Shown here piece by piece: positions 1 to 64,000 of a stretch of DNA of 64,000 bases. A program made the position numbers and the translations under genes. The notes under the pieces were generated by a model, which saw only the letters and a list, made by a program, of their open reading frames with translations, did not search any database and was not told where the DNA came from. How positions within the stretch are numbered: the stretch's first letter is position 1; the number at the start of each line of letters is the position of its first letter. The stretch is taken from contig NZ_BOOO01000004.1 in NCBI RefSeq assembly GCF_016863275.1, positions 496,001 to 560,000 on the forward strand. The letters are read 5' to 3'. The DNA is from Planotetraspora mira. Lineage in GTDB: Bacteria; Actinomycetota; Actinomycetes; Streptosporangiales; Streptosporangiaceae.

Positions 1-18
1 AACTTCTGGAGGTGAGCG

Positions 19-1098
19 ATGCGAAGGACCCCCCGCTTCGCATCAGCGCTGGTGACGCTGGGTCTCGTGGCCGCCGGCCTGTTCATCGGCGGTTCCGCGA
101 ACGCGGCGACCAACCGGCTGGAGGCGGAGAACGCCGTCGTCTCCCAGGGCGTGGTCGAGTCGAACCACGCCGGCTACTCCGGCAGCGGCTTCGTCAACGG
201 CGACAACGCCTCGGGCAGCTACACCGAGTGGACCGTGAACGCGGCCACAGCCGGCAGCTCCACCCTGGCGATCCGCTACTCCAACGGGACGAGCCCGACC
301 CGCACCGCGAACGTCGCGGTCAACGGCACCGTCGTCTCCGCCAATCGCGCGTTCAACAGCACCGGCAACTGGGACACCTGGGCCACCGTCTCGATCACCA
401 CGAACCTCAACGCGGGCGCCAACAAGGTGCGGATCACCGCCACGACCGCCGACGGCAACCCGAACTTCGACTACATCGACGCCACCACGCCCGGTGGAGG
501 CGGCGGCACCGTCACCGCCGACCAACTGCTGGCCAAGGTGACGTCGTGCTCGCAGATCTCCAACGGCAAGTACAAGACCGACGAGGACGTCAGCACGGCG
601 ACGGTGTCGGTGTGCCAGAAGACCGGCGCGGTGTTCTGGAAGGCCGACATGGACATCGACTGCGACGGCGTCCGCACCACCCAGTGCAACGAGAACACCG
701 ACTGCTGCTTCTACCCCGACACCGCCTGCCACACGACGGGTGACTCCCCGCTCAACTCCGCGACCCTTCCGTACGTCGTGGTGCCGAGTTCGAGCAGCAT
801 CTGGAACTACACGTCGAAGGGAATCGGCTGCGGCACGGTGGTCGCCGTAATCTACAACGGCAAGATCGAGTACGCGGTCGTCGGCGACACGGGACCCACG
901 CAGATCATCGGGGAGGCGTCCCACAAGACGGCCTCCGACCTGGGCATCGACCCCGACCCCAGCACCGGCGGCACCGACGGCCCAGTGACGTACATCGTCT
1001 TCACCGGCTCGGGCACCAAGGTCTCGGCCGTCGAGAACCACCAGCAGGCCGTCACCCTCGGCCAGCAACTCTCCCAGCAGTTCGTCTCCACCAACTGA
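19..1098 (+). CDS. Secreted chitosanase, CBM35-like module plus GH75
   Basis: Predicted secreted endo-chitosanase of 359 aa. A Shine-Dalgarno GGAGGTGAG lies just before the ATG. Residues 1-30 form a signal peptide ending near ANA. Residues about 32-155 are a CBM35-like sugar-binding module (LEAENAV opening, then a region with GYSGSGFV and WDTW), and a Gly-rich linker leads to a GH75 domain at 165-357. Conserved GH75 stretches are DMDIDCDG (about 210-217) and GDTGP...IGEAS (about 289-301); D290 and E299 are nine residues apart, as I recall for the catalytic pair of fungal GH75 enzymes. Even Cys content suggests disulfides outside the cell. The same kind of CBM closes the exo-glucosaminidase at 29189, so the two enzymes plausibly act on the same chitosan. 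The promoter lies outside the window. Confidence 0.9.
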   Translation: MRRTPRFASALVTLGLVAAGLFIGGSANAATNRLEAENAVVSQGVVESNHAGYSGSGFVNGDNASGSYTEWTVNAATAGSSTLAIRYSNGTSPTRTANVAVNGTVVSANRAFNSTGNWDTWATVSITTNLNAGANKVRITATTADGNPNFDYIDATTPGGGGGTVTADQLLAKVTSCSQISNGKYKTDEDVSTATVSVCQKTGAVFWKADMDIDCDGVRTTQCNENTDCCFYPDTACHTTGDSPLNSATLPYVVVPSSSSIWNYTSKGIGCGTVVAVIYNGKIEYAVVGDTGPTQIIGEASHKTASDLGIDPDPSTGGTDGPVTYIVFTGSGTKVSAVENHQQAVTLGQQLSQQFVSTN

Positions 1099-1109
1099 GC
1101 ACGCGAGTC

Positions 1110-1143
1110 GTGCCCGCCCCCGGTGCGGCGTGGGGGCGGGCAC
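1110..1143. terminator. Bidirectional terminator hairpin
   Basis: Perfect 12-bp stem, GTGCCCGCCCCC (1110-1121) pairing with 1132-1143, around a 10-nt loop. It sits between the convergent chitosanase (+) and DUF1772 gene (-), so it can serve both. There is no T-run, as is usual for high-GC actinomycetes. Confidence 0.7.
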
Positions 1144-1161
1144 GTCCGCGTCCGCGGGCGT

Positions 1162-1638
1162 TCACAAGGCGAGCGCCCAGATCAGGAAGCCGAACGCCAC
1201 CACGTTGAGGAGGGTGCGGGCGAGGTTCCAGCGCACCCACTTCGTTTCGAACCGCTCGCGCGCCGCCGCGTGCTCGGCCGCGGGGCCGGCCTCGTCGACC
1301 TTGTCGAGCGCGACGTTGAGCGGGATGTTGACGGAGAACGTGAGGACGAGGACCAGGCCGTAGGAAACGAAGGCGGCCCCCAACCAGGGCAACTCGGGCT
1401 CGCCGAGGTGCAGCAGGGCCGCCGCGAGGGTCAGCAGCAGCGACCCGGCGAAGGCGATCCCGAACCATCCGTTCTGGATCGCGATGTTGATCCGCCGCAT
1501 CGCCACCACGTAGGTACGGTCGTCGGACGCGGCCAGCCCCGGCATGACCGCGACCGTGAACGTGTAGAAGAGTCCCGCCATCAGGCCCGTGGCCATCGTG
1601 GCGGCGAACAGGGCCAGGTCGCCCAGCACCGGGGACAT
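1162..1638 (-). CDS. DUF1772 (anthrone-oxygenase-like) membrane protein
   Basis: Small integral membrane protein of 158 aa with about four hydrophobic segments (near residues 8-30, 57-77, 84-104 and 140-158). The fold and motifs (GLMAGLFYTF near the N-terminus, a central NIPLN, and W..WN..R near the C-terminus) fit the DUF1772 family, which includes anthrone-oxygenase-like proteins of polyketide pathways; many members are orphans of unknown substrate. Its ATG overlaps the TGA of the NmrA-like gene by one base (TGATG at 1636-1640), so the two are translationally coupled. Function is unproven; the pairing suggests a small redox or xenobiotic-response operon. Confidence 0.8.
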   Translation of the reverse strand: MSPVLGDLALFAATMATGLMAGLFYTFTVAVMPGLAASDDRTYVVAMRRINIAIQNGWFGIAFAGSLLLTLAAALLHLGEPELPWLGAAFVSYGLVLVLTFSVNIPLNVALDKVDEAGPAAEHAAARERFETKWVRWNLARTLLNVVAFGFLIWALAL

Positions 1639-2471
1639 CAGGCCTCCCAGACGCCGGTGGCGGCGGTGTCGGGAGCGAAGTCCGCGAAGTCGCGGGGCGG
1701 CCGGCCCAGCGCCCGGCGGACGCCGTCGGACAGATGGGCGTTGCGGCCGTCCAGCACACTGGCGAACAGGTCGGTGAGCAGCCTCGCCTCGTCCGCGGGC
1801 ATGTGCTCGGCCAGCGCGGTCGCGTACTCCTCCGCGGAGACCGGCACATAGGCGATGTCCCGGCCGGCCGCCTCGCCGATCTCGGCGGCCGCGTCGGCGA
1901 AGGTCAGCAACCGGGGGCCGGTCAGCTCGTAGACCTCGCCGATGTGGCGGTCGTCCGTCAGCGCGGCGACGGCGACGTCGGCGACGTCCTCGGCGTCGAC
2001 GAACGGCTCCGCGACATCGCCCGCCGGCATCGCGATCTCACCGTCGAGCACCGGGCCGAGGAGGAAGTGCTCGCTGAAGTTCTGGAAGAAGAAGGCGGCC
2101 CGCAGAATCGTCCACTCGGCGCCCGACTCCCTCAGCTCACGCTCGGCGGCCTGCGCCTCGGGCTCGCCGCGGCCGGACAGCAGGACCAGCCGCCGCGCAC
2201 CGCTCTCCACGGCCAGCCGCGAGAAGTCGCGGATCGCGTCGGCCGCCCCGGGGAACGCCAGGTCCGGGTAATAGGTCACGTACACCGAATCGGCGCCGCG
2301 CAATGCGGCGGCCCATGTGCCCGGATCGTCCCAGTCGAACGGCGGCGCGCCGGACCGGGACCCCACCAGCACCGGCAGATCTCTCGCCCGCAACCTCTCC
2401 GCCACACGACGGCCGGTCTTCCCGGTGCCTCCGACGACCAGCGTCGCCCTCTTGTCTCCGTTTCCAGTCAT
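1638..2471 (-). CDS. NmrA-like NAD(P)-binding oxidoreductase
   Basis: 277-aa Rossmann protein of the NmrA/atypical SDR class. The N-terminus carries the dinucleotide-binding motif VVGGTGKTGRRV (about residues 10-21), which fixes the start at 2471 rather than at start codons further upstream that lack it. The middle contains YVTYYPD and VLLSGRGEPEAQ, and the C-terminal half resembles the substrate/effector lobe of NAD(P)H-binding regulators and quinone oxidoreductases. It is the first gene of a two-gene operon with the DUF1772 gene and is transcribed divergently from the AraC-type regulator at 2553, its probable controller. A catalytic role (quinone or ketone reduction) or a sensor role are both possible. 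Confidence 0.85.
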   Translation of the reverse strand: MTGNGDKRATLVVGGTGKTGRRVAERLRARDLPVLVGSRSGAPPFDWDDPGTWAAALRGADSVYVTYYPDLAFPGAADAIRDFSRLAVESGARRLVLLSGRGEPEAQAAERELRESGAEWTILRAAFFFQNFSEHFLLGPVLDGEIAMPAGDVAEPFVDAEDVADVAVAALTDDRHIGEVYELTGPRLLTFADAAAEIGEAAGRDIAYVPVSAEEYATALAEHMPADEARLLTDLFASVLDGRNAHLSDGVRRALGRPPRDFADFAPDTAATGVWEA

Positions 2472-2530
2472 ACGGCCAGTGAAGTCCGTGCGGGCGTTCC
2501 CGGCCATCGCTGAGAATCCCGATGGCATGT

Positions 2531-2552
2531 CCGAGTGTCTAGACTCGGGCGC
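2531..2552 (+). promoter_or_regulatory. Leaderless -10 element and palindrome of the araC-like gene
   Basis: A TAGACT hexamer (2540-2545) ends 7 nt before ATG 2553, the usual spacing for a leaderless transcript. It is embedded in an imperfect palindrome, CCGAGT (2531-2536) and ACTCGG (2543-2548), centred on TCTAGA. The palindrome lies in the divergent control region and may be the regulator's own binding site. Confidence 0.5.
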
Positions 2553-3488
2553 ATGGACGCGTTCGCCGGCCTCCTCGACGGGCCGAGAGCCCGCGGAGCG
2601 TTCCTCATCCGCTCGATCCTCGACCCTCCCTGGTCGCTCCGCGTCGAGGACAGGGCGCCGCTCACGCTCGTCGCCATGGTGCGGGGCACCGCCTGGGTCG
2701 TCCCCGACAGGGGCGAGACCGTACGGCTCCGCCCGGGGGAGATCGCGCTCATGCGCGGCCCCGACCCGTACACCGTGTCCGACGACCCCGCCACCCCGGT
2801 GCAGGCCGTGATCCGTCCCGGAGGGTGCACCACGTCCCCTGCCGGTGAGGACCTGTGCGACTCGATGAACCTGGGCGTCCGCACCTGGGGCACCGCCCCG
2901 GACGGCGCGGCGATGATGCTGACGGGCACCTACCAGGTGGGCGGCGAGGTCGGCGGGCGACTGCTGTCGGCGCTGCCCGCCTCGCTGGCCCTTCCGGCGG
3001 GGGCCGCGGGCGCCTCGCTCATCCCGCTGCTCTGCGACGAGATCGTCAAGGACGATCCGGGCCAGGAGGTCATTCTCGACCGGCTTCTCGACCTCCTGCT
3101 GGTCGCGGTTCTGCGGGCGTGGTTCGCCCGGCCGGAGGCGAACGCCCCGGCCTGGTACCAGGCCCAGGGCGATCCGGTGGTGGGGACGGCCCTGCGGCTG
3201 CTCCACGACAACCCGGCCCATCCCTGGACGGTCGCGTCACTGGCGGCCAGGACGGGCGTCTCCCGGGCGGCCCTGGCCCGGAGGTTCACCGAGATGGTCG
3301 GCCAGCCGCCCATGACCTATCTCACGAGCCGGCGCATCGCCCTGGCCGCGGACCTGCTGCGGGACTCCGACGCCACGGTCGGCGCGGTGGCCAGACAGGT
3401 CGGCTACGGCAGCCCGTTCGCGCTCAGCACCGCCTTCAAGCGCGTCCACGGGGTCAGCCCCCAGGAACACCGTTCGGCGCGCGCCTGA
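2553..3488 (+). CDS. AraC-family regulator with cupin_6-type sensor
   Basis: 311-aa regulator. Residues about 15-190 match the AraC-binding-like cupin_6 domain (LTLVAMVRGTAWV, LRPGEIALMRGP, and LLCDEIVKDD at the end of the domain). The C-terminal 100 residues are a double helix-turn-helix: WTVASLAARTGVSRAALARRF and, after YLTSRRIALAADLL, the second HTH with VARQVGYGSPFALSTAFKR. The ATG at 2553 was chosen because a leaderless -10 sits 7 nt before it; a GTG at 2535 would add six residues. It is divergent from the NmrA-like/DUF1772 operon, a common layout in which this class of AraC protein controls a neighbouring oxidoreductase. The ligand is unknown. Confidence 0.9.
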   Translation: MDAFAGLLDGPRARGAFLIRSILDPPWSLRVEDRAPLTLVAMVRGTAWVVPDRGETVRLRPGEIALMRGPDPYTVSDDPATPVQAVIRPGGCTTSPAGEDLCDSMNLGVRTWGTAPDGAAMMLTGTYQVGGEVGGRLLSALPASLALPAGAAGASLIPLLCDEIVKDDPGQEVILDRLLDLLLVAVLRAWFARPEANAPAWYQAQGDPVVGTALRLLHDNPAHPWTVASLAARTGVSRAALARRFTEMVGQPPMTYLTSRRIALAADLLRDSDATVGAVARQVGYGSPFALSTAFKRVHGVSPQEHRSARA

Positions 3489-3546
3489 TCGGGATGCGCC
3501 GGCGAGGCCCCGCACTTCCCAGCCGCGGAGGCTCCGCATCTCCCGG

Positions 3547-3571
3547 CCGGGGAGGCTCCGCGCCTCCCCGG
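3547..3571. terminator. Bidirectional terminator hairpin in a short repeat
   Basis: Nine-bp stem CCGGGGAGG (3547-3555) with 3563-3571 and a 7-nt loop, between the convergent AraC and VOC genes. It belongs to an imperfect direct repeat of about 24 bp (unit containing GGAGGCTCCGC, seen at about 3528 and 3552). Confidence 0.55.
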
Positions 3572-3582
3572 GCCAGATCGGC

Positions 3583-4029
3583 TCAGCGACCAGGCAGGCG
3601 TTCGGTGATTTCCTGCAGGACGAAGCCGTTCCCGTCCGGATCGCTGAACGAGGCGAACGAGCCGTACGAGCGCCGGTCGGGCTGGAGGCCCGGCACCCGC
3701 TTCTCGGTCCCCGCGTGGTGGAAGACGCCGCCCTCGTCGTGGAAGATCTCACTCACCTCGACACCGCGGCTGATCAGATCGGCCCGCGCCTCTTCGATGT
3801 CGTCCACGATGAGGTGCACGTTCTCCACGGAGCCCGGCTGAGCCGTGCCGACCCCCGTGCCGACGACGATCGAGCACCGGGAGCCCGGCGGGGTGAAGTG
3901 CACGACCCGGAAGTCGGCCCCGCTCACATAGTCGACGTCCTCCCGGAAACCGATCCGGTTGTAGAAGTCCTTGGCCCGGTCGACGTCCGCGACGGGCAGG
4001 ACGATCACCTCGAGCTTGTACTCCACCAT
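3583..4029 (-). CDS. VOC-superfamily (glyoxalase-like) protein
   Basis: 148-aa protein with the two beta-alpha-beta-beta-beta modules of the vicinal-oxygen-chelate fold: VIVLPVADVDRAKDFYNRIGF at the start, then NVHLIVDDIEEARADLISRGVEVSE, ending with FSDPDGNGFVLQEI, whose final Glu is the usual metal-ligand position. An RBS (GAGGAG, 5 nt spacing) precedes the ATG. This close-knit subfamily is widespread in actinomycetes but its substrate is not known; it could be an antibiotic-resistance-like or dioxygenase-like member. It stands alone, convergent with the AraC gene and downstream of the large LuxR-type regulator. Confidence 0.85.
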   Translation of the reverse strand: MVEYKLEVIVLPVADVDRAKDFYNRIGFREDVDYVSGADFRVVHFTPPGSRCSIVVGTGVGTAQPGSVENVHLIVDDIEEARADLISRGVEVSEIFHDEGGVFHHAGTEKRVPGLQPDRRSYGSFASFSDPDGNGFVLQEITERLPGR

Positions 4030-4103
4030 GTCCGCTCCTCAGCGATACCGGATGCCGGTCGGCATCCGGTGTCCACGATCGCGGCCCCGAGCGGCGCCTC
4101 GCC

Positions 4104-4120
4104 CCAGGGAGACTCCCTGG
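4104..4120. promoter_or_regulatory. Palindrome CCAGGGAG-A-CTCCCTGG
   Basis: Perfect 17-bp inverted repeat just downstream of the LuxR-type regulator gene and upstream of the VOC gene (start 4029). The related words CCAGGGA/TCCCTGG recur in the intergenic regions at 6910-6948 and 8675-8688. It could be a terminator stem of the regulator gene or an operator for the VOC gene; the recurrence favours a protein-binding site. Confidence 0.4.
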
Positions 4121-4135
4121 CGCGGCCCCTGGGGG

Positions 4136-6859
4136 TCACCGGCCACGCAGCGCCGCGGCGAGCTCGCGGCGCGAACCGATGCCCAGCTTGATGAAGACCT
4201 TGCGCAGATGCCACTCGACCGTTCGCGGGCTGAGGAACAGCACGGCACCGATCTCGGGATTGGTCCGGCCGGACACGGCCAGGCGGGCGATCTGCGCCTC
4301 CTGGGAGGTGAGCTCCTCGCGCGCTCCCAGGGTCCGTTGGCGGACGGTCTCGCCGGTGGCGGCCAGCTCCCGGCCGGCCCGTTCGGCGAAGCCCTCCGCG
4401 CCCATGGCGGTGAACGCGTCGTGGGCGGCGCGCAGCTGGCCCCGGGCGTCGCCGCGGCGGTTGTCCCGGCGCAGCCACTCGCCGTAAAGCAGGCGGGCCC
4501 GGGCCAGTGGCAGCCGGATCCGCGTGGCGGACAGCCGCTCGACGGCCTCGCGGTAGTGCTCCTCGGCCTGCTCCGGCGGACCGGCCAGCGCGTCGGCGAC
4601 GGCTTGGACGCCACGCGCCCAGTCCGTTTCGGCGGCCGCGGTCCGCCCCGCGAGCCGCTCGCGCGCCTGCGACGCGACCGCCGGCTCGCCGCTGCGCACC
4701 GCCGCCTCGATCAGCTCACCGAGCGTCCAGTTGAAGACGGCCAGGTCCTCGTGCTCGACGGCTTGCCGGGCGGCCTCCAGAGCAGCCGGATAGCGGCCGA
4801 GCCCGTTGAAGAGCGCCGCCTTGGCATAGCCGGCCAGGCCGAGCAACCGGCCTTCATCGCGGGCGTCGGCGTCCTTGACCGTGGCCTCGATCAGCTCCAG
4901 CGCGGGGAGTTCCCGGCCTCGGTGGGCGGCCAGGGCGAGCGAGGCGGACGGATGCACGGCCAGGCCGGTGGCCCGTCCCAGGGCGCCGACCTCGTCGAGC
5001 AGATCCGACGCGTCCGCGAACCGGCCCTCGAACAGCAGCGCGCCCGCGCGGAAGACCAGCGCGGTGGGCAGCAGCGACAACGCCCCTGTGGCGCGGGCGA
5101 AGCCGACCGCCTGCTCGGTGAGACGGTGCCAGATCTCGTCCTGCCACACCTCGTGCGCCACGGGTCCGGCCAGCCACAGCAGGCCCAGATCCTCGTCCGC
5201 CGTGAGCGCGTCCAGCGCCCGGCGCAGAAGCGGCGCGGCCGGCGCGTACCCGTCCAGGCTCCACGCCGCGAGACCGGCCAGCAGGAGACCGGCCGGGTCC
5301 TCGCCGGCGGGGACGGCCCGGGCGGCCTCCGCGGCCCTGCGCAGGTCGCCGCCGCCGAGCCGACCGGCGTACACGGCGGCGCCCAGCGCCGAGAGATAGG
5401 TCTCCCGGGCTGCGGCGAGGTCCAGCGCCTCCAGCCTGCGGGCTGCCGCGAGCAGCGGCGGGCCGGCCGTCCGGCCGGGGTTGAGCACGAAGGCGACCTG
5501 GGCCCGCAGGCGCTCCACGCCGGCCCGCTGCAGCGGATCGAGCGGGCCCAGTTCGGCGGCGGCCAGCAGGCCCGGCACCTGAGCGGGGGCGCCGGCGGCG
5601 AAGTGGGCATGAGCGGCGGCCAGAGCCAGTGTCGCCCGTCGTCCCGGGTCCGCGGTCAGCTCGGTCGCCCGCTCGAGGAAGGACGCCGCCGCCGCACGGC
5701 CGCCGCGGGCCAGCGCCCGGTCGGCCGAGCGTTCCAGTTCGCTCGCGACCTCCTCGTCCGGTCCCACCGCGGCGTGCGCCCGGTGCCAGGCGCGCCGGTC
5801 GGGATCCTGCCCCGGGTCGGTCACCTCGGCCAGCGCGCGGTGCACCTCGCGCAACTCGGCCGCGTCGGCCGACCGCCACGCGGCCGAGCGCACCAGCGGG
5901 TGCCGGAACCGAACCCGGGTGCCGAACTCGACCAGTCCGGCGGCCTCCGCGGGCGCGACGGCGTCCGGGCTGACGCCCAGTCGCTCGAGCGCGCGCCACA
6001 GCAGGGTCACGTCGCCGACCGGCTCGACGGCGGCGGTGACGAGCAGACGGCGCGTGTCCGCGGGCAGCGCCGCGATGCGTCGCTGGAAACCCTCCTCGAC
6101 ACGGCTCACGAGGGGTGTCGCACTCTGCGGGCCGAACCCGAACGCCAACTCCGCCGGTGTGAGGCCCTGGGGCAGTTCGAGCAGCGCAAGCGGGTTGCCC
6201 CGCGTCTCGGCGACGATTCGATCGCGTACGCGCGCATCGACCGGGCCGGTGAGCACCGAGTCGAGCAGCGCCCGCGCTTCCGCGTCGGGCAGCCCCTCGA
6301 CGCGCAGTTCCGGCAGGCCGCTGAGCACCTGCTCGTCTCCGGGGCTGCGCGAGGCGAAGACCAGTGCGACCGACTCGGCGTCGAGCCGGCGGGCCACGAA
6401 GGTGAGGATCACCTCGGACATCCGGTCGACCCACTGCACGTCGTCCACCACGCAGACCAGCGGCTGCTCCGCCGCGGCCTCGGCGAACAGGCCGAGCACG
6501 GCCAGTCCGACGAGCAGGCCCTCCGGCGGGTCGCCGGGGGTCAGCCCGAAGGCGGTGGCGAGCGCGGCCCGTTGCGGCTCGGGCAGCCGCTCGAGCCGGC
6601 CGAGCAGCGGCGCGCAGAGTTGCTGCAGCGCCGCGTACGCGATCTCGGACTCCGGCTCGACCCCGGCCGTGCGGGTCACCCGGCCGGCCGGCGAACGCTC
6701 GATCAGATAATCCAGCAGGGCGGTCTTGCCGGCACCCGGCTCACCACGCAGAACCAGCACGTGACTCCGGCCGTCGTGAACGTCGCGCAGCAGGCGGTCG
6801 ATCGTGTCCCGCTCGCGCTGCCGGCCGCGCAGTTCGAAACCCCGGGTGTTATTCGGCAC
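4136..6859 (-). CDS. Large ATP-binding LuxR-family regulator (LAL)
   Basis: 907-aa LAL-type transcriptional activator, at the usual length for this family. An N-terminal AAA/P-loop ATPase carries Walker A GEPGAGKT (39-46) and Walker B VCVVDD (about 135-140). A long helical, TPR-like middle (about 280-830) may bind a ligand or partner. The C-terminus is a LuxR helix-turn-helix (about 845-905: LTSQEAQIARLAVSGRTN, with a recognition helix around LSPRTVEWHLRK). It is divergent from the secreted tannase-like gene at 6985, 125 bp away, and this intergenic region contains candidate binding half-sites. By analogy with MalT-type regulators it may activate that gene in response to an aromatic ester or sugar; this is inference. 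Confidence 0.92.
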   Translation of the reverse strand: MPNNTRGFELRGRQRERDTIDRLLRDVHDGRSHVLVLRGEPGAGKTALLDYLIERSPAGRVTRTAGVEPESEIAYAALQQLCAPLLGRLERLPEPQRAALATAFGLTPGDPPEGLLVGLAVLGLFAEAAAEQPLVCVVDDVQWVDRMSEVILTFVARRLDAESVALVFASRSPGDEQVLSGLPELRVEGLPDAEARALLDSVLTGPVDARVRDRIVAETRGNPLALLELPQGLTPAELAFGFGPQSATPLVSRVEEGFQRRIAALPADTRRLLVTAAVEPVGDVTLLWRALERLGVSPDAVAPAEAAGLVEFGTRVRFRHPLVRSAAWRSADAAELREVHRALAEVTDPGQDPDRRAWHRAHAAVGPDEEVASELERSADRALARGGRAAAASFLERATELTADPGRRATLALAAAHAHFAAGAPAQVPGLLAAAELGPLDPLQRAGVERLRAQVAFVLNPGRTAGPPLLAAARRLEALDLAAARETYLSALGAAVYAGRLGGGDLRRAAEAARAVPAGEDPAGLLLAGLAAWSLDGYAPAAPLLRRALDALTADEDLGLLWLAGPVAHEVWQDEIWHRLTEQAVGFARATGALSLLPTALVFRAGALLFEGRFADASDLLDEVGALGRATGLAVHPSASLALAAHRGRELPALELIEATVKDADARDEGRLLGLAGYAKAALFNGLGRYPAALEAARQAVEHEDLAVFNWTLGELIEAAVRSGEPAVASQARERLAGRTAAAETDWARGVQAVADALAGPPEQAEEHYREAVERLSATRIRLPLARARLLYGEWLRRDNRRGDARGQLRAAHDAFTAMGAEGFAERAGRELAATGETVRQRTLGAREELTSQEAQIARLAVSGRTNPEIGAVLFLSPRTVEWHLRKVFIKLGIGSRRELAAALRGR

Positions 6860-6909
6860 CTCACCCTCCCCCGGCAGGACGCTACACCCGGCCGCGGCGC
6901 CGGCCGGGA

Positions 6910-6953
6910 CCAGGGACGCCGGGGACAGACCCCCGGGTGCCTCCCTGGGGCGA
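6910..6953. promoter_or_regulatory. Candidate LAL-regulator half-sites in divergent promoter
   Basis: CCAGGGA (6910-6916) and TCCCTGG (6942-6948) form an inverted pair between the regulator (start 6859) and the tannase-like gene (start 6985). The 13-mer CTCCCTGGGGCGA at 6941-6953 is repeated, in the opposite orientation, at 4099-4111. No other convincing operator was seen here. Confidence 0.4.
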
Positions 6954-6984
6954 CGCCGGCGCCCTCCGAGCGACAGTGGCCGAC

Positions 6985-8592
6985 ATGAAACGTCTGATCA
7001 TGTTGATGGCCGCGGCGATAGTTCCGCTGTCGGCGGCGCTGGCGCCGACAGCCGCCGACGCCGCCATCCACCACAACGGCGACGCCGCCACGACCGTGTG
7101 CTCCACGATTCCCGTCTCCGCGCCGTCCGGCGCCAAGGTCGAGTCGGTCAGGGCGGCCGCGCACGCCGGAGGAACCGTCACCTTCCCCGACGCGCCTCCG
7201 CTGCCCACTCCGGCGCCGATCACCGATGTCCCGGCCTGGTGCGACATCACGGTCACACTCACCCATCCTGGCGCGAACGACCACGTCAATGTCAAGATCT
7301 CGCTGCCCCAGGACCCGCACAGGTGGACCGGGCGGTTCCAGGCCACCGGCGGCAGCGCTTATCTGGCCGGCGACTTCGGCGCCCCCCTGGTCACCGCGGT
7401 CAAGGCCGGTTACGTGGCGGCGGCCACCGACGCCGGCGTCGGCCAGTCGCCGGTCGACGTGAGCGGGTGGGCGCTGACCGCCGACGGGAAGGTCGACACC
7501 CCGCTGCTCAAGAACTTCGCCTCGCGGTCGCTGCACGACATGGCCGTCGTCGGCAAGGACGTGGCGTTGAAGTTCTACGGCAGCCCGGTGCGGTACGCGT
7601 ACTGGAACGGCTGCTCGACCGGCGGCCGTCAGGGCTTCGCGGAGGCGCAGGACCATCCGAACGATTTCCAGGGCATCCTGGCCGACGCACCGGCGACCAA
7701 CTGGGACCGGTTCGCGGTCGCCACGCTCTGGCCGCAGGTGGTCTTCAACGAGGAGAAGACCTACCCGACCCAGTGCGAACTCGAGGCGTTCAACACCGCC
7801 GCGGTCAAGGCCTGCGACACCCTCGACGGCGTCAAGGACGGCATCATCGACGACCCGCGGAGCTGCCACTGGGACGCGCACCGCTTGATCGGCGCCAAGG
7901 TTCTCTGCGACGGCAAGGAGATCACCATCTCCGCCGCCGACGCCGACGTGGTCGACAAGATCTGGGCCGGCCCGGTCTCGCCGGGCGGCGAGAAGCTCTG
8001 GTACGGCCCGAACAAGGGCGCGAGCTTCAGCTATCTGGCCCAAGTTGGAGTGCCGTTCTTCGTCGCGGACAGCTGGGTCAAGTACTTCGTGGAGAAAGAT
8101 CCGCAGTTCGACACGACCACACTGACCTACGGGCGGTTCGCCCAGATCTTCCGGCAGTCCCAGCGGGACTTCAACGACGTCATCGGCACCGACGACCCGG
8201 ACCTGTCCGCGTTCCGCAAGGCCGGCGGCAAGCTGCTGAGCTGGCACGGCCAGGCTGACGCGCTGGTCCCCACCCAGGGGAGCGTCGACTACCGCGAACG
8301 CGTCGACCGGCTCATGGGCGGCGACAAGAAGGTCGACGACTTCTACCGGCTCTTCCTGTTCCCCGGCGTGACCCACTGCGGCGGCGGCCCCGGCGCGCAG
8401 CCGACCGACGCCCTGGGCGCGCTGGTGAAGTGGGTGGAGAAGGGCCAGGCTCCGGCCACCCTCGCCGCGGCGACCACCGGCGCCGACGGCAGGCCCGTCA
8501 CCCGTGACGTGTGCCGGTACCCGCAGGTGGCGCGCTACACCGGGCACGGCGACCCGGCGACGGCCTCCAGCTATCGCTGCGCGATCGACTGA
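6985..8592 (+). CDS. Secreted tannase/feruloyl esterase family protein
   Basis: 535-aa exported serine hydrolase. Residues 1-27 are a signal peptide (basic MKR, hydrophobic core, AADAA). The nucleophile motif is GCSTGGRQG (about 210), with the paired Cys nearby; SWHGQADALVPTQGS (about 414-428) supplies the acid Asp, and FPGVTHCGGGPG (about 454-465) the catalytic His with its neighbouring Cys, all typical of the tannase/feruloyl esterase family. It should cleave ester bonds of plant phenolics outside the cell. ATG 6985 was chosen because it directly begins the signal peptide. It is controlled, by position, by the divergent LAL regulator. Family members differ in substrate (gallate, ferulate, MHET-type esters), which sequence alone does not settle. 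Confidence 0.88.
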   Translation: MKRLIMLMAAAIVPLSAALAPTAADAAIHHNGDAATTVCSTIPVSAPSGAKVESVRAAAHAGGTVTFPDAPPLPTPAPITDVPAWCDITVTLTHPGANDHVNVKISLPQDPHRWTGRFQATGGSAYLAGDFGAPLVTAVKAGYVAAATDAGVGQSPVDVSGWALTADGKVDTPLLKNFASRSLHDMAVVGKDVALKFYGSPVRYAYWNGCSTGGRQGFAEAQDHPNDFQGILADAPATNWDRFAVATLWPQVVFNEEKTYPTQCELEAFNTAAVKACDTLDGVKDGIIDDPRSCHWDAHRLIGAKVLCDGKEITISAADADVVDKIWAGPVSPGGEKLWYGPNKGASFSYLAQVGVPFFVADSWVKYFVEKDPQFDTTTLTYGRFAQIFRQSQRDFNDVIGTDDPDLSAFRKAGGKLLSWHGQADALVPTQGSVDYRERVDRLMGGDKKVDDFYRLFLFPGVTHCGGGPGAQPTDALGALVKWVEKGQAPATLAAATTGADGRPVTRDVCRYPQVARYTGHGDPATASSYRCAID

Positions 8593-8612
8593 TCCACACC
8601 GACCAGTGGCGG

Positions 8613-8638
8613 CGGTCCCGGGAGCAATCCCGGGACCG
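8613..8638 (+). terminator. Terminator after the tannase-like gene
   Basis: Perfect 10-bp stem CGGTCCCGGG (8613-8622) with 8629-8638 and loop AGCAAT, 20 nt downstream of the stop codon. Confidence 0.7.
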
Positions 8639-8674
8639 TCGTGCTTTCGGCGGTCGTGGGATCGTCTCGAAGGT

Positions 8675-8714
8675 CCCTGGGACCAGGGCTCCGGCCAGTG
8701 TCTTCCCCTGGGGC
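8675..8714. promoter_or_regulatory. CCCTGG-GA-CCAGGG palindrome
   Basis: Perfect inverted repeat at 8675-8688, followed by a second self-complementary CCCCTGGGG at 8706-8714, upstream of the small membrane-protein gene at 8780. It uses the same words as the sites near the LAL regulator and is a candidate third target of that regulator. Confidence 0.4.
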
Positions 8715-8779
8715 CCGCGAGCGGCCTGTCCGACGAGAGTGATCCGGTACCCCGACCTGGAAAGAAAGCCGGCACTCTC

Positions 8780-9343
8780 ATGACCATCCTGCAGCGCATC
8801 TACCTCGTCCGCGGCCTCGTCGCGATCGCCTGGGCCGTGGGCTTCGCGGCCGTGCACGACTCGCTCTCCGCCGTGTCGGTCGCCCTGCTCGTCGCCTATC
8901 CGCTGATCGACGTGGTGGCCTCACTCCTCGACGCCCGGGAGGATCCCGGTACCCCGGCCCGGACGCTTCAGGTGTTCAACACCGCGCTGAGCGCCCTTGC
9001 GGCCGTCGCCCTCGGAGTCACGGCCATCAGCGGCGCCGCGGCGGTGCTGATCGCGTTCGGCGTCTGGGCCATCGTCTCCGGTGCGGCGCAGTTCACGGTC
9101 GCCGTACGGCGGCGCGGCCCCGAACTGGGCCGGCAGTGGCCGATGCTGATCGCCGGCGCACTGTCGGTGATCGCCGGCGCGACCTACCTCGTCGCCGCGG
9201 CGGGCGAGTCCCCGAGCCTCAACGCCCTGATCACCTACACGGCCGCGGGCGGCACGTTCTTCGTCCTTCAGACCGTGGCGCTCGCCTGGCGGCGACGCCG
9301 GATGCGTGACGTCCCGGCCCGACCCGGCGCGTCGACCACGTGA
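8780..9343 (+). CDS. DUF308-like multi-pass membrane protein
   Basis: 187-aa hydrophobic protein with about six membrane segments in three helix pairs, resembling the DUF308/HdeD-like group of actinobacterial membrane proteins; no catalytic motif is visible. Helices fall near residues 8-28, 32-50, 66-86, 90-108, 126-146 and 153-173, with a basic tail (WRRRRMR). The upstream RBS is weak (GAAAG). It lies downstream of the tannase-like gene behind a terminator and a CCCTGG palindrome, so it probably has its own promoter, possibly under the LAL regulator. Function unknown. Confidence 0.75.
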   Translation: MTILQRIYLVRGLVAIAWAVGFAAVHDSLSAVSVALLVAYPLIDVVASLLDAREDPGTPARTLQVFNTALSALAAVALGVTAISGAAAVLIAFGVWAIVSGAAQFTVAVRRRGPELGRQWPMLIAGALSVIAGATYLVAAAGESPSLNALITYTAAGGTFFVLQTVALAWRRRRMRDVPARPGASTT

Positions 9344-9426
9344 TCGGACCCCCTTTTCCCTGAACACGACAGCGTGGGTTCACCGCGTGGTCCTTTTCGA
9401 CTCGCCTGTCGGACACCAGACTGGGC

Positions 9427-9446
9427 AAAGTTGGCTATACAACTTT
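9427..9446 (+). promoter_or_regulatory. Perfect GntR-type operator of the phosphonate-fusion gene
   Basis: AAAGTTG-GCTATA-CAACTTT, 7-bp perfect arms around 6 nt, 20 bp before the ATG at 9467 and just upstream of a strong GGAGG. The core GT..TA..AC fits the HutC/PhnF-type GntR consensus as I know it. It overlaps the region where a -10 (TATACA) would lie, so binding should repress. Confidence 0.65.
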
Positions 9447-9466
9447 TCTCATCCTGGAGGACGACC

Positions 9467-11122
9467 ATGCCGGACCTACCGATTTCCGCGCCCCCCGCGA
9501 CCGATCCCGCCGCCCTCGTCGCGGGGCTGCCTGCGACATGGCTGCGGGACAACTGCCCGTGTGCCGCGTGCCGTGATCCGCGCAGCGGGCAGAAGTTCTT
9601 CCAGATCACCGACCTGCCGGTCGACCTCGCCATCGGCACCGTGACCGCGCGGCAGGTCCACGGCGCGGACACGGTGGAGGTGATCTGGTCTCCGGACGGC
9701 CACCGCTCGCTCTACGCCATTGAGTGGCTGACCACCCGGCCGGGCGACCCGGTCCAGGGAGATCACCGCAACGAGGCCGGAAAGCAGCTGTGGGAAGCCG
9801 CGGACCTGGGGGCACTGCCAGAGGCGGACTGGTCGGACTATCTGTCCGCGGACGGGGAGCGTGCGCGGGTGCTGGAGGCCGTGCAGCGGCTCGGCTTCGC
9901 CCTGCTGCGGTCCGTGCCCGCCGAGGAGGGCCAGGTCCTGGCCGTCGCCCGGTCTTTCGGATTCGTCCGTGAGACCAACTACGGCGAGCTCTTCGATGTC
10001 CGCGTGGAGCCTGCCCCGGACAACCTCGCCTTCTCCTCGCTGGCCATCGCCCCGCACACCGACAACCCGTACCGCGACCCGGTGCCGACCATCCAGATCC
10101 TGCACTGCCTCCGGAACGCGGCCGAGGGCGGCGACTCCGGGCTCGTCGACGGGTTCCACGCCGCGGCGCTGCTGCGCGACGAGGACCCCGAGGCGTTCGC
10201 CGTGCTGACCCGCACCCCTGTCCCCTTCGGCTACCGCGACGCCCGGGCCGAACTGACGGCACACCGCCCGCTGATCGACCTCGACCCGATGGGCCGCATC
10301 CGCGAGGTGAGGTTCAACAACCGGTCGATGGGCACCCTGCGACTGCCCGCCCGCGAACTCGAAGCCTTCTACGCGGCTTACCGCACCTTCGCCGAACTAC
10401 TGCTGCGTCCCGAACTGCAGCTGACGTTCCGGCTGGAGCCGGGCGACTGCCTGATCTTCGACAACACGCGGCTGCTGCACGCCCGCACCGCCTTCGCGCA
10501 GACGGGAGCCCGGCACCTGCAGGGCGCCTACGCCGACCTCGACGGACTGGCGAGCACCTTGGCGGTATTGCGGCGTACCGCCGTCCTGGACGAACTCGCC
10601 GAGCTCTTCAACGGCCCGGGTTCGGCCGACTACCTGGGTGAGGTGGTCACCGTGGCCGAGCACATGCTGCAGGCGGGCGCGCTGGCCGAGGCCGCGGGCG
10701 CCCCCGCGCACCTGGTGGCGGCCGCCCTCCTGCACGACGTCGGCCACTTCTCAGGTCCGGTCAGCGGGCACGACCTGATGGCGGGCACCGACAACCGGCA
10801 CAGCCACACCGGTGCCGACCTGCTCGCCCGCTGGTTCGGTCCGGAGGTCACCGAGCCGGTGCGCTTGCACGTCGCCGCCAAGCGTTACCTGTGCACGGTC
10901 GAGCCCGGCTACCGGGCGCTCCTGTCGGAGGCGTCGGAGTACACGCTTCAAGTGCAGGGCGGCCCCATGGACGAGCAGGAGGCCGCCGCGTTCGCCGCCT
11001 TGCCCGGCGCGGCCGACGCGGTCGCGGTTCGGCGCTGGGACGACGAAGCCAAGGAAGCCGACGCGGCGACCCCGGACTTCGAGCACTTCCGGCCGCTGCT
11101 CGCCTCGCTGCTGCGCCGCTGA
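9467..11122 (+). CDS. TmpA-TmpB-like fusion: 2OG dioxygenase + PhnZ-like HD oxygenase
   Basis: 551-aa protein fusing two enzymes normally encoded separately. Residues 1-365 resemble gamma-butyrobetaine hydroxylase/TmpA: a Zn-binding N-terminal module (C30, C32, C35 and H65) and a TauD-type dioxygenase with the iron triad H197, D199 and H338 and a 2-oxoglutarate Arg near 349. Residues 380-551 are an HD domain of the PhnZ/TmpB diiron oxygenase type: Y389-x-x-E392, H399, H423-D424, H445, H468, K472 and D525, at spacings that match PhnZ (Y24, E27, H34, H58-D59, H80) almost exactly. TmpA hydroxylates the C1 of N-trimethyl-2-aminoethylphosphonate and TmpB cleaves the product to glycine betaine and phosphate, so one polypeptide could do both steps. 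The substrate is inferred; 2-aminoethylphosphonate is the alternative. ATG 9467 has GGAGG 6 nt upstream. No phosphonate transporter is adjacent. Confidence 0.85.
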   Translation: MPDLPISAPPATDPAALVAGLPATWLRDNCPCAACRDPRSGQKFFQITDLPVDLAIGTVTARQVHGADTVEVIWSPDGHRSLYAIEWLTTRPGDPVQGDHRNEAGKQLWEAADLGALPEADWSDYLSADGERARVLEAVQRLGFALLRSVPAEEGQVLAVARSFGFVRETNYGELFDVRVEPAPDNLAFSSLAIAPHTDNPYRDPVPTIQILHCLRNAAEGGDSGLVDGFHAAALLRDEDPEAFAVLTRTPVPFGYRDARAELTAHRPLIDLDPMGRIREVRFNNRSMGTLRLPARELEAFYAAYRTFAELLLRPELQLTFRLEPGDCLIFDNTRLLHARTAFAQTGARHLQGAYADLDGLASTLAVLRRTAVLDELAELFNGPGSADYLGEVVTVAEHMLQAGALAEAAGAPAHLVAAALLHDVGHFSGPVSGHDLMAGTDNRHSHTGADLLARWFGPEVTEPVRLHVAAKRYLCTVEPGYRALLSEASEYTLQVQGGPMDEQEAAAFAALPGAADAVAVRRWDDEAKEADAATPDFEHFRPLLASLLRR

Positions 11123-11129
11123 CCGCGCG

Positions 11130-11912
11130 TCAGCGCGCCGGGCCGGCGTGGCGCAGGCGGGAGAAGGCGGAGGCGGCGATGGAGTTGTGCACCGTGAAGG
11201 CGACGGTGCCCGGCAGGTAACGGTCCTCGGACCACTCCAGAGGCCGCCCCGTCGGATCGGTCGTGTGACGGAGTTCGCGCAGTAGCGCGGTGCCGTCGGC
11301 GCATCCCAGCAGCCGGGCGTCGTCGGCGTCCGCGTAGGCCAGGTCGATGGTGTGGTCGGCGTCGGCGAACACGATGCCGTGCTCCAGCAACTGCTCGGTG
11401 TAAGACACCTCGTTCACCGGCAGCCTGGCCACGAGTTCGCCGACCCAGACCGGGTACACGGTCCGCTCGATCATCACCGGACGGCCCGACAGAGTACGCA
11501 CACGCAGCACCGCGTACACATCGGCGTCCGGTTCCAGGCGCAGCCGCTCGCGCTCCTGGTCGCCCGCGGGGCGGACCACCATGGAATCCAGGACCGCGCC
11601 GGGCTCTTCGCCCACCGACCGCGCCCAGTTGGTGAAGCTGAGCAGTTCGGAGAAACTCTGCACCGGCGCGGTGCCGAGCACCACGCGCCGGGTGCCGCGC
11701 CGGGAGGTGACCAGGCCGTTCGAGCGCAGCAGTGCCAGGGCTTGCCGGATGGTGCCCCTGGAGACCCCGTAGTGCTCGGCGAGGGCCGCCTCGGCGGGGA
11801 GCTTGCCGCCCGAGCCGTACGCCCCGTCCGCTATGGCATCGCGCAGATCCGCGGCCACCCGGCGATACATCACGCCGTCGTCCGTGCCCCGCCGCGACCC
11901 GTCCTGGTTCAT
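11130..11912 (-). CDS. GntR-family regulator with UTRA domain (HutC/PhnF type)
   Basis: 260-aa repressor-type regulator. Residues about 15-80 are the GntR winged helix (LRDAIADGAYGSGGKLPAE, then VSRGTIRQALALLRSNGLV), and about 95-250 are a UTRA effector domain (ERTVYPVWVGELVARLP, HTIDLAYADADDARLL, ending WSEDRYLPGTVAFTVHN). The start at 11912 has GGAG 6 nt upstream. It is convergent with the dioxygenase/HD fusion gene, with only 7 nt between the stop codons, and the perfect palindrome before that gene fits this regulator class. Phosphonate operons often carry UTRA-type GntR regulators (PhnF, PhnR), which supports the phosphonate assignment next door. Confidence 0.9.
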   Translation of the reverse strand: MNQDGSRRGTDDGVMYRRVAADLRDAIADGAYGSGGKLPAEAALAEHYGVSRGTIRQALALLRSNGLVTSRRGTRRVVLGTAPVQSFSELLSFTNWARSVGEEPGAVLDSMVVRPAGDQERERLRLEPDADVYAVLRVRTLSGRPVMIERTVYPVWVGELVARLPVNEVSYTEQLLEHGIVFADADHTIDLAYADADDARLLGCADGTALLRELRHTTDPTGRPLEWSEDRYLPGTVAFTVHNSIAASAFSRLRHAGPAR

Positions 11913-11964
11913 CCGGTCTCCTGCCGACCCTGCCGGCGCTTCCCCGAGCAGCCGTCCGGCGACT

Positions 11965-12099
11965 CTATCCGCCGTCGGCGCGCCCATTCGTCTTCCGGCG
12001 GCGTGACCTCGGCATCTGAGCGCTCTTGTACGCGTCGGGCACGCCGTCCTGGTCGAAGTCGATCGTCTCGGCTTCGTGGATGCGCCGACACCCCAACAT
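11965..12099 (-). CDS. Possible 44-aa mini-protein with a DxDxDG loop
   Basis: Open frame of 44 codons between the GntR gene and the tRNA. The translated middle, EAETIDFDQDGVPDAY, has the DxDxDGxxD pattern of calcium loops, flanked by a basic C-terminus (PRSRRRKTNGR). No good RBS is seen. GC-rich third positions in the central part suggest it is, or was, coding. It may be a remnant of a repeat protein carrying Asp-rich motifs. Confidence 0.3.
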   Translation of the reverse strand: MLGCRRIHEAETIDFDQDGVPDAYKSAQMPRSRRRKTNGRADGG

Positions 12100-12184
12100 C
12101 GGGGGTCGTCTCTCTGGTCAAACGACGAAGGGACCTGCGGTGAGCCGCTCAAAATGGCGGCGACCAGCAAGTCCCTGTCGCGAG

Positions 12185-12257
12185 TGGAGCTATGGGGACT
12201 CGAACCCCAGACCCCCTCCATGCCATGGAGGTGCGCTACCAGCTGCGCTATAGCCCC
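12185..12257 (-). tRNA. tRNA-Ala (anticodon GGC)
   Basis: 73-nt cloverleaf on the minus strand. The acceptor stem GGGGCTA pairs with TAGCTCC (one G-T pair), with discriminator A at 12185. The anticodon arm is CCTCC-ATGGCAT-GGAGG, giving anticodon GGC, and the T arm holds GGTTCGAGTCC. No CCA is encoded. No integrase or duplicated tRNA end was found nearby. Confidence 0.95.
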
Positions 12258-12362
12258 TTGCAACGAGTGAAACTATATAGGACTCCGCGCGGGAGCCGGT
12301 AATCGAAGGAGTCTCCGCGGAGAGATGTGGCATACGGACCCTTGTGATACATCTGATCTCAT

Positions 12363-13262
12363 ATGACCACTGAACGCTTCAGCGAGCACCGCGATCTCCT
12401 GACCGGCGTGGCCTACCGGATCCTCGGGAGCGCCGCCGACGCCGAGGACGTGGTCCAGGAGACCTGGCTGCGGTGGTCGGAGGTCGACTCGGCGGAGATC
12501 GGCAACGCGAAGGCGTACCTCGTCCGCACGACGACCAACCTCGCGATCGACAGGCTGCGCAAGGTCAAGTCGCGGCGGGAGACCTATGTCGGCCCGTGGC
12601 TGCCCGAACCGATCATCACGGCGCCGGACGTCGCGGAGCAGGCCGAAGTGGCCGACAGCGTGGAACTCGCCCTGCTGGTGGTCTTGGAGACGTTGTCCCC
12701 GCTCGAACGCGCGGTCTTCGTGCTGAGGGAGGCGTTCGGGTTCTCCCACGCCGAGATCGCCGAGATGATCGGCCGCGGCGAGCCCGCCGTACGGCAACTC
12801 GCGAGGCGGGCGCGTGACCACGTGCGCGAGCGGCGTCCGCGTTTCGACGTGGACCGGGCGCGGCGCAGACAGGTGACCGAGCGGTTCATCGGCGCGTGCA
12901 CCGGTGGCGATCTCAACGGTCTCATGGCGATGCTGGCGGGCGAGGTCACGCTGGTCGGCGATGGCGGAGGCAAGGCCAGGGCGCCGCTGCGGGTCCTCGA
13001 GGGCTCCCGCAACGTCGCCGCCTTCCTGACCGCCATCGCGACCGAGGACGGCGTCATCCGTTTCCTCCAGTCGATCGGCGCCCCGCTCACCACGGACATC
13101 GGCATGGAGATCACCGATGTGAACGGCGCCCCGGGTGTGGTCCTGAGCGCGGACGGCCATGTGATCACGGTCATCTCCCTCGTGATCAGCGAAGGGCTGA
13201 TCGAGACCGTCTACCTCATCGCCAACCCCGACAAGATCGCCCATCTGCCCGGCGGATCCTGA
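12363..13262 (+). CDS. sigJ: ECF41-type sigma factor (SigJ-like)
   Basis: 299-aa ECF sigma factor. Sigma region 2 covers about 8-75 (AYRILGSAADAEDVVQETWLRW) and region 4 about 110-165 (LSPLERAVFVLREAFGFS, then IAEMIGRGEPAVRQLARRA). A C-terminal SnoaL-like extension (about 175-299) is characteristic of the ECF41 group. The linker motif WLPEP (about 79-83) and the C-terminal NPDKI are ECF41 hallmarks; the extension acts as a built-in regulator in place of an anti-sigma factor. ECF41 genes usually sit beside a carboxymuconolactone decarboxylase, oxidoreductase or epimerase gene, but none is adjacent here. No RBS stands out before the ATG. Confidence 0.93.
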   Translation: MTTERFSEHRDLLTGVAYRILGSAADAEDVVQETWLRWSEVDSAEIGNAKAYLVRTTTNLAIDRLRKVKSRRETYVGPWLPEPIITAPDVAEQAEVADSVELALLVVLETLSPLERAVFVLREAFGFSHAEIAEMIGRGEPAVRQLARRARDHVRERRPRFDVDRARRRQVTERFIGACTGGDLNGLMAMLAGEVTLVGDGGGKARAPLRVLEGSRNVAAFLTAIATEDGVIRFLQSIGAPLTTDIGMEITDVNGAPGVVLSADGHVITVISLVISEGLIETVYLIANPDKIAHLPGGS

Positions 13263-13277
13263 AGGACACCCGCCCGA

Positions 13278-13320
13278 CCGCACCGGCGGCGCCCCTGATC
13301 GGTGCCGCCCGCCGGTGCGG
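13278..13320. terminator. Bidirectional terminator hairpin
   Basis: Perfect 12-bp stem CCGCACCGGCGG (13278-13289) with 13309-13320 between the convergent sigma-factor gene and the ABC importer operon. Confidence 0.75.
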
Positions 13321-13329
13321 GGCCCGGGA

Positions 13330-14319
13330 TCAGCGTCTGGTCCTCGACGATCCGAGCAGGCGCTGGAGCAGGATGAACAGCAGCAGCAGGACGCCGATGG
13401 CGATCCGCGTCCACCACGAACTCAGCGTGCCCTGGAACCTCAGAATGGTCTGGATGGTCCCGAGCAGCATGACGCCCAGAGCGGTGCCGACCACGTAGCC
13501 GGAGCCGCCGGTGAGCAGGGTGCCGCCGATCACCACGGCGGCGATGGCGTCGAGTTCCGTCCCCACCTCGTGCAGCCCGCTCGCGGAGATCGTGTAGAAG
13601 GCGAACAGGAGGCCGCCGAGCGAGGAGCACAGGCCGCTGACCATGTAGGCGCCGATCCTGGTCCTGGCCACCGGCAGGCCCATCAGCAGCGCCGACTGCG
13701 CGTTGCCGCCGATGGCGTACACGGCCCGGCCGAAGCGCGTGTAGTGCAACGTCACGAACGCGACGGCGAGAACGGCGAGCCCGATGAGCACCGTCGGCGT
13801 GACGTTCGTCTCCTCCCCCAGCGGGATCCGCGTCTGCGCCCACTCGGTGAAGAACGGGTTGCTGATCGAGATCTGGTCGATGCTGATGACGAAGCACAGG
13901 CCGCGGGCGAGGAACATCCCGGCCAGTGTCGCGATGAACGGCTGGATCTCGAAATGGTGGATGACGTAGCCCATCCCGAACCCGAACCCGATTCCCACCA
14001 GGAGCACGAGCGGCAGCACGGCCGCCACCGGCCAGTGCCACTGTTCCAGTAAGAAGGCGCACAACATGGCCGACAGCGCCGCCACCGCGCCCACCGACAG
14101 GTCGATGCCGCCGGTGAGGATGACGAACGTCATCCCGATCGCGATGACGAGCAGGAAGCCGTTGTCGATGAACAGGTCGACCACGACCTGGCCGGACCCG
14201 AACCCCGGGTACACGATCGAACCGGCCGCGAACATCGCGACCAGCAGCCCGAACGTGACCAGGACGGCGGCGTGCTCCCGCCGGATCCGGACGGGGCCTC
14301 TCACACCGAGCGCGGTCAT
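13330..14319 (-). CDS. yjfF: Sugar ABC transporter permease, YjfF-like
   Basis: 329-aa inner-membrane permease of the RbsC/AraH group, most like YjfF of the galactofuranose importer. Signature stretches are GMTFVILTGGIDLSVGAV (about 60-77) and the paired motif AIAAVVIGGTLLTGG (about 264-278); GGNAQSALLMGLPV is the ATPase-coupling loop region. Its GTG-free ATG at 14319 has GGAGGTG upstream and overlaps the previous permease stop (ATGA), so this is the last gene of a four-gene importer operon. It should form the channel with the 14316 permease. Confidence 0.92.
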   Translation of the reverse strand: MTALGVRGPVRIRREHAAVLVTFGLLVAMFAAGSIVYPGFGSGQVVVDLFIDNGFLLVIAIGMTFVILTGGIDLSVGAVAALSAMLCAFLLEQWHWPVAAVLPLVLLVGIGFGFGMGYVIHHFEIQPFIATLAGMFLARGLCFVISIDQISISNPFFTEWAQTRIPLGEETNVTPTVLIGLAVLAVAFVTLHYTRFGRAVYAIGGNAQSALLMGLPVARTRIGAYMVSGLCSSLGGLLFAFYTISASGLHEVGTELDAIAAVVIGGTLLTGGSGYVVGTALGVMLLGTIQTILRFQGTLSSWWTRIAIGVLLLLFILLQRLLGSSRTRR

Positions 14320-15368
14320 GCGTTCACCTCCACGTCCGCCGCGGCCGGCGAGGCCGGCGGAGGAGCCGCGGGCCTGGCCCGCCGGCGGAACACCTTCGCC
14401 CGGAAGGCCGGCGACTGGATCAGGCAGACGATCGCCACGACGACCGCCTTGAACACGAGCGTCACCTGCGGGGGGATGCCGGTGGTGTAGATCGTGGTGG
14501 ACAGGGTCTGGATGACCAGCGCACCCAGCACGGTGCCCGCCAGGGTGAAGCGTCCCCCGGTCAGCGCCGTGCCGCCGATCACCACCGCGAGGATCGCGTC
14601 CAGTTCCATCCACAGCCCGGCGTTGTTTCCGTCGGCCGTGGCGATGTTCGAGCTGATCATGAGCCCGGCGATGCCCGCGCACAGCCCGCAGAAGGTGTAG
14701 GCCAGGACGATGAGCCGCCGCGAGCGGATTCCGACCAGGCGGGACGCCTCCGCGTTGCCGCCGATCGCCTCCAGCAACATGCCGAGTGCGGTCCGCCGTA
14801 CGGCGAGGCCGGTGAGCGCCACCACCACGGCAACGACGATGACCGCGAACGGCAGCGTCAGCCAGTAGCCGCCGCCTATCAGCTTGTACGGCGGGCTGTT
14901 GACGTTGATGTTCTTCCCTGACGTGATCAGTTGGGCGACCCCTCGCCCGGCGACCATGAGGATCAGCGTCGCGATGATGGGCTGGATCCCGACGCGCGCC
15001 ACGAACAGCCCGTTCCAGAACCCGAGCACCGCGGACAGCACCAGTGCGAGCGCGACGGCGACCAGCACCCCGGAGACCGCGCCCTGGTCCTCCTGCCCGC
15101 TGATGAGGTAGCAGGCGAGCGCTCCCGAGATCGCCACGACCGCGCCGACCGACAGGTCGATCCCGCCGGTGGCGATCACGACGGTCATCCCCAGCGCGAC
15201 GAGCATGAGGGGCGAGCCGAGCAGCAGGATGTCGATCAGGCTGCCGTAGAGGTGACCGTTCCTCACCTGGATGGAGAAGAACCCCGGAGTGACGACCACG
15301 TTGGCCAGCAGCATGACGACCAGCACCGCGGCCGGCCAGAAGAGACGATGCCCGATGACCGCCTTCAT
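14316..15368 (-). CDS. Sugar ABC transporter permease, YtfT-like
   Basis: 350-aa permease of the same family as its downstream neighbour: about ten helices, GMTVVIATGGIDLSVGAV (about 60-77), GNAEASRLVGIRSRR (coupling loop), and LDAILAVVIGGTALTGGRF. A Pro/Ala-rich cytoplasmic tail (about 328-350) is an actinobacterial extra. The start overlaps the ATPase stop codon by 4 bp (ATGA at 15365-15368). It pairs with the YjfF-like permease to form a heterodimeric channel, as in YtfT/YjfF, in contrast to homodimeric ribose permeases. Confidence 0.92.
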   Translation of the reverse strand: MKAVIGHRLFWPAAVLVVMLLANVVVTPGFFSIQVRNGHLYGSLIDILLLGSPLMLVALGMTVVIATGGIDLSVGAVVAISGALACYLISGQEDQGAVSGVLVAVALALVLSAVLGFWNGLFVARVGIQPIIATLILMVAGRGVAQLITSGKNINVNSPPYKLIGGGYWLTLPFAVIVVAVVVALTGLAVRRTALGMLLEAIGGNAEASRLVGIRSRRLIVLAYTFCGLCAGIAGLMISSNIATADGNNAGLWMELDAILAVVIGGTALTGGRFTLAGTVLGALVIQTLSTTIYTTGIPPQVTLVFKAVVVAIVCLIQSPAFRAKVFRRRARPAAPPPASPAAADVEVNA

Positions 15369-16876
15369 GGTGTCGTCCCGTTCGCGATGATCTCCAGGAT
15401 TCCCTCGGGCGTGACGGTGCCGGTGTTGCCGATCTCCGTGATCAGACGGCGGTCCCGCAGGACCTCGATCTTGTGACTGATTCGCAGGACCTCCTCCAGT
15501 TCCGCGGAGACGAACAGCACGGCGACGCCGTCCTCCGCCAGTGAGACGACGAGCTTTTGGATCTCCGCCTTGGCGCCGACGTCGATGCCACGGGTCGGCT
15601 CGTCGAGGATGAGCAGTTTCGGCTGGGTGATGAGCCAGCGGGCGAGCAGCACCTTCTGCTGGTTGCCGCCGCTGAGGTTCCGTGCCGGCATGTCCGGGTC
15701 GGCCGGGTTGATCCGGAGCGCGGAGATGTAGCGCCCGACCAGTTCCTGGCGGCGGGCCTGCGACAGCGGGCGCAGCCAGCCGTTGGCGGCCTGCAGCGCG
15801 AGCACGATGTTCTCACCGACGGTCAGATCCTCGATGAGGCCCTCGCTCTTGCGGTTCTCCGGGCAGAACGCGACACCGTGGTCGATCGCGGCGTTCGGCC
15901 CGCGCAGCGGCACGGGCTTGCCGCCGAGCGTGATCGTGCCGGAGTCGGCGACGTCCGCGCCGAACATGAGACGTGCCGCCTCCGTACGGCCCGAGCCGAG
16001 CAGCCCGGCGAGACCGACCACCTCTCCGGGATGGATCTCCAGGTCGAACGGCGCGATCGCGCCCCTGCGGCCGACGCCCTGGGCCTTCAGGATCGGCTCG
16101 GCCTGGACGCGGGCCGTCTCGTCGCGGACGTGCAGTTGCTCGAGCGTGCTCAGCGTCCGGCCGGTCATGTGGCCGACGAGGTCGATCCGGCTGAGCTCCG
16201 CCGTGCGGTACTCCCCGACCAGACGGCCGTTGCGCAGCACCGTCATCCGGTCGCTCACCTCGTAGACCTGCTCGAGGAAGTGCGAGACGAACAGGATCGC
16301 CACCCCGTCGTCGCGAAGCCTGCGCATGACCGTGAAAAGCTGCTCGACCTCGTCGCGGTCCAGGCTGGACGTGGGCTCGTCGAGGATCAGCACCTTGGCG
16401 GAGATGTCGACCGCGCGGACGATGGCCACGAGTTGCTGGATCGCCAGGGAGCACGTGCCGAGCCGCGCACCCGGGTCGACGTCGACGTGGAACCGGGTGA
16501 GCAGCTCGGCGGCCCGGCGGCGGATCTCACGCCAGCGGATCGCACCGGCCTTCGACGGCTCGCGGCCGATGAAGACGTTCTCCGCCACGGTCAGGTTGGG
16601 GCAGAGGTTCACCTCCTGGTAGACGGTGCTGATGCCGAGGGTCTGCGCGTGCTGCGGGCCGGTGACCGAAACCCGCTCACCGCCGAGCCGCACCTCCCCC
16701 GCGTCAGCGGCGTGCACTCCGGTCAGCACCTTGATGAGGGTGGACTTACCGGCCCCGTTCTCGCCCATGAGAGCGTGGATCTCTCCGGGGAACAGTTGGA
16801 AATCGACATCCGCCAGCGCCCGCACTCCCGGAAATCCCTTGCTGACGCCGATCATCTCCAGCACGGCTCCGGGCAT
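15365..16876 (-). CDS. Sugar ABC transporter ATP-binding protein, YtfR-like
   Basis: 503-aa double-ATPase subunit of the RbsA/AraG/YtfR class. The N-terminal cassette has Walker A GENGAGKST (about 38-46) and Walker B VLILDEPTSSLD. The C-terminal cassette keeps a canonical signature LSGGNQQKVLLARWL and Walker B LLILDEPTRGIDVG, but its Walker A is degenerate, as is normal in this family. RBS GAGGAG precedes the ATG by 7 nt. It is separated from the binding-protein gene by 67 nt containing a hairpin, which should lower its expression relative to that gene. Confidence 0.94.
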   Translation of the reverse strand: MPGAVLEMIGVSKGFPGVRALADVDFQLFPGEIHALMGENGAGKSTLIKVLTGVHAADAGEVRLGGERVSVTGPQHAQTLGISTVYQEVNLCPNLTVAENVFIGREPSKAGAIRWREIRRRAAELLTRFHVDVDPGARLGTCSLAIQQLVAIVRAVDISAKVLILDEPTSSLDRDEVEQLFTVMRRLRDDGVAILFVSHFLEQVYEVSDRMTVLRNGRLVGEYRTAELSRIDLVGHMTGRTLSTLEQLHVRDETARVQAEPILKAQGVGRRGAIAPFDLEIHPGEVVGLAGLLGSGRTEAARLMFGADVADSGTITLGGKPVPLRGPNAAIDHGVAFCPENRKSEGLIEDLTVGENIVLALQAANGWLRPLSQARRQELVGRYISALRINPADPDMPARNLSGGNQQKVLLARWLITQPKLLILDEPTRGIDVGAKAEIQKLVVSLAEDGVAVLFVSAELEEVLRISHKIEVLRDRRLITEIGNTGTVTPEGILEIIANGTTP

Positions 16877-16899
16877 GCTGGACTCCTCTCAGAGAGAAG

Positions 16900-16921
16900 G
16901 CGAGGGGCCCCGTCCCCTCGC
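16900..16921 (-). terminator. Intra-operon hairpin between binding protein and ATPase genes
   Basis: Perfect 8-bp stem GCGAGGGG (16900-16907) with 16914-16921 and 6-nt loop. A partial terminator or mRNA stabiliser at this place is common in ABC importer operons, favouring the binding protein over the rest. Confidence 0.5.
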
Positions 16922-16943
16922 ATCTGGTCTCAGTGGTCGTATC

Positions 16944-17924
16944 TCAGTACTTGCGGTTCGGCAACGCCTCGGAGGCCTGTTGCTGGGTGAAGGTGGTCTC
17001 CTCCGTGATGATCCGCTTCTCCACCGGCTGGCCGGCCTTGATCTTCTTCACGATGTCCATGAGCTGGTCGCCGAGGAGCGGGCTGCACTCCGCGATGAAG
17101 TTGATCTTTCCGTCCGCCAGGGCCTGCATCCCGTCGTGGACCGCGTCGATCGTGACGATCTTGATGTCCACGCCCGGCTTCTTGCCGGCCTCCTCGATCG
17201 CCTGGATCGCGCCGATGCCCATGTCGTCGTTGTGCGCGAACAGCAGGTCGATCTTGGGGTTGGCCTTGAGGATCGCCGTCATGACCTCCTTGCCGTCCGC
17301 CCGGGTGAAGTCCCCGCTCTGCGAGGCGATCACCTTGAGGTTCGGGTTCGAGGCGATCTTGCTCTCGAAGCCCTTCTTGCGGTCGATCGCGGGCGCCGAC
17401 CCGACCGTGCCCTCAAGCTGGACGATGTTCACCGGCGCGGTGGCGTCCTTGTACTCGTTGAGGGTCCAGTCTCCGATCGCCTCGCCCTCCTTGACGAAGT
17501 CCGAGCCGAGGAAGGACACGTACAGCGACGGGTCGGAGTCGACGGCCCTGTCGGTGAGGACGACCGGGATCTTGGCCGCCTGCGCCTCCTTGAGCACCGC
17601 GTCCCAGCCGGTGACGACGACCGGGGAGAACGCGATGACGTCGACCTTCTGCTGGATGTAGGACCGGATCGTGGCGATCTGGTTCTCCTGCTTCTGCTGC
17701 GCGTCGGAGAACTTCAGGTCGATCCCCGCGGTCTGCGCCGACTCCTTGATCGACTTGGTGTTCGCCTCTCGCCAGCCGCTCTCCGAGCCGACCTGCGAGA
17801 AGCCCAGCGTGATCTTCCCGTCGTCCCCGCCGGATCCGCCGGATCCACCGGATCCGCTTCCACAGGCGGCGAGGACGAATGCCATGGCGGCGCTGAGCAG
17901 CACTGCCGGCAGCTTCCTGTTCAT
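16944..17924 (-). CDS. Sugar-binding lipoprotein of ABC importer, YtfQ-like
   Basis: 326-aa periplasmic-binding-protein-like lipoprotein. The lipobox LAAC (Cys about 21) is followed by a Gly/Ser-rich tether, then a type I sugar-binding fold: GFSQVGSESGWREANTKSI, DVIAFSPVVVTGWDAVLKEA, FAHNDDMGIGAIQAI and IVTIDAVHDGMQAL are typical of the YtfQ (galactofuranose) subgroup. It begins the importer operon, with RBS AAGGAG. A promoter with an overlapping LacI operator lies about 100-130 bp upstream. YtfQ prefers furanose sugars, so arabinofuranose or galactofuranose is the likely ligand; the arabinosidases controlled by the same operator favour arabinofuranose. Confidence 0.92.
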   Translation of the reverse strand: MNRKLPAVLLSAAMAFVLAACGSGSGGSGGSGGDDGKITLGFSQVGSESGWREANTKSIKESAQTAGIDLKFSDAQQKQENQIATIRSYIQQKVDVIAFSPVVVTGWDAVLKEAQAAKIPVVLTDRAVDSDPSLYVSFLGSDFVKEGEAIGDWTLNEYKDATAPVNIVQLEGTVGSAPAIDRKKGFESKIASNPNLKVIASQSGDFTRADGKEVMTAILKANPKIDLLFAHNDDMGIGAIQAIEEAGKKPGVDIKIVTIDAVHDGMQALADGKINFIAECSPLLGDQLMDIVKKIKAGQPVEKRIITEETTFTQQQASEALPNRKY

Positions 17925-18023
17925 TACTCTCTCCTTGCTTCTTCTCAGGGGGGTGGTGGAGGAGTACGTCCGTCCAGCCGCCCTCCGCGGGCTTCGCGCT
18001 CATGGAGGGCGGTGGATCGACTT

Positions 18024-18056
18024 GATCTAGCATTTGGTTGTGTTTGCGTTAACATT
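18024..18056 (-). promoter_or_regulatory. Importer promoter with LacI-type operator
   Basis: On the minus strand, TTAACG (18047-18052) and TAGATC (18024-18029) are spaced by exactly 17 nt. The operator core TGTTTGCGTTAACA (18041-18054) covers the -35. The promoter of the GH127 gene has the same geometry (TTAACG-17-TAGGTT), which supports common repression. Confidence 0.7.
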
Positions 18057-18091
18057 TGTGGCCGTGCGCATCCCTGAGCACGGACCACGTC

Positions 18092-19132
18092 TCACCCGGG
18101 GGGACGCACGCCCGCGCTCTCTCTGACGACGAGCTCGGGCTCGACCTTGAGCCTCCGCTCCCCCAGGACGCCGTCGATCCGGTCGAGCACGAGCTGGAAG
18201 GCCAGCCGGCCGACCGTGGCGAAGTCCTGGCGGACGGTGGTCAACGGCGGCCAGAAGTAGGCCGCCTCCGGGATGTCGTCGAAGCCGACCACGCTGACGT
18301 CCTCGGGAACCCTCAGCCCCGCCTCCCTCAGCGCTCTGAGCAGCCCCATGGCCATCTGGTCGTTGGCCACGAATATCGCGGTCAGGTCGTCCTCGGAGGC
18401 CAGGCGCCGGCCGAGTTCATGGCCCGAACGCGCGGACCAGTCCCCCGCCAGAGGCTCGCGGACCTCACGGCCCTCGGCCTCCAGCACCGACCTCCATCCG
18501 GCGACGCGTGCGCTGGCGTCCACCCAGTTGGCCGGGCCGGACAGATGCCACACCGTCCGGTGACCGAGGCTGAGGAGATGCCGGGTCGCCCGCGCGGCCC
18601 CCGCGTGCTGGTCGACCATCACGACGGGGAACGGGACTCCGTCGCCCGCGTCGACCGCGACCACGGGCAGGTCCGGCGGCAGGTGCCGGAGCCCGTCGGT
18701 CGCGGACTCGTGCGGAGCGACGATGATGACGCCGTCCACCGACTGGGAGGTGAGCCGTCCGACGCCCTCGGCGATGGATCTGCGGTTGAGCGCGTCCAGG
18801 CTCGCGATGCTGACCGAGTACTCGTTCTGCCTCGCCGCCCGCTCGATGGCGTACAACGTGGAGGCGGGTCCGTACTGGGTGGTGTCGAAGCTGACCACGC
18901 CCAGGACGCCGGACCTTCCGGTGACCAGGACCCGCGCCGCGGAGTTGGGCCGGTACCCCAGCTCCTGTACAGCGGCCAGGACACGTGCCCGGGTCTCGGG
19001 CCGCACCTTCTCCGGCGCGTTGAGCACCCGCGACACCGTCATCGCCGAGACGCCGGCGAGTTCGGCCACATCCTCCATCACGGCCACCTTCGGCCGATGG
19101 GGGACGTCGCCACGGTGCGGGGGAGTCGTCAT
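18092..19132 (-). CDS. LacI-family repressor of the arabinosidase/importer regulon
   Basis: 346-aa regulator. The LacI HTH is at about 16-65 (VAELAGVSAMTVSRVLN with hinge NSAARVLVTGRSG), and the rest is a periplasmic-binding-protein-like effector domain (VVSFDTTQYGP, GVIIVAPHES, VANDQMAMGLLRALREAG, VVGFDDIPEA). ATG 19132 (RBS AGGGAA, 4 nt spacing) was chosen over an ATG at 19192 because an operator and presumed promoter occupy 19157-19186. Six operators of one type lie around this gene, the importer and the GH127 gene. LacI repressors of this kind are usually released by the mono- or disaccharide taken up. Confidence 0.93.
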   Translation of the reverse strand: MTTPPHRGDVPHRPKVAVMEDVAELAGVSAMTVSRVLNAPEKVRPETRARVLAAVQELGYRPNSAARVLVTGRSGVLGVVSFDTTQYGPASTLYAIERAARQNEYSVSIASLDALNRRSIAEGVGRLTSQSVDGVIIVAPHESATDGLRHLPPDLPVVAVDAGDGVPFPVVMVDQHAGAARATRHLLSLGHRTVWHLSGPANWVDASARVAGWRSVLEAEGREVREPLAGDWSARSGHELGRRLASEDDLTAIFVANDQMAMGLLRALREAGLRVPEDVSVVGFDDIPEAAYFWPPLTTVRQDFATVGRLAFQLVLDRIDGVLGERRLKVEPELVVRESAGVRPPG

Positions 19133-19156
19133 GTGTTTCCCTTTCTTGGTTTCCCG

Positions 19157-19186
19157 AGTGTTTGCGATAACACTTATTCCCGTCAA
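19157..19186 (-). promoter_or_regulatory. LacI operator and promoter of the repressor gene
   Basis: Operator AGTGTT-TGCGAT-AACACT at 19157-19174, with 6-bp perfect arms. A -35 TTGACG is at 19181-19186 on the minus strand and a poor -10 overlaps the operator, which indicates autorepression. Confidence 0.65.
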
Positions 19187-19267
19187 GGGCACAATTTGAT
19201 TAACCGTGCGACCTGGGGAACCCTTAATACGGTCCGGTCATAATCCGGCGAATCGCTTGGCAAGTTA

Positions 19268-19285
19268 TCTGATAACGCAAACAGA
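19268..19285 (-). promoter_or_regulatory. Second LacI operator upstream of the repressor
   Basis: Core TGTTTGCGTTATCA on the minus strand at 19270-19283, flanked by TCTG/CAGA arms; 111 bp from the first operator. It may support DNA looping, as in other LacI systems. Confidence 0.55.
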
Positions 19286-19335
19286 AACCTTTTCGGCGGC
19301 GTGCTCCACGCCGCCGAAAGGCACCTTCGTCGTCG

Positions 19336-20208
19336 TCACCGCCGCCGGATCTGAACGCGGGCGAGCAGGCCGACCGTGGCCAGGAGCAGGACGCCGCCCG
19401 CGATCTGTCCGGGTGCCGGGCGCTCCCCCAGCGCGGCCACGCCGATGACGGCCGCGACCAGTGGCTCCAGGAGCACGACCACCGAGGCGGTCGTCGCGCC
19501 GACCCGGGTCAGGCCCGAGAAGAACAGCCCATAGGCCAGCGCGGTCGGCACCGCCCCGAGGTATGCCAGAACCGGCAGGTCCGCGTGCGAGGGCACCAGT
19601 CCCGACACCGCCGCCACGGGGATCAGGCACAGGGCGCCGGCGCAGAACCCTCCGACCGCCCGGCCGTACGGGTCGCCCGCCGACGCCTTCGCGAGCAGCG
19701 TCGTCGCCGCGTAGGCCGCGGCCGACAGCAGCGCCCAGGCCACCCCCGCAGGGGAGAAGGTCCCGCCTCCTCCGGTCATCAGGAGCAGCCCGGCCACGGA
19801 CAGGCCGACGGCCGCCACCTCGGCCCGGCCCAGCGGCTCGCGCAGGAACGCCCGGCCGCCGAGGGCGACCAGCACGGGCGACGCGCCCATGGTGATCATC
19901 GTGGCGAGCGCGACGCCGGTCTCGTCGATCGCGGCGAAGTACGCCACCTGGCACACCGCCATCAGCGGACCGGCCATGGCGGCGTCCCGCCAGTCGGTCC
20001 GGCCCGACCGGGACCGGCGGCCGAGCCGGCGGACCGCGACGAGCAAGGCCGCGCCGATCGCGAACCTCCAGAAGGACACGGCCGCCGGGCCGAGGTCACC
20101 GGTGCGGGTGAGGAGTGCCCCCGCGGCGCCGCCGGTTCCCCAGGCGATCGCGGCGACGAGGACATGAAGGAAACCCTGCCGTACGGACAGGGTGTGAACG
20201 CGCGTCAT
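19336..20208 (-). CDS. EamA/DMT-family transporter
   Basis: 290-aa membrane protein with two five-helix EamA repeats (about 15-140 and 150-285); the second repeat ends in LLEPLVAAVIGVAALGERP. It is a likely exporter of amino acids or small metabolites, driven by ion exchange. ATG 20208 has AGAGAG upstream. The 138-nt leader before it is unusual: an 11-residue peptide frame with three consecutive Pro codons overlaps a strong hairpin, suggesting attenuation control. The C-terminus ends in basic residues (RVQIRRR). No operon partner is visible; the dienelactone-hydrolase-like gene lies 260 bp upstream on the same strand. Confidence 0.88.
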   Translation of the reverse strand: MTRVHTLSVRQGFLHVLVAAIAWGTGGAAGALLTRTGDLGPAAVSFWRFAIGAALLVAVRRLGRRSRSGRTDWRDAAMAGPLMAVCQVAYFAAIDETGVALATMITMGASPVLVALGGRAFLREPLGRAEVAAVGLSVAGLLLMTGGGGTFSPAGVAWALLSAAAYAATTLLAKASAGDPYGRAVGGFCAGALCLIPVAAVSGLVPSHADLPVLAYLGAVPTALAYGLFFSGLTRVGATTASVVVLLEPLVAAVIGVAALGERPAPGQIAGGVLLLATVGLLARVQIRRR

Positions 20209-20303
20209 CGTGACGTCTCTCTCGGATGAGTGGTCGATCAGGGCCCGGACGCGGGCGCAGACCACCGGCCGGGCCGTCGCCGGCCAGGCTCGTGAGAGGA
20301 GGT

Positions 20304-20325
20304 CCGCCCGCTAGGACGCGGGCGG
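20304..20325 (-). promoter_or_regulatory. Attenuator-like hairpin in the EamA leader
   Basis: Perfect 8-bp GC stem CCGCCCGC (20304-20311) with 20318-20325 and a 6-nt loop; the stop codon of the leader peptide falls at the loop edge. A ribosome stalled in the Pro codons would cover one arm. Confidence 0.5.
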
Positions 20326-20346
20326 CGGAGAGACGATCAATCGCAT
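20311..20346 (-). CDS. Putative leader peptide MRLIVSPPPAS
   Basis: Twelve-codon frame with a leaderless start: TAGAGT (20353-20358) ends 6 nt before the ATG. The peptide contains PPP, a known slow-translation motif relieved by EF-P. It overlaps the hairpin at 20304-20325 and precedes the EamA gene by about 100 nt. I know of no named leader family with this sequence. Confidence 0.45.
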   Translation of the reverse strand: MRLIVSPPPAS

Positions 20347-20468
20347 GCCGGGACTCTAACAGCCCGTGCGGTGAGGGAGATTCCGATATCGGCGGAGGGC
20401 GCCTACCCTTGCAGGGTGGTCGCCCGAGGCGAGGTCAGGTCGCCTCGGGCGGCCGCTCGTGCGAGGCG

Positions 20469-21218
20469 TCAGGCCCGCTGCGCGAGGAAGGTCAGGATCC
20501 GCCGCCAGGCGTCGGCCGAGGCGTCGGCGAACTCCTCGTTCCCCAACTCGAAGAACCCGTGCGGCGCTCCGGGATAGGTGACGAACTCATGGGCCACGCC
20601 GGCGTCCTCGAGCGCGTCGCCGAACGCGCCGACGACCGCCGGGGAGATGCCCTCGTCGCCGCCGCCGAACATGCCGAGGACCGGCGCGGCGAAGCCGGGG
20701 GCGAGCTGGGTCGGGCCCGCCGCCCCGAACAACTCGTCGGGATAGCCGTACAGCCCGATGGCGCCGGCCAGGCCGAACCGCTCCAGCGCGGTCGTGAACG
20801 CGAACCGGCCGCCCACGCAGAAGCCCAGCGACACGACGGCCTCGCACCCGCGCGAGCGGAGCCAGTCGGCGCCCGCGGTGAAATCGTCGTAGAGGCCGTC
20901 CCTGGTGAGCTTGCCGAGGTGGTCCATGAACGGGAAGCCGGGCCCCCGCTCGTCCAGCCGGGACGTCCGGGAGAAGTAGTCGATCGCGAGCGCCGCATGG
21001 CCCTGCTCGGCGAGGCGTACCGAAAGCTGCTCGTAGAACCCCGACAGACCGCGGTTGTCCGGGAGGACGAGAACTCCCACCCTGGACGCGCCGCCGGGCA
21101 CCGCGTGGAAGGCGGCGACCTCGGTTCCGTCGGCCGAGGGCAGCGTGACGTGCCCCGAGGCGGTGACGGCGGTGGGTGACGCGGCCACAGGCGGCACGGC
21201 GTCTGCTTCGTAACACAC
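20469..21218 (-). CDS. Dienelactone hydrolase family protein
   Basis: 249-aa cytoplasmic alpha/beta-hydrolase. The nucleophile elbow is GFCVGG (about 135-140) with Cys as nucleophile, as in classical dienelactone hydrolases. The acid/His pair is supplied by GGGDEGI (about 180) and YPGAPHGFFE (about 220). GTG at 21218 is the start, with GGAAAGGG upstream. Its promoter region is strikingly AT-rich and contains two palindromes. Without neighbouring catechol-pathway genes the true substrate is uncertain; many such proteins are general esterases. Confidence 0.88.
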   Translation of the reverse strand: MCYEADAVPPVAASPTAVTASGHVTLPSADGTEVAAFHAVPGGASRVGVLVLPDNRGLSGFYEQLSVRLAEQGHAALAIDYFSRTSRLDERGPGFPFMDHLGKLTRDGLYDDFTAGADWLRSRGCEAVVSLGFCVGGRFAFTTALERFGLAGAIGLYGYPDELFGAAGPTQLAPGFAAPVLGMFGGGDEGISPAVVGAFGDALEDAGVAHEFVTYPGAPHGFFELGNEEFADASADAWRRILTFLAQRA

Positions 21219-21270
21219 AGGCGAATTCCCTTTCCTTGGGAGATACGCCGGTGATGCTACTCACGACAAA

Positions 21271-21311
21271 ATGATTATTTTCCCATCATAACATTCGTAA
21301 ATAAATTTACG
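21271..21311. promoter_or_regulatory. AT-rich palindromes before the dienelactone hydrolase gene
   Basis: CGTAAAT-AA-ATTTACG (21296-21311) is a perfect 16-bp palindrome, and ATGAT/ATCAT (21271-21289) flanks it within an AT-rich patch (about 21262-21334). The minus-strand reading contains TATGAT as a possible -10. Probably an operator region; the regulator is unknown. Confidence 0.4.
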
Positions 21312-21340
21312 GCTACATACAGATATATATCGGAATACAC

Positions 21341-21372
21341 GGTACGGCGTGCGCCCGGACGCACGCCGTACC
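21341..21372 (-). terminator. Terminator of the GH127-GH43 operon
   Basis: Perfect 13-bp stem GGTACGGCGTGCG (21341-21353) with 21360-21372 and a 6-nt loop, 21 nt downstream of the GH43 stop codon, followed on the minus strand by A/T-rich sequence. Confidence 0.8.
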
Positions 21373-21393
21373 TCACCGTCGCCTAGACGACGC

Positions 21394-22818
21394 TCACGAC
21401 CCCGTCCTCAAGGCCATCCATTCGAGCACGCCGGTCGAGAAGCCGGTTCTGGAGGTGATGCTCAGCCGAAGCCGGGTGGTGCTGACCGAGGAGAACGTCG
21501 TGACGTTGTAGGTGTTGCCCGCGGCGCCGCACGCCGACTGACCGGGCACCGCCACGTACGCGCTGCCGTTCCAGTACTGCACCTGGCAGGAGGCCGGCAG
21601 GTCGATGCCCTGGTTGTCGTCGAACCAGTAGGTCGCGACCCGGTTGACGTTCTGGGCGGTCGTCCAGCGGTACTCGAGCCACTCAGTGCCCTGGTGGTTC
21701 CAGTTCCCGTACGCCCCGTGGGAGTGGTCGGCCGAACTCGTGGGGACGAACCCGTCCTTGACCGCGTTCAGCGTCTCCCAGGTGGAGACGTACGACGTGG
21801 ACGCCGTGGCGCTCGTCGCGAGGTTGACGCCGGACGGCTGCCCGCCACCGCCACCGCCGCCGCCGGTGGTCGTCTGGACGACCTTCTGCATGGTGCCGTC
21901 GGCGTTCCAGTACAGCTTGTCGAGCGTGACCGACCTGCGGAAGTTACCCCCTCCCGGGGCGTTCGCGTTGTGGTACACCATGTACCACTGGCCGTTGAAC
22001 TCGATGATCGCCGGGTGGTTGGTGGTCGAGGTGACCTGGTCGAGGACCACGCCGCGCTGGGTCCACGGGCCGAGCGGGTTGCTCGCGGTGGCGTAGCGGA
22101 TGCAGGCGTACCCGGGCGCGGAGCAGCCCGAGTCGTTGGCCGAGTAGGCCAGGTAGTAGACGCCGTTCCGCTTGAACATCCAGGGCGCCTCCCAGAAGTT
22201 CGTGACGCCCTGCGGGGTGATGACGGACCCGTTCAGCGAGATCATGTCGGAGTTGAGCTTGGCGGCCCGCACCCCGTTGTAGGAGCCCCAGTACATGTAG
22301 ACCTGGCCGTCGTCGTCGGTGAAGACGGTCGGGTCGATGTTGAGCGGCGAGGAGTTCGGCGTGCTGTCGCTGATCAGCGGGCCGCCCTTGGCGTCGTGGA
22401 ACGGGCCGAGCGGGGTGTCGCCGACCGCCACGCCGATGTCCATCCAGCCGGCGCCCCTGCCGTTGACCGGGACGTACCAGTAGTACTTGCCTCCGTGCGG
22501 CTCGACCTCGCCCGCCCAGGCGTCGCCGCCGGCCCAGGGGAAGTCCGCGAGGGACAGCTTTACCCCCTGGTCGGTGAAGGTGGTCGCGTCGGTCGAGGAG
22601 AAGACGTGCCAGTCGCGCATGACGAAGTTGGTGCCGCCGGTGGCCGCCTCGTCATGACCCGTGTAGAGGTAGAGGGTGTTCCCGACCACCAGTGCGGCGG
22701 GGTCGGCGGTGTAGGTCGACGTGGTGATCGGGGCGGCCCCGAACGCGGGGCCCGCGGCGAACAGGACCAGGCCGAGCGCGAGCACGGCGGCGCCGAGTCG
22801 TCTCATGTGGCGTCTCAT
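21394..22818 (-). CDS. Secreted GH43-family glycosidase with C-terminal carbohydrate-binding domain
   Basis: 474-aa secreted glycosidase. The signal peptide covers residues 1-28. The GH43 five-bladed propeller (about 32-315) shows the catalytic base D39 (TADPAALV), the pKa-modulating D162 (LNIDPTVF) and the general acid E210 (NFWEAPW). After a poly-Gly linker (about 319-326), residues 330-474 form a discoidin/F5-8C-like sugar-binding domain (NLATSATASTSY near its start). The ATG at 22818 overlaps the GH127 stop (TGATG), so the two are coupled; an ATG 12 nt downstream is the alternative. GH43 enzymes release arabinose or xylose; with a beta-L-arabinofuranosidase-like partner and a furanose importer, arabinose release is the best guess. 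Confidence 0.9.
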   Translation of the reverse strand: MRRHMRRLGAAVLALGLVLFAAGPAFGAAPITTSTYTADPAALVVGNTLYLYTGHDEAATGGTNFVMRDWHVFSSTDATTFTDQGVKLSLADFPWAGGDAWAGEVEPHGGKYYWYVPVNGRGAGWMDIGVAVGDTPLGPFHDAKGGPLISDSTPNSSPLNIDPTVFTDDDGQVYMYWGSYNGVRAAKLNSDMISLNGSVITPQGVTNFWEAPWMFKRNGVYYLAYSANDSGCSAPGYACIRYATASNPLGPWTQRGVVLDQVTSTTNHPAIIEFNGQWYMVYHNANAPGGGNFRRSVTLDKLYWNADGTMQKVVQTTTGGGGGGGGQPSGVNLATSATASTSYVSTWETLNAVKDGFVPTSSADHSHGAYGNWNHQGTEWLEYRWTTAQNVNRVATYWFDDNQGIDLPASCQVQYWNGSAYVAVPGQSACGAAGNTYNVTTFSSVSTTRLRLSITSRTGFSTGVLEWMALRTGS

Positions 22819-25250
22819 CACAGTGCTCTGATTTCTGCGGCGGAAAGAGCGCGGCTGTAGAGGCGGAAGTCGTCGAGTTGGCCGTTCAGGTACGGGTCGG
22901 CGTACTGCGACCGGCCGAGGTAGTTGGCGGTGGTCGCGCCGAGCCCGCTGGGTCGCAGGGTGACGGCGGCGTTGCGGGCCACCTCCGCGCGGTTGACGTA
23001 GAGGATGCAGAGGTTGCCCGAGAGGGTGACGGCGACGTGCGTCCAGACGCCCGTGGGCAGGGCCGACGGCGCGTCCACGCGCTGCTCGGCGCCCGATCCC
23101 CCGGTGGTGATGGCGAAGCGGGCGGTGCCCGACCCGCTGCTCGGGGTGAGGAACATGTTGGCGGTCGCGCCGGTGCCGAAGTCGAAGATCCGCGACCAGG
23201 CGGACAGTGTGGTCAGGCGCACCCAGCACGCCACGGTGAAGTCGCCGACGCCGGACAGCACTCCGTTCGGCAGGCGGACGTATCCGTTGGAACCCGCGAG
23301 GTTGACCGCGTTGCCCGTACGGCCGGCCACCCAGGTGGTCCCGCCGGACAACGTGCCCGGGTTGCCGCTGCCCGAGGCGTCGGCAGCCGTCGTCCCGGTG
23401 GTCTCGTCGAATCGGTACCACGCGAGGAGAGGAGGCCGGGCGGCGGTCACCGACCAGTACACGGCGTAGTTCTGGTGGTGCGTCTTGTAGAAGGGCGCGA
23501 GCGTGACGTTGGCGCCGTTCGCGCGTGCGGTGAACTGCAGCGGCGTCGAGGTGGGCGCGATCGTCGCGGGGTCCAGCGTGGGCAGCGCGCTCAGCGTGGC
23601 CGAGCCGTACTGCCCGGCCAGCACGATCCCGCCGTACTTCACGGCCTGGACCTGCGCGTTGTCGGGGGTGCGCTCCAGCGTGATCGCCATCGGCAGGGTG
23701 ACGTCGACGGTGTCGCCGGTGGCCCACGTGCGGTCGATGGTCAGGTAGGAGCCGGGTGTGGCCCCCGCCTGGACAGCGCCGTTGACCCGCACCTGGGCTC
23801 CGGAGGCCCAGGAGGGGATCCGGATCTTCAGGGCGATGTGGCCGCCGCCGGCGGTGATGGTCAGCCGGGTCGAGGCCTGCTCGGGGAAGGTCGTGTCCTG
23901 CCGTACGGAGATGCCGCGGGCGGCCCAGTTGAGCTGGGAGGCGATGAAGAGGTTGACGTACAGCGTCTCGCCGGAGAAGAAGTAGATCGTGTCGGCGTAC
24001 TTGGTGTTGCTCTCCATCCCCGAGCCGTGGTCGCAGGTGAAGTCGTTGTAGTCGTTGCTGTAGGTCTTGTGGCCGCCCGCCCGCAGGGGCGTGTAGTAGG
24101 TGACGAAACCGTGCGCCGACTGCGGGTCCTGCTGGCCGAGCACCTGGTTGAACAGGGCCTTTTCGTAGTAGTCGAGGTAGTCGGCGCGGGTGGGGTCGGT
24201 GAAGAAGAGCTGACGGCCCAGCTTCAGCATGTTGTAGGTGTTGCAGACCTCACAGGTCGTGTCGCTGAGCTGCGAGGCGATGGCGTCGGGCTGCTGGAAG
24301 TACTCGCCGTTGCTGTTGCCGCCGATGACGTAGCTGTGGCGCGCGAGGACGATGTCCCAGAAGTAGGTCGCGATGTCGCGGTACCGCTGGGTCCCGGTGG
24401 CGTGGTACTCGCGGATCGCCCCGATGATCTTCGGGATCTGCGTGTTGGCGTGCTTGCCCGCGAGCTGGTCCTGCCGGTTCGCCAGCGGGTTGAGGATCAC
24501 CGCGTGGTCGAACCGCTGCGCGGTGGTGAGGACGGCGGCGTCCCCGGTGGCCTGGTAGAGGTTCGCCAGCACCTCCGGCATCCCGCCGAACTCGGTCTGC
24601 AGGCTGGCCTGCATCTGCGCGGTCGTGAGCCGGGCGGTGCGGGTGTTCACCCAGGCCGCCATCCGCTGCACGACGGTGAGCGCCTGGGCGTTGCCCGCCA
24701 GGAGGTACTGGTCGAGCAGCCCGGCCATGATCTTGTGGATCGTGTAGTACGGCGCCCACACCGACTGGCCGCTCTCCAGCCGGTCGAAGAAGCTCTCCGG
24801 GAAGGCCGACAGATAGCCGTTGGCCTTCTGGCATTTCGCGAGTTCGGCGACGAGGTAGTCGCCCTTGGTCTTGTGCGCCGCCGTGCCGGTGTTGGCGTAG
24901 GACTGGGCGAGGGCCGTCAGCAGGTGGCCGGTGGAGTGCCCGCGCAACTCGGTCGTCGGCGACTCCCATCCGCCACAGGGGGTGGCGGAGGAGGCGAGGC
25001 CGGCGTTGAGCCGGAACGTGTGCAGCAGCCGGTCGGCGTCGACGAAGGACAGATAGCTCGCGGTGCGGCCCATGTTGCTTCTGAACGGGCCGTCGAGCAG
25101 GGTGACCTGGGACAACGGGAACGGGAACACCGATACCCCGAAGTCGGTCCTGGCGGCGGCGTTCGCGGTGGCCGGCACGATTCCGGCGGCGATCAGGCCG
25201 GCCACCGTTCCGCCCGCCACCTTGATGAAGTCACGACGGTCGAAGGTCAT
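22818..25250 (-). CDS. GH127-like beta-L-arabinofuranosidase with LamG domain
   Basis: 810-aa Tat-exported glycosidase (RRDFIKV at 5-11, cleavage near ANAAA). The catalytic part (about 35-590) is of the DUF1680/GH127 type: LLDGPFRSNM, ELRGHSTGHLLTALA, TTCEVCNTYNMLKLGRQLF and FTCDHGSGMESNTKYADTIYF. Known GH127 enzymes use a Zn-bound Cys as nucleophile, with a Cys-Cys pair; here the second Cys of that pair reads as Asp (TCDHG). A LamG/concanavalin-like sugar-binding domain occupies about 610-810 (YRFDETTGTTAADASG). RBS GAGAGGTG precedes the ATG. It is the first gene of a two-gene operon with the GH43 enzyme, under a LacI-operator promoter. Confidence 0.9.
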   Translation of the reverse strand: MTFDRRDFIKVAGGTVAGLIAAGIVPATANAAARTDFGVSVFPFPLSQVTLLDGPFRSNMGRTASYLSFVDADRLLHTFRLNAGLASSATPCGGWESPTTELRGHSTGHLLTALAQSYANTGTAAHKTKGDYLVAELAKCQKANGYLSAFPESFFDRLESGQSVWAPYYTIHKIMAGLLDQYLLAGNAQALTVVQRMAAWVNTRTARLTTAQMQASLQTEFGGMPEVLANLYQATGDAAVLTTAQRFDHAVILNPLANRQDQLAGKHANTQIPKIIGAIREYHATGTQRYRDIATYFWDIVLARHSYVIGGNSNGEYFQQPDAIASQLSDTTCEVCNTYNMLKLGRQLFFTDPTRADYLDYYEKALFNQVLGQQDPQSAHGFVTYYTPLRAGGHKTYSNDYNDFTCDHGSGMESNTKYADTIYFFSGETLYVNLFIASQLNWAARGISVRQDTTFPEQASTRLTITAGGGHIALKIRIPSWASGAQVRVNGAVQAGATPGSYLTIDRTWATGDTVDVTLPMAITLERTPDNAQVQAVKYGGIVLAGQYGSATLSALPTLDPATIAPTSTPLQFTARANGANVTLAPFYKTHHQNYAVYWSVTAARPPLLAWYRFDETTGTTAADASGSGNPGTLSGGTTWVAGRTGNAVNLAGSNGYVRLPNGVLSGVGDFTVACWVRLTTLSAWSRIFDFGTGATANMFLTPSSGSGTARFAITTGGSGAEQRVDAPSALPTGVWTHVAVTLSGNLCILYVNRAEVARNAAVTLRPSGLGATTANYLGRSQYADPYLNGQLDDFRLYSRALSAAEIRAL

Positions 25251-25273
25251 GGATCACCTCTCCACTCCTTATC

Positions 25274-25306
25274 AACCTAACGCTTGCTTGCGTTAGCGTT
25301 AACAAC
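25274..25306 (-). promoter_or_regulatory. GH127 promoter with LacI operator
   Basis: TTAACG (25297-25302) and TAGGTT (25274-25279) on the minus strand, 17 nt apart. The operator core CGTTAGCGTTAACA (25291-25304) overlaps the -35 exactly as in the importer promoter at 18024-18056. Confidence 0.7.
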
Positions 25307-25378
25307 TGTAGGCCTGGGCACTCCTTGCGATTCCGCTCGCGGCACACCCACGGAGCGTGTTTCAGTGAGGTTTCCCCG

Positions 25379-25396
25379 AGTGTTTGCGGTAACAGC
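25379..25396 (-). promoter_or_regulatory. Upstream LacI operator
   Basis: Core TGTTTGCGGTAACA at 25381-25394, 90 bp upstream of the promoter-overlapping operator. Its place suggests an auxiliary site for looping. Confidence 0.6.
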
Positions 25397-25490
25397 AACC
25401 TCGTCAAGACCCACTTTTCCGCTAATACGGGGAAAGGCTCTGACCAGGGAATATGCCAGCCCTAAAAGGAGGTGGAGTGGTGATGGAGAA

Positions 25491-25508
25491 TGTGTTTGCG
25501 ATAACACT
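25491..25508. promoter_or_regulatory. Third LacI operator of the GH127 control region
   Basis: Core TGTTTGCGATAACA at 25493-25506, identical to the repressor gene's own operator core. It lies 10 bp from the large terminator at 25519. On the plus strand it follows a near-perfect Shine-Dalgarno (AAAGGAGGTG, 25465-25474) and ATG 25483, an oddity treated under findings. Confidence 0.6.
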
Positions 25509-25518
25509 CTTTAACATG

Positions 25519-25568
25519 CCTTCGGTACGGCCCGCACTCCGCTGTAGCGGTGCGGGCCGTACCGAAGG
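25519..25568. terminator. Very strong hairpin, 19-bp perfect stem
   Basis: Arms 25519-25537 and 25550-25568 are perfectly complementary, with a 12-nt loop. It lies downstream of the MFS gene (minus strand) and shields the GH127 promoter from read-through. Confidence 0.75.
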
Positions 25569-25677
25569 AACCGACGCGGCGACACCCCCAGTCGCGGATT
25601 TCACCGCGGCCCGGGGAGGCGCGTCTGGGGTGGGGGAGGCCGTGATCGCCGGCCCTCGCCCCGGAAGGTGGTCCCGT

Positions 25678-25712
25678 GAGGCTTGCGCCGCCCCCGCGGT
25701 GGCGCACGCCTC
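25678..25712 (-). terminator. Second hairpin directly after the MFS gene
   Basis: GAGGC-tt-GCGCC (25678-25689) pairs with GGCGC-ac-GCCTC (25701-25712), starting 34 nt beyond the MFS stop codon. Confidence 0.45.
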
Positions 25713-25745
25713 TCTGTTGGGATCACTCGATGGCTGACTCCATGG

Positions 25746-27038
25746 TCAGGCGGCCACCTGGAGGGACGCGTCCTGCTCGTCGTGGGACGGCGACCTGTCC
25801 GGGGTGGCCCTGTGCGCGCCGCGCCTGCCCCCGCGTGGTCCGCGGTACTCGTCCTCGACGGTCCGGTCGGCGCCCGCGTACCAGCCGGTGACGACCTGCC
25901 CGGCCACGACCGCGAACAGCAGCACGAACGGCACCGTCCACCCGCCGCTCACCTGGTGCAGCACGCCGAACGCCAGCGGTCCCGCACCCGCGATGAGGTA
26001 TCCGGTGCTCTGCCCGAACGCGGACAGCGCGCTGGTGGCCTCGGGTGTGCGGGTGCGCAGGGCGAGCATCGACAACGCCAGCGGGAAGGTGCCCATCGCG
26101 ACGGCCACGACGAGCGACCACACCCAGAGGGCGTGGCCCGTCATCAGGCCCGCGAACCCCACCGCGTAGAGGACGGCGAATCCGACGACGAGGAAGCGCT
26201 GGTCACGCAGGCGCGTCGCCAGCGAGGGCACGACCATGGAGATCGGGATGCCCAGGCCGGTGAAGACGGCCAGGACGGTTCCCGCCTGACCCGAGGTGTA
26301 CCCGTTGTCCCGAAGGATCTCGGGGAGCCAGCCGAACATCACATACGCGATGAGCGACTGGGATCCGAAGTAACCGGCGATGGCCCAGGCCAGCTTGGTG
26401 CGGACGAGATCGCCGGATCCCGTGTGCGCGAGGGTGCGGGACCGCTCCGGCTCATTGCGCGACAGCGCAAGCCACGGAATGGCGGCGACAGCGGCCAAGG
26501 CCGCCCACACTCCCAGCGCGATGTGCCAGTTGCCGTCGGCTGCCCGCTGGATGGGCACGGTCGCCGCTGCGGCGACCATCGTTCCGACCGCGAGAGCCGT
26601 CGAGTAGACGGTCGTCATGGCACCCGCACGGCGGGGGAAATGTTGCTTGATGAGGGTCGGGATCACGACGTTGCCGATCGCGCCGCCGGACAGCGCCACC
26701 ACGCTCGCGGCCAGGAACACCGGGGTGCTCCCCACTAGGGCGCGTACGGCCAGGCCGACGCCGAGCAGGGCGAGCGCGACCAGGAGCAACCGGCGCTCCC
26801 CCATGACGCGGGACAGCGCGGGCGTGACGGCTCCGAACACGGCGAACGACAACACCGGCAGCGTCGTGAGCAGGCCGGTCGCCACGCCCGACATGCCGAG
26901 ACTCGCGCTGACCTGGTCGAGCACCGGCCCCACGCTGGTCACGGCCGTCCGCAGGTTGAGCGCCGCCAGGGCGATTCCCGCTGCGATCAGCCAGGCCATC
27001 GACCTGTTGCCTTGTCTGTGTGCGGCGACGGCACTCAT
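25746..27038 (-). CDS. MFS transporter, CynX/NimT-like
   Basis: 430-aa, 12-helix major facilitator protein resembling the cyanate/2-nitroimidazole transporter group (ALNLRTAVTSVGPVLDQV in the first helix, GAIGNVVIPTLIKQHFPRRAG near helix 4, FGQSTGYLIAGAGPLAFG late). The start was placed at ATG 27038 with an AGGAG 11 nt upstream; start codons 21-63 nt further upstream (including a TTG at 27101) are possible. A charged, His/Asp-rich tail follows helix 12. It is a single gene between two terminators and a promoterless-looking gap. Direction and substrate are unknown. Confidence 0.88.
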   Translation of the reverse strand: MSAVAAHRQGNRSMAWLIAAGIALAALNLRTAVTSVGPVLDQVSASLGMSGVATGLLTTLPVLSFAVFGAVTPALSRVMGERRLLLVALALLGVGLAVRALVGSTPVFLAASVVALSGGAIGNVVIPTLIKQHFPRRAGAMTTVYSTALAVGTMVAAAATVPIQRAADGNWHIALGVWAALAAVAAIPWLALSRNEPERSRTLAHTGSGDLVRTKLAWAIAGYFGSQSLIAYVMFGWLPEILRDNGYTSGQAGTVLAVFTGLGIPISMVVPSLATRLRDQRFLVVGFAVLYAVGFAGLMTGHALWVWSLVVAVAMGTFPLALSMLALRTRTPEATSALSAFGQSTGYLIAGAGPLAFGVLHQVSGGWTVPFVLLFAVVAGQVVTGWYAGADRTVEDEYRGPRGGRRGAHRATPDRSPSHDEQDASLQVAA

Positions 27039-27140
27039 GCCGGTGTCCACTCCTGTTCGATCGGGTTGTCCAGTCATCCCATGTTTCGACAACCGTACCA
27101 ACGAGGATATTCCAGGCGGTGAGCGGGTCCCCCGGGATCG

Positions 27141-27536
27141 TCAGGCGGCGGGACGGCGGCGCAGCAGCCAGACCAGGCCGAGCACCGGCAACAGGAGCGG
27201 CACGAACCCGTAGCCGCTGCCGTAGCCGGACCACACGGTCGCGTCGGGGAAGGCCTGGGAGTCCGCGAGGCTCAGCGTTCCGACGATCAGGACTCCGGCC
27301 AGCTCGATCGAGCACGCGGCCAGCGCCACACGGCGGTTGTTCCTGGCCAGTGCCACCGTGAGCACGATGTAGACGACGGCCGCGAAGGCCGACAGCAGAT
27401 AGGCGAGCGGCGCCTCGGCGAATTTCGTGGCGATCTGGACGCCGGCCCGCGAGGTCGCGGCGAGGGCGAACACCCCATAGACCGCCACGAGCAGGCGCCC
27501 CGGCCCGGACCTGACCTGCGGCTCACCCTGGGTCAT
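27141..27536 (-). CDS. Conserved four-helix membrane protein
   Basis: 131-aa integral membrane protein (helices near 14-32, 39-62, 71-90 and 103-124). Conserved-looking loops include ATSRAGVQIATKF and WSGYGSGYGFVP before the last helix. It belongs to an actinobacterial family without known function that I have seen next to another small membrane protein, as here: its ATG overlaps the stop of the 27533 gene (ATGA). The two products probably work together. Confidence 0.75.
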   Translation of the reverse strand: MTQGEPQVRSGPGRLLVAVYGVFALAATSRAGVQIATKFAEAPLAYLLSAFAAVVYIVLTVALARNNRRVALAACSIELAGVLIVGTLSLADSQAFPDATVWSGYGSGYGFVPLLLPVLGLVWLLRRRPAA

Positions 27537-27886
27537 GCGGCCCCGTTCCAGATCTGCATCAGCCTGCCGGTCATGACGGCGACGGTGAATCCGGCCACCG
27601 CGATGACGCCGGGCCCCCAGCGGGTGCGCTCGGCCATCCCCCACCAGACGGCGGCCGGCGGGATGACGAGCGTTCCGGCCAGATAGCCGATGAAGGTCGC
27701 CTTCTCTCGGACGTGCGCGAGCCCGGCCAGGGCGATGCCCGCCTGGACCAGCAGCGCCACTTCGAGCAGGGCGAGGGCCCCCAGCAGGACCACGCCCATG
27801 GTCCGGTCACGGACGGCCGTGACGATTGCGGCCAGGGCGAGGAGCAGCGCGGCGGCGATGATCCAGCCCGAATAGGCGGCCGTCAT
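27533..27886 (-). CDS. Conserved small membrane protein
   Basis: 117-aa protein with four membrane helices (about 8-24, 30-53, 63-84 and 92-110), GMAERTRWGPG being the cytoplasmic loop before the last one. It is translationally coupled to the next membrane-protein gene by a 4-bp overlap. The 97 nt between it and the ligase gene at 27984, also on the minus strand, hold no clear promoter, so all three could be one transcript. Function unknown. Confidence 0.72.
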   Translation of the reverse strand: MTAAYSGWIIAAALLLALAAIVTAVRDRTMGVVLLGALALLEVALLVQAGIALAGLAHVREKATFIGYLAGTLVIPPAAVWWGMAERTRWGPGVIAVAGFTVAVMTGRLMQIWNGAA

Positions 27887-27983
27887 CGCGCGCCGAATGC
27901 CGGGAACGTCGGGGACATGGCCAGTAGATTATCGGCCCGGCCCCGCCGTCCGTGACACAGGGTGAGGGACCGGCGGAGCACTT

Positions 27984-29078
27984 CTATGACCTGCGCGTCT
28001 CCTGGAGCAGGAGGTCGACGGCGTCCTGCGGGCGGCCGTCCCGGGCATGGGCGCCGCGCTGGCGCGAGGCTGAGCTGCCCCTGCGCAGCGCCTCGTCGGC
28101 GAGCTCGGACACGACCTCCCAGTCCCCCAGCTCCTCCAGCGTCGGCCGGAGGTCGTCGAGCAGCCAGGTGATCAGCTTGGGGGCGCTCATCGGCCGGCTG
28201 TTCAGCGGCGACAGCAGGTCGCCTTCGAGACCCGAGCGCGCCGCCCGCCAGTTGGCGGCCCGCAGGAGCGCGACGCGCTCCTCGCCCGCCGGGGGCACGC
28301 CCTTCACCACGGCCTCGCTCTCCCTCACCACCAGCGCCCGGAACAGTCCCCCGAGCAGCACCACGTCGTCCACCAGGGGACACGAGTCGCAGACCCGCAA
28401 CTCGACCGTCGGCACGTGGGCACTGAGCCGGATGTCGAAGTAGACCATGCCGGTGTCCTCGATGACGCCGGAGGCGACCAGGTCCTCCGCGGCCCTGTCG
28501 TACTCGGCGGCGCTGCCGAACGGCCCGACGGGACCGGCCGTCGGCCACCGCTGCCAGGCCAGTGCACGGCTGCTGGCGTACCCGCTGTCGGCGTCCTGCC
28601 AGTACGGCGAGCTCGCGCTCAGCGCCAGCAGCGCGGGAAGCCACGGCTCCACCCGCTGGACGGCGAGCACGGCCACGTCCCGGTCATCGATCTCCACATG
28701 GACCTGGGCTCCGCAGATCAGTTGCTCCTGGGCGAGGAACTGGTAGGAGTCGGACAGGTACTGGTACCGCCGGCCCGGCGAGATGGTGAAACCGTCCACT
28801 CCGGCCAGCGGAGTCGTCCCCGACGCGATGATGCCGACCCCCAGCGGCTCGGCGGCCGCCGTGAGCGCCCCGCGGAGCCGTACGAGCTCGGCCCGCACGT
28901 CCATCAGGTCCTCGCACGGCGTGCTGTTGGTCTCCACGACCGAGCGCTGCAACTCGGCGGCGAACCCCTCCCCGGGCAGCCGGTCGAGCATCGCCTGCGC
29001 CAGCGGGGTCAACTGCCGCGACTCCAGGTCGACGACAAGGAACTCCTCTTCCACACCCACCGGTCTTCTCAGCGTCAT
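27984..29078 (-). CDS. YbdK-family carboxylate-amine ligase (GCS2-type)
   Basis: 364-aa ATP-dependent ligase of the glutamate-cysteine-ligase family 2. The N-terminus GVEEEFLVVD holds the metal/ATP-binding Glu cluster (E10-E12). NSTPCEDLMDVRAEL, YQYLSDSYQFLAQEQLICGAQVHVEI and HVPTVELRVCDSCPLVDD are characteristic. Actinomycetes make mycothiol rather than glutathione, so members here may join other acids and amines; YbdK of E. coli has only weak glutamate-cysteine activity. The C-terminus is Arg-rich and variable. It is divergent from the glucosaminidase gene; the shared region holds the latter's promoter. Confidence 0.9.
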   Translation of the reverse strand: MTLRRPVGVEEEFLVVDLESRQLTPLAQAMLDRLPGEGFAAELQRSVVETNSTPCEDLMDVRAELVRLRGALTAAAEPLGVGIIASGTTPLAGVDGFTISPGRRYQYLSDSYQFLAQEQLICGAQVHVEIDDRDVAVLAVQRVEPWLPALLALSASSPYWQDADSGYASSRALAWQRWPTAGPVGPFGSAAEYDRAAEDLVASGVIEDTGMVYFDIRLSAHVPTVELRVCDSCPLVDDVVLLGGLFRALVVRESEAVVKGVPPAGEERVALLRAANWRAARSGLEGDLLSPLNSRPMSAPKLITWLLDDLRPTLEELGDWEVVSELADEALRRGSSASRQRGAHARDGRPQDAVDLLLQETRRS

Positions 29079-29111
29079 GCCAGCTCACTACCCACGTCAC
29101 GCGGAATACCC

Positions 29112-29174
29112 TTGACGCGATCTTGAACCCGTCCTACGATCTGGGCAATTTTGTTAGTAACCCTTATTAACAAA
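29112..29174 (+). promoter_or_regulatory. Promoter and operator of the exo-glucosaminidase gene
   Basis: TTGACG (29112-29117) and TACGAT (29135-29140) are 17 nt apart, a near-consensus promoter with predicted start near 29147. Immediately downstream is an inverted repeat, TTTGTTAGTAA (29150-29160) and TTATTAACAAA (29164-29174), with one mismatch. A repressor bound there would block initiation. No gene for it is adjacent. Confidence 0.7.
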
Positions 29175-29188
29175 GTTCAGGAGGATTT

Positions 29189-32100
29189 GTGCGCCCCCGG
29201 ACCCTGCTCCGATCACTCGCCGCGCTCGCCCTGACATTCGCCGGCCTGACAGCCTTGCCCGCCGCCGCCGCCTCACAGGCGGCCACCCAGCCGATCGCCC
29301 TTCCCGGCTACAAGATCCAGTCGTCGTCGGTGACCCCGGACTCCGGCGCGACGATCTCCTCGCCGGGATACGCCGCCCCGGGCTGGTACGCCGCCGGACC
29401 CCGCTCGACCGTCTTCGCCGCCCTGGTCGCCGACGGCGTCTACCCCAACCCCTTCTACTCCACCAACATGAAGAACGTGCCGGCGTCGGACTTCACCGTG
29501 CCCTGGTGGTACCGCTCGGACTTCACGCTCGGACCCGAGACCGGGCTGAGCACGTTCCTGGACTTCACCGGGCTGATCTCGGGCGGCGACGTCTGGGTGA
29601 ACGGAACCCAGGTGGCCACCGGGCTCGCCGGGGCATACACGCGCAACGAGATCGACGTGACCTCGCTGGTGCACCCCGGGACCAACTCGGTCGCCTTCAA
29701 GGTCAACCCGAACGACCCGAACAAACAGCTGACGCTCGGCTGGATCGACTGGGTGCAGAACCCGCCCGACCGGAACATGGGCATCTTCCGCGACGTCCTC
29801 GTGCGGCGCAGTGCCTCGGTCGCCCTGCGGAACGCCCACGTCGTGACCTCACTCAACAGCGCGCTGAACCGCGCCGACCTGACGGTCAAGGTCGATGCGC
29901 GCAACGACTCCGCCTCCCCGGTCACCGCCACGATCGCCGGCACGGCCGGCTCGCGGAGATTCCGCCAGGCCGTGTCGCTCGCCGCCCACGAGACGAAGAC
30001 GGTGTCCTTCCCGCTCACCGTCACCCACCCCCGGGTCTGGTGGCCGTACGGCATGGGCGGCCAGCCGCTCTACGACCTCAACGTGACCTCCACGGTGAAC
30101 GGCGCCGTGACGGACTCCTCATCGTCGACGTACGGCATCCGCTCGGTGACCTCGTCTCTCGACGCGAGTGGCCACCGCCTCTACAAGATCAACGGCCGCC
30201 CGATCCTGATCCGCGGCGGCGGCTGGTCCTCGGACATCTTCCTGCGCTGGGACGCCACGTACGTCCAGGACAAGCTGAAGTACGTCCGTGACATGGGCCT
30301 GAACACGATCCGGCTGGAGGGCCACCTGGAGTCGGACGAGCTGTTCGACATGGCCGACCGGATGGGCATCCTCGTGATGGCCGGCTGGGAGTGTTGCGAC
30401 AAGTGGGAGGGCCAGACCAACGGCGGCGAATCTGGCGACCCGTGGACCGCGGCCGACTATCCGATCGCCAAGGCCTCCATGGCCGCGGAGGCGGCGCGGC
30501 TGCGCGACCACCCGAGCGTGTTCACCTTCCTCATCGGCAGCGACTTCGCGCCGAACGCCACGCAGGAAGCCGACTACCTCAGTGCGCTGAACGCGGCCGA
30601 CTGGAAGACGCCCGTCGTCGCGGCGGCCTCGGACAACTCCTCACCCCAGCTGGGCGACTCCGGCATGAAGATGGAGGGGCCCTACGACTGGATCCCGCCG
30701 AACTACTGGTATGACAAGCGGCTCGGCGGAGCCTCGGGCTTCGCGTCCGAGGTCAGCGCAGGGCCTGACATCCCCACGGTCGACTCGCTGAAGCGGATGC
30801 TCTCCCCCGACGAGCAGAACACGCTCTGGCAGAACCTGAACGCCGCCCAGTACCACCGCTCTCCGTCGAGAACCTTCGACGACCTCACCCTGTTCAACAA
30901 CGCCCTCGTGGGCCGGTACGGCGCGCCCACCGGCCTTGACGACTACGTGCGCAAGGCCCAGCTCGCCCAGTACGAGAACGTGCGCGCCCAGTTCGAAGCG
31001 TTCGGGCGCAACTTCACCGACGCGTCCGACCCCTCGACCGGCGTCATCTACTGGATGCTCAACAGCGGCTGGAGCTCGCTGCACTGGCAGTTGTTCGACA
31101 CCTACCTCGACCAGGGCGGCGCCTACTGGGGGACCAAGAAGGCCACGGCGCCGCTCCACGTGCAGTACTCCTACGACGACAAGTCCGTGGTCGTCGTCAA
31201 CTCGACCCACACGCCCGCCGCGGGGCTGACCGTGAAGACCGACGTCTTCGCCCTCGACGGCACGAACAAGTACAGCAACACCGCGAAGGTCACCGCACCC
31301 GCCGACGGCGGCCGGGCCACCGCGGTCACCATCCCCTCGATCAGCGGCCTCCCCTCCACCTACCTGTTGCGGCTGACGCTGAGCAACAAGTCCGGCGAGA
31401 TCGACCGGAACGTCTACTGGTTGTCGACCGCGAACGACACGCTCGACTACGACGACAGCGACTGGTACTACACGCCAACCACGTCGTACGCGGACCTCAA
31501 GGGCCTGACGGGCATGGCGCAGGCACCGATCTCGGTCACCGCCACGTCGGCGTCGGCGGGCACCGCGACGGTCACGGTGAAGAACACAGGCACGGGGAAG
31601 GTCCCCGTGTTCTACCTCGACGCCCACGTGGTCGACGCGTCCGGGACCCCGGTCCTGCCCGCCCAGTGGTCGGACAACGCGATCAGCCTCTGGCCGGGTG
31701 AGTCGAAGACGCTCACCGTCACCTACCGGGGCTCCGCCGCGGGCGTCCGCGTCACCGGGTGGAACACCTCGACACAGACGGTGACGTTCGGCGGGACGGG
31801 CCCGTCCTCGTCGAAGGTCTACCAGGCGGAGGACGCGCGGTTGTCGAAGGCCGGGGTGTCCACCGACGACACCGGGTACACCGGCTCAGGCTTCGTCGAC
31901 TACGACAACAGGGCCAAGAGCTACGTGGAGTGGACCGTCGACGCCGCCGCGGCGGGACCCACGCCGCTCACCATCCGGTACGCCAACGGGACCACGGCGA
32001 ACCGCCCGATGGACATCTCCGTCAACGGCAAAGTGGTGGCCTCGAAGGTCGCCTTCAACGGCACCGGCGGCTGGGACACCTGGGCAGACCGGGTGGTCAC

Positions 32101-32191
32101 GGCGAATCTCAGGGCCGGGACGAACACGGTGAGGGCCACCGCGACGTCAGGCCACGGCGGGCCGAACGTCGACAAGATCACCGTCGGCTGA
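29189..32191 (+). CDS. csxA: Secreted GH2 exo-beta-D-glucosaminidase (CsxA-like) with CBM35
   Basis: 1000-aa secreted enzyme that removes glucosamine from the non-reducing end of chitosan and chito-oligosaccharides. GTG start with AGGAGG 4 nt upstream. Signal peptide 1-28. The GH2 jelly-roll begins near 60 (PGWYAAGPRSTVFAALVADG), followed by an Ig-like domain and a TIM barrel at about 325-600. D452 (IGSDFAPN) and E521 (GFASEVSAGP) correspond to the catalytic acid and nucleophile D469/E541 of Amycolatopsis CsxA; the Asp acid is specific to exo-glucosaminidases in GH2. Beta-sandwich domains follow, then a CBM35 at about 870-1000. Length equals that of known CsxA. It complements the GH75 chitosanase at the left edge. 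Confidence 0.95.
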   Translation: MRPRTLLRSLAALALTFAGLTALPAAAASQAATQPIALPGYKIQSSSVTPDSGATISSPGYAAPGWYAAGPRSTVFAALVADGVYPNPFYSTNMKNVPASDFTVPWWYRSDFTLGPETGLSTFLDFTGLISGGDVWVNGTQVATGLAGAYTRNEIDVTSLVHPGTNSVAFKVNPNDPNKQLTLGWIDWVQNPPDRNMGIFRDVLVRRSASVALRNAHVVTSLNSALNRADLTVKVDARNDSASPVTATIAGTAGSRRFRQAVSLAAHETKTVSFPLTVTHPRVWWPYGMGGQPLYDLNVTSTVNGAVTDSSSSTYGIRSVTSSLDASGHRLYKINGRPILIRGGGWSSDIFLRWDATYVQDKLKYVRDMGLNTIRLEGHLESDELFDMADRMGILVMAGWECCDKWEGQTNGGESGDPWTAADYPIAKASMAAEAARLRDHPSVFTFLIGSDFAPNATQEADYLSALNAADWKTPVVAAASDNSSPQLGDSGMKMEGPYDWIPPNYWYDKRLGGASGFASEVSAGPDIPTVDSLKRMLSPDEQNTLWQNLNAAQYHRSPSRTFDDLTLFNNALVGRYGAPTGLDDYVRKAQLAQYENVRAQFEAFGRNFTDASDPSTGVIYWMLNSGWSSLHWQLFDTYLDQGGAYWGTKKATAPLHVQYSYDDKSVVVVNSTHTPAAGLTVKTDVFALDGTNKYSNTAKVTAPADGGRATAVTIPSISGLPSTYLLRLTLSNKSGEIDRNVYWLSTANDTLDYDDSDWYYTPTTSYADLKGLTGMAQAPISVTATSASAGTATVTVKNTGTGKVPVFYLDAHVVDASGTPVLPAQWSDNAISLWPGESKTLTVTYRGSAAGVRVTGWNTSTQTVTFGGTGPSSSKVYQAEDARLSKAGVSTDDTGYTGSGFVDYDNRAKSYVEWTVDAAAAGPTPLTIRYANGTTANRPMDISVNGKVVASKVAFNGTGGWDTWADRVVTANLRAGTNTVRATATSGHGGPNVDKITVG

Positions 32192-32232
32192 GGGACGGGC
32201 GTCCGGCAGGGCGCGCGTGAGACGCTGGACCC

Positions 32233-35200
32233 GTGCGGATCAGGCTGCTGGGACCTCTGGAGGTCCTCGACGACACCGGCCGGACCGTCGACATCCCGGG
32301 AACACGTCTGCGCGCCCTGCTGGCCCGGCTCGCGCTGGATCCCGGCCGGGCGATCTCCGGTGCGGAGCTCGTCGAGGCCGTCTGGGACGGCCGGCCACCG
32401 GCGGGTGGGGCGAACGCCCTGCAGACACTGGTGTCGCGGCTGCGGCGCGTCCTTCCCGCCGAGGGCCTCCTGGAGTTGCTGCCCACGGGTTACCGGCTGA
32501 CCGTGCCCGCCGAAGACGTCGACGTCCCGGTGTTCGAACGGCTGGCCGCCGATGGGCGGGCGTGCCGCGACGCCGGTGACCTGACGGCCGCCGGCGACCT
32601 GTTCGACCAGGCGTTACGGCTCTGGCGGGGCGGACCGCTCCCCGATCTGGCCTCGACCGGTTTCGGCGCGGCCGCCTCCGTCCGCCTCGGCGAGCTCCGG
32701 CTGCGGATCGTCGAGGACCGCGCCGAGGTGGATTTGGCGACCGGCGGGGACCCGGCCGACCTGGCGACCGAGCTCGCAGAGCTGGCCGCGGCCCACCCTC
32801 TGCGGGAACGGCTGAGCGCGCTGCGCATGCGTGCGCTCGCGGCCGCGGGCCGGCCCTCCGAGGCGCTCCTGGTGTTCGAGGAGCTGCGCGGGGTGCTGGC
32901 CGACGAGCTGGGCGCCGACCCCTCCCCCGCCGTCCGTGAGGTGCACACCGCGATCCTGCGGGGAACCCCGGCGCCTGCCGTGCCGCTGGGCGCATCCGAG
33001 GGCGCGCACGGCCGTGCCGTACGGCCGGGCTCCCGGGCACCGCGCGGCGCCGGTCGGCGCGGCGATCGGCGCGGCAATCTCCGCGCGCCGGTGACGAGCT
33101 TCGTGGGGCGCGAGGACGACGTGACCCGGGTCGGCGACCTCCTCGGCCAGGCCCGGCTGCTGACGCTGGTCGGGCCGGGCGGCGCGGGCAAGACCCGGCT
33201 CGCGGAGGAGATCGCCGCGACACTTGCTGCCCAGTACGCCGACGGCGTGTGGTCCATCGAGCTCGCCGACGTCCGCGACCCGGAATGGCTGCCCGCCGCG
33301 GTGTCGCGCGTGCTCGGACTGACCGGCCTGCGCGGCGGGACCGGAGACGGGACCGACGCCGGAGCCGGCGCGGGATCCGACGACAGGACCGACGGCGCGG
33401 TGGCCCGGCTCTCCGCGCGCATCGGCGACCGGAACGCGCTCCTGGTGCTGGACAACTGCGAGCACCTCATCGACGCGTGCGCCCGCCTGGCCGACCGCGT
33501 CCTCGCCGGCTGCCCCGGCGTCCGGATCATCGCGACGAGCCGGGAGCCGCTCGGCATCTCCGGCGAGTTCCTCCATCCGGTCGGGCCGCTCCGGCTGCCG
33601 CCGGAGGACGTGGAGCTCGCCGACGCCGCCGGCTATCCGGCGGTGCGGTTGTTCCTCGACCGAGCCGCTGCCGTACGCCCGGGATTCACGCTCACTCCTG
33701 GCGACCTGCCCCACGTCCTCGACATCTGCCGCCGCCTCGACGGGCTGCCGCTGGCCATCGAGCTGGCCTGCACCCGCCTGCGGTCACTGAGCGCCGCCGA
33801 GATCGCCACCCGGCTCTCCGACCGGTTCCGGCTGCTCACCGGGGGCAGCCGTACGGCACTGCCGCGCCATCAGACCCTGCTGGCCGTGGTCGAGTGGAGC
33901 TGGCGGCTCCTGACGGAGGCCGAGCGCACCGTGGCCGGTGGGCTGGCGGTCTTCACCGGTGGCGCGACGCTGGACGCGGCCCAGGCCGTATGCGCGGGAG
34001 GCGGCGGTGCGGACGAGATCGCCGAGGCGGTCGCCGCGCTGGTCGACAAGTCGCTCGTGGAGATGGTCGAGACCCCCGGCCTGCCGTCGCGGTATCGGAT
34101 GCTCGACACCATCGCCGCCTTCACGGCCGGGAGGCTCGCGGACTCTGGCGGGGCGGATCGGTCGCGGCGGGCGCACGCCGCGTTCTTCCTGACGCGGGCC
34201 GAGGCCGCGGAGCCCGGCCTGCGGGCCGGAGCACAACTGGAGCACCTGGCCTGGTTCGATCGGGAGTACGGCAACCTCACCGCCGCCCTGCGCTGGGCCG
34301 TGGACAGCGGCGACGAACAGACCGCGGTCCGGCTGGCCGCCGCGCTCGGGTGGTTCTGGACATTGCGCGACGCCCACGACGACGCGGCCGGATGGCTACG
34401 CCGCGTGCTGGACCCGCCGGGCGTGCGCACCGCCGCCCCCAGCCCGATCCTGGCCACCGTGTACGCGTACGACGCCCTGTATCAGACCGGCGGCGATCCC
34501 GCCCGGAGCGCCTCTTCGGCGGCCACGGCGCGTGAGCTCGCCGGCGACGACGAACAGCTGTGGCATCCCGCCGTCGCCTTCATGGTCATGATCCTGGGCG
34601 AGCTCCACGGCGGGGCCCTCGACGCGCGCCTGACTGCGCATCCCGACGACTGGATCTCGGCTCAGGCCGAGTTGCTGGCCGGGTACGCCGCGCAGAACGA
34701 CGGCCGCCTCGACGCGGCCGGAACGCACTACGAGACCGCGCACGCGAGGTTCACCGCGACCGGCGACAGGTGGGGCATCGCCTCGGCCGCGACCATCCTG
34801 GCCGGCTTCCACGGCATGTCCGGCAGGCACGCCGCGGCCATCGAGGCCGCCGGCGAGGCACTGCGCCTGGCACGAGCCATGGGTGCGTCGTCCGACGCCG
34901 CCTGGATGGAGGCGCAACGCGGCATCCACCGGCTGCGGGCCGGGCAGGTCGCGGCCGCTCTCGATGATCTGACGAACGCCGAACGTGCCGGGCTGGCCGG
35001 CCGGTTCACCGCCGTGGTCGCCACGGCGCGGATCGGGCTGGCCACCGCCGCCCGCGCCTCCGGAGATCACACCGGTGCGAGGGAGTCGCTCGCCCAGGTG
35101 ATCGCGGACCTGCGTGGGGAGAGATGGCTGGAGACCCAGGTGCGCGTCCTGGCCCTGGTCGAGCTGAGCCGGATCGCGATCCTGTCGGGAGAATTCGGGG

Positions 35201-35517
35201 AGGCACGGGCCCACCTGCGTGATGCCGCCGGAAACCTCGATGCGGGCGGGGTGGCGCGTTCCGGGGCGTCCGGAGTGGCCGAGGCGATGGCCGACGTGGC
35301 CCTGGCCGAGCATCGCCCCGGCGCCGCGGCCACGTCGCTCGGCCTCGCCGCGGCCCTGCGCGGCGCCCCCGACCGCGGCAACCCCGACGTCCTCGACAGC
35401 GAACGGCGGGCCCGCGCCGAGCTCGGTGAGGCCTTCGACGACGAGTACGCGGCCGCGGCCTCACTCGACGCCGACGCCGCCCTGAACCGGCTCCGTGAAT
35501 CCGTGTCCGCCGGCTAG
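32233..35517 (+). CDS. AfsR/SARP-type regulator (BTAD + NB-ARC + TPR-like)
   Basis: 1094-aa multidomain activator. OmpR-type winged helix at about 5-90 (LLGPLEVLDDTG, LRALLARLALDPGR, LVSRLRRVLP), bacterial transcriptional activation domain about 97-240 (AGDLFDQALRLWRG; ALRMRALAAAGRPSEAL), NB-ARC ATPase about 285-600 with P-loop GPGGAGKTRLAEE (about 313) and Walker B LLVLDNCEH, then TPR-like helical repeats to the end. The NB-ARC has an insert rich in Gly/Asp (about 370-390). A TTA codon (32614-32616, residue 128) implies bldA dependence. GTG start 41 nt after the glucosaminidase stop; no hairpin separates them. Such regulators often govern secondary metabolism, but the nearest candidate target is the DrrAB-type exporter. 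Confidence 0.92.
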   Translation: MRIRLLGPLEVLDDTGRTVDIPGTRLRALLARLALDPGRAISGAELVEAVWDGRPPAGGANALQTLVSRLRRVLPAEGLLELLPTGYRLTVPAEDVDVPVFERLAADGRACRDAGDLTAAGDLFDQALRLWRGGPLPDLASTGFGAAASVRLGELRLRIVEDRAEVDLATGGDPADLATELAELAAAHPLRERLSALRMRALAAAGRPSEALLVFEELRGVLADELGADPSPAVREVHTAILRGTPAPAVPLGASEGAHGRAVRPGSRAPRGAGRRGDRRGNLRAPVTSFVGREDDVTRVGDLLGQARLLTLVGPGGAGKTRLAEEIAATLAAQYADGVWSIELADVRDPEWLPAAVSRVLGLTGLRGGTGDGTDAGAGAGSDDRTDGAVARLSARIGDRNALLVLDNCEHLIDACARLADRVLAGCPGVRIIATSREPLGISGEFLHPVGPLRLPPEDVELADAAGYPAVRLFLDRAAAVRPGFTLTPGDLPHVLDICRRLDGLPLAIELACTRLRSLSAAEIATRLSDRFRLLTGGSRTALPRHQTLLAVVEWSWRLLTEAERTVAGGLAVFTGGATLDAAQAVCAGGGGADEIAEAVAALVDKSLVEMVETPGLPSRYRMLDTIAAFTAGRLADSGGADRSRRAHAAFFLTRAEAAEPGLRAGAQLEHLAWFDREYGNLTAALRWAVDSGDEQTAVRLAAALGWFWTLRDAHDDAAGWLRRVLDPPGVRTAAPSPILATVYAYDALYQTGGDPARSASSAATARELAGDDEQLWHPAVAFMVMILGELHGGALDARLTAHPDDWISAQAELLAGYAAQNDGRLDAAGTHYETAHARFTATGDRWGIASAATILAGFHGMSGRHAAAIEAAGEALRLARAMGASSDAAWMEAQRGIHRLRAGQVAAALDDLTNAERAGLAGRFTAVVATARIGLATAARASGDHTGARESLAQVIADLRGERWLETQVRVLALVELSRIAILSGEFGEARAHLRDAAGNLDAGGVARSGASGVAEAMADVALAEHRPGAAATSLGLAAALRGAPDRGNPDVLDSERRARAELGEAFDDEYAAAASLDADAALNRLRESVSAG

Positions 35518-35579
35518 CACCGGCGCCGGCCGGCCCTTCGCCGACGCCGACGCCGACGCCATCCGAGCCTTCCCGACGA

Positions 35580-36344
35580 TCAGCCCCGGCGCCGGTAGGC
35601 GAGCACGGCCAACGGCGCGAAGACCACCACGATGCCCGCCGACCAGGCGAGCGATGACGGCACCGATCCGGCCCCGGGCAGGCCGAGCGTCAGGGACCGC
35701 ACCGCGTCCGACACCTGGGTGACCGGGTTGATCCTCACCCACACCTGCAGCCAGCCGGGCAGCTTCGCGGTCGGGACGAAGACGTTGCTCCCGAAGGTGA
35801 GCGGGAAGATCAGGACCATGCTGAGCGCCTGGACGGTCTCCGCGGTCCTCGCCACCACGCCGATCAGCACGCCGATCCAGCAGGTGGCGAGCGCGAAGGC
35901 CATCATCAGCCCGGCCGCGCCCACCGCCGCCGCCACGCCACCGCCGAACCGGAAGCCCAGCGCCGCCCCGATCGCGAACACCAGCACGACGGACAGCGCG
36001 TACTTGACCGAGTCGCCGAGGATGTGCCCGATCAGGGGCGCCGAGCGGGCGATGGGCAGGCTGCGGAACCGGTCGTAGACCCCGTCGCGCAGATCGGTGT
36101 TGAGCGCGAGCGCGCTGCCGAGCGAGGCGAACATCAGCGCCTGGATCGCGATGCCCGGGATCACGAATCGCAGGTAGGCATGCCAGTCACCCGAGACCGC
36201 GTTGCCGAACAGGAAGACGAACGTCAGGACGAAAGTGAGCGGCATCAGCAGGATGTCCAGCAGCTGATCCGGGGTGTGCCGGAACTTCACGATGGTGCGC
36301 CACGCCAGCGTCACACTGTGGCGGGCCGTCCGCATGGGGTTCAT
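35580..36344 (-). CDS. ABC-2 type transporter permease, DrrB-like
   Basis: 254-aa six-helix permease of the ABC-2 family, closest in style to the daunorubicin-resistance permease DrrB: W-R-T-I-V-K-F near the N-terminus, RDGVYDRFRSLPIARSAPLIGH (the conserved loop before helix 3), and FPLTFGSNVFVPTAKLPGWLQ before the last helix. It overlaps the ATPase gene by 4 bp (ATGA at 36341-36344). The pair forms an exporter of a drug or lipid-like compound. The gene is convergent with the SARP gene. Confidence 0.92.
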   Translation of the reverse strand: MNPMRTARHSVTLAWRTIVKFRHTPDQLLDILLMPLTFVLTFVFLFGNAVSGDWHAYLRFVIPGIAIQALMFASLGSALALNTDLRDGVYDRFRSLPIARSAPLIGHILGDSVKYALSVVLVFAIGAALGFRFGGGVAAAVGAAGLMMAFALATCWIGVLIGVVARTAETVQALSMVLIFPLTFGSNVFVPTAKLPGWLQVWVRINPVTQVSDAVRSLTLGLPGAGSVPSSLAWSAGIVVVFAPLAVLAYRRRG

Positions 36345-37348
36345 CGTGCGGCCTCCACCGGAGCGTCGTGCCCGGTCAGAGCCAGGAAGACCTCGTCCAG
36401 GCTGGCCAGCCGCACGCCGATCTCGGCCACCTCGATCCCCGCGGTCTCCAGCCGGGCCGCCACCGCGGCGAGCACCGCGCCGGCTCGGCTGCCGAGCGGC
36501 AGCGCCGCCGAGACCAGACCCCCCTCTCGGTCCCGTACGGCCGTCGCCCCGGTGACATCGGCCACGATCTCCTCGACGTCACCGGCTCGGTCGCGCTCGA
36601 CCGGCCGCAGCTCGATCGTCTGCCGCCCCACCTTCGCCTTCAGCTGCGCCGGTGTGCCGGTCTCCACGACCCGGCCGTGGTCGATCACCGAAATCCCCTG
36701 CGACAACTGGTCGGCCTCTTCGAGGTACTGCGTGGTCAGCAGCACCGTCGTGCCGCCGGCCGCCAGGCCGCGCACGAGGTCCCACACGTCCCCCCGGGAC
36801 CGGGGGTCCAGCCCCGTCGTCGGCTCGTCGAGGAACAACACCGCCGGGGTCCCGACCAGGCTCGCGGCGACGTCCAGCCGGCGGCGCATGCCTCCCGAAT
36901 ACGTCCTGACCAGGCGGCCACCCGCCTCCGCCAGCCCGAAGCGCTCGAGCAACTCGCCCGCCCGCTCCCGCGCCCGCCGGCCGGGAAGCTCAAGCAGACG
37001 GGCGACGAGCAGCAGGTTCTCGAACCCGGTCAGCGCCTCGTCCACGGCCGCGAACTGGCCCGTCAGCCCGATCAGGGCGCGCACCCGCTCGGGCCGCCGC
37101 AGCACGTCGACGCCGCAGATCGACGCGTGACCCGCGTCCGGGCGCAGCAGTGTCGACAGGATGCGGATCACCGTGGTCTTGCCGGCGCCGTTCGGCCCCA
37201 GCAGGCCCCACACGCTTCCGGGCGGGACCGCCAGATCGAGGCCGGCCAGTGCCGTCGTCTCGCCGTAGCGCTTGACCAGGCCCTCGGTCTCGATCGCGTT
37301 CGACCGCGCGGAAGCCGGCCGTACCGAATTCGATGGTGGAGAAGTCAT
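36341..37348 (-). CDS. ABC transporter ATPase, DrrA-like
   Basis: 335-aa ATPase: Walker A GPNGAGKTT (about 50-58), signature YSGGMRRRLDVAASL, Walker B VLFLDEPTTGLDP, H-loop region TTQYLEEADQL. The C-terminal extension (about 240-335) with GLVSAALPLG and LDEVFLALTGH is typical of the DrrA subgroup. The start MTSPPSNS at 37348 has only a weak RBS; start codons up to 60 nt further upstream are possible. It is first in the operon; the 200-nt upstream region carries a 22-bp tandem repeat. TetR regulators often control such pairs, but none is nearby. Confidence 0.92.
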   Translation of the reverse strand: MTSPPSNSVRPASARSNAIETEGLVKRYGETTALAGLDLAVPPGSVWGLLGPNGAGKTTVIRILSTLLRPDAGHASICGVDVLRRPERVRALIGLTGQFAAVDEALTGFENLLLVARLLELPGRRARERAGELLERFGLAEAGGRLVRTYSGGMRRRLDVAASLVGTPAVLFLDEPTTGLDPRSRGDVWDLVRGLAAGGTTVLLTTQYLEEADQLSQGISVIDHGRVVETGTPAQLKAKVGRQTIELRPVERDRAGDVEEIVADVTGATAVRDREGGLVSAALPLGSRAGAVLAAVAARLETAGIEVAEIGVRLASLDEVFLALTGHDAPVEAAR

Positions 37349-37370
37349 GCGCCCACGATCACGGCGCCCG

Positions 37371-37414
37371 CTGGCACGGCTCGCACACGGCGCTGGCACG
37401 GCCCGCACACGACA
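37371..37414. repeat. 22-bp tandem repeat before the DrrAB-like operon
   Basis: Two units at 37371-37392 and 37393-37414 share CTGGCACGGC and GCACAC with four differences. They lie 23-66 bp upstream of the DrrA-like start, in promoter position. The rest of the 37349-37550 gap has no further recognisable feature. Confidence 0.5.
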
Positions 37415-37550
37415 CCGGCGGGACGGCTCGCGGCTACGGCTGCGGCATCGACCCGGGACAGCTCAGTGGAGCGGCTCGGGAGCGCTCACCACACCGGCGC
37501 GGAGCACCGATGTGGTCCGCGCCAGTGTGATCCCCAGCGGTGTGGCGCGA

Positions 37551-38186
37551 TCAGGCGTCGGCGGTGGCGGCCGGACTGTCGTCGCTGATCACAGGCTCGG
37601 GCAGGGTGCCCGCGTTGTGCTCCAGGAGACGCCAGCCCTTACGGCCCTGCTCCAGGACGGACCACGCGCAGTTGCCGAGGCCGCCCACGGCCGGCCACAA
37701 CTCCTGCGGCAGGCCCATCAGCCGGACGATGCCCAGGCGGAGGGCCGCGCCGTGCGATGCCACGACCAGCAGGCCGTCGTCACCGGTCTTCGCGGACCAC
37801 CGGAGGATCGCCTCCGCGACGCGCTCGGCCACGTCGGTCACGAGCTCGCCGCCGGGTGCCTCCCACGCCTCGAACTCGGCGGGCCACCCGGCCTTGATCT
37901 CCTCCCGGGTGAGGCCCTCCCACTCTCCGCCACCACGTTCCCGCAGGTCCTTGTCGACCACGACCTCGAGACCGCTGACGCGTCCGAGGGCGGAGGCGGT
38001 GTCGTACGCCCGGCGCAGGTCGGACGAGACGATCATCGTGGGCTGTAGCGCCGCGAGCAGGGACGCCGCCCGGGCCGCCTGAGCGACACCGGTTTCATCG
38101 AGGGCGATGTCGGTGTGCCCCTGGAAGCGCCTCTCGACGTTCCACACGGTCTGGCCGTGACGGAGGCAGACGATCCGGCGGCTCAC
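37551..38186 (-). CDS. Histidine phosphatase family protein
   Basis: 211-aa member of the phosphoglycerate-mutase-like branch of histidine phosphatases. LRHGQTVWN (about 7-15) carries the catalytic His, RRAYDTA the second Arg, and ASHGAALRL (about 154-162) the second His; Glu of RERGGGEWEGL is the proton donor region. GTG 38186 has GGGGGCGGA just before it. It follows rsfS by 40 nt on the same strand, a pairing conserved in actinomycetes. The substrate is unknown; it could act on sugar phosphates or nucleotides. Confidence 0.9.
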   Translation of the reverse strand: MSRRIVCLRHGQTVWNVERRFQGHTDIALDETGVAQAARAASLLAALQPTMIVSSDLRRAYDTASALGRVSGLEVVVDKDLRERGGGEWEGLTREEIKAGWPAEFEAWEAPGGELVTDVAERVAEAILRWSAKTGDDGLLVVASHGAALRLGIVRLMGLPQELWPAVGGLGNCAWSVLEQGRKGWRLLEHNAGTLPEPVISDDSPAATADA

Positions 38187-38226
38187 TCCGCCCCCTTGTA
38201 CCGCTGCGTCACTGAATACCGCTGCG

Positions 38227-38631
38227 TCACTGACCATCCCCGCGGGAGCGCTGGGCGGCCACCTTGGTGACGCTCTCCGGAAGCGGGATCGAGGGGCAGT
38301 CCTTCCACAGCCGCTCCAGGGCGTAGAAGGTGCGGTCCTCCTCGTGCTGGACGTGCACCACGATGTCGAGGTAGTCGAGGAGCACCCAGCGGCCCTCCCG
38401 CTCGCCCTCCCGGCGAACCGGCTTGGCGTCGGCCTCGATGCGCAGGCGATCCTCGATCTCATCCACCACGGCCCGGACCTGACGGTCGTTGGACGCGGAG
38501 CAGAGTAGGAACGCGTCGGTGATGACGAGCTGGTCGCTCACGTCGTAGGCGATGATGTCGTCGGCCAGCTTCTCAGCGGCGGCCTCGGCGGCGACCTTCA
38601 CCAGCTGTATTGATCTCTCAGATGCGGTCAC
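38227..38631 (-). CDS. rsfS: Ribosomal silencing factor RsfS
   Basis: 134-aa RsfS/Iojap protein, which binds L14 of the large ribosomal subunit and blocks subunit joining in slow growth. Conserved stretches: DIIAYDVSDQLVITDAFLLCSASNDRQVRAVVDEIEDRL and GREGRWVLLDYLDIVVHVQ near the middle. GTG start with AAGGAGGA upstream at a long spacing. In most actinobacteria rsfS lies directly after nadD; here about 11.7 kb of accessory genes separates them, so it must use a promoter within 38632-38880. Confidence 0.95.
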   Translation of the reverse strand: MTASERSIQLVKVAAEAAAEKLADDIIAYDVSDQLVITDAFLLCSASNDRQVRAVVDEIEDRLRIEADAKPVRREGEREGRWVLLDYLDIVVHVQHEEDRTFYALERLWKDCPSIPLPESVTKVAAQRSRGDGQ

Positions 38632-38880
38632 GATGCGGCTCTGTCCTCCTTTGACGGCATCTCCAGGGTGCCCACTTCATAGTGGGACCCACAACCTGTT
38701 TCTCGGAGTGACCCTATCGGGACACGCCGACAACCCCGAGTTATCCCCAGGCACTGACATTTCAACGCGTACCGGTGACCACCGATTCCGGCCTGGAGCT
38801 CCCGCCCGGTGCATAGCGGCCCAGGTCATATCGATACAGTGCCCGGATATTACATATGTCCGAGATCGGCAGGGTTGGGA
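38632..38880. other. Divergent intergenic region rsfS / MFS
   Basis: 249 bp that must hold promoters for rsfS (-) and the MFS gene (+). It contains GTGCCCACTTC/ATAGTGGGAC-type short complementarity near 38669-38689 and an A/T-rich GATATTACATATG at 38848-38860. No copy of the nadD end, no tRNA and no clear terminator was found. Confidence 0.4.
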
Positions 38881-40140
38881 ATGACGGAGGTCGAATCTGG
38901 CCTGAGACGTGTCGCACTCGATGTCCGTCCCCTGAAGGTCCCCGCCTACCGTCGGCTACTCGTGGGCCAGGGAGTGTCGTTCATCGGCTTCCAGCTCACG
39001 TCGGTGGCCGTCAGCGCCGAGATCTACGACATCACGAAATCATCGTTGTGGGTGGGCCTGCTCGGCCCCGCGAACCTCATCCCACTGGTGATCTTCGGGC
39101 TCTGGGGCGGCGCCATCGCCGACGCCGTCGACCGCCGCAAACTCCTGCTCGCCGGATCGGTCGTCGCCTGGCTGGCCACGTTGGCCCTGCTCATCCAGAC
39201 CTGGGCCGGGCTGAAGAACGTCTATCTCATTCTGATCGCGGTCGTCCTGCAGTCGATCGGCTTCTCGATCACCTCGCCGACGCGCGGCGCGATCATCCCG
39301 AGGCTCCTCCCGAGGGAGCGCGTCGCCGCCGCCAACACGCTCAACTTCCTGGTGAGCAGCCTCGGCTCGGTCCTCGGCCCGCTTCTGGCCGGCGTGGTGC
39401 TCGTGCGGGGCGGCTACGGCACGGCGTACCTGGTCGACGGCGTCCTGTTCGGCGCGGGCTTCTACTCCGCCGTACGGCTGCCGCACCTCGAACCGCTGGG
39501 CGAGATCTCCCGGCCGGGCCTGCGGTCGGTGGTCGACGGGCTGAGCTACATCGTGAGCAAGCCCATCGTGATGATGTCCTTCGCCGTGGACATCATCGCC
39601 ATGGCGTTCGCGATGCCCCGGGCCCTGTTCCCCCAGATGGCGGCCGAGCGGTTCGACGGATCCACCGTCGCCTTCGGGTGGCTGTCGGCGAGCATCGCGA
39701 TCGGCTCGGTCACGGCCGGCGTGTTCTCGGGATGGATGGGACGCGTGCGCCGCCAGGGCATGGCGCTGACCTTCGTCATCGCGGTGTGGGGCCTCACCGT
39801 GGCCGCGGCGGCGTTCGCCCAGCAGTTATGGCTGGTCGTGGTTCTGCTGGCCATGGGGGGCGCCGCCGACCTGGTCTCCGCCGTGTGGCGGCAGACGATC
39901 CTGCAGACCTACGCCCCCGACGAAATGCGCGGGCGCATGCAGGGGGTGTTCATGGTCGTGGTCGCGGGTGGTCCCCGGCTCGGGGACCTGCGGGCGGGCG
40001 CGACGGCGAGCGCGTTCGGGCTCGTTCCCGCGTGGGCGGGCGGCGGAGTGGCCTGCGCCGTGCTCGTCCTGATCACGGGCCTCTCCGTCCGCGCTTTCAG
40101 ACGGTACGACTCCGTGGCCGACCGCCTCAAGGAGCAGTGA
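38881..40140 (+). CDS. MFS exporter, EntS-like
   Basis: 419-aa 12-helix transporter of the MFS_3/EntS group (PAYRRLLVGQGVSFIGFQ at the first helix, LLGPANLIPLVIFGLWGGAIADAVDRRKLL with the motif-A loop, ITSPTRGAIIPRLLPRERVAAANTL). EntS exports enterobactin; relatives export siderophores or drugs. No siderophore genes are adjacent. The ATG is preceded only by GGGTTGGGA. A TTA codon at 39826-39828 is unusual and suggests developmental control. It is the first gene of the accessory stretch beyond rsfS. Confidence 0.88.
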   Translation: MTEVESGLRRVALDVRPLKVPAYRRLLVGQGVSFIGFQLTSVAVSAEIYDITKSSLWVGLLGPANLIPLVIFGLWGGAIADAVDRRKLLLAGSVVAWLATLALLIQTWAGLKNVYLILIAVVLQSIGFSITSPTRGAIIPRLLPRERVAAANTLNFLVSSLGSVLGPLLAGVVLVRGGYGTAYLVDGVLFGAGFYSAVRLPHLEPLGEISRPGLRSVVDGLSYIVSKPIVMMSFAVDIIAMAFAMPRALFPQMAAERFDGSTVAFGWLSASIAIGSVTAGVFSGWMGRVRRQGMALTFVIAVWGLTVAAAAFAQQLWLVVVLLAMGGAADLVSAVWRQTILQTYAPDEMRGRMQGVFMVVVAGGPRLGDLRAGATASAFGLVPAWAGGGVACAVLVLITGLSVRAFRRYDSVADRLKEQ

Positions 40141-40335
40141 CGCCCGCGCTGCCGCTCCTCCCCCGGAGGCTCCGCACGCGGCATTCGAACCGTCCATAGA
40201 TGCGGCACGCGAGCGACTTCACGCGTCCCCGCTGGTCAAAGGCGCCTTTGGTACCGTCCTGATCATCTCAGGTACGCCTGAGGCGCGTCCTGCGCGTGTC
40301 CCGGCGAATCTCCACGTGTGTTCTTCGGGGGATCT

Positions 40336-40602
40336 ATGCATTCGCATTCCGTTGCGTCCACCATCTGGGCGCGCCGGGCCGCCGCCGGAATCGGGGTGAC
40401 GCTCCTGGCCGTGATCGTGGCCCTGGGCGCATGCCCGACCTCGGCTGCGCCGACCGACCGGGTCAAGGCATGGGGCCTCAACAGCTTCGGCCAGATCGGC
40501 GACGGCAGCACCAGCAACCGCACCCTTCCTGTCGGGATCCGGACCGGCCGCATCGGGATCGTCTCGATCTCCGGTGGCGGAGCGCACACGGTCGTCTTCT
40601 GA
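40336..40602 (+). CDS. Secreted fragment with a single RCC1 repeat
   Basis: 88-aa product: signal peptide or lipoprotein-like N-terminus (hydrophobic 15-37, Cys in GACPTS), then exactly one RCC1 blade (VKAWGLNSFGQIGDGSTSNR ending AHTVVF) and a stop. RCC1 proteins need about seven blades, so this is either a truncated gene or a peptide that assembles or caps. GGGGG precedes the ATG by 4 nt, and a terminator hairpin follows 18 nt downstream, so the unit looks complete as a transcript. Confidence 0.55.
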   Translation: MHSHSVASTIWARRAAAGIGVTLLAVIVALGACPTSAAPTDRVKAWGLNSFGQIGDGSTSNRTLPVGIRTGRIGIVSISGGGAHTVVF

Positions 40603-40620
40603 CCGTCACCGTTCGAATAC

Positions 40621-40652
40621 AGAGGCCGCTCGCCGATCGGAGGGCGGCCTCT
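40621..40652 (+). terminator. Terminator after the RCC1 fragment
   Basis: Perfect 9-bp stem AGAGGCCGC (40621-40629) with 40644-40652 and a 14-nt loop. Confidence 0.65.
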
Positions 40653-40682
40653 GCCGTACCCGAGTCTGGGAGGGTATGCGGC

Positions 40683-40928
40683 ATGCAACCTCCGCAGTCC
40701 TCCTGGCGCAGGATCATGCGCGGCTTCGGGCTGGTCGGGCTCGGATGGCTGGCCGCTGTCGTGATGTTCAGCCCCGACTTCGCAGGCCTGCCGTGGTCGT
40801 ACGCATTCACCATCGCGGTGGTCCTCGGCGGCCTGGGGCTGGTGAAGACATTCGCGAATCTGGTCCTCGTCCTTCGGAAGGACTGGAGGAGCCGTGGCCC
40901 CGAACCGGCCGACGACGCCAACGGCTGA
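40683..40928 (+). CDS. Small two-helix membrane protein
   Basis: 81-aa protein with two hydrophobic segments (about 13-32 and 38-62: FGLVGLGWLAAVVMFSPDFA and SYAFTIAVVLGGLGLVKTF) and a charged tail. A GGGAGGG element lies 8 nt before the ATG. I do not recognise a family. It stands alone between a terminator and a convergent gene. Confidence 0.6.
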   Translation: MQPPQSSWRRIMRGFGLVGLGWLAAVVMFSPDFAGLPWSYAFTIAVVLGGLGLVKTFANLVLVLRKDWRSRGPEPADDANG

Positions 40929-40958
40929 GCAAGGACAGCGGCGCCGGGCATCACTGAT

Positions 40959-41405
40959 TCACAGCGACCACCAGCAATACAAGCGCAGGTGAGATGCCCG
41001 AGCACGCCGGGCCAGACCGACCAGTTCTTCCAGGACACCAGCCGCCGTCTCTGCGTAGACCTGGGACTGTTGCAGTTCCTCGGTCATGGACCACAGCTCG
41101 GCAACACGCGCAAGGTCGTCTTGCGTCGCCGCGACAAGGGCATCGATCAAGGTGTCCGACAGGCTGACCACGAAAGGCGGGCCATCCTCGGGCGAGGACA
41201 GCAGCTGCCCGGACCGCGGGCGTTGGCCGGCCTCCTCATAGCTGCAACCCGTCATGATCGCTTCGAGTTGGGCCATGGCGACGACCGGGTCGATGTTCTT
41301 GAGGAAGACCACGTCGAACGCGGCCTGGCCCGGCCCTCCGGGCGTCTGGACCACGGCGACAGCAGCCTGGTCGTCGACGGCGGAGAAGTAATCACACAGC
41401 GTCAT
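40959..41405 (-). CDS. Conserved actinobacterial hypothetical protein
   Basis: 148-aa acidic cytoplasmic protein without signal or membrane segments. It opens with MTLCDYFSAVDDQAAV, then FDVVFLKNIDPVVAMAQLEAIMTG, and closes with ARRARASHLRLYCWWSL. I recall similar uncharacterised actinomycete proteins with this layout (a DYF...D start, a K-x-IDPV motif and a C-terminal YCW). Start 41405 fits the conserved beginning. No function can be given; the fold may be like immunity-type or SMI1-like proteins, but that is a guess. Confidence 0.7.
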   Translation of the reverse strand: MTLCDYFSAVDDQAAVAVVQTPGGPGQAAFDVVFLKNIDPVVAMAQLEAIMTGCSYEEAGQRPRSGQLLSSPEDGPPFVVSLSDTLIDALVAATQDDLARVAELWSMTEELQQSQVYAETAAGVLEELVGLARRARASHLRLYCWWSL

Positions 41406-41674
41406 GCCGCCGATTCTGACATCCACTGCGCGTTCCCCTCTGTCCTGATCTCGTCTGCTCTCGACCCATCCGAGGGGACGGCGAGCCGGCAACTAAGGGG
41501 CAGACCTGGCCTCACGTGCTCCCTGTTCCCGGTGACCTTCCACGCACGCTGGTTGCCTGCCTGCACGGCCGTGCTAGATCAGTGAAGAGCCACCTTTTTG
41601 ATCTAACCTCGGCCGCCACCACGCCGCCGCGAGCCAATGGCCCCAGGCCAGGCCTCCCATGCCACCATGTCCCG

Positions 41675-42385
41675 GTGCGAGATGTGGATGAACTGATCAA
41701 TACGGACGACTCGGCGTGGCCCTTGATCTTGGCCGAGGTCTCGCGAAGTGTCGTCGTGACGCGGATGCTGCCCGCCGTTGAGGAACGGGGCCGTGCGACC
41801 CTCCACCAGTTGCAGGTGACCACGCGATCATTCCTGGGCGCCATGGCGCTGCACTCCGGCGGCATGCTGATTGATCACGGCTGGGTCCGCGTCTTGGGCG
41901 GCTCCTCCGGCGTCGACGGCATGCCGAGCCTTGCGGATGCGAACAAGTTTCCCTCTGTCGTCGACCCCACGTGGGCACCTTCGGCGTTGATCGTGGCCTA
42001 TGACGTCCTGGGTGGAGCGTTCGCGATCAAAGGTGTCCCCGCACCGACGGGACCTCAGCCAGGGGAGCCCGGACAAATGATCTACTTCGCTCCCGACTCC
42101 ATGCAGTGGGAAGGCATGGAGATCGGGCACGGAGATTGGCTCTCATGGCTGCTGTCTGGCGGACTGGAGAAGTTCTACGAGAGTCTGCGCTGGTCCGGCT
42201 GGCAGGAGGATGCGAATGCACTCCGTGCTGATCAGGGAATCTCCGTGATGCCACCCCTTTGGTCGGCCGAGGCTCAGGCAGATGTCGCCGCCACCCACAA
42301 GCGGCCCGTCCCCATGTGGGAACTGCTGGGACTGCACGAGGAATTTTGCCGCCAGTTCGGCCTTCCCAGCCCCGGGTTCGCGTAA
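41675..42385 (+). CDS. DUF2625 family protein
   Basis: 236-aa protein matching the DUF2625 pattern: a DELINTDDSAWPLI start, LGAMALHSGGMLIDHGWVRVLG, ADANKFPSVVDPTWAPSALIVAYDVLGG, IYFAPDSMQWEGMEIGHGDWLSW and a C-terminal WEL. GTG 41675 was chosen because it gives the normal family start; start codons further upstream would add about 50 residues with no similarity. Family function is unknown, though sequence style resembles SUKH/immunity proteins. It is convergent with the anti-sigma-like gene. Confidence 0.8.
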   Translation: MRDVDELINTDDSAWPLILAEVSRSVVVTRMLPAVEERGRATLHQLQVTTRSFLGAMALHSGGMLIDHGWVRVLGGSSGVDGMPSLADANKFPSVVDPTWAPSALIVAYDVLGGAFAIKGVPAPTGPQPGEPGQMIYFAPDSMQWEGMEIGHGDWLSWLLSGGLEKFYESLRWSGWQEDANALRADQGISVMPPLWSAEAQADVAATHKRPVPMWELLGLHEEFCRQFGLPSPGFA

Positions 42386-42506
42386 GGCGAGTTGAGGCTG
42401 AACCAGATGACTACCACCTTTCCCCCCGTGATCGTCCATCCGTCTGGGGATCCGGTTCAACTGCCGACCGCCCGGAGAATGCCTGTGGGAGATGGACAGT
42501 GAGCGC

Positions 42507-43415
42507 TCAGCGTGGCCAGGATGCGACGACGAGTCTTACCGATTTCTTGTTGTGGCCGCCGAACGCCTCGTGCACGTACCAGGAGTCGAGGACGCTTATC
42601 GGTTGGAGAACATGCTCGGTGTAATCCCAGCCGGCCGAAGGGAAGGGCTCCGGAGGAGCCTCCAGGTACGACTCAATTGTGCCGTTCCGCTGCTGCAGTA
42701 TGCGCTTGACCTCGGCAACCGTCTGATTCTCTAGATCCACTCCCTCCAGAATCTCGCCGTGAGCGGTCGGATCGCCCGCGATTTCGTACCGTTCGCCGGG
42801 GCGGGCTGCTCGACCGAAGATGATCTCGACAGGGCTGCGCAGGTTGACGGGAATGCTCACTCCGGCCATGCACCACATGTTGCCGCAGTCGGTCCCCTCG
42901 ATCCTTTTGACCCATTCGCTGCCGTGCTCATCCTTTATCTCGAATCCATCGGTGCGGTAGTTGGTTTCCTTTCCGGGAGAGGATATGGAGATCATCGTGC
43001 CGACGAGGCTTGGCGATGAGGGCTCCATCTGTAGGTCGACGTTCAGGCCGTGCGAAGCGAAATCCTCGCGGTAGCGCCGGGGGTCGGCGTCAGGGTCCGC
43101 GATCCGGATGTCGATGTAGTCGCCGTTCTTGGCGAAAGCCAATGCTTTGGCCGGTCCGAGCGTGATCGGGCCGACGTCACTGGGCCGCATGACGATCGGC
43201 AGCACGACCGCCGCCCCTGCCAATACGGCGGTGACGGGAATGAGGGTGAGCAACTGCCTCCGGGACCAGTGCCGCTTGGCCGTCTGAGGGGTCCGAGTGG
43301 GGTTGCCGATGATGTCGTCCAGGGTGGCGGACAGCGCTATCGGGTCCGCGCATACATGACTGGCTGGATCGTGTGCCTGGAGCAAGCTCGTGAGCTGCTT
43401 GAGATCGTTGGTCAT
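42507..43415 (-). CDS. Membrane protein partner of the ECF sigma factor (anti-sigma candidate)
   Basis: 302-aa protein with a cytoplasmic N-terminus (1-50), one membrane helix at about 54-76 (LLTLIPVTAVLAGAAVVLPIV) and an extracellular domain of about 220 residues with a pair of Cys (CGNMWC, about 179-184). It overlaps the sigma-factor gene by 4 bp (ATGA at 43412-43415), so it is almost certainly its partner. This layout is common for actinobacterial ECF/membrane-protein pairs with N-termini such as KQLTSLLQAHDPASH. No zinc-type anti-sigma motif (HxxxCxxC) is present. Confidence 0.7.
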   Translation of the reverse strand: MTNDLKQLTSLLQAHDPASHVCADPIALSATLDDIIGNPTRTPQTAKRHWSRRQLLTLIPVTAVLAGAAVVLPIVMRPSDVGPITLGPAKALAFAKNGDYIDIRIADPDADPRRYREDFASHGLNVDLQMEPSSPSLVGTMISISSPGKETNYRTDGFEIKDEHGSEWVKRIEGTDCGNMWCMAGVSIPVNLRSPVEIIFGRAARPGERYEIAGDPTAHGEILEGVDLENQTVAEVKRILQQRNGTIESYLEAPPEPFPSAGWDYTEHVLQPISVLDSWYVHEAFGGHNKKSVRLVVASWPR

Positions 43416-43951
43416 ATGACGCTCCTCCCGAAGGACGGCTGCCGGTCGGTGATGGGCTGCGACTCCTCCCCAAGCAGGTGCCGGAGTCGTCCGCGTATGC
43501 GGTGCAAGCGCATCGCGGCCGTCGACCTGGAACAGCCCACGACCTCGGCGGCCTGACGGAGGTCGAGCCCTTCCCAGGACATCAGCAGAATCAATTCCCG
43601 GTCGCCGTCACTCAAGGTGCTCAGCGCGGCGAATGCAGCTTGACGAGCGGCGATGGTGGCAGCGTGGTCTTCTTCGGTGCCATGGCGCGTCAAGTCCTCG
43701 ACCAGTAGATCCGCGAGCGCGTCTCGCCGGTTATCTCGTCTGATCAAGTTCAACGTGAGATTCCTGGCGGTCGTATACAGCCAGGGCAGCGGCTGGTCCT
43801 GTGGGACCCTGTCGTACTTCTCCCATGCGACCTTGAACGTCTCAGCGGCTACGTCCGCGGCATCCGCAGGACCGACTCGGCGCCACGCGTACCGCAGAAC
43901 CGACTCGTAGTGCTTTTGGAACATGCTGGTGAAGCCGGCCTCATCACGCAC
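43412..43951 (-). CDS. ECF-family RNA polymerase sigma factor
   Basis: 179-aa sigma factor: region 2 at about 5-75 (FTSMFQKHYESVLRYAWRRVGPADAADVAAETF; PLPWLYTTARNLTLNLIRRDNR) and region 4 at about 107-165 (LSDGDRELILLMSWEGLDLRQAAEVVG, HTH SRSTAAMRLHRIRGRLR). GTG start preceded by GGACGGAGT. It is translationally coupled to the membrane partner gene and probably autoregulated. Third codon positions are less GC-rich than in the core genes nearby, in keeping with horizontal origin. Confidence 0.92.
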   Translation of the reverse strand: MRDEAGFTSMFQKHYESVLRYAWRRVGPADAADVAAETFKVAWEKYDRVPQDQPLPWLYTTARNLTLNLIRRDNRRDALADLLVEDLTRHGTEEDHAATIAARQAAFAALSTLSDGDRELILLMSWEGLDLRQAAEVVGCSRSTAAMRLHRIRGRLRHLLGEESQPITDRQPSFGRSVI

Positions 43952-43965
43952 ACTCCGTCCTCTCT

Positions 43966-44142
43966 TCAGCGTTCCAATGTGATTTGGGCATCCACCTGAT
44001 AGATGTCGCGGAGCGCAGGGATATCACCGGCCGGCGCAAAAACAATGATGATGTGGCGACCGCGGTCCACAGATCCCGCACTCTGCTCTCTCACCCGCGG
44101 TCGGCTCATCCAAGGCCGGCGGGGTCGGCCGAAGAGTCGCAT
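43966..44142 (-). CDS. Doubtful 58-aa hypothetical protein
   Basis: Short frame ending 14 nt upstream of the sigma-factor gene. Its C-terminal half (HIIIVFAPAGDIPALRDIY) looks protein-like, but the N-terminus is Arg/Pro-rich and no RBS precedes the ATG. It may be the tail of a decayed gene. The rest of 43952-44252 shows nothing else. Confidence 0.28.
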   Translation of the reverse strand: MRLFGRPRRPWMSRPRVREQSAGSVDRGRHIIIVFAPAGDIPALRDIYQVDAQITLER

Positions 44143-44252
44143 CCCGCCGGCGGGCGGGCCGCATCTCGTGGGGACCAGACACAAGACAGAACGGGTCTGG
44201 CCGGTCACTGTCGTGAGCAGCGGATGGTCGCGGCCCTCGATCGCTTTCAGGC

Positions 44253-44564
44253 TCACATGTTGTACATGAGCAGGGAGAACGTTGCCAAGAACAGCGCCCA
44301 CCCCATGAGTCCGAGATATCCGACGATCAGCCCTGCCATCGCCAACCCAGAGCCGCGCTCCCCTGTTTTCTTGATCTTGCGGCGTGCAATGTGCCCGCAC
44401 ACAATTGCAGGAAGACTGGCCAGCCCCGTAGCGAGGAGCCCGGATAACGCCAAGATGATCGACGACAGGGCCATGGAGTTGACTCCGTCTTGGGGGTAGT
44501 GGCGTACCGGTACGAACGGATACTGCCTCTCGTGAGGGGGAATCCAGACGGGCATGTCATTCAT
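44253..44564 (-). CDS. DUF4190-type membrane protein
   Basis: 103-aa protein with a Pro/Tyr-rich cytoplasmic start (MPVWIPPHERQYPFVPVRHY) and two membrane helices (about 32-55 and 75-101) joined by GHIARRKIKKTGERGSGLAMAG, the DUF4190 hallmark. ATG 44564 has AGGCAA upstream; an in-frame ATG at 44609 would add 15 residues. These proteins are common and uncharacterised in actinobacteria. Confidence 0.8.
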   Translation of the reverse strand: MNDMPVWIPPHERQYPFVPVRHYPQDGVNSMALSSIILALSGLLATGLASLPAIVCGHIARRKIKKTGERGSGLAMAGLIVGYLGLMGWALFLATFSLLMYNM

Positions 44565-44769
44565 TTGATTTGCCTCTATCGGCTCCAACCGAAAGGCGAA
44601 CTTTTGCAACTAGAGCCACGATAGTCTTGCACGACACAAGAAATGGTTTGCACGGAATTCCACGAAAATATCGCAGGAACTGGCAGCAGGCCTTGTCTCA
44701 GGAGAGCGCGTTTCGAAAACTCGCCGTGAGGGTGCTTTAACGAGGGAGGAACTCCCGTTAATCCGGGGG

Positions 44770-44820
44770 CTGTCACGCGACGCCCTGAAGGACCTCCCCG
44801 ACCGCATCGACGCCGACTGA
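44770..44820 (+). pseudogene. 3' remnant of a lost gene
   Basis: The last 17 codons before TGA 44818-44820 (LSRDALKDLPDRIDAD) have almost only G/C third positions, while the same frame upstream runs into A/T-rich, non-coding-looking DNA without a start codon. The join near 44765 looks like a break point. The remaining 44610-44888 gap also holds a possible weak stem, GCCCCGC (44825-44831) with 44851-44857. Confidence 0.35.
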
Positions 44821-44888
44821 CCACGCCCCGCACCGCCCGCGTGTGAGAAGGCGGGGCATGCGGACGGCGCGGGGGTGGCCGTACGCCG

Positions 44889-45230
44889 TCAGGTGAGCGG
44901 GTCGTACTGGAACGCCCGGACCTCCTGCGAGCAACGGCAGGAGGCCGCGATCTTCTTCGCCCACTCCAGCGCCGCCTCGCGGGAGGGCAGGTCCAGGATG
45001 GTGTACCCGCCGTTCAACTGCGTGGTCTGCGGATAGGTGCCGTCCGTCACCGTGCCGTCACCGGCCACGAGGACGGGGGCGACGTCTTCGTCTATCCCGC
45101 CGCCGAAGACGTACACGCCGGCATCCTTAGCCTCCTGGATGACCGCGTGGGAGTCGCGTACCACGTCAGGAAAATCCTCGTCCGCGATCACCATGGCGGC
45201 GCTGGGGAAGGAGATGAGAAAGTGCGTCAT
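44889..45230 (-). CDS. YCII-related protein
   Basis: 113-aa cytoplasmic protein of the YCII family with the dimeric ferredoxin-like fold (MTHFLISFPSAAMVIADE; GVYVFGGGIDEDVAPVLV; LNGGYTILDLPSREAALEWAKKIAASC). Actinobacterial relatives often adjoin ECF41-like sigma factors, but here none is adjacent. Start 45230 gives the normal family length; ten more residues are possible upstream. It lies just outside the left copy of the nadD-end repeat. Confidence 0.85.
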   Translation of the reverse strand: MTHFLISFPSAAMVIADEDFPDVVRDSHAVIQEAKDAGVYVFGGGIDEDVAPVLVAGDGTVTDGTYPQTTQLNGGYTILDLPSREAALEWAKKIAASCRCSQEVRAFQYDPLT

Positions 45231-45313
45231 CCCTCGATCCTGCCGCGCGCCGGTGAACATCGTCGAGGTGTTCCTCGAACATTGCGTCCGATCTTCAATT
45301 CATCCACAGCACC

Positions 45314-45362
45314 GCGCTGGTCAGTGGTTGCCGTCCTGGTAGAGACCACGCTTGTTGATGTA
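45314..45362. repeat. Left copy of the nadD 3'-end direct repeat (att-like)
   Basis: 49 bp, 47 identical to 50378-50426, which is the actual end of nadD. On the minus strand it encodes [13 protein letters not shown] and a stop. Both differences (45345 and 45348) fall on third codon positions (CGT/CGC, GGT/GGC). The copy has no nadD in front of it: identity ends at the Tyr codon. This is what remains at the far end when an element integrates into the 3' end of a gene. Confidence 0.75.
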
Positions 45363-45548
45363 GCGCGAACACTGGCAACGTGACCAGGACCGATACGGAA
45401 CGATGCTGGTCAGGCCGCGGTTTCGACTTTCAGCGTCTTTCGCTGCTCTCCGCGGTTTTCGACGGTCATGTGCGACCGGGCCATCCACGGCTTGACCCTC
45501 CTGGACACCAAGGAAGCTCGCCAAGCTTGCGGCGCGAGGCCCGGCGCG

Positions 45549-45968
45549 ATGAGGTCTGACCTTCAGCGGGAGGCTCTGGACGCTATGCCTGACGTGCCGA
45601 CCTCGGTGTTGCGACTCGCGGAGACGCTGGTGATGCCGGCCACCTCCGCCGACGAACAGGTCGCGTGGGCTGACCCGCACCGGTGGGGCGTGGACGAATT
45701 GGCGCTCGACTTCGACTGGGCGAACAGGTGGGTGCCGTTGGAGGTCGACGAGCGATCGCCGGGACTTTTGTCCCCGGTGCTGCACGACCTGTTGCAGCGC
45801 ATCGACGATCGCTTGTTGGAGCTGAGCGGTCAGGCCAACGCTGACAGGTGGACCCCGGAGGGGCTCACCGTCGATCCCGGATGGGCTGACATTCGGCATC
45901 TCTCCAGTCAGGCACTCACCGAGATCGCCCTGGATCTGGTGGCCATCCCTTCGCCGGCGGATCTGTAG
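45549..45968 (+). CDS. Hypothetical protein inside the repeat-bounded segment
   Basis: 139-aa acidic soluble protein with no recognised family: a helical N-terminus (LQREALDAMPDVPTSVLRLAE), a Trp/Asp-rich middle (WGVDELALDFDWANRWVPLEVDE) and a C-terminal helix. The start is uncertain: ATG 45549 is used, an ATG 81 nt upstream is possible, and no strong RBS is seen for either. It is the first gene right of the left repeat. Confidence 0.5.
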   Translation: MRSDLQREALDAMPDVPTSVLRLAETLVMPATSADEQVAWADPHRWGVDELALDFDWANRWVPLEVDERSPGLLSPVLHDLLQRIDDRLLELSGQANADRWTPEGLTVDPGWADIRHLSSQALTEIALDLVAIPSPADL

Positions 45969-46047
45969 GCGCAAGGTAGGTCTACGGCCAACACCCCGCC
46001 CGAACCGTCATCCACCGGCACTTCTGAGAAAGGGGTCTGGGGCGCGG

Positions 46048-46336
46048 TCATGTTGGGATGCGGTAGCGGAGGTGTACGACGCCGTTGTCGAATCGGTGCT
46101 CGTCGAGGAGCTCGAGAACCGCGCCCGCCCGCCTGCGGCTCGAGAGCGCAGTCGGTGACCGTCATCGGCGACGGGCCACCAGGACGCCGGCAGGTCCGAG
46201 TCGACCCAATGCCGCCAGACGACGTCCCGGGCGCGGCCAGCACGCGCTCGAACGAAAAGGTGCGCCCGTCCAATGCGTACGTTGGACTGTCCTGCGAGTC
46301 AAAGGAACCGACAATCGTGCAGACGCTCTGGATCAT
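46048..46336 (-). pseudogene. Frameshifted hypothetical gene
   Basis: Three consecutive segments with clear coding character lie in three different frames: MIQSVCTIVGSFDSQDSPTYALDGRTF from 46336, then RDVVWRHWVDSDLPASWWPV, then VLELLDEHRFDNGVVHLRYR ending IPT-stop at 46048. Each has G/C-rich third positions. At least two frameshifts are needed to join them, so this is a decayed gene of unknown function. The neighbouring 46337-46497 is A/T-rich with no gene and probably holds the promoter of the next gene. Confidence 0.5.
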
Positions 46337-46497
46337 CGACGGATAACAGTTTTTTGAGAATTTAAGGAAAAGTACATCGGACTGACGCGGCAGGTCGGAC
46401 GCAATGCGGGTGGGTCGAAGTAGACCTAACCATTCCCTTCCAAAGAGAGGGTCACAGGGCTGTATTGTTCCTCCCCGAGAGAAAGGTGCGCCCCTCG

Positions 46498-47652
46498 ATG
46501 AATTGGCAAAACAGCGTAAGTAAACTTCCACCTGTGGCTGCCGTCCTGCTGCTCTCCGTGGCCCTGACCACCGGTTGCAACAGCCAGGCGGCGCCCTCCG
46601 GCGCCTCCGGTTCGTCCCAGTCCACCGGTCTCGAGTCAGCAACCGAGACGGATCCGGTCTCGGCCGCGGTGGCCGCAATGTCCACGCCGTCCACGCCGGC
46701 CAAGCCGTCCACGTCGGCCAAGCCGTCAACGTCGGCCAAGCCGCCCAAGCCGTCGGCACCGTCCTCGCCGACACCGTCGCGCAGCGCGGCGGCCAGCGCC
46801 GTTCGCGGCGGCTGGGTGCCGGTGAACCAGGCCGCATGGAAGCAGGCCCTGGACGTCTACCACAAGGTCGCACCCAAGAAGGTCCCCGCGGGAATCGTGC
46901 GAGTCCCCGAGTTCCACACCGACTGCTCGGTGTCCGGCCGCGCGGCGGACGACCCGATCGTGCTGCCCGGTCTGCCTGGCGCCTCCCACATGCACACTTT
47001 CTTCGGTCCGAAAGTGAATGCCACCACCACGCCGGCCAAGCTGCTCGCGAGCTCCACGACCTGCAACGCGCCCGGGGACCACAGCGCCTACTGGGTTCCG
47101 CAACTGCTGCGTGACGGCAAGACGGTCCCAATGAAGAACTTCCGCGTGTACTACGGCTCCCGGCTCAAGGACCCGTCGAAGGTCGTGCCGTTCCCCCCGG
47201 GTCTGGTCATGGTGTACGGCGACGCCAAGCGACAGGTGGCGACGCCGAAGGGCGCCTCCGGCCAGTTCTGGTGCGCCGGCAGCGCGGAGATCGGACGCAG
47301 CGCCGACGGCAACTGGCCGGTCTGCGCGAAGGGCGGCAATCTGATTCGTCAGGTGACGTTCGAGGACTGCTGGGACGGCAAGCACATCGACTCGCCCGAC
47401 CACAAGTCGCACATGGGGCCGGCCACCAACGGCAAGTGCTCCGGCAAGTATCCGGTAGCGGTCCCCAACATCTCGCTCATGGTCGGCTACAACTCCCTCG
47501 GCGGTAACGGCCTGAAGCTGTCGTCGGGCATGGCGTCCTCGATGCACGGGGACTTCATGAACGCATGGAAGCCGGAGAAGCTCGGCGCGCTGGTGAAGAT
47601 CTGCATCAACGCGGACGCCAAGTGCGGCATCACCCCCGGCTGGAACAGCTGA
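46498..47652 (+). CDS. DUF1996 lipoprotein
   Basis: 384-aa secreted lipoprotein. The signal ends in LTTGC (Cys about 27), followed by a long low-complexity tether of Ser/Thr/Pro/Lys (about 50-100, with repeated TSAKPS). The C-terminal 275 residues match DUF1996: VPEFHTDCSVSGRAADDPIV, GASHMHTFFG, and later FEDCWDGKHIDSPDHKSHM, with conserved His and Cys that may bind metal. DUF1996 proteins occur in fungi and actinomycetes and have no assigned activity. ATG 46498 with AGAAAGG upstream; an upstream in-frame ATG (46465) is unlikely. A terminator follows. Confidence 0.88.
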   Translation: MNWQNSVSKLPPVAAVLLLSVALTTGCNSQAAPSGASGSSQSTGLESATETDPVSAAVAAMSTPSTPAKPSTSAKPSTSAKPPKPSAPSSPTPSRSAAASAVRGGWVPVNQAAWKQALDVYHKVAPKKVPAGIVRVPEFHTDCSVSGRAADDPIVLPGLPGASHMHTFFGPKVNATTTPAKLLASSTTCNAPGDHSAYWVPQLLRDGKTVPMKNFRVYYGSRLKDPSKVVPFPPGLVMVYGDAKRQVATPKGASGQFWCAGSAEIGRSADGNWPVCAKGGNLIRQVTFEDCWDGKHIDSPDHKSHMGPATNGKCSGKYPVAVPNISLMVGYNSLGGNGLKLSSGMASSMHGDFMNAWKPEKLGALVKICINADAKCGITPGWNS

Positions 47653-47674
47653 CCGATCCCCACTTCGCACAACC

Positions 47675-47711
47675 GTGCCGGTGGTCCCGCGTTTCTCGGG
47701 GCCACCGGCAC
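47675..47711 (+). terminator. Terminator after the DUF1996 gene
   Basis: GTGCCGGTGG (47675-47684) pairs with 47702-47711, and an inner CCCG/CGGG (47686-47689, 47697-47700) extends the stem. Confidence 0.75.
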
Positions 47712-48042
47712 AGTGGACGTAACCATGTTCATTAACGGCATGCGCCGTCGTTTCCAATCGCATTCGGCTCGATTTTTCTGTGATTCGGCGAGTCTCCACA
47801 GCGTCTCCATAGAGAAAGGACTCTCTGTACGGAGAGCGTTCTCGTCATGGCCTCACGGTCTGAGACCGAGCAGATCCGGTGTCGCCTGCCTGTGAGGAGA
47901 TCTCATGCGTTCGCTCGCCGTACCCGCCCGTCGTCGATCGATCCCGCCACCGATGGGACGGGCGCGCTGACCATGCCTCACTCCGCCCGTGCACGGGTAC
48001 CGGGCCGGCCGCCCCCCTCTCCCACCAAGGACCTCATCCCTC
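47712..48042. other. Leader region with a short ribosome-bound frame
   Basis: No clear gene. A strong GAGGAG stands 5 nt before ATG 47905, opening a 21-codon frame (MRSLAVPARRRSIPPPMGRAR, stop 47968-47970). A/T-rich sequence at 47765-47830 may contain the promoter of the downstream operon. Confidence 0.35.
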
Positions 48043-48225
48043 ATGAGTGAGACTGTCCCGCGCGCCGTCGCATCCGGTGGCAAAGCACGTCGAGCCGGCC
48101 GTGTCATGGCCGTCGGCGCGCTCGCCGCATTGCTGGGCACCGGCCTGGTGTCCGTGACCGGCTCGGCCACCGCATCTGGGCCTCGCTTCTTCCGAGATCC
48201 GAGCGGCCCTGGCGAGAGGAGCTGA
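48043..48225 (+). CDS. 60-aa exported peptide or truncated gene start
   Basis: The product has a basic N-region, a hydrophobic core (about 22-42) and a typical cleavage context (GSATASG), then only about 14 residues before the stop. It is either a very small secreted protein or the start of a secreted-protein gene cut short. It ends 1 nt before the DUF305-like gene, whose RBS (GAGGAG) lies in its last codons, so it is co-transcribed. Confidence 0.4.
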   Translation: MSETVPRAVASGGKARRAGRVMAVGALAALLGTGLVSVTGSATASGPRFFRDPSGPGERS

Positions 48226-48226
48226 C

Positions 48227-48844
48227 ATGCGAGCGGGCACGATCGGTGCGCCGATCCTCGCAGCGGTCACGGTGTTGCTCGTCACGCGGTGCGTCGCCGC
48301 CGGGCCGGCCGCCCATTCGAGCCATCTGGCAGCGCAGGGGCAGGCCGTGCAGCCGATTCCGGGCGGCGCGCCGGCACCAGCGGTCACCTCCTCGGACTCC
48401 TTCAACGCGACCGACGTCGCGTGGTTGCAACTGATGATCCCGATGACCGAGCAGGCCGTGCGGCTCTTCGATCTGACCCTGGACAAGACCTCCAACCCGG
48501 AGATCGTGTCGTTGTCCAAGACCCTCGGCGCCGCGCATCGCGCCGAGCTGGGGCGCCTGCACAGCCTGCTCGACCGGTCAGGCATGCCGTACGTGAACGT
48601 GCACGAGGGACACAACATGCCGGGCATGGTGACGGCGGCCGATCTCGAAGCGATCAACGCGGCCGACGGCGCGGCGTTCGACCGGCTCTTCGCCCAGCAC
48701 GTGCGCGACTTCCTCAGGCAGTCCGTGCTGGTGGCGCAGGGAGAGCAGGACCAGGGGGCCGACGCGGACACCAAGGCGTTCGCCGCGACGATGGCCGAGG
48801 CTCACGCGGGTGAGCTCACCGGGCTTGAAGGCGTCGGGCAGTGA
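48227..48844 (+). CDS. Degenerate DUF305-family exported protein
   Basis: 205-aa exported protein; signal segment about 5-26. The rest aligns with the DUF305 four-helix fold: FNATDVAWLQLMIPMTEQAV, EGHNMPGMVTAADLEAINAADGAAFDRLF. In ordinary DUF305 proteins the positions after IP and within the third helix are His pairs (IPHHEQA, IEHHEGA); here they read MT and LR, so the metal-site-like residues are lost. It overlaps the ferric-reductase-like gene by 4 bp (GTGA), indicating joint function, perhaps in copper or iron handling at the cell surface. Confidence 0.72.
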   Translation: MRAGTIGAPILAAVTVLLVTRCVAAGPAAHSSHLAAQGQAVQPIPGGAPAPAVTSSDSFNATDVAWLQLMIPMTEQAVRLFDLTLDKTSNPEIVSLSKTLGAAHRAELGRLHSLLDRSGMPYVNVHEGHNMPGMVTAADLEAINAADGAAFDRLFAQHVRDFLRQSVLVAQGEQDQGADADTKAFAATMAEAHAGELTGLEGVGQ

Positions 48845-50244
48845 GGAACGCCGCGGCCGTGCGACCCGTTCACGACGGCGAAGCCGTTCCCACCGCGCCC
48901 AGGCGGCGCAGGATGCCTGAACGGGCAGCGGTGCCGCACGTGCATCCGCTGGTCGTGCTCATCCTGATCGCCGGGGGCGCCGTCGCCGCGACCTCCGGAT
49001 GCTGGTCGGGGATGGGCTCGGTGAACGGGCTGGACGGCTGGCTCGCCTGGGCAGGCCGGCTCACTGGCCTGCTCGCCGGATATGCCTGCGCGATTCTCGT
49101 GACGCTGGTGTCGCGGACGCCGCTGCTGGACCGGGGGATCGGCTCTGACCGCCTGGCCCGCTGGCACGCGGTGATCGCCCGGCACACGATCGTGCTCTCG
49201 CTCGCGCACATGGTTTTCGCGACCGCTGCCCGCGTCGCCGGCTCCGGAGCGGGCCTGCTGGGCGGCTCCGTGGGACTGATCGTGGACGGGCCCGAGTTGC
49301 CGGAGGCGACGGTCGGTCTGGCGCTCCTCGTCGGCGTCGGGATCGTCTCGGTCCGGAAGGTGCGGCGCCGGCTGCCCTACGAGCTCTGGCATTACCTGCA
49401 TTTCGTCACCTACGCCGGAATCTTTCTGGCGTACGGGCACCAGTTGCTCGGGCCGGACTTCCTCGGCGACCCACTGGCCACAGCCCTGTGGCTGGCTCTT
49501 TACGCGTCTGCCACCATCCTGCTGATCTGGTATCGCTTCCTCACGCCCGTGCGCCGGGGTCTGCGTCACCGTCTCACGGTGGCCGAGATCCGCAGGGAGT
49601 CGCCCGGCGTGGTGTCGGTCTATCTGATCGGCGAGCACCTCCGCGAGCTGGGCGCCGAGCCCGGGCAGTTCTTCCGCTGGCGATTCCTGACTCGGGGCTT
49701 GTGGTGGACCGCCAATCCCTACTCGTTATCCGCTCCGCCCAACCCCCGCTTCCTGCGGATCACCGTAAAGGCGGTCGGTCACCACAGCCGCGCGCTCGCC
49801 GGTCTGCGGCCTGGTGTCCGGGTGTGGGCCGAGGGTCCGTACGGCGCGCTGACCGCGGCTCGCCGACGGCGTCCCCAGGTGCTGCTGGTGGGCGGTGGCG
49901 TGGGCATCAGCCCGCTGCGCGCGCTTTTCGAGACCTTGCCGGGCCAGGTGACGCTGGTCTACCTGGCTCGCCGGGACGAGGACCTGATCCTGCGCAACGA
50001 GCTGGACGCCATCGCGGCAGCGCGGGGCGCCAAGGTCCTTTACACCGTCGACGAGACACCCGGATCACGGCGCGGCCGTGCCGTACCGCTGACCGGACGG
50101 TCACTGAGGGCCCTCATTCCCAGCCTGGCCATGCACGACGTGTACCTGTGCGGTCCCGCCGGGATGACGACCGCGGCCCGGCAGGCCCTACGTCGCGCCG
50201 GTGTGCCTGATCGCCGCATTCATTTGGAGCAGTTCGACTTCTGA
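48841..50244 (+). CDS. Ferric reductase-like flavocytochrome
   Basis: 467-aa membrane oxidoreductase. Six to seven helices (about 35-245) carry His residues placed for two haems (RWHAVIARH, SLAHMVF; ELWHYLHFV, YGHQL). The cytoplasmic half is a ferredoxin-reductase-type flavoprotein: FAD motif NPYSLSAPP, GPYGALT, NAD-binding VGGGVGISPLRAL and YLCGPAGMTTAA. It passes electrons from NAD(P)H across the membrane. The FMN-binding and ApbE partners often found with it are absent. GTG start overlaps the DUF305-like stop. A TTA codon at 49726-49728. It ends 133 bp from the right nadD repeat; this gap shows no further gene. Confidence 0.9.
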   Translation: MRNAAAVRPVHDGEAVPTAPRRRRMPERAAVPHVHPLVVLILIAGGAVAATSGCWSGMGSVNGLDGWLAWAGRLTGLLAGYACAILVTLVSRTPLLDRGIGSDRLARWHAVIARHTIVLSLAHMVFATAARVAGSGAGLLGGSVGLIVDGPELPEATVGLALLVGVGIVSVRKVRRRLPYELWHYLHFVTYAGIFLAYGHQLLGPDFLGDPLATALWLALYASATILLIWYRFLTPVRRGLRHRLTVAEIRRESPGVVSVYLIGEHLRELGAEPGQFFRWRFLTRGLWWTANPYSLSAPPNPRFLRITVKAVGHHSRALAGLRPGVRVWAEGPYGALTAARRRRPQVLLVGGGVGISPLRALFETLPGQVTLVYLARRDEDLILRNELDAIAAARGAKVLYTVDETPGSRRGRAVPLTGRSLRALIPSLAMHDVYLCGPAGMTTAARQALRRAGVPDRRIHLEQFDF

Positions 50245-50377
50245 TCGACCCTGCGGGCGCCTATTGATCATCCGTCCGGATCAAGCCACATGTCGACGCT
50301 CCCTGAGGACACCACCGAGTCCATCATGCGGGGTGGAGGGACCGGAGTGCTGGAGCGTTACCAGCGGACGCACACCT

Positions 50378-50426
50378 GCGCTGGTCAGTGGTTGCCGTCC
50401 TGGTAGAGGCCGCGCTTGTTGATGTA
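50378..50426. repeat. Right copy of the repeat: genuine end of nadD
   Basis: Holds the last 13 codons and stop of nadD plus 7 bp beyond. With the copy at 45314-45362 it bounds 5,015 bp. Outside the 49 bp there is no similarity between the flanks. Confidence 0.75.
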
Positions 50427-50996
50427 CTGCACGATGCCGTCGGGGACGAGATACCAGATCGGCTGGCCGTCCGCCACGCGCTCACGGCACTCCGAGGAGC
50501 TGATCGACAGGGCGGGGATCTCGATCAGGCTGACCTTGCCGTCGGGCAGGCCGGGGTCCTGGAGGGTGTGGCCGGGCCTGGTGCAGCCGACGAAGTGGGC
50601 GATCGTGAACAGCTCCTCGACGTCCCGCCAGCTCAAAATCTGGGCGAGAGCGTCGGCTCCCGTGATGAAGTACAGCTCCACGTCCGGCCCGTACGCCGCC
50701 CCGACGTCACGCAGCGTGTCGATGGTGTAGGTGGGGCCGGGGCGGTCGATGTCGACTCTGCTGACCGAAAAACGCGGGTTGGAGGCCGTCGCTATCACCG
50801 TCATCAGATAGCGGTCCTCAGGCGCGGACACCGTCTTCTCGGCCTTCTGCCACGGCTGTCCGGTCGGGACGAACACCACCTCGTCCAGATCGAAGTGGTG
50901 GGCGACCTCGCTGGCGGCCACCAGGTGCCCGTGGTGGATCGGGTCGAAGGTGCCGCCCATGATGCCGAGACGCCGCGTCGGAGCCCCATTTCTCAT
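50385..50996 (-). CDS. nadD: Nicotinate-nucleotide adenylyltransferase
   Basis: 203-aa NadD, which converts nicotinate mononucleotide and ATP to deamido-NAD. [15 protein letters not shown] (about 12-26) holds the HxGH nucleotidyl-transfer motif, and [13 protein letters not shown] (about 170-182) the ISST-like motif. ATG 50996 is leaderless: TAGGGT ends 7 nt upstream. The stop codon lies within a 49-bp repeat found also at 45314, so the gene's 3' end looks like an integration site that has kept its reading frame. rsfS, its usual follower, is 11.7 kb away. Confidence 0.95.
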
Positions 50997-51003
50997 GGGA
51001 CGG

Positions 51004-51009
51004 ACCCTA
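51004..51009 (-). promoter_or_regulatory. Leaderless -10 element of nadD
   Basis: TAGGGT on the minus strand, 7 nt before ATG 50996. No clear -35. Confidence 0.5.
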
Positions 51010-51100
51010 ACCTGCATACCGGGAGTAATCGGACACCACCCCTCTCTCAGCGCCACCGCCCGGGGATCCGCCGCCCCGCGCGCGCCCAGCCGACGAGGCA

Positions 51101-51106
51101 TAGCAT
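51101..51106 (+). promoter_or_regulatory. Leaderless -10 element of the M48 peptidase gene
   Basis: TAGCAT, 6 nt before ATG 51113, and no Shine-Dalgarno. The nadD and peptidase promoters share a 116-bp divergent region. Confidence 0.5.
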
Positions 51107-51112
51107 GCGGAC

Positions 51113-52123
51113 ATGACCACTCCGGATCGCAATCGCGTGCAGCTGCCCGGCATCAGCTCCCGAGCATACGAACACCCCGCCGACCGCTCAGCGTTGGTGG
51201 CGATGCGTTCGCTCAGCGGGTTCGACTCGGTGCTGAAGCGCATGTCGGGGCTGTTCAGCGAGCGCCGCCTGCGACTGATGTTCCTGGCGTCCGCGGTTCG
51301 CACGGACGAGACCCAGTTCCGCGCGCTCTACGACATGGGCCGCGACAGCGCCTACATCCTTGATCTGCACCGGATCCCGGAGATCTACGTGCAGCAGGAC
51401 CCGAAGGCGTATGCCATGGCGGTCGGCTTCGACGAGCCGTTCATCATCGTGTCCACCGGCCTGCTCGATCTCATGGACGAGGAGGAGTTGCGGTTCGTCA
51501 TCGGCCATGAGACCTCGCACATCCTTTCCGGGCACGCCGTCTACGGCACGATGCTCGCCGTCCTCACCCGCCTCGCCACCCGGGTGGCCTGGATCCCGCT
51601 CGGCTACATCGGCCTGCGTGTGATCGTGGCGGCCCTCGAGGAGTGGCAGCGCAAGGCCGAGATGTCGGCAGACCGCGGCGGACTGCTCGCCGGGCAGGAC
51701 CCCGAGGCGGCGCTGCGGGCCCTCATGAAGCTGGCCGGCGGATCGCGCCTGCACGAGATGAACATCGAGGCCTTCCTCGACCAGGCCAGGGAGTACGACA
51801 CCGCCGGCGACGTCCGGGACGGCCTGCTCAAGGTCCTCAACCTCCTCGGCACCACGCACCCGTTCGCGGTCACCCGGGTCGCGGAGCTGGACCGCTGGCG
51901 GCGTTCGGGCAGCTACGACGCCATCCTCGGCGGCACCTACCCCCATCGGGAAGACGACGCGAACACGAAGATCACTGAGGAGATCAAGGCCGCGGCCAAC
52001 TCCTACCGCGAGTCCTGGGCGCAGTCGCAGGACCCCTTCATCGGCGTCCTCCGCGACGTGGCCGAAGGTGCGGTCCACGCGGGCGAGCGCATCTTCAACA
52101 GGTTCGCGCGCAGGGAGAACTGA
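51113..52123 (+). CDS. M48-family metallopeptidase
   Basis: 336-aa zinc peptidase related to HtpX/Ste24-type M48 proteins. The zinc motif HETSH lies at about 138-142 ([18 protein letters not shown]), with the third ligand Glu in [18 protein letters not shown] (about 182). One hydrophobic stretch (about 145-170) may anchor it. [19 protein letters not shown] is the conserved edge strand. Leaderless start. Divergent from nadD and convergent with the kinase gene. Its role is probably membrane-protein quality control. Confidence 0.9.
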
Positions 52124-52154
52124 CAGGGGGTGCCGCGGATCGGCGCAGGCGCCC

Positions 52155-53888
52155 CTAGAAGAACAGGGACACCGCCTGTACGGCTCCCGCACACAGCGCG
52201 ACGAACCCGCCGAACACGGCCAGCGCCCGCAGCGGCTCCCTCTTGAGCTCGGGCATCCTCGTGCCCATCTGCTCGATCTCCCGGCCGATGATCCCGCCGA
52301 CGACGACGCCGAAGACGACGCCGGCGACGGTGACGGGAGCCACCTGGGTCCACCACTGGACCTCCAGATGGGTTCCGGCGGTCAGCCAGAGCGCGAGGAA
52401 GGCCGCCGCGGCCGCGGGCGCCCCCGGCCACACGACTCCGGACACCAGCGAGCCCACCAGCGTCACCGGATAGCTGAGGACCCCCAGGAGCCCCCGCGTG
52501 CGGTGTGACCTGCGGTTCCGCACGATCCAGTGAGTCACCCAGGCCGCTCTGGTCACGACCACGAAGGCTCCGCTGATCGCGAACGTGGCCAGAGGTTCGA
52601 CCACCGACACCACCACGCACGGCACACCGAGCAGCCCCAGCGCGAGCAGGACCGTGCCGCCCGTGGGGATGCCTGAACCGGTTCCGGCGGCGGGCGCCTC
52701 GACCGCCAGAGCCGATTCGGCCCTGCCGCCCGCCCTCGGCCGCCGGGCCGCCGCGGCGCCGCTTCCCGCGCCGGCCCGCCTGCCGTTCTTGGAACCGCCG
52801 CTCCCCGAACCTCCATTCGCCGAACCCGCGCCCGGCGAGCCGCCGGCGGAGCCACTCGGGGAGCCGCCCGCCGAGCCACCCGGGGAGCCGCCGTTCGCCC
52901 CCCTGGTCTTCGCCGCCTTGGCCTTCGTGGTGCCGCCGTTCTTCGCGCGACCCCGCCGGCCTCCCCCCGTGCCGTCCTCCGCCTCCTGGTCCTCCCCCTC
53001 CGGAACGTCAGCGTCAGTTCCGGCCTTGTCCGGCCCCGTACGGCGCTGCGTCGCCGTACCACGGGCGGTGTCGCCGGACACGCGGGCGAGCCGGGCCAGC
53101 CGGTCGGACAGCAGGGCCGCGGTGGGCCGCTTGGCCGGGTCGCGATGGAGGGCCGCCCGGACGAGCGGCAGCAGGGAGGCGGGAACGCCGGCGAGGTCGG
53201 CCTTGCCGTTGAGAACGGCGTACATCTGGGACTGCACGGTCCCCCGCCCGAACGTGTGGCGGCCGGTGGCCGCGAACGCCACAGTGGCGGCCCAGGCGTG
53301 CACGTCTGCGGGTTCGCCCACCGCCTCGTCGGCGAACAACTCCGGCGCGGCGTATCCGGGGGTGCCGAGGAAGGTGCCCGTCAGGGTCAGCCGGGTGGCG
53401 TCGAGCATCTGGGCGATCCCGAAGTCGATCAGGATCGGCTCGTCCTCGCGCACCAGCACGTTGGCGGGCTTCACATCGCGATGCACCACACCTCCGGCAT
53501 GGATGATCGCCAGAGCGGTGGCCAGCCCCTGGGCCAGGGGGATCAGGTCGGATTCCCCCATGGCGCCGCCCCGCTGGACGGCTTCGAGCAGGGTCTCGCC
53601 CTCGATGTACTCCATCACGAGGTAGGGCCGGTCACCGGAGAGATCGGCGTCGATCACCTCGGCGACGTAGGGGCTTTCGACCCTCCGCAACGCCCGGATC
53701 TCCCGGTCGAGCCGTAACCGCGCGTCGGAGTCGGCCTCGATCGGCTCGCGGAGCATCTTGACCGCGACATGCTCGCCCCGGCGGTTGGCGGCGAGGTAGA
53801 CCTCGCCCATTCCGCCTCGACCCAAGCGCTCCAGGAGCGTGTACGGGCCGACCCGCCCGAGACGTCCAGACATAGGAGCGCTTACCAT
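52155..53888 (-). CDS. Membrane serine/threonine protein kinase (PknB type)
   Basis: 577-aa kinase. Catalytic domain about 14-275: GRGGMGEVYLA, the Lys of VAVKML, HRDVKPANVLV, DFGIAQ (DFG) and GTPGYAAPE. Then a long disordered linker (about 280-420) of Gly/Ser/Ala/Lys repeats, and a C-terminal region of about 150 residues with four membrane helices in place of PASTA domains. Two starts are possible: ATG 53888 (GGAGG 8 nt upstream, used) and ATG 53873. The lack of an extracellular sensor distinguishes it from PknB; the membrane domain may sense stress itself. Confidence 0.92.
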   Translation of the reverse strand: MVSAPMSGRLGRVGPYTLLERLGRGGMGEVYLAANRRGEHVAVKMLREPIEADSDARLRLDREIRALRRVESPYVAEVIDADLSGDRPYLVMEYIEGETLLEAVQRGGAMGESDLIPLAQGLATALAIIHAGGVVHRDVKPANVLVREDEPILIDFGIAQMLDATRLTLTGTFLGTPGYAAPELFADEAVGEPADVHAWAATVAFAATGRHTFGRGTVQSQMYAVLNGKADLAGVPASLLPLVRAALHRDPAKRPTAALLSDRLARLARVSGDTARGTATQRRTGPDKAGTDADVPEGEDQEAEDGTGGGRRGRAKNGGTTKAKAAKTRGANGGSPGGSAGGSPSGSAGGSPGAGSANGGSGSGGSKNGRRAGAGSGAAAARRPRAGGRAESALAVEAPAAGTGSGIPTGGTVLLALGLLGVPCVVVSVVEPLATFAISGAFVVVTRAAWVTHWIVRNRRSHRTRGLLGVLSYPVTLVGSLVSGVVWPGAPAAAAAFLALWLTAGTHLEVQWWTQVAPVTVAGVVFGVVVGGIIGREIEQMGTRMPELKREPLRALAVFGGFVALCAGAVQAVSLFF

Positions 53889-53962
53889 AGCGGGCGCCTC
53901 CGACATTTCCTGGGAGGCGCGCCGCTTCCCGGCCCCGGAGGCGGGCCTCTTCCCCGCCGGCG

Positions 53963-55234
53963 CTACAGGCGCACGTGCCCGTCGCCGATGTAGATCCACT
54001 TGGTGGACGTGAGCTCGGGCAGGCCCATCGGACCCCGCGCATGGAGCTTCTGGGTGGAGATCCCGATCTCCGCGCCGAACCCGAACTCGCCGCCGTCGGT
54101 GAACCGCGTCGAGGCGTTCACCGCCACGGCCGCCGAGTCCACGGTGGCCACGAACCGCCGCGCGGCCGCCTGGGAGCGCGTGACGATGGCGTCGGTGTGC
54201 GCGGAGCCGTACCGCCTGATGTGCGCCACCGCCTCGTCCAGCGAGTCGACGACCGCCGCCGCGATGTCCAGCGAGACGTACTCCACGGTGAAGTCGTCCT
54301 CGGTGGCGGGCTCGACGTCGGCGCTGAAGGAACGGATGCGCTCGTCTCCGTGGACGGTCACGCCCACGTCCTTGAGCGCCGCGAGCGCCCTCGGGACGAA
54401 CTCCGGAGCGATGTCGGCGTGCACCAGGAACGTCTCGGCCGCGTTGCACACCGACGGACGCTGCGCCTTGGCGTTGATGAGGATCTTGAGAGCCATCTCG
54501 ACGTCGGCGTCGGCGTCCACGTAGACGTGACAGTTGCCGACGCCGGTCTCGATCACCGGAACGGACGACTCCTCCACGACGCTCTTGATCAGCGACGCGC
54601 CGCCGCGCGGAATCAGCACGTCGACCAGCCCGCGGGCCCGCAGCAGGTGCTTGACCGACTCGCGGGTCACGCCAGGCACGAGCTGCACGGCTCCCGCCGG
54701 CACCTCTGTCCGGTCCAGCGCCTCCTGCATGATCCGCACGAGGACGCGGTTGGAGGAGTGGGCGCTCGAGGAGCCCCGGAGCAGAACGGCGTTGCCGCTC
54801 TTCAGGCACAACACGGCCGCGTCGACGGTCACGTTCGGCCGGCCCTCGTAGATGATCCCGATGACGCCCAGCGGAACCCGGACCTGGCGCAGTTCGAGGC
54901 CGTTCGGGAGCGTGCTCCCCCGCACGACCTCGCCGATCGGGTCCGGCAGGTCGGCCACCTGCCGTACGGCTGCCGCGATCTTCTCCACCCGCCCCGCGTC
55001 GAGCCTGAGCCGGTCGATCATCGCCTCGGACGTGCCGTTCCGCCGGGCCTGCTCGACGTCGGCGGCGTTGGCCGTGACGATCTCGTCCGTCGCCGCGACC
55101 AGCGCGTCGGCGATCGCCCGCAGCGCCGCGTCCTTGGGGGCTCGCGGCAGCGGCGCGAGCACCGTCGTGGCGTCCTTGGCCGCCTGGGCGACCGCCAGGA
55201 ACTCCTCTGCCTCAGCCATGGCCTCGCGCTCCAT
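53963..55234 (-). CDS. proA: Glutamate-5-semialdehyde dehydrogenase
   Basis: 423-aa gamma-glutamyl phosphate reductase, second step of proline synthesis. The catalytic Cys is in [51 protein letters not shown] and [10 protein letters not shown] are conserved. The ATG at 55234 shares a base with the proB stop (TAATG) and follows GGAGGGG, so it is translated coupled to proB; an ATG 15 nt further in is the alternative. Full length. Confidence 0.96.
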
Positions 55235-56355
55235 TACCCCTCCGGCTCCAATATGACGATGTCGTCCCGATGGATCAGCTCTCGCTCGTACTCCGGCCCG
55301 AGTGCGCTCGCCAACTCGCGCGTGGAGCGGCCCAGCAGTTCGGGGATCTCGGAGGCGTCGTAGTTGACCAGGCCGCGGGCCACCGGGCTGCCCAGCGGGC
55401 CGTACAGGTCGACGGGGTCGCCTGCGGCGAAGTCGCCCTCGACCTTGATCACACCGGCGGGGAGCAGCGACATGCGCCGGCCCACCACGGCGTCGACCGC
55501 TCCGGCGTCCAGGTGCAGCCGTCCCCGGCCTGTGGCGGCATGGGCCAGCCACAGCAGGCGGGTGCCCGGATGGCGGCCCCCCGGGTGGAAGTAGGTGCCG
55601 ACGTCGGCCCCGGTCAGGGCTTGCGCCGCGTGGGCCGCCGCGGTGAGCACCACGGGCACTCCCGCACCCGTGGCGATCTTGGCGGCCTGCACCTTCGTGA
55701 TCATGCCGCCGGTCCCGACCCGGCCCGACGTGCCGAGCTCGACGCCTTCGAGGTCTTCGGGCCCGCGGACGTCGGCGATCCGCGTGGCGCCCTCCCGGCG
55801 CGGGTCGCCGTCGTAGAGGGCGTCCACGTCCGAGAGCAGCACCATCGCGTCCGCGTGGATGAGATGGGTCACCAGGGCGGCGAGCCGGTCGTTGTCGCCG
55901 AAGCGGATCTCGTCGGTGGCCACGGTGTCGTTCTCGTTGACCACCGGGACGATGCCGAGCTCCAGGAGCCTCGTCAGCGTCCGCTGGGCGTTGCGGTGGT
56001 GCGACCGCCGCATCATGTCGTCGGCGGTCAGCAGCACCTGCCCGACGCGCAGGCCGTACCGGGCGAAGGAGGAGGTGTAGCGGGCGATCAGCACGCCCTG
56101 CCCCACCGAGGCCGCGGCCTGCTGGGTGGCGAGGTCCTTGGGCCGGGCCCGGAGGCCGAGCGGTCCGAGGCCGGCGGCGATGGCCCCGGAGGAGACCAGC
56201 ACGAGTTGCGTGCCGGCCTGCCTCCGCGCACCGAGCACGTCGACGAGCGCGTCGACGCGGTCCACGTCGATCATGCCCTGCGGGGTCGTCAGGGAAGACG
56301 AGCCCACCTTGACGACCAGCCGCGAAGCCTCCCGGATCCGCTCCCTGCCTGCCAC
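55234..56355 (-). CDS. proB: Glutamate 5-kinase
   Basis: 373-aa enzyme that phosphorylates glutamate, the first, proline-inhibited step of proline synthesis. Amino-acid kinase domain about 10-260 ([57 protein letters not shown]) and a C-terminal PUA domain about 280-365 ([14 protein letters not shown]). GTG start. It follows obgE by 22 nt on the same strand, an order common in actinobacteria. Confidence 0.96.
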
Positions 56356-56377
56356 GCCGCTCCCCTGCCCGTTGGAC

Positions 56378-57730
56378 CTACACCAGTCTGTTGTCGGTGC
56401 CCCGGGGCCCGCCCACGCGGGTCCTGGTGCCCTCGGAAGGCTGCCAGTCGAAGAGGTAGCCGCCCTGCATCGGGCCGATCACGACCTCCGCGCCCACCTG
56501 GGCCCCCGCGTTGATCAGCGCCTCCTCGACACCGAGACGCTCCAGGCGGTCGGCCAGGTAGCCGACGGCCTCGTCGTTGGTGAAATCGGTCTGGCGGATC
56601 CAGCGCTCCGGCTTCTCCCCGGTCACCTGGAAGGTGTTCTCGTCGACCCGCCGGACGGCGAACCCGGTCTCGCCGAGTTGCTTCGGCCGGATGACCAGTC
56701 GGGTGGGCTCCTCGACCGGGGCCTGCGCCCGCGCCTGGGCCACCATCTCACCCATGGCGTACGTCAACTGCCGGAGACCCTCGTGGGTGGCGGCGGAGAT
56801 CTCGAAGACCCGCAGGCCCCGCTCCTCCAGAAGGGGCCGGACGATGTCCGCGAGATCCCGGCCGTCGGGGACGTCGACCTTGTTCAGCACGACCAGCCGG
56901 GGGCGGTCCTGCAGTTCGCCGTATGCGGCCAGTTCCGCCTCGATCACGTCGACGTCGGTCAGCGGGTCACGCCCGGGCTCGATCGTGGCGCAGTCGAGGA
57001 CGTGCACGATCGTCGAGCAGCGCTCCACGTGGCGCAGGAACTCGTGCCCGAGCCCCTTGCCCTCGGAGGCGCCGGGGATGAGTCCCGGCACGTCGGCGAC
57101 CGTGAAAACCGTCTCCCCCGCCGTGACCACGCCGAGGTTGGGGATCAGCGTGGTGAACGGATAGTCCGCGATCTTCGGCCGGGCCGCCGAGAGCGCCGCG
57201 ACGAGCGACGACTTGCCGGCGTTGGGGAAGCCGACCAGGGCCACGTCGGCGATGGTCTTCAGCTCCAGTGCGATCTCGGCCTCGTCGCCGGGCTCACCGA
57301 GGAGCGCGAACCCGGGGGCCTTGCGCTTGGCGTTGGCCAGTGCGGCGTTGCCGAGGCCGCCGAAGCCGCCCTGAGCGGCGACATAACGGGTGCCCGCGCC
57401 GACGAGGTCGACCAGGACCTCGCCCGTCCGCGCGTCCTTCACCACGGTTCCGTTGGGGACCGTGAGGACGATGTCCTCGCCGTTGGCGCCGTCACGGTTG
57501 GAGCCCATGCCCTGCTTGCCGTTCCCCGCGTGCCGGTGGGGCCGGTGGTGGTACTCGAGCAGCGTCGAGGTGTTCGCGTCCACCTCGAGGATCACATCGC
57601 CGCCCCGGCCGCCGTTTCCGCCGTCCGGGCCGCCGAGCGGCTTGAACTTCTCGCGATGGACGGAGGCGCAGCCGTTTCCGCCGTCACCCGCCTTGGTATG
57701 CAGGACGACGTAGTCCACGAAATCGGCCAT
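56378..57730 (-). CDS. obgE: GTPase ObgE/CgtA
   Basis: 450-aa ribosome-assembly and stress GTPase. Gly-rich Obg domain 1-158 ([33 protein letters not shown]), G domain about 160-335 (G1 [10 protein letters not shown]3 DVPGLI, G4 NKVD), and an OCT domain (about 345-430). The C-terminal tail ([26 protein letters not shown]) is of the usual actinobacterial kind. A strong terminator separates it from rpmA, so transcription must begin anew in the short gap at 57731-57753. Confidence 0.97.
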
Positions 57731-57744
57731 CTGCCGCTTCCCCC

Positions 57745-57787
57745 TATAAAAACGATGAGGCGGACCGAGTGCTCGGTCCGCCTCATC
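57745..57787 (-). terminator. Canonical terminator between rpmA and obgE
   Basis: A 16-bp perfect stem (57754-57769 with 57772-57787) and, on the minus strand, a run GTTTTTATA directly after it. It is the clearest Rho-independent terminator in the window, ending the rplU-rpmA transcript. Confidence 0.9.
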
Positions 57788-57810
57788 TGCAACGTTTGTC
57801 CCGGGCGGAT

Positions 57811-58068
57811 CTACTCCGCGATCGGGATGATGCTGACTGCGCGACGACCGCGCTTGGTGCCGAACTGCACGTGGCCTGCGGCCAGCGCGAACAGCGTGTC
57901 GTCGCCACCACGGCCGACGTTGTCACCCGGGTGGAAGTGCGTGCCACGCTGACGGAGAATGATCTCGCCTGCGTTCACGAGCTGGCCACCGAAGCGCTTG
58001 ACGCCGAGCCGCTGAGCGTTCGAGTCACGGCCGTTCCGGGTGGACGAGGCGCCCTTCTTGTGTGCCAT
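57811..58068 (-). CDS. rpmA: 50S ribosomal protein L27
   Basis: 85-aa L27; [20 protein letters not shown] at the start reaches into the peptidyl-transferase centre. [20 protein letters not shown] and [17 protein letters not shown] are conserved. Six nt after rplU, in the same operon. Complete. Confidence 0.98.
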
Positions 58069-58074
58069 GATTCA

Positions 58075-58389
58075 CTACTTCCCGGGGTTGATGCCGGTTA
58101 CCTTCACCTGGGTGTACCGCTGGCGGTGACCCTGGCGCTTCTTGTAACCGGTCTTGTTCTTGTACTTGAGAATGCGGATCTTGGGGCCCTTGGTCTCACC
58201 GAGAATCTCGGCGGTCACCTGGAACTTGCCAAGCGTGGCGGCGTCGGTGGTGACATCGCCGTCGTTGACGACGAGGAGCGCCGGCAGCGCCACCGAGGAA
58301 CCCACCTCGCCGGTGACCTTGTCCACCTCGAGGACGTCCCCGACGGAGACCTTCTGCTGCCTGCCGCCGCAACGAACGATCGCGTACAC
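58075..58389 (-). CDS. rplU: 50S ribosomal protein L21
   Basis: 104-aa L21 ([45 protein letters not shown]). GTG 58389 with AGAAGGG upstream gives the normal family start. Followed by rpmA. The 197-nt upstream region (58390-58586) is long enough for a regulatory leader. Confidence 0.97.
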
Positions 58390-58586
58390 CGCGGAACCCT
58401 TCTTCTGGCTAAATGCGTAGATGCGCGCCCCGCATCCAGCTGCTGTCGATGACACGACCGGCGATCCGGGCGGGCGCGCAGAGCCAGGCGCGCCAGCGGG
58501 CGCACCGGATGACCAGGGTACCGGATTAGCGGCACCCAGGTCGAACCGGGCGGAACACCGGGGAGGCGAACTTGCCGTCAAGCGGC
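58390..58586 (-). other. rplU leader region
   Basis: 197 bp between the RNase E/G stop codon and rplU. It contains GC-rich complementary words (GCGCGCC near 58427 and 58489, GGGCGCGC near 58470) that could fold, but I see no ribosomal-protein leader family that I can name and no clear promoter. Confidence 0.3.
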
Positions 58587-61442
58587 TTATTCGGCCTGCT
58601 TCCTGCGGGAACGGCGACGTCCCCGCGAGTGGGCGGGTGGAGTGTCGTCGTCGTCGGACATGGCGTCGGTGACGCCGTCCCGTCCGTTGACGGACGCCGC
58701 GACGACCGCACCCTCGCTCGCCCCGAGCTTTTCGGCCACCGACTTCTCGATGGCCATCTTGCCCTGGGTGCCCCGCGGCTCCGGCTTGGCCTCCACCGGA
58801 TCGGTGGAAAGGATCAGGCCTCGGCCGTTGCAGCACTCACAGGGCGTGGAGAAGGCCTCCAGCAGGCCCTGACCGACCCGCTTGCGGGTCATCTGGACCA
58901 GGCCCAGCGAGGTGACCTCCGCCACCTGGTGCTTGGTCCGGTCCCGGGCCAGGCACTCCAGCAGCCGCCGGAGCACCAGGTCACGGTTGCCTTCCAGCAC
59001 CATGTCGATGAAGTCGATGACGATGATGCCACCGATGTCCCGCAGCCGGAGCTGGCGGACGATCTCCTCCGCCGCCTCCAGGTTGTTGCGGGTGACCGTC
59101 TCCTCCAGGTTGCCGCCCTGACCGGTGAACTTCCCGGTGTTGACGTCGACGACGGTCATCGCCTCGGTCCTGTCGATCACCAGGGAGCCGCCCGAGGGCA
59201 GCCACACCTTGCGGTCGAGGCCCTTGGCGATCTGCTCGTCCACCCGGTAGGCACCGAAGACGTCGCCGTCGCCGTCCCACTTCGTGAGCCTCTCGGCGAG
59301 ATGGGGCGCGACGTAGCGGACGTACTCGTCCACGGTCTGCCACACCTCGTCGCCCTCGACGACCAGCGAGGAGAAGTCCTCGTTGAACACGTCGCGGACG
59401 ACCCGGACCGTCAGGTCCGGCTCACCGGAGAGCAACTCGGGCGGGCTGGCCGACTTGGCCTTGCGCTGGATGTTCTCCCACTGCGCGGAGAGCCTCGCGA
59501 CGTCGCGGCTGAGCTCCTCCTCGGAGGCGCCCTCGGCGGCGGTGCGGACGATCACACCCGCGTTCTCGGGCATGACCCTGCGGAGGATCTGCTTGAGCCT
59601 CGTCCGCTCCTTGTCGGGGAGCTTCCTGGAGATCCCGGTCATCGAGCCGTCGGGCACGTAGACCAGGTAGCGGCCCGGAAGGCTGACCTGGGAGGTCAGG
59701 CGCGCGCCCTTGTGCCCCATCGGGTCCTTGGTGACCTGGACGAGCACGGACTGGCCGGACTTCAGCGCCGCCTCGATCCGCTTGGGCTGCCCCTCGAGAC
59801 CGGCGGTGTCGAAGTTGACCTCACCGGCGTACAGCACGGCGTTGCGGCCCTTGCCGATGTCGACGAACGCCGCCTCCATCGAGGGCAGCACGTTCTGCAC
59901 CTTGCCCAGGTACACGTTCCCGACGTACGACTGGCTCGACTCCCGGTCGACGTAGTGCTCGACCAGCACGCCGTCCTCGAGCACCGCGATCTGGGTGCGG
60001 CCATGACGGCGCCGGACGACCATGACGCGCTCGACCGACTCGCGCCGGGCCAGGAACTCCGACTCGGTGATGATCGGCGGGCGTCGGCGTCCCAGCTCAC
60101 GGCCTTCACGGCGACGCTGCTTCTTGGCCTCGAGCCTGGTCGACCCGCGCACGCTCTGGACCTCGTCGACCGAGGTGCTCCGCGTGGCGCGGGGTGCACG
60201 GATGCGGACCACCGTGTTCGGCGGATCGTCGACCGTGGCCTCGGCCTCGTCTCCCCCGCGGCGGCGACGGCGGCGACGGCGGCGCGAGCCGCCCTGGTCG
60301 CCGTCGGCGTCCTCCGCGGACTGCTCGTCGTCCTCTTCGGCGGCGGAGGCCTGCGCCTCTTCGGCCTCGGGCTCCTCGCCCTCCTCCGCGTCCCTGGACC
60401 GGGCTCCCCGGCCGCGGCCGCCGCGGCGGCGGCGGCGCCTGCGGGTCGAGCCGTCGCCGTCGGTGTCACCGTCGGCGCCGTCCTCGTCGTCGCCGACGTC
60501 CTGCGCCTCGTCCGTCTCCTCCGCCTCGTCCTGCTCCTCCGGCCACGCGGCCGGTACGGCGGGCTGGGGCCGGGCCGGCACGGCCGCGAACGGGTCGGGG
60601 GCCTGGAAGAGCGGCTGGAAGATCGCCGCGGGAGGCTGGAACGTCACCGACGGCAGCGCGGACTCGCGCTCGAACGTCCCGAACGGGTCGGCGACGACCC
60701 TGGTCTGGGCGGCCGGCTCGTGGATCGTCTCGCGGGCGTCCTCGTCCGCGTCCTCGGCGAGGTCGACGTCCGCGTCGGCGGGCGCCTGCTCGTCGTCGAG
60801 CGGCTCGACGTCGAGCAGGTCATCGGCCTGCGGGCGCTCGTCGGTCCGGCCGAATCGGAGGGCGGCGGCCACCTCGGCCTCGGCCGCGCTCATCGCGCTG
60901 GACCGCTCGGGAACGCTCTCGTCCTTCTTGCGGGTACGGCGCCGCCTGCTCGGGGGCGCCTCCTCTGCGGCGGGAGCGGACGCGGCGGCCGGTTCCTCGG
61001 CCGCCTTCCTGGTGCGGGTCCGGCGTGCCGGCTTGGCCTCGGCCACCACGTCACCGGCCGCGGGCGCGGCGACATCGGCTGCCACGCCGGTCGTGGCGGG
61101 CTCGTCGGATTCCACCGGAGCGGCCTTGGCCGAGGCACGGCGGCGGGTGGCCCGCTTGGGCTTTTCCGCCACCTCGGCAGGGGCCTGCTCCACGGGTGTG
61201 TCCGCAGGCGGCTGGGCCGCCGAGGCTGCGGCGGTCGTCGTGGTGATCGTCGGCCTGGCCTCGGTCTCGTCGGGCTCAGGTGGCGGCCCGGCCGGTCGGC
61301 TGGCCGCACGACGGCGTGGTGAGGTCACCACGACACCGCTGGTCACCTGCGTCGTTCCGGTCCCGGAGTCCTGCTCCCGGCCTTCGTTGGTCGTTTCACC
61401 GTCGAGGCGCACAGCCCCGTCGGCAGGGTCGTTCTCGAGCAT
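58587..61442 (-). CDS. Ribonuclease E/G family protein
   Basis: 951-aa endoribonuclease of the Rne/Rng family, the main mRNA-decay and rRNA-processing enzyme. The first 460 residues are a disordered extension with Arg-rich blocks ([15 protein letters not shown]) between acidic stretches, as usual in actinobacteria, likely for RNA and partner binding. S1 domain about 495-590 ([34 protein letters not shown]). Catalytic DNase-I-like part with [11 protein letters not shown] and [11 protein letters not shown] (the Mg-binding Asp residues), and the Zn-link CECCNGRG (about 890-897). ATG 61442 starts the typical MLEN sequence. Confidence 0.95.
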
Positions 61443-61546
61443 GCGGGCGCTCTCCCGTCGGCCTCCGGGCACGTTTCCGCGCCGCGCGGAGGCTCTTTGT
61501 CCTCACGTCCGCCGCTGCCTCCTGTTTGGGGCCGCGGCGGCAAGTC

Positions 61547-62434
61547 TTATAGGTCCCCGTCTGCCCGTTCGACATCGAACGGATCGGCGGGCTCACCGGT
61601 CGTTGCGTCGAGCGGCCCCTGCGCCAGCCTGGTCACCTCGGGAGGTGACGGCGGCGCGAAGCCTGCCACGAGACGCAGACCCATGAGTACGTCATCGGGT
61701 CGAACGGCAGGTGTTTCATGCCGAACAACCATACGAAGTATGACACACGGCGGGCCCGGCTCCTGACCTGCCGTTCTCTCCCTGTCGTCCACCACGGCCA
61801 TCGACCGCACCGCCTGGCGGGCGTCGAATCGCCGCATTCCCTTCTTCGTCAGGCGTTCGACCTCAACGCGGTCGGCCGTCTCGAACTCCTTCACCGCCTG
61901 CTCCGCCGCGGCCACATCGGCCCCCGGCAGCCGCAGTTGCCACACCGAAGCCTCCAGCCTGTCGGCCAGGCTCCCGGCACGCGCCTCGATCACCTCGAGC
62001 ACGTCCAGTCCCGGCGGCAGCGAGACATCGAGGTCGGCCCGGATCCGGTCGGGATCGCATGGCCGGCTCACTCCGATCTCGAGATACTCGGCCTCGCTCG
62101 CCACCCCGGTGGGGGCGGCACCCGCGTAGGAGATCTTCGGATGAGGGCTGAACCCCGCGCTGAACGCCACCGGGATGCCGGCTCGCCGTACCGCCCTTTC
62201 GACGGCGCGGGAGATGTCACGGTGACTGGTGAAGCGCAGTCGCCCCCGCTTGGCGTAGCGCACTCGGAGGCGCTGCACCACGGGCGGGGGTGTCGGCCCA
62301 TCGGGAACGGGTTTCAGAGTTCCGCCGTCCTTCCGAATCTCGGTCCATCGAATTTCAGGATAGGCCGCTCCAGGTGCTGGAACGGCCTGTGGTGTTGCGG
62401 GAGAGCCTCCCCGCAGGGTCGCGAAGGGCCGCAT
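61547..62434 (-). CDS. DUF2344 (TIGR03936-type) protein linked to radical SAM enzyme
   Basis: 295-aa protein of the DUF2344 family: VQRLRVRYAKRGRLRFTSHRDISRAVERAVRRAGIP and FSAGFSPHPKISYAGAAPTG are diagnostic. It lies 16 nt after the radical SAM gene on the same strand, and the two are fused or adjacent in many bacteria, so they act together, perhaps in modifying RNA or a protein. The first 45 residues are unconserved; no other in-frame start precedes the conserved part. RBS poor. Confidence 0.9.
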   Translation of the reverse strand: MRPFATLRGGSPATPQAVPAPGAAYPEIRWTEIRKDGGTLKPVPDGPTPPPVVQRLRVRYAKRGRLRFTSHRDISRAVERAVRRAGIPVAFSAGFSPHPKISYAGAAPTGVASEAEYLEIGVSRPCDPDRIRADLDVSLPPGLDVLEVIEARAGSLADRLEASVWQLRLPGADVAAAEQAVKEFETADRVEVERLTKKGMRRFDARQAVRSMAVVDDRERTAGQEPGPPCVILRMVVRHETPAVRPDDVLMGLRLVAGFAPPSPPEVTRLAQGPLDATTGEPADPFDVERADGDL

Positions 62435-62450
62435 TCCGGCCCAGGACGCC

Positions 62451-64000
62451 TCAGACCACGGTGAGCGGGAGCAGTTTCTTGCCGGTCGGCCCGATCTGGA
62501 TCTCCGTCCCCATGGTGGGACAGACGCCGCAGTCGTAGCAGGGCGTCCAGCGGCAGTCCTCGACCTCGACGTCGCTCACGGCGTCCTGCCAGTCCTGCCA
62601 CAGCCACTCGCGGTCGAGACCGGCGTCGAGGTGGTCCCAGGGGAGCACCTCGTGCTCTTCGCGCTCCCGCGTGGTGTACCAGTCGACGTCCACCGAGCCG
62701 CCGGAGAACACCCGTTCCGCGGCGGTCATCCAGCGCTCGTAGGAGAAGTGCTCGCTCCAGCCGTCGAACCGGCCGCCGTCCTCCCAGACCGCCCGGATGA
62801 CCGAGCCGACGCGGCGGTCGCCGCGCGACAGCAGGCCCTCCACGATCGACGGCTTGCCGTCGTGGTAGCGGTATCCGATCGCCTTGCCGTACTCCTTGTC
62901 GCCCCGCAGGGAGTTGCGGAGCTCGCGCAGGCGGCGGTCGACCGTCTCGTGGTCGCACTGGGCGGCCCACTGGAACGGGGTGTGCGGCTTCGGCACGAAC
63001 CCGCCGATGGACACGGTGCAGCGCACGTCCCGCGAACCGGTCGCCTCACGCCCCGCCTTGATGACCTTCTTGGCCAGGTCGGCGATGCCGAGGACGTCGA
63101 TGTCCTCCTCGGTCGGCAGGCCGCACATGAAGTAGAGCTTCACCTGCCGCCACCCCTGGCTGTAGGCCGTGGTGACGGTGCGGATCAGATCCTCCTCGGT
63201 GACCATCTTGTTGATCACCTTGCGCATGCGCTCGGAGCCGCCCTCGGGAGCGAAGGTGAGCCCCGACCTGCGGCCGTTGCGGGAGAACTCGTTCGCGAGA
63301 TCGATGTTGAACGCGTCCACCCGCGTGGAAGGCAGCGAAAGACCCGTCTGGGTGCCTTCGTACCGGTCGGCGAGGCCCTTCGCGACCTCGCCGATCTCCG
63401 AGTGGTCGGCGCTGGACAACGACAGCAGGCCGACCTCGCTGAAGCCGGACTCCTTGAGGCCGGCCTCGACCATGTCGCCGATCGTGGTGATCGACCGCTC
63501 CCGGACCGGACGGGTGATCATCCCCGCCTGGCAGAAGCGGCAGCCGCGGGTGCAGCCGCGGAAGATCTCCACGCTGAACCGCTCGTGGACGGTCTCGGCG
63601 AGCGGGACCAGCGGCTTCTTCGGATAGGGCCACTCGTCCAGGTCCATCACCGTGTGCTTGAAGACACGGGAGGGGACGCCGGAACGGTTGGGGGCGACGC
63701 GCTTGATGCGGCCGTCCGGGTGGTACTCGACGTCGTAGAACTTCGGGACGTAGACGCCTCCCGTGGAGGCGAGGCGCATGAGCAGCTCGTCGCGGCCGCC
63801 GGGGGCGCCCTCGCCCTTCCACTCGCGGATGACCTCGGAGATCGCGATGGCGATCTGCTCTCCGTCGCCGAGGACGGCGGCGTCGAGGAAGTCGGCGATC
63901 GGTTCGGGGTTGAAGGCGGCGTGGCCCCCGGCCAGGACGATCGGGTCGTCATCGGTCCGGGCCACCGCGTCCAGCGGGATACCCGCCAGATCCAGGGCCG
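62451..64000 (-). CDS. Radical SAM protein (TIGR03960 type), 5' end outside the window
   Basis: The 3' 516 codons are present; the frame stays open to the right edge, so the gene begins beyond 64000. The cluster motif RGCTRGCRFCQAG binds [4Fe-4S], and a C-terminal Cys-rich tail (CRWTPCYDCGVCPTMG) adds a further possible metal site. RPVRERSITTIGDMVEAGL and LTFAPEGGSERMRKVINK are characteristic. A B12-binding-like N-terminal domain is expected outside the window. It is upstream of the DUF2344 gene in one operon. The reaction is unknown. Confidence 0.92.
   Translation of the reverse strand, partial: ALDLAGIPLDAVARTDDDPIVLAGGHAAFNPEPIADFLDAAVLGDGEQIAIAISEVIREWKGEGAPGGRDELLMRLASTGGVYVPKFYDVEYHPDGRIKRVAPNRSGVPSRVFKHTVMDLDEWPYPKKPLVPLAETVHERFSVEIFRGCTRGCRFCQAGMITRPVRERSITTIGDMVEAGLKESGFSEVGLLSLSSADHSEIGEVAKGLADRYEGTQTGLSLPSTRVDAFNIDLANEFSRNGRRSGLTFAPEGGSERMRKVINKMVTEEDLIRTVTTAYSQGWRQVKLYFMCGLPTEEDIDVLGIADLAKKVIKAGREATGSRDVRCTVSIGGFVPKPHTPFQWAAQCDHETVDRRLRELRNSLRGDKEYGKAIGYRYHDGKPSIVEGLLSRGDRRVGSVIRAVWEDGGRFDGWSEHFSYERWMTAAERVFSGGSVDVDWYTTREREEHEVLPWDHLDAGLDREWLWQDWQDAVSDVEVEDCRWTPCYDCGVCPTMGTEIQIGPTGKKLLPLTVV

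Follow-up and report, generated by a model that had tools for sequence, protein, structure and literature searches.

A single intact reading frame in the genome of the soil actinobacterium Planotetraspora mira joins a TmpA-type hydroxylase to an HD oxygenase of the TmpB/PhnZ type. The gene lies in a window of 64,000 nucleotides, the whole stretch of DNA that was analysed, within a genome of 9.03 Mb, and its translation from 9467 to 11122 on the forward strand gives 551 codons and one stop codon, with no internal stop. This translation and the NCBIfam matches of its two parts bear out the sequence-only reading, in which one 551-aa frame had been described as a TmpA-like enzyme followed by a PhnZ/TmpB-like HD domain. 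The protein can be considered a bifunctional phosphonate-mineralising enzyme that would have arisen by in-frame joining of tmpA and tmpB, and that most likely converts 2-(trimethylammonio)ethylphosphonate to phosphate and glycine betaine; judged from its sequence, this reading is given a probability of about 0.72. The features of the locus are collected in Table 1. The nearest named relatives of the source genome are Planotetraspora species, four of which carry the fused protein at 93–95% identity, and in comparison with each of these four the synonymous codon changes outnumber the amino-acid changes over the junction as well as in either half (raw counts, not dN/dS ratios).

Table 1. Features of the fused gene and its surroundings in the window.
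Feature	Coordinates	Strand	Basis or remark
Fused tmpA-tmpB-like gene	9467..11122	+	551 aa, ATG start, TGA stop
TmpA-type Fe(II)/2-oxoglutarate hydroxylase half, residues 1-371	9467..10579	+	profiles, PDB search, alignment, model
TmpB/PhnZ-type HD oxygenase half, residues 372-551	10580..11119	+	profiles, PDB search, alignment, model
Predicted continuous junction helix, residues 358-382	10538..10612	+	AlphaFold2
Ribosome-binding site GGAGG, 6-nt spacer to ATG 9467	9456..9460	+	read by eye
Conserved palindrome AAGTTGGCTATACAACTT, 18 bp, upstream of start codon	9428..9445	.	candidate operator
GntR/UTRA transcriptional regulator gene	11130..11912	-	convergent with the fusion, adjoins it

By the curated cut-off the first half is filed as TmpA: residues 21-371 reach 437.7 bits with the NCBIfam model NF049936 (2-trimethylaminoethylphosphonate dioxygenase), above its equivalog cut-off of 400. 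The half belongs to the TauD/GBBH family of Pfam, stays below the equivalog cut-off of the gamma-butyrobetaine dioxygenase model TIGR02409 (368.8 versus 414.75), and has TmpA 6npb as its best relative in the PDB (E 1e-91). Residue conservation was scored over an alignment of 42 different fused sequences. The iron ligands H197, D199 and H338, named already from the sequence, are invariant in all 42, as is R349, which we take to be the arginine that binds 2-oxoglutarate. C30, C32 and C35 are identical and H79 is present in 42/42; these four residues align with three cysteines and a histidine of BBOX1 that are presumably its zinc site, and may thus form a GBBH-like zinc site in the fused proteins. 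The earlier assignment of C30, C32, C35 and H65 as zinc ligands therefore stands for the three cysteines and has to be corrected for H65, which is a histidine in 5 of the 42 proteins and falls in a gap in 32, the BBOX1 histidine being aligned with H79. Positions Y172, F176, F189 and Y355, which on the strength of the BBOX1 structures are assumed to form an aromatic cage, hold aromatic residues in all 42 fused proteins. Aromatic residues able to stabilise the trimethyl group are common to TmpA, BBOX1 and DfmD, and the phosphonate in TmpA is gripped by N187, N287 and R288, as described in PMC9296572. Their counterparts in the fusion, N186, N285 and R286, are again invariant (42/42), and in the alignment the position of the phosphonate-binding arginine is occupied by alanine in BBOX1 and by threonine in DfmD.

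Residues 372-547 pass the phosphonate HD-oxygenase model TIGR03276 narrowly (216.4 bits, cut-off 214.6) and fall below the equivalog cut-offs of TmpB (NF049941, 195.2 versus 300) and PhnZ1 (NF052439, 130.9 versus 300), and the two shortfalls, like the narrowness of the pass, were counted against the main reading. Since the TmpB cut-off is missed, the half is filed under TIGR03276 as TmpB-like, not as TmpB. Members of this family need not be TmpB-like, as it includes the Achromobacter PhnHD proteins, whose function is given as undetermined in PMC11203657. In the HD tree the half is placed in an actinobacterial clade apart from the characterised TmpB, which also counts against the main reading. 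Its best relative in the PDB is TmpB 6npa (E 2e-44), and at E ≤ 0.001 it matches four PDB sequences, all of them of TmpB or PhnZ. The hallmarks of PhnZ and TmpB are ligands in the order H...HD...H...H...D and a loop with Y-x-x-E (PMC8177086). The set Y389, E392, H399, H423, D424, H445, H468, K472 and D525, proposed earlier as that of a diiron oxygenase, is found identical in 42/42 fused proteins, which also keep the QGGPM motif of TmpB and PhnZ, and Y-x-x-E is seen in all 42 forward fusions in unaligned sequences as well, so that the absence of this motif, which had been named as a possible ground for doubt, does not arise. It is very improbable that this half should be a common HD phosphohydrolase or a regulatory domain that has degenerated; the generic character of the Pfam HD match and the narrow pass of TIGR03276 would fit such a domain, but the PDB matches and the constancy of Y-x-x-E and the diiron ligands oppose it, and on these grounds, together with the TIGR03276 pass itself, an HD phosphohydrolase identity was ruled out.

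Because the TmpA-like and HD halves form one protein, with both domain identities and the catalytic residues in one frame, hydroxylation and C-P cleavage are likely to be carried out by one polypeptide, as had been suggested from the sequence. The template for the proposed mechanism is the chemistry of TmpA and TmpB, as presented in PMC10574752 and PMC8177086. The N-terminal Fe(II)/2-oxoglutarate domain would hydroxylate the carbon adjoining phosphorus in a quaternary-ammonium phosphonate, the substrate most likely being 2-(trimethylammonio)ethylphosphonate, and the C-terminal HD diiron domain would then split the C-P bond with the help of O2, and the products would be phosphate and glycine betaine. 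The same bifunctional chemistry could act on another substrate: aminoethylphosphonate, the same compound with one or two methyl groups, or a quaternary phosphonate of larger size. Such a choice would agree with the score of the HD half under the TmpB equivalog cut-off, with neighbouring transporters that resemble aminoethylphosphonate and not betaine transporters, and with the fungal enzyme PhoF, which accepts 2-aminoethyl- and 3-aminopropyl-phosphonate according to PMC10574752. It is nevertheless rather unlikely, as the TmpA half lies above the TmpA equivalog cut-off and the aromatic cage and the Asn/Asn/Arg set are kept in 42/42 fused proteins, and the trimethylated compound is retained as the most likely substrate.

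The AlphaFold2 model of the fusion, built from 127 aligned rows, has a mean pLDDT of 93.1 and a pTM of 0.86. Its residues 8-372 superimpose on TmpA (Z 38.9, rmsd 1.9, 353 residues aligned) and residues 370-551 on TmpB (Z 27.5, rmsd 1.5, 171 aligned), with PhnZ tied for the latter at Z 27.1; the junction is predicted to lie within one unbroken helix. Among the structural matches listed there is no solved structure that covers both halves.

The two-domain architecture, proposed earlier as an object for a genome search, is found repeatedly. A scan of GTDB contigs gave 78 named loci among the matches listed, which are not a census (one locus, L028, was dropped from the set as having no match, and another, L103, was moved from the separate pairs to the reversed fusions). 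Among these, a forward TmpA-HD fusion in a single frame is present in 38 of 78 by the frame test, its genera among the matches listed being Planotetraspora, Herbidospora, Kitasatospora, Streptomyces and Actinacidiphila, with one Saccharothrix record. In the other listed loci the halves lie in different frames (31), are fused in reverse order (3), or are represented by the TmpA half only (3) or the HD half only (3). Within the family of the window's genome a near full-length match in a single frame was found in 12 of 297 genomes, with four candidates scored per genome in most rows, and among 296 genomes sampled from the phylum, scored in the same way, the forward fusion appeared only in the window's own genome, a weak absence. 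That an error of sequencing or assembly has merged two neighbouring genes into this frame, a doubt raised in the sequence-only reading, is rejected because the same single frame recurs in independent assemblies, among them those of four Herbidospora species and four more of Planotetraspora; overlapping gene pairs in different frames do exist in close relatives, but with 38 of the 78 listed loci in one frame the chance of such an error is negligible.

The unfused pairs point to a possible route of joining. In 22 of 36 of them the tmpA stop codon overlaps by 4 nt with the nearest in-frame HD start, the 36 pairs including L100 and L137, which have no start, and L103 and L132, in which it is far away; a frame change at such an overlap would be the simplest way from a tmpA-tmpB operon to the fused gene. 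Trees were built from 92 TmpA halves and 107 HD halves, with L034, L137 and short fragments left out and identical halves taken once; both are quick trees with long-branch warnings, and L103 still carries the label "separate" in that of the TmpA halves. The fused label requires four changes on the TmpA-half tree, at least three of them forced by starred branches, and six on the HD-half tree, at least four of them forced. The fusion was therefore gained or lost more than once, and a single clean origin of the forward fusion is unsupported by these four and six changes.

The same data bear on the question of whether the joining matters for catalysis. There is an even chance that it does nothing beyond fixing a 1:1 expression of independent domains, with the hydroxylated intermediate diffusing freely, and this would be compatible with the main explanation. 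With the 4-nt overlaps of start and stop codons translation is already tied in most unfused pairs, which favours this possibility, and that the order of the domains is not the same in the forward, reversed and triple fusions speaks against a single geometry that has to be kept; on the other side, the continuous helix predicted at the junction would fix the geometry of the two domains, and each of the trees has more than one change of the fused state.

In a phage collection one match was found, to the HD half only. A plasmid collection contained 58 matching records, of which eight cover at least 80% of the query, each in two pieces; two genes are annotated in five of these eight and gene annotation is absent from the other three. 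The best plasmid match, on an Embleya replicon at 68%, spans 1604 bases, and since this number is not a multiple of three its two pieces lie in different frames.

The regulator gene adjoining the fusion encodes about 260 aa if its start is the methionine preceding NQDGSRR, a longer frame to 12263 crossing a tRNA gene. A GntR/UTRA gene stands in the flank of all 38 listed named fused loci, in each case on the strand opposite to the fusion, at a distance of 10–4967 nt (median 86) and with at least 66% identity to the regulator of locus L067; such a gene flanks 16 of 31 listed separate loci. The palindrome, with four mismatches or fewer, lies upstream of the fusion in 37/38 listed fused loci, the one without it being L095, and upstream of the binding-protein gene in 22/22 fused loci that have one, although these related loci are not independent of each other. 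Elsewhere in the 641,898 bases of the listed fused loci it has four matches, and each of 20 shuffled control motifs stood before the fusion in 0/38. Among the listed separate loci (n = 32, with L103 and L137 included) it precedes tmpA in 14, and it precedes the binding-protein gene in 9 of the 12 that carry this gene. Within the window the palindrome has one match at three mismatches or fewer, with none expected from shuffles. In the whole genome there are, beyond the perfect site, one site with one mismatch (C5:44713) and one with two; the control gives two matches per strand, and the former site is taken as a chance match. The regulator probably controls the fusion through the palindrome upstream of it, and in many relatives probably also an aminoethylphosphonate-like ABC transporter through the copy before the transporter gene.

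The ABC-transporter binding-protein gene, found in 22 of the 38 listed fused loci, resembles those of aminoethylphosphonate systems. Permease and ATPase genes are also present in the transporter loci. Several observations on the transporter were counted against the main reading: its proteins are below the cut-offs of the aminoethylphosphonate models, the binding-protein gene is absent from the examined stretch in 16 of the 38 listed fused loci, and in the window's genome no transporter of this type stands beside the fusion. The nearest transporter set in that genome is on another contig and comprises a binding protein with 62% identity, an ATPase, a HAD hydrolase and two permease-like genes, the last judged by eye; no match to the palindrome was found at these genes (L170).

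Fusions of these domains are not limited to the forward order. Among the matches listed, HD-TmpA in one frame is carried by three Acidimicrobiaceae MAGs (L103–L105), in which the TmpA half groups with actinobacterial TmpA rows and the HD half falls in a different, starred clade of the HD tree, which points to an independent fusion. Locus L103 has a second HD gene in addition to its reversed fusion. A different order of actinobacteria has a phosphodiesterase/nucleotide-pyrophosphatase domain (PF01663) in front of HD-TmpA in one frame in 5 of 148 genomes, the query's own included, with seven candidates scored per genome; two of these fusions, G073 and G724, are cut by contig ends, and two further genomes, G693 and G742, have the front part only. 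Across the five triple fusions D7, T43, D147, H151, D189 and H190, presumably the catalytic set of the phosphodiesterase, are kept, T43 being aligned with a threonine of a bacterial nucleotide pyrophosphatase of solved structure. The metal ligands of the HD half are likewise kept in the five, and in the TmpA half H592 and D594 are found in 5/5 and the second histidine in the 4/4 with sequence at that point. The residue before the phosphonate-binding arginine, asparagine in the forward fusions, is N, N, P and H in the four triple fusions with sequence there. A Y-x-E motif, one residue shorter, occurs in 5/5 reversed-order and 5/5 triple-fusion proteins in unaligned sequences (two genomes are common to both sets); the alignment had made Y389 and E392 look kept in the five reversed-order proteins. 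Stand-alone HD rows have Y-x-E in 11 of 27, and separate pairs have Y-x-x-E in 32 of 33. The chemistry of the reversed and triple fusions is less certain because Y-x-E replaces Y-x-x-E, and this weakens the analogy of both to the forward fusion, as does the N/N/P/H series for the triple fusions. In genome G298 the score of an HD gene, 206.2 bits, falls slightly short of the TIGR03276 cut-off, and behind this gene come a PF01663 gene and an ABC transporter of the betaine/choline type.

An attractive reading of the triple fusion, suggested by its domain content, is that the phosphodiesterase domain may free a phosphonate from an ester. More broadly, oxidative C-P cleavage in actinobacteria may be modular, with at least three separate fusions: TmpA-TmpB with a GntR regulon of its own, HD-TmpA with an HD half from another clade, and a trifunctional phosphodiesterase-HD-TmpA by which free phosphate would be made within one polypeptide from a phosphonate ester such as the head group of a phosphonolipid; the odds of this wider picture, lowered slightly in view of the Y-x-E motif and the N/N/P/H series, are judged to be balanced. 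If the proposal for the forward fusion is true, a single protein would release phosphate and glycine betaine from a choline-like phosphonate, and would offer a simple case in which substrate channelling from one iron oxygenase to the other can be tested. That the two types of enzyme are found fused in more than one order is further evidence of their sequential action, and the triple fusion with a phosphodiesterase suggests phosphonate esters as a source of the substrate. From the palindrome and the regulator a regulon can be predicted for common actinobacteria of the soil, and perhaps also a sensor that responds to methylated phosphonates.

As a general kind, the joining of a hydroxylase to an HD oxygenase is known. 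The statement that no such fusion had been described does not hold: PhoF of the fungus Fonsecaea multimorphosa, a fused PhnY-PhnZ active on aminoethyl- and aminopropyl-phosphonate, is in print in a 2023 review (PMC10574752), and, like the protein described here, it unites in one polypeptide two phosphonate enzymes, a 2-oxoglutarate hydroxylase and an HD oxygenase. PhoF differs in being presented as PhnY-PhnZ with aminoethyl- and aminopropyl-phosphonate as substrates; it belongs to another kingdom, and a regulator and a palindrome are attached to the bacterial fusion. The domain order of PhoF is reportedly hydroxylase and then HD. The N-terminal half of the fusion belongs to TauD/GBBH, whereas the PhnY-type (methylphosphonate hydroxylase-like) gene in L103 falls in Pfam PhyH. 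A literature search, mostly outside subscription journals, found no bacterial TmpA-TmpB, HD-TmpA or phosphodiesterase-HD-TmpA fusion, a weak absence.

Among the separate systems, PhnY*/PhnZ for aminoethylphosphonate and Gimesia maris PhnY/PhnZ1 for methylphosphonate have a hydroxylase apparently of another family. The HD half has the fold and ligands in common with PhnZ, with the PhnZ1 score below its cut-off. BBOX1 resembles the TmpA half in fold, iron ligands, aromatic cage and the cysteines and histidine of the zinc site, and differs in having alanine in place of the phosphonate-binding arginine, the fusion being below the cut-off of that family. TmpA and TmpB of Leisingera caerulea (6npb–6npd and 6npa) are the first solved-structure matches of the two halves, and share with the fusion the iron and diiron ligands, the Asn/Asn/Arg set, the aromatic cage and Y-x-x-E. 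The Leisingera TmpA lacks all four putative zinc ligands, which the fusion keeps. In Leisingera caerulea the two enzymes are separate proteins of a two-gene operon, as stated in PMC10574752, whereas in the window they are one protein.

In 5 of 148 genomes from one actinobacterial order, a PF01663 phosphodiesterase/nucleotide pyrophosphatase, an HD oxygenase and a TmpA-like hydroxylase are encoded in this order in one frame, and comparison of the five protein sequences shows their metal ligands to be conserved. Another arrangement, HD-TmpA, the reverse of the order in the forward TmpA-HD fusion of the window, is found in three Acidimicrobiaceae MAGs; in the HD-half tree the HD half of these proteins belongs to another clade than that of the forward fusions.

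Coordinates of the variant fusions and of the tRNA gene near the regulator
Feature	Position	Strand	Source
Triple fusion	L174:7442-9784		genome G267
Triple fusion	L172:3483-5756		genome G646
Triple fusion	L173:6792-9143		genome G714
Triple fusion	L175:2980-5202		genome G073
Triple fusion	L177:7891-9918		genome G724
Reversed fusion HD-TmpA	L103:7989-9635		Acidimicrobiaceae MAG
Reversed fusion HD-TmpA	L104:7989-9686		Acidimicrobiaceae MAG
Reversed fusion HD-TmpA	L105		Acidimicrobiaceae MAG
tRNA-Ala, anticodon GGC	12184-12257	-	window

The loop preceding the first HD histidine occurs in two forms in the unaligned sequences of the HD-half set. Y-x-x-E is present in every forward fusion (42 of 42), in 32 of the 33 pairs encoded separately and in 12 of 27 stand-alone HD proteins; Y-x-E characterizes the triple fusions and the reversed fusions of all three MAGs (5/5 reversed or triple fusions in the set), as well as 11 of the 27 stand-alone proteins. 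TIGR03276-like proteins may thus fall into two functional groups that differ in the length of this loop.

The Streptomyces sp. P3 locus is placed inside the fused clade and has its two halves in different frames; no HD start codon was found near the junction, and the tyrosine is absent from the Y-x-x-E stretch. Two explanations offer themselves: decay of a former fusion, or a frameshift introduced by sequencing.

For the window's GntR/UTRA regulator, the longer open frame, which extends to 12263, reads through the tRNA-Ala gene, and therefore the start of the regulator most likely lies near 11912.

In genome G298 (L176:8243-13797) a stand-alone phosphonate HD oxygenase gene is followed by genes for a PF01663 phosphodiesterase and a betaine/choline-type ABC transporter. 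Elsewhere in the window's own genome (L170:3215-7871; contig C41, 77.2-81.9 kb) aminoethylphosphonate-like ABC transporter genes accompany a beta-phosphoglucomutase-like HAD hydrolase; at the fused locus L067 the transporter adjoining the fusion is followed by a HAD protein matching the same models, whose cluster is present in 11 of the loci listed. One reversed-fusion locus, L103, also contains a PhnX-like HAD, a TIGR03364 FAD oxidoreductase and a second HD gene, located behind a PhyH gene whose product resembles methylphosphonate hydroxylase.
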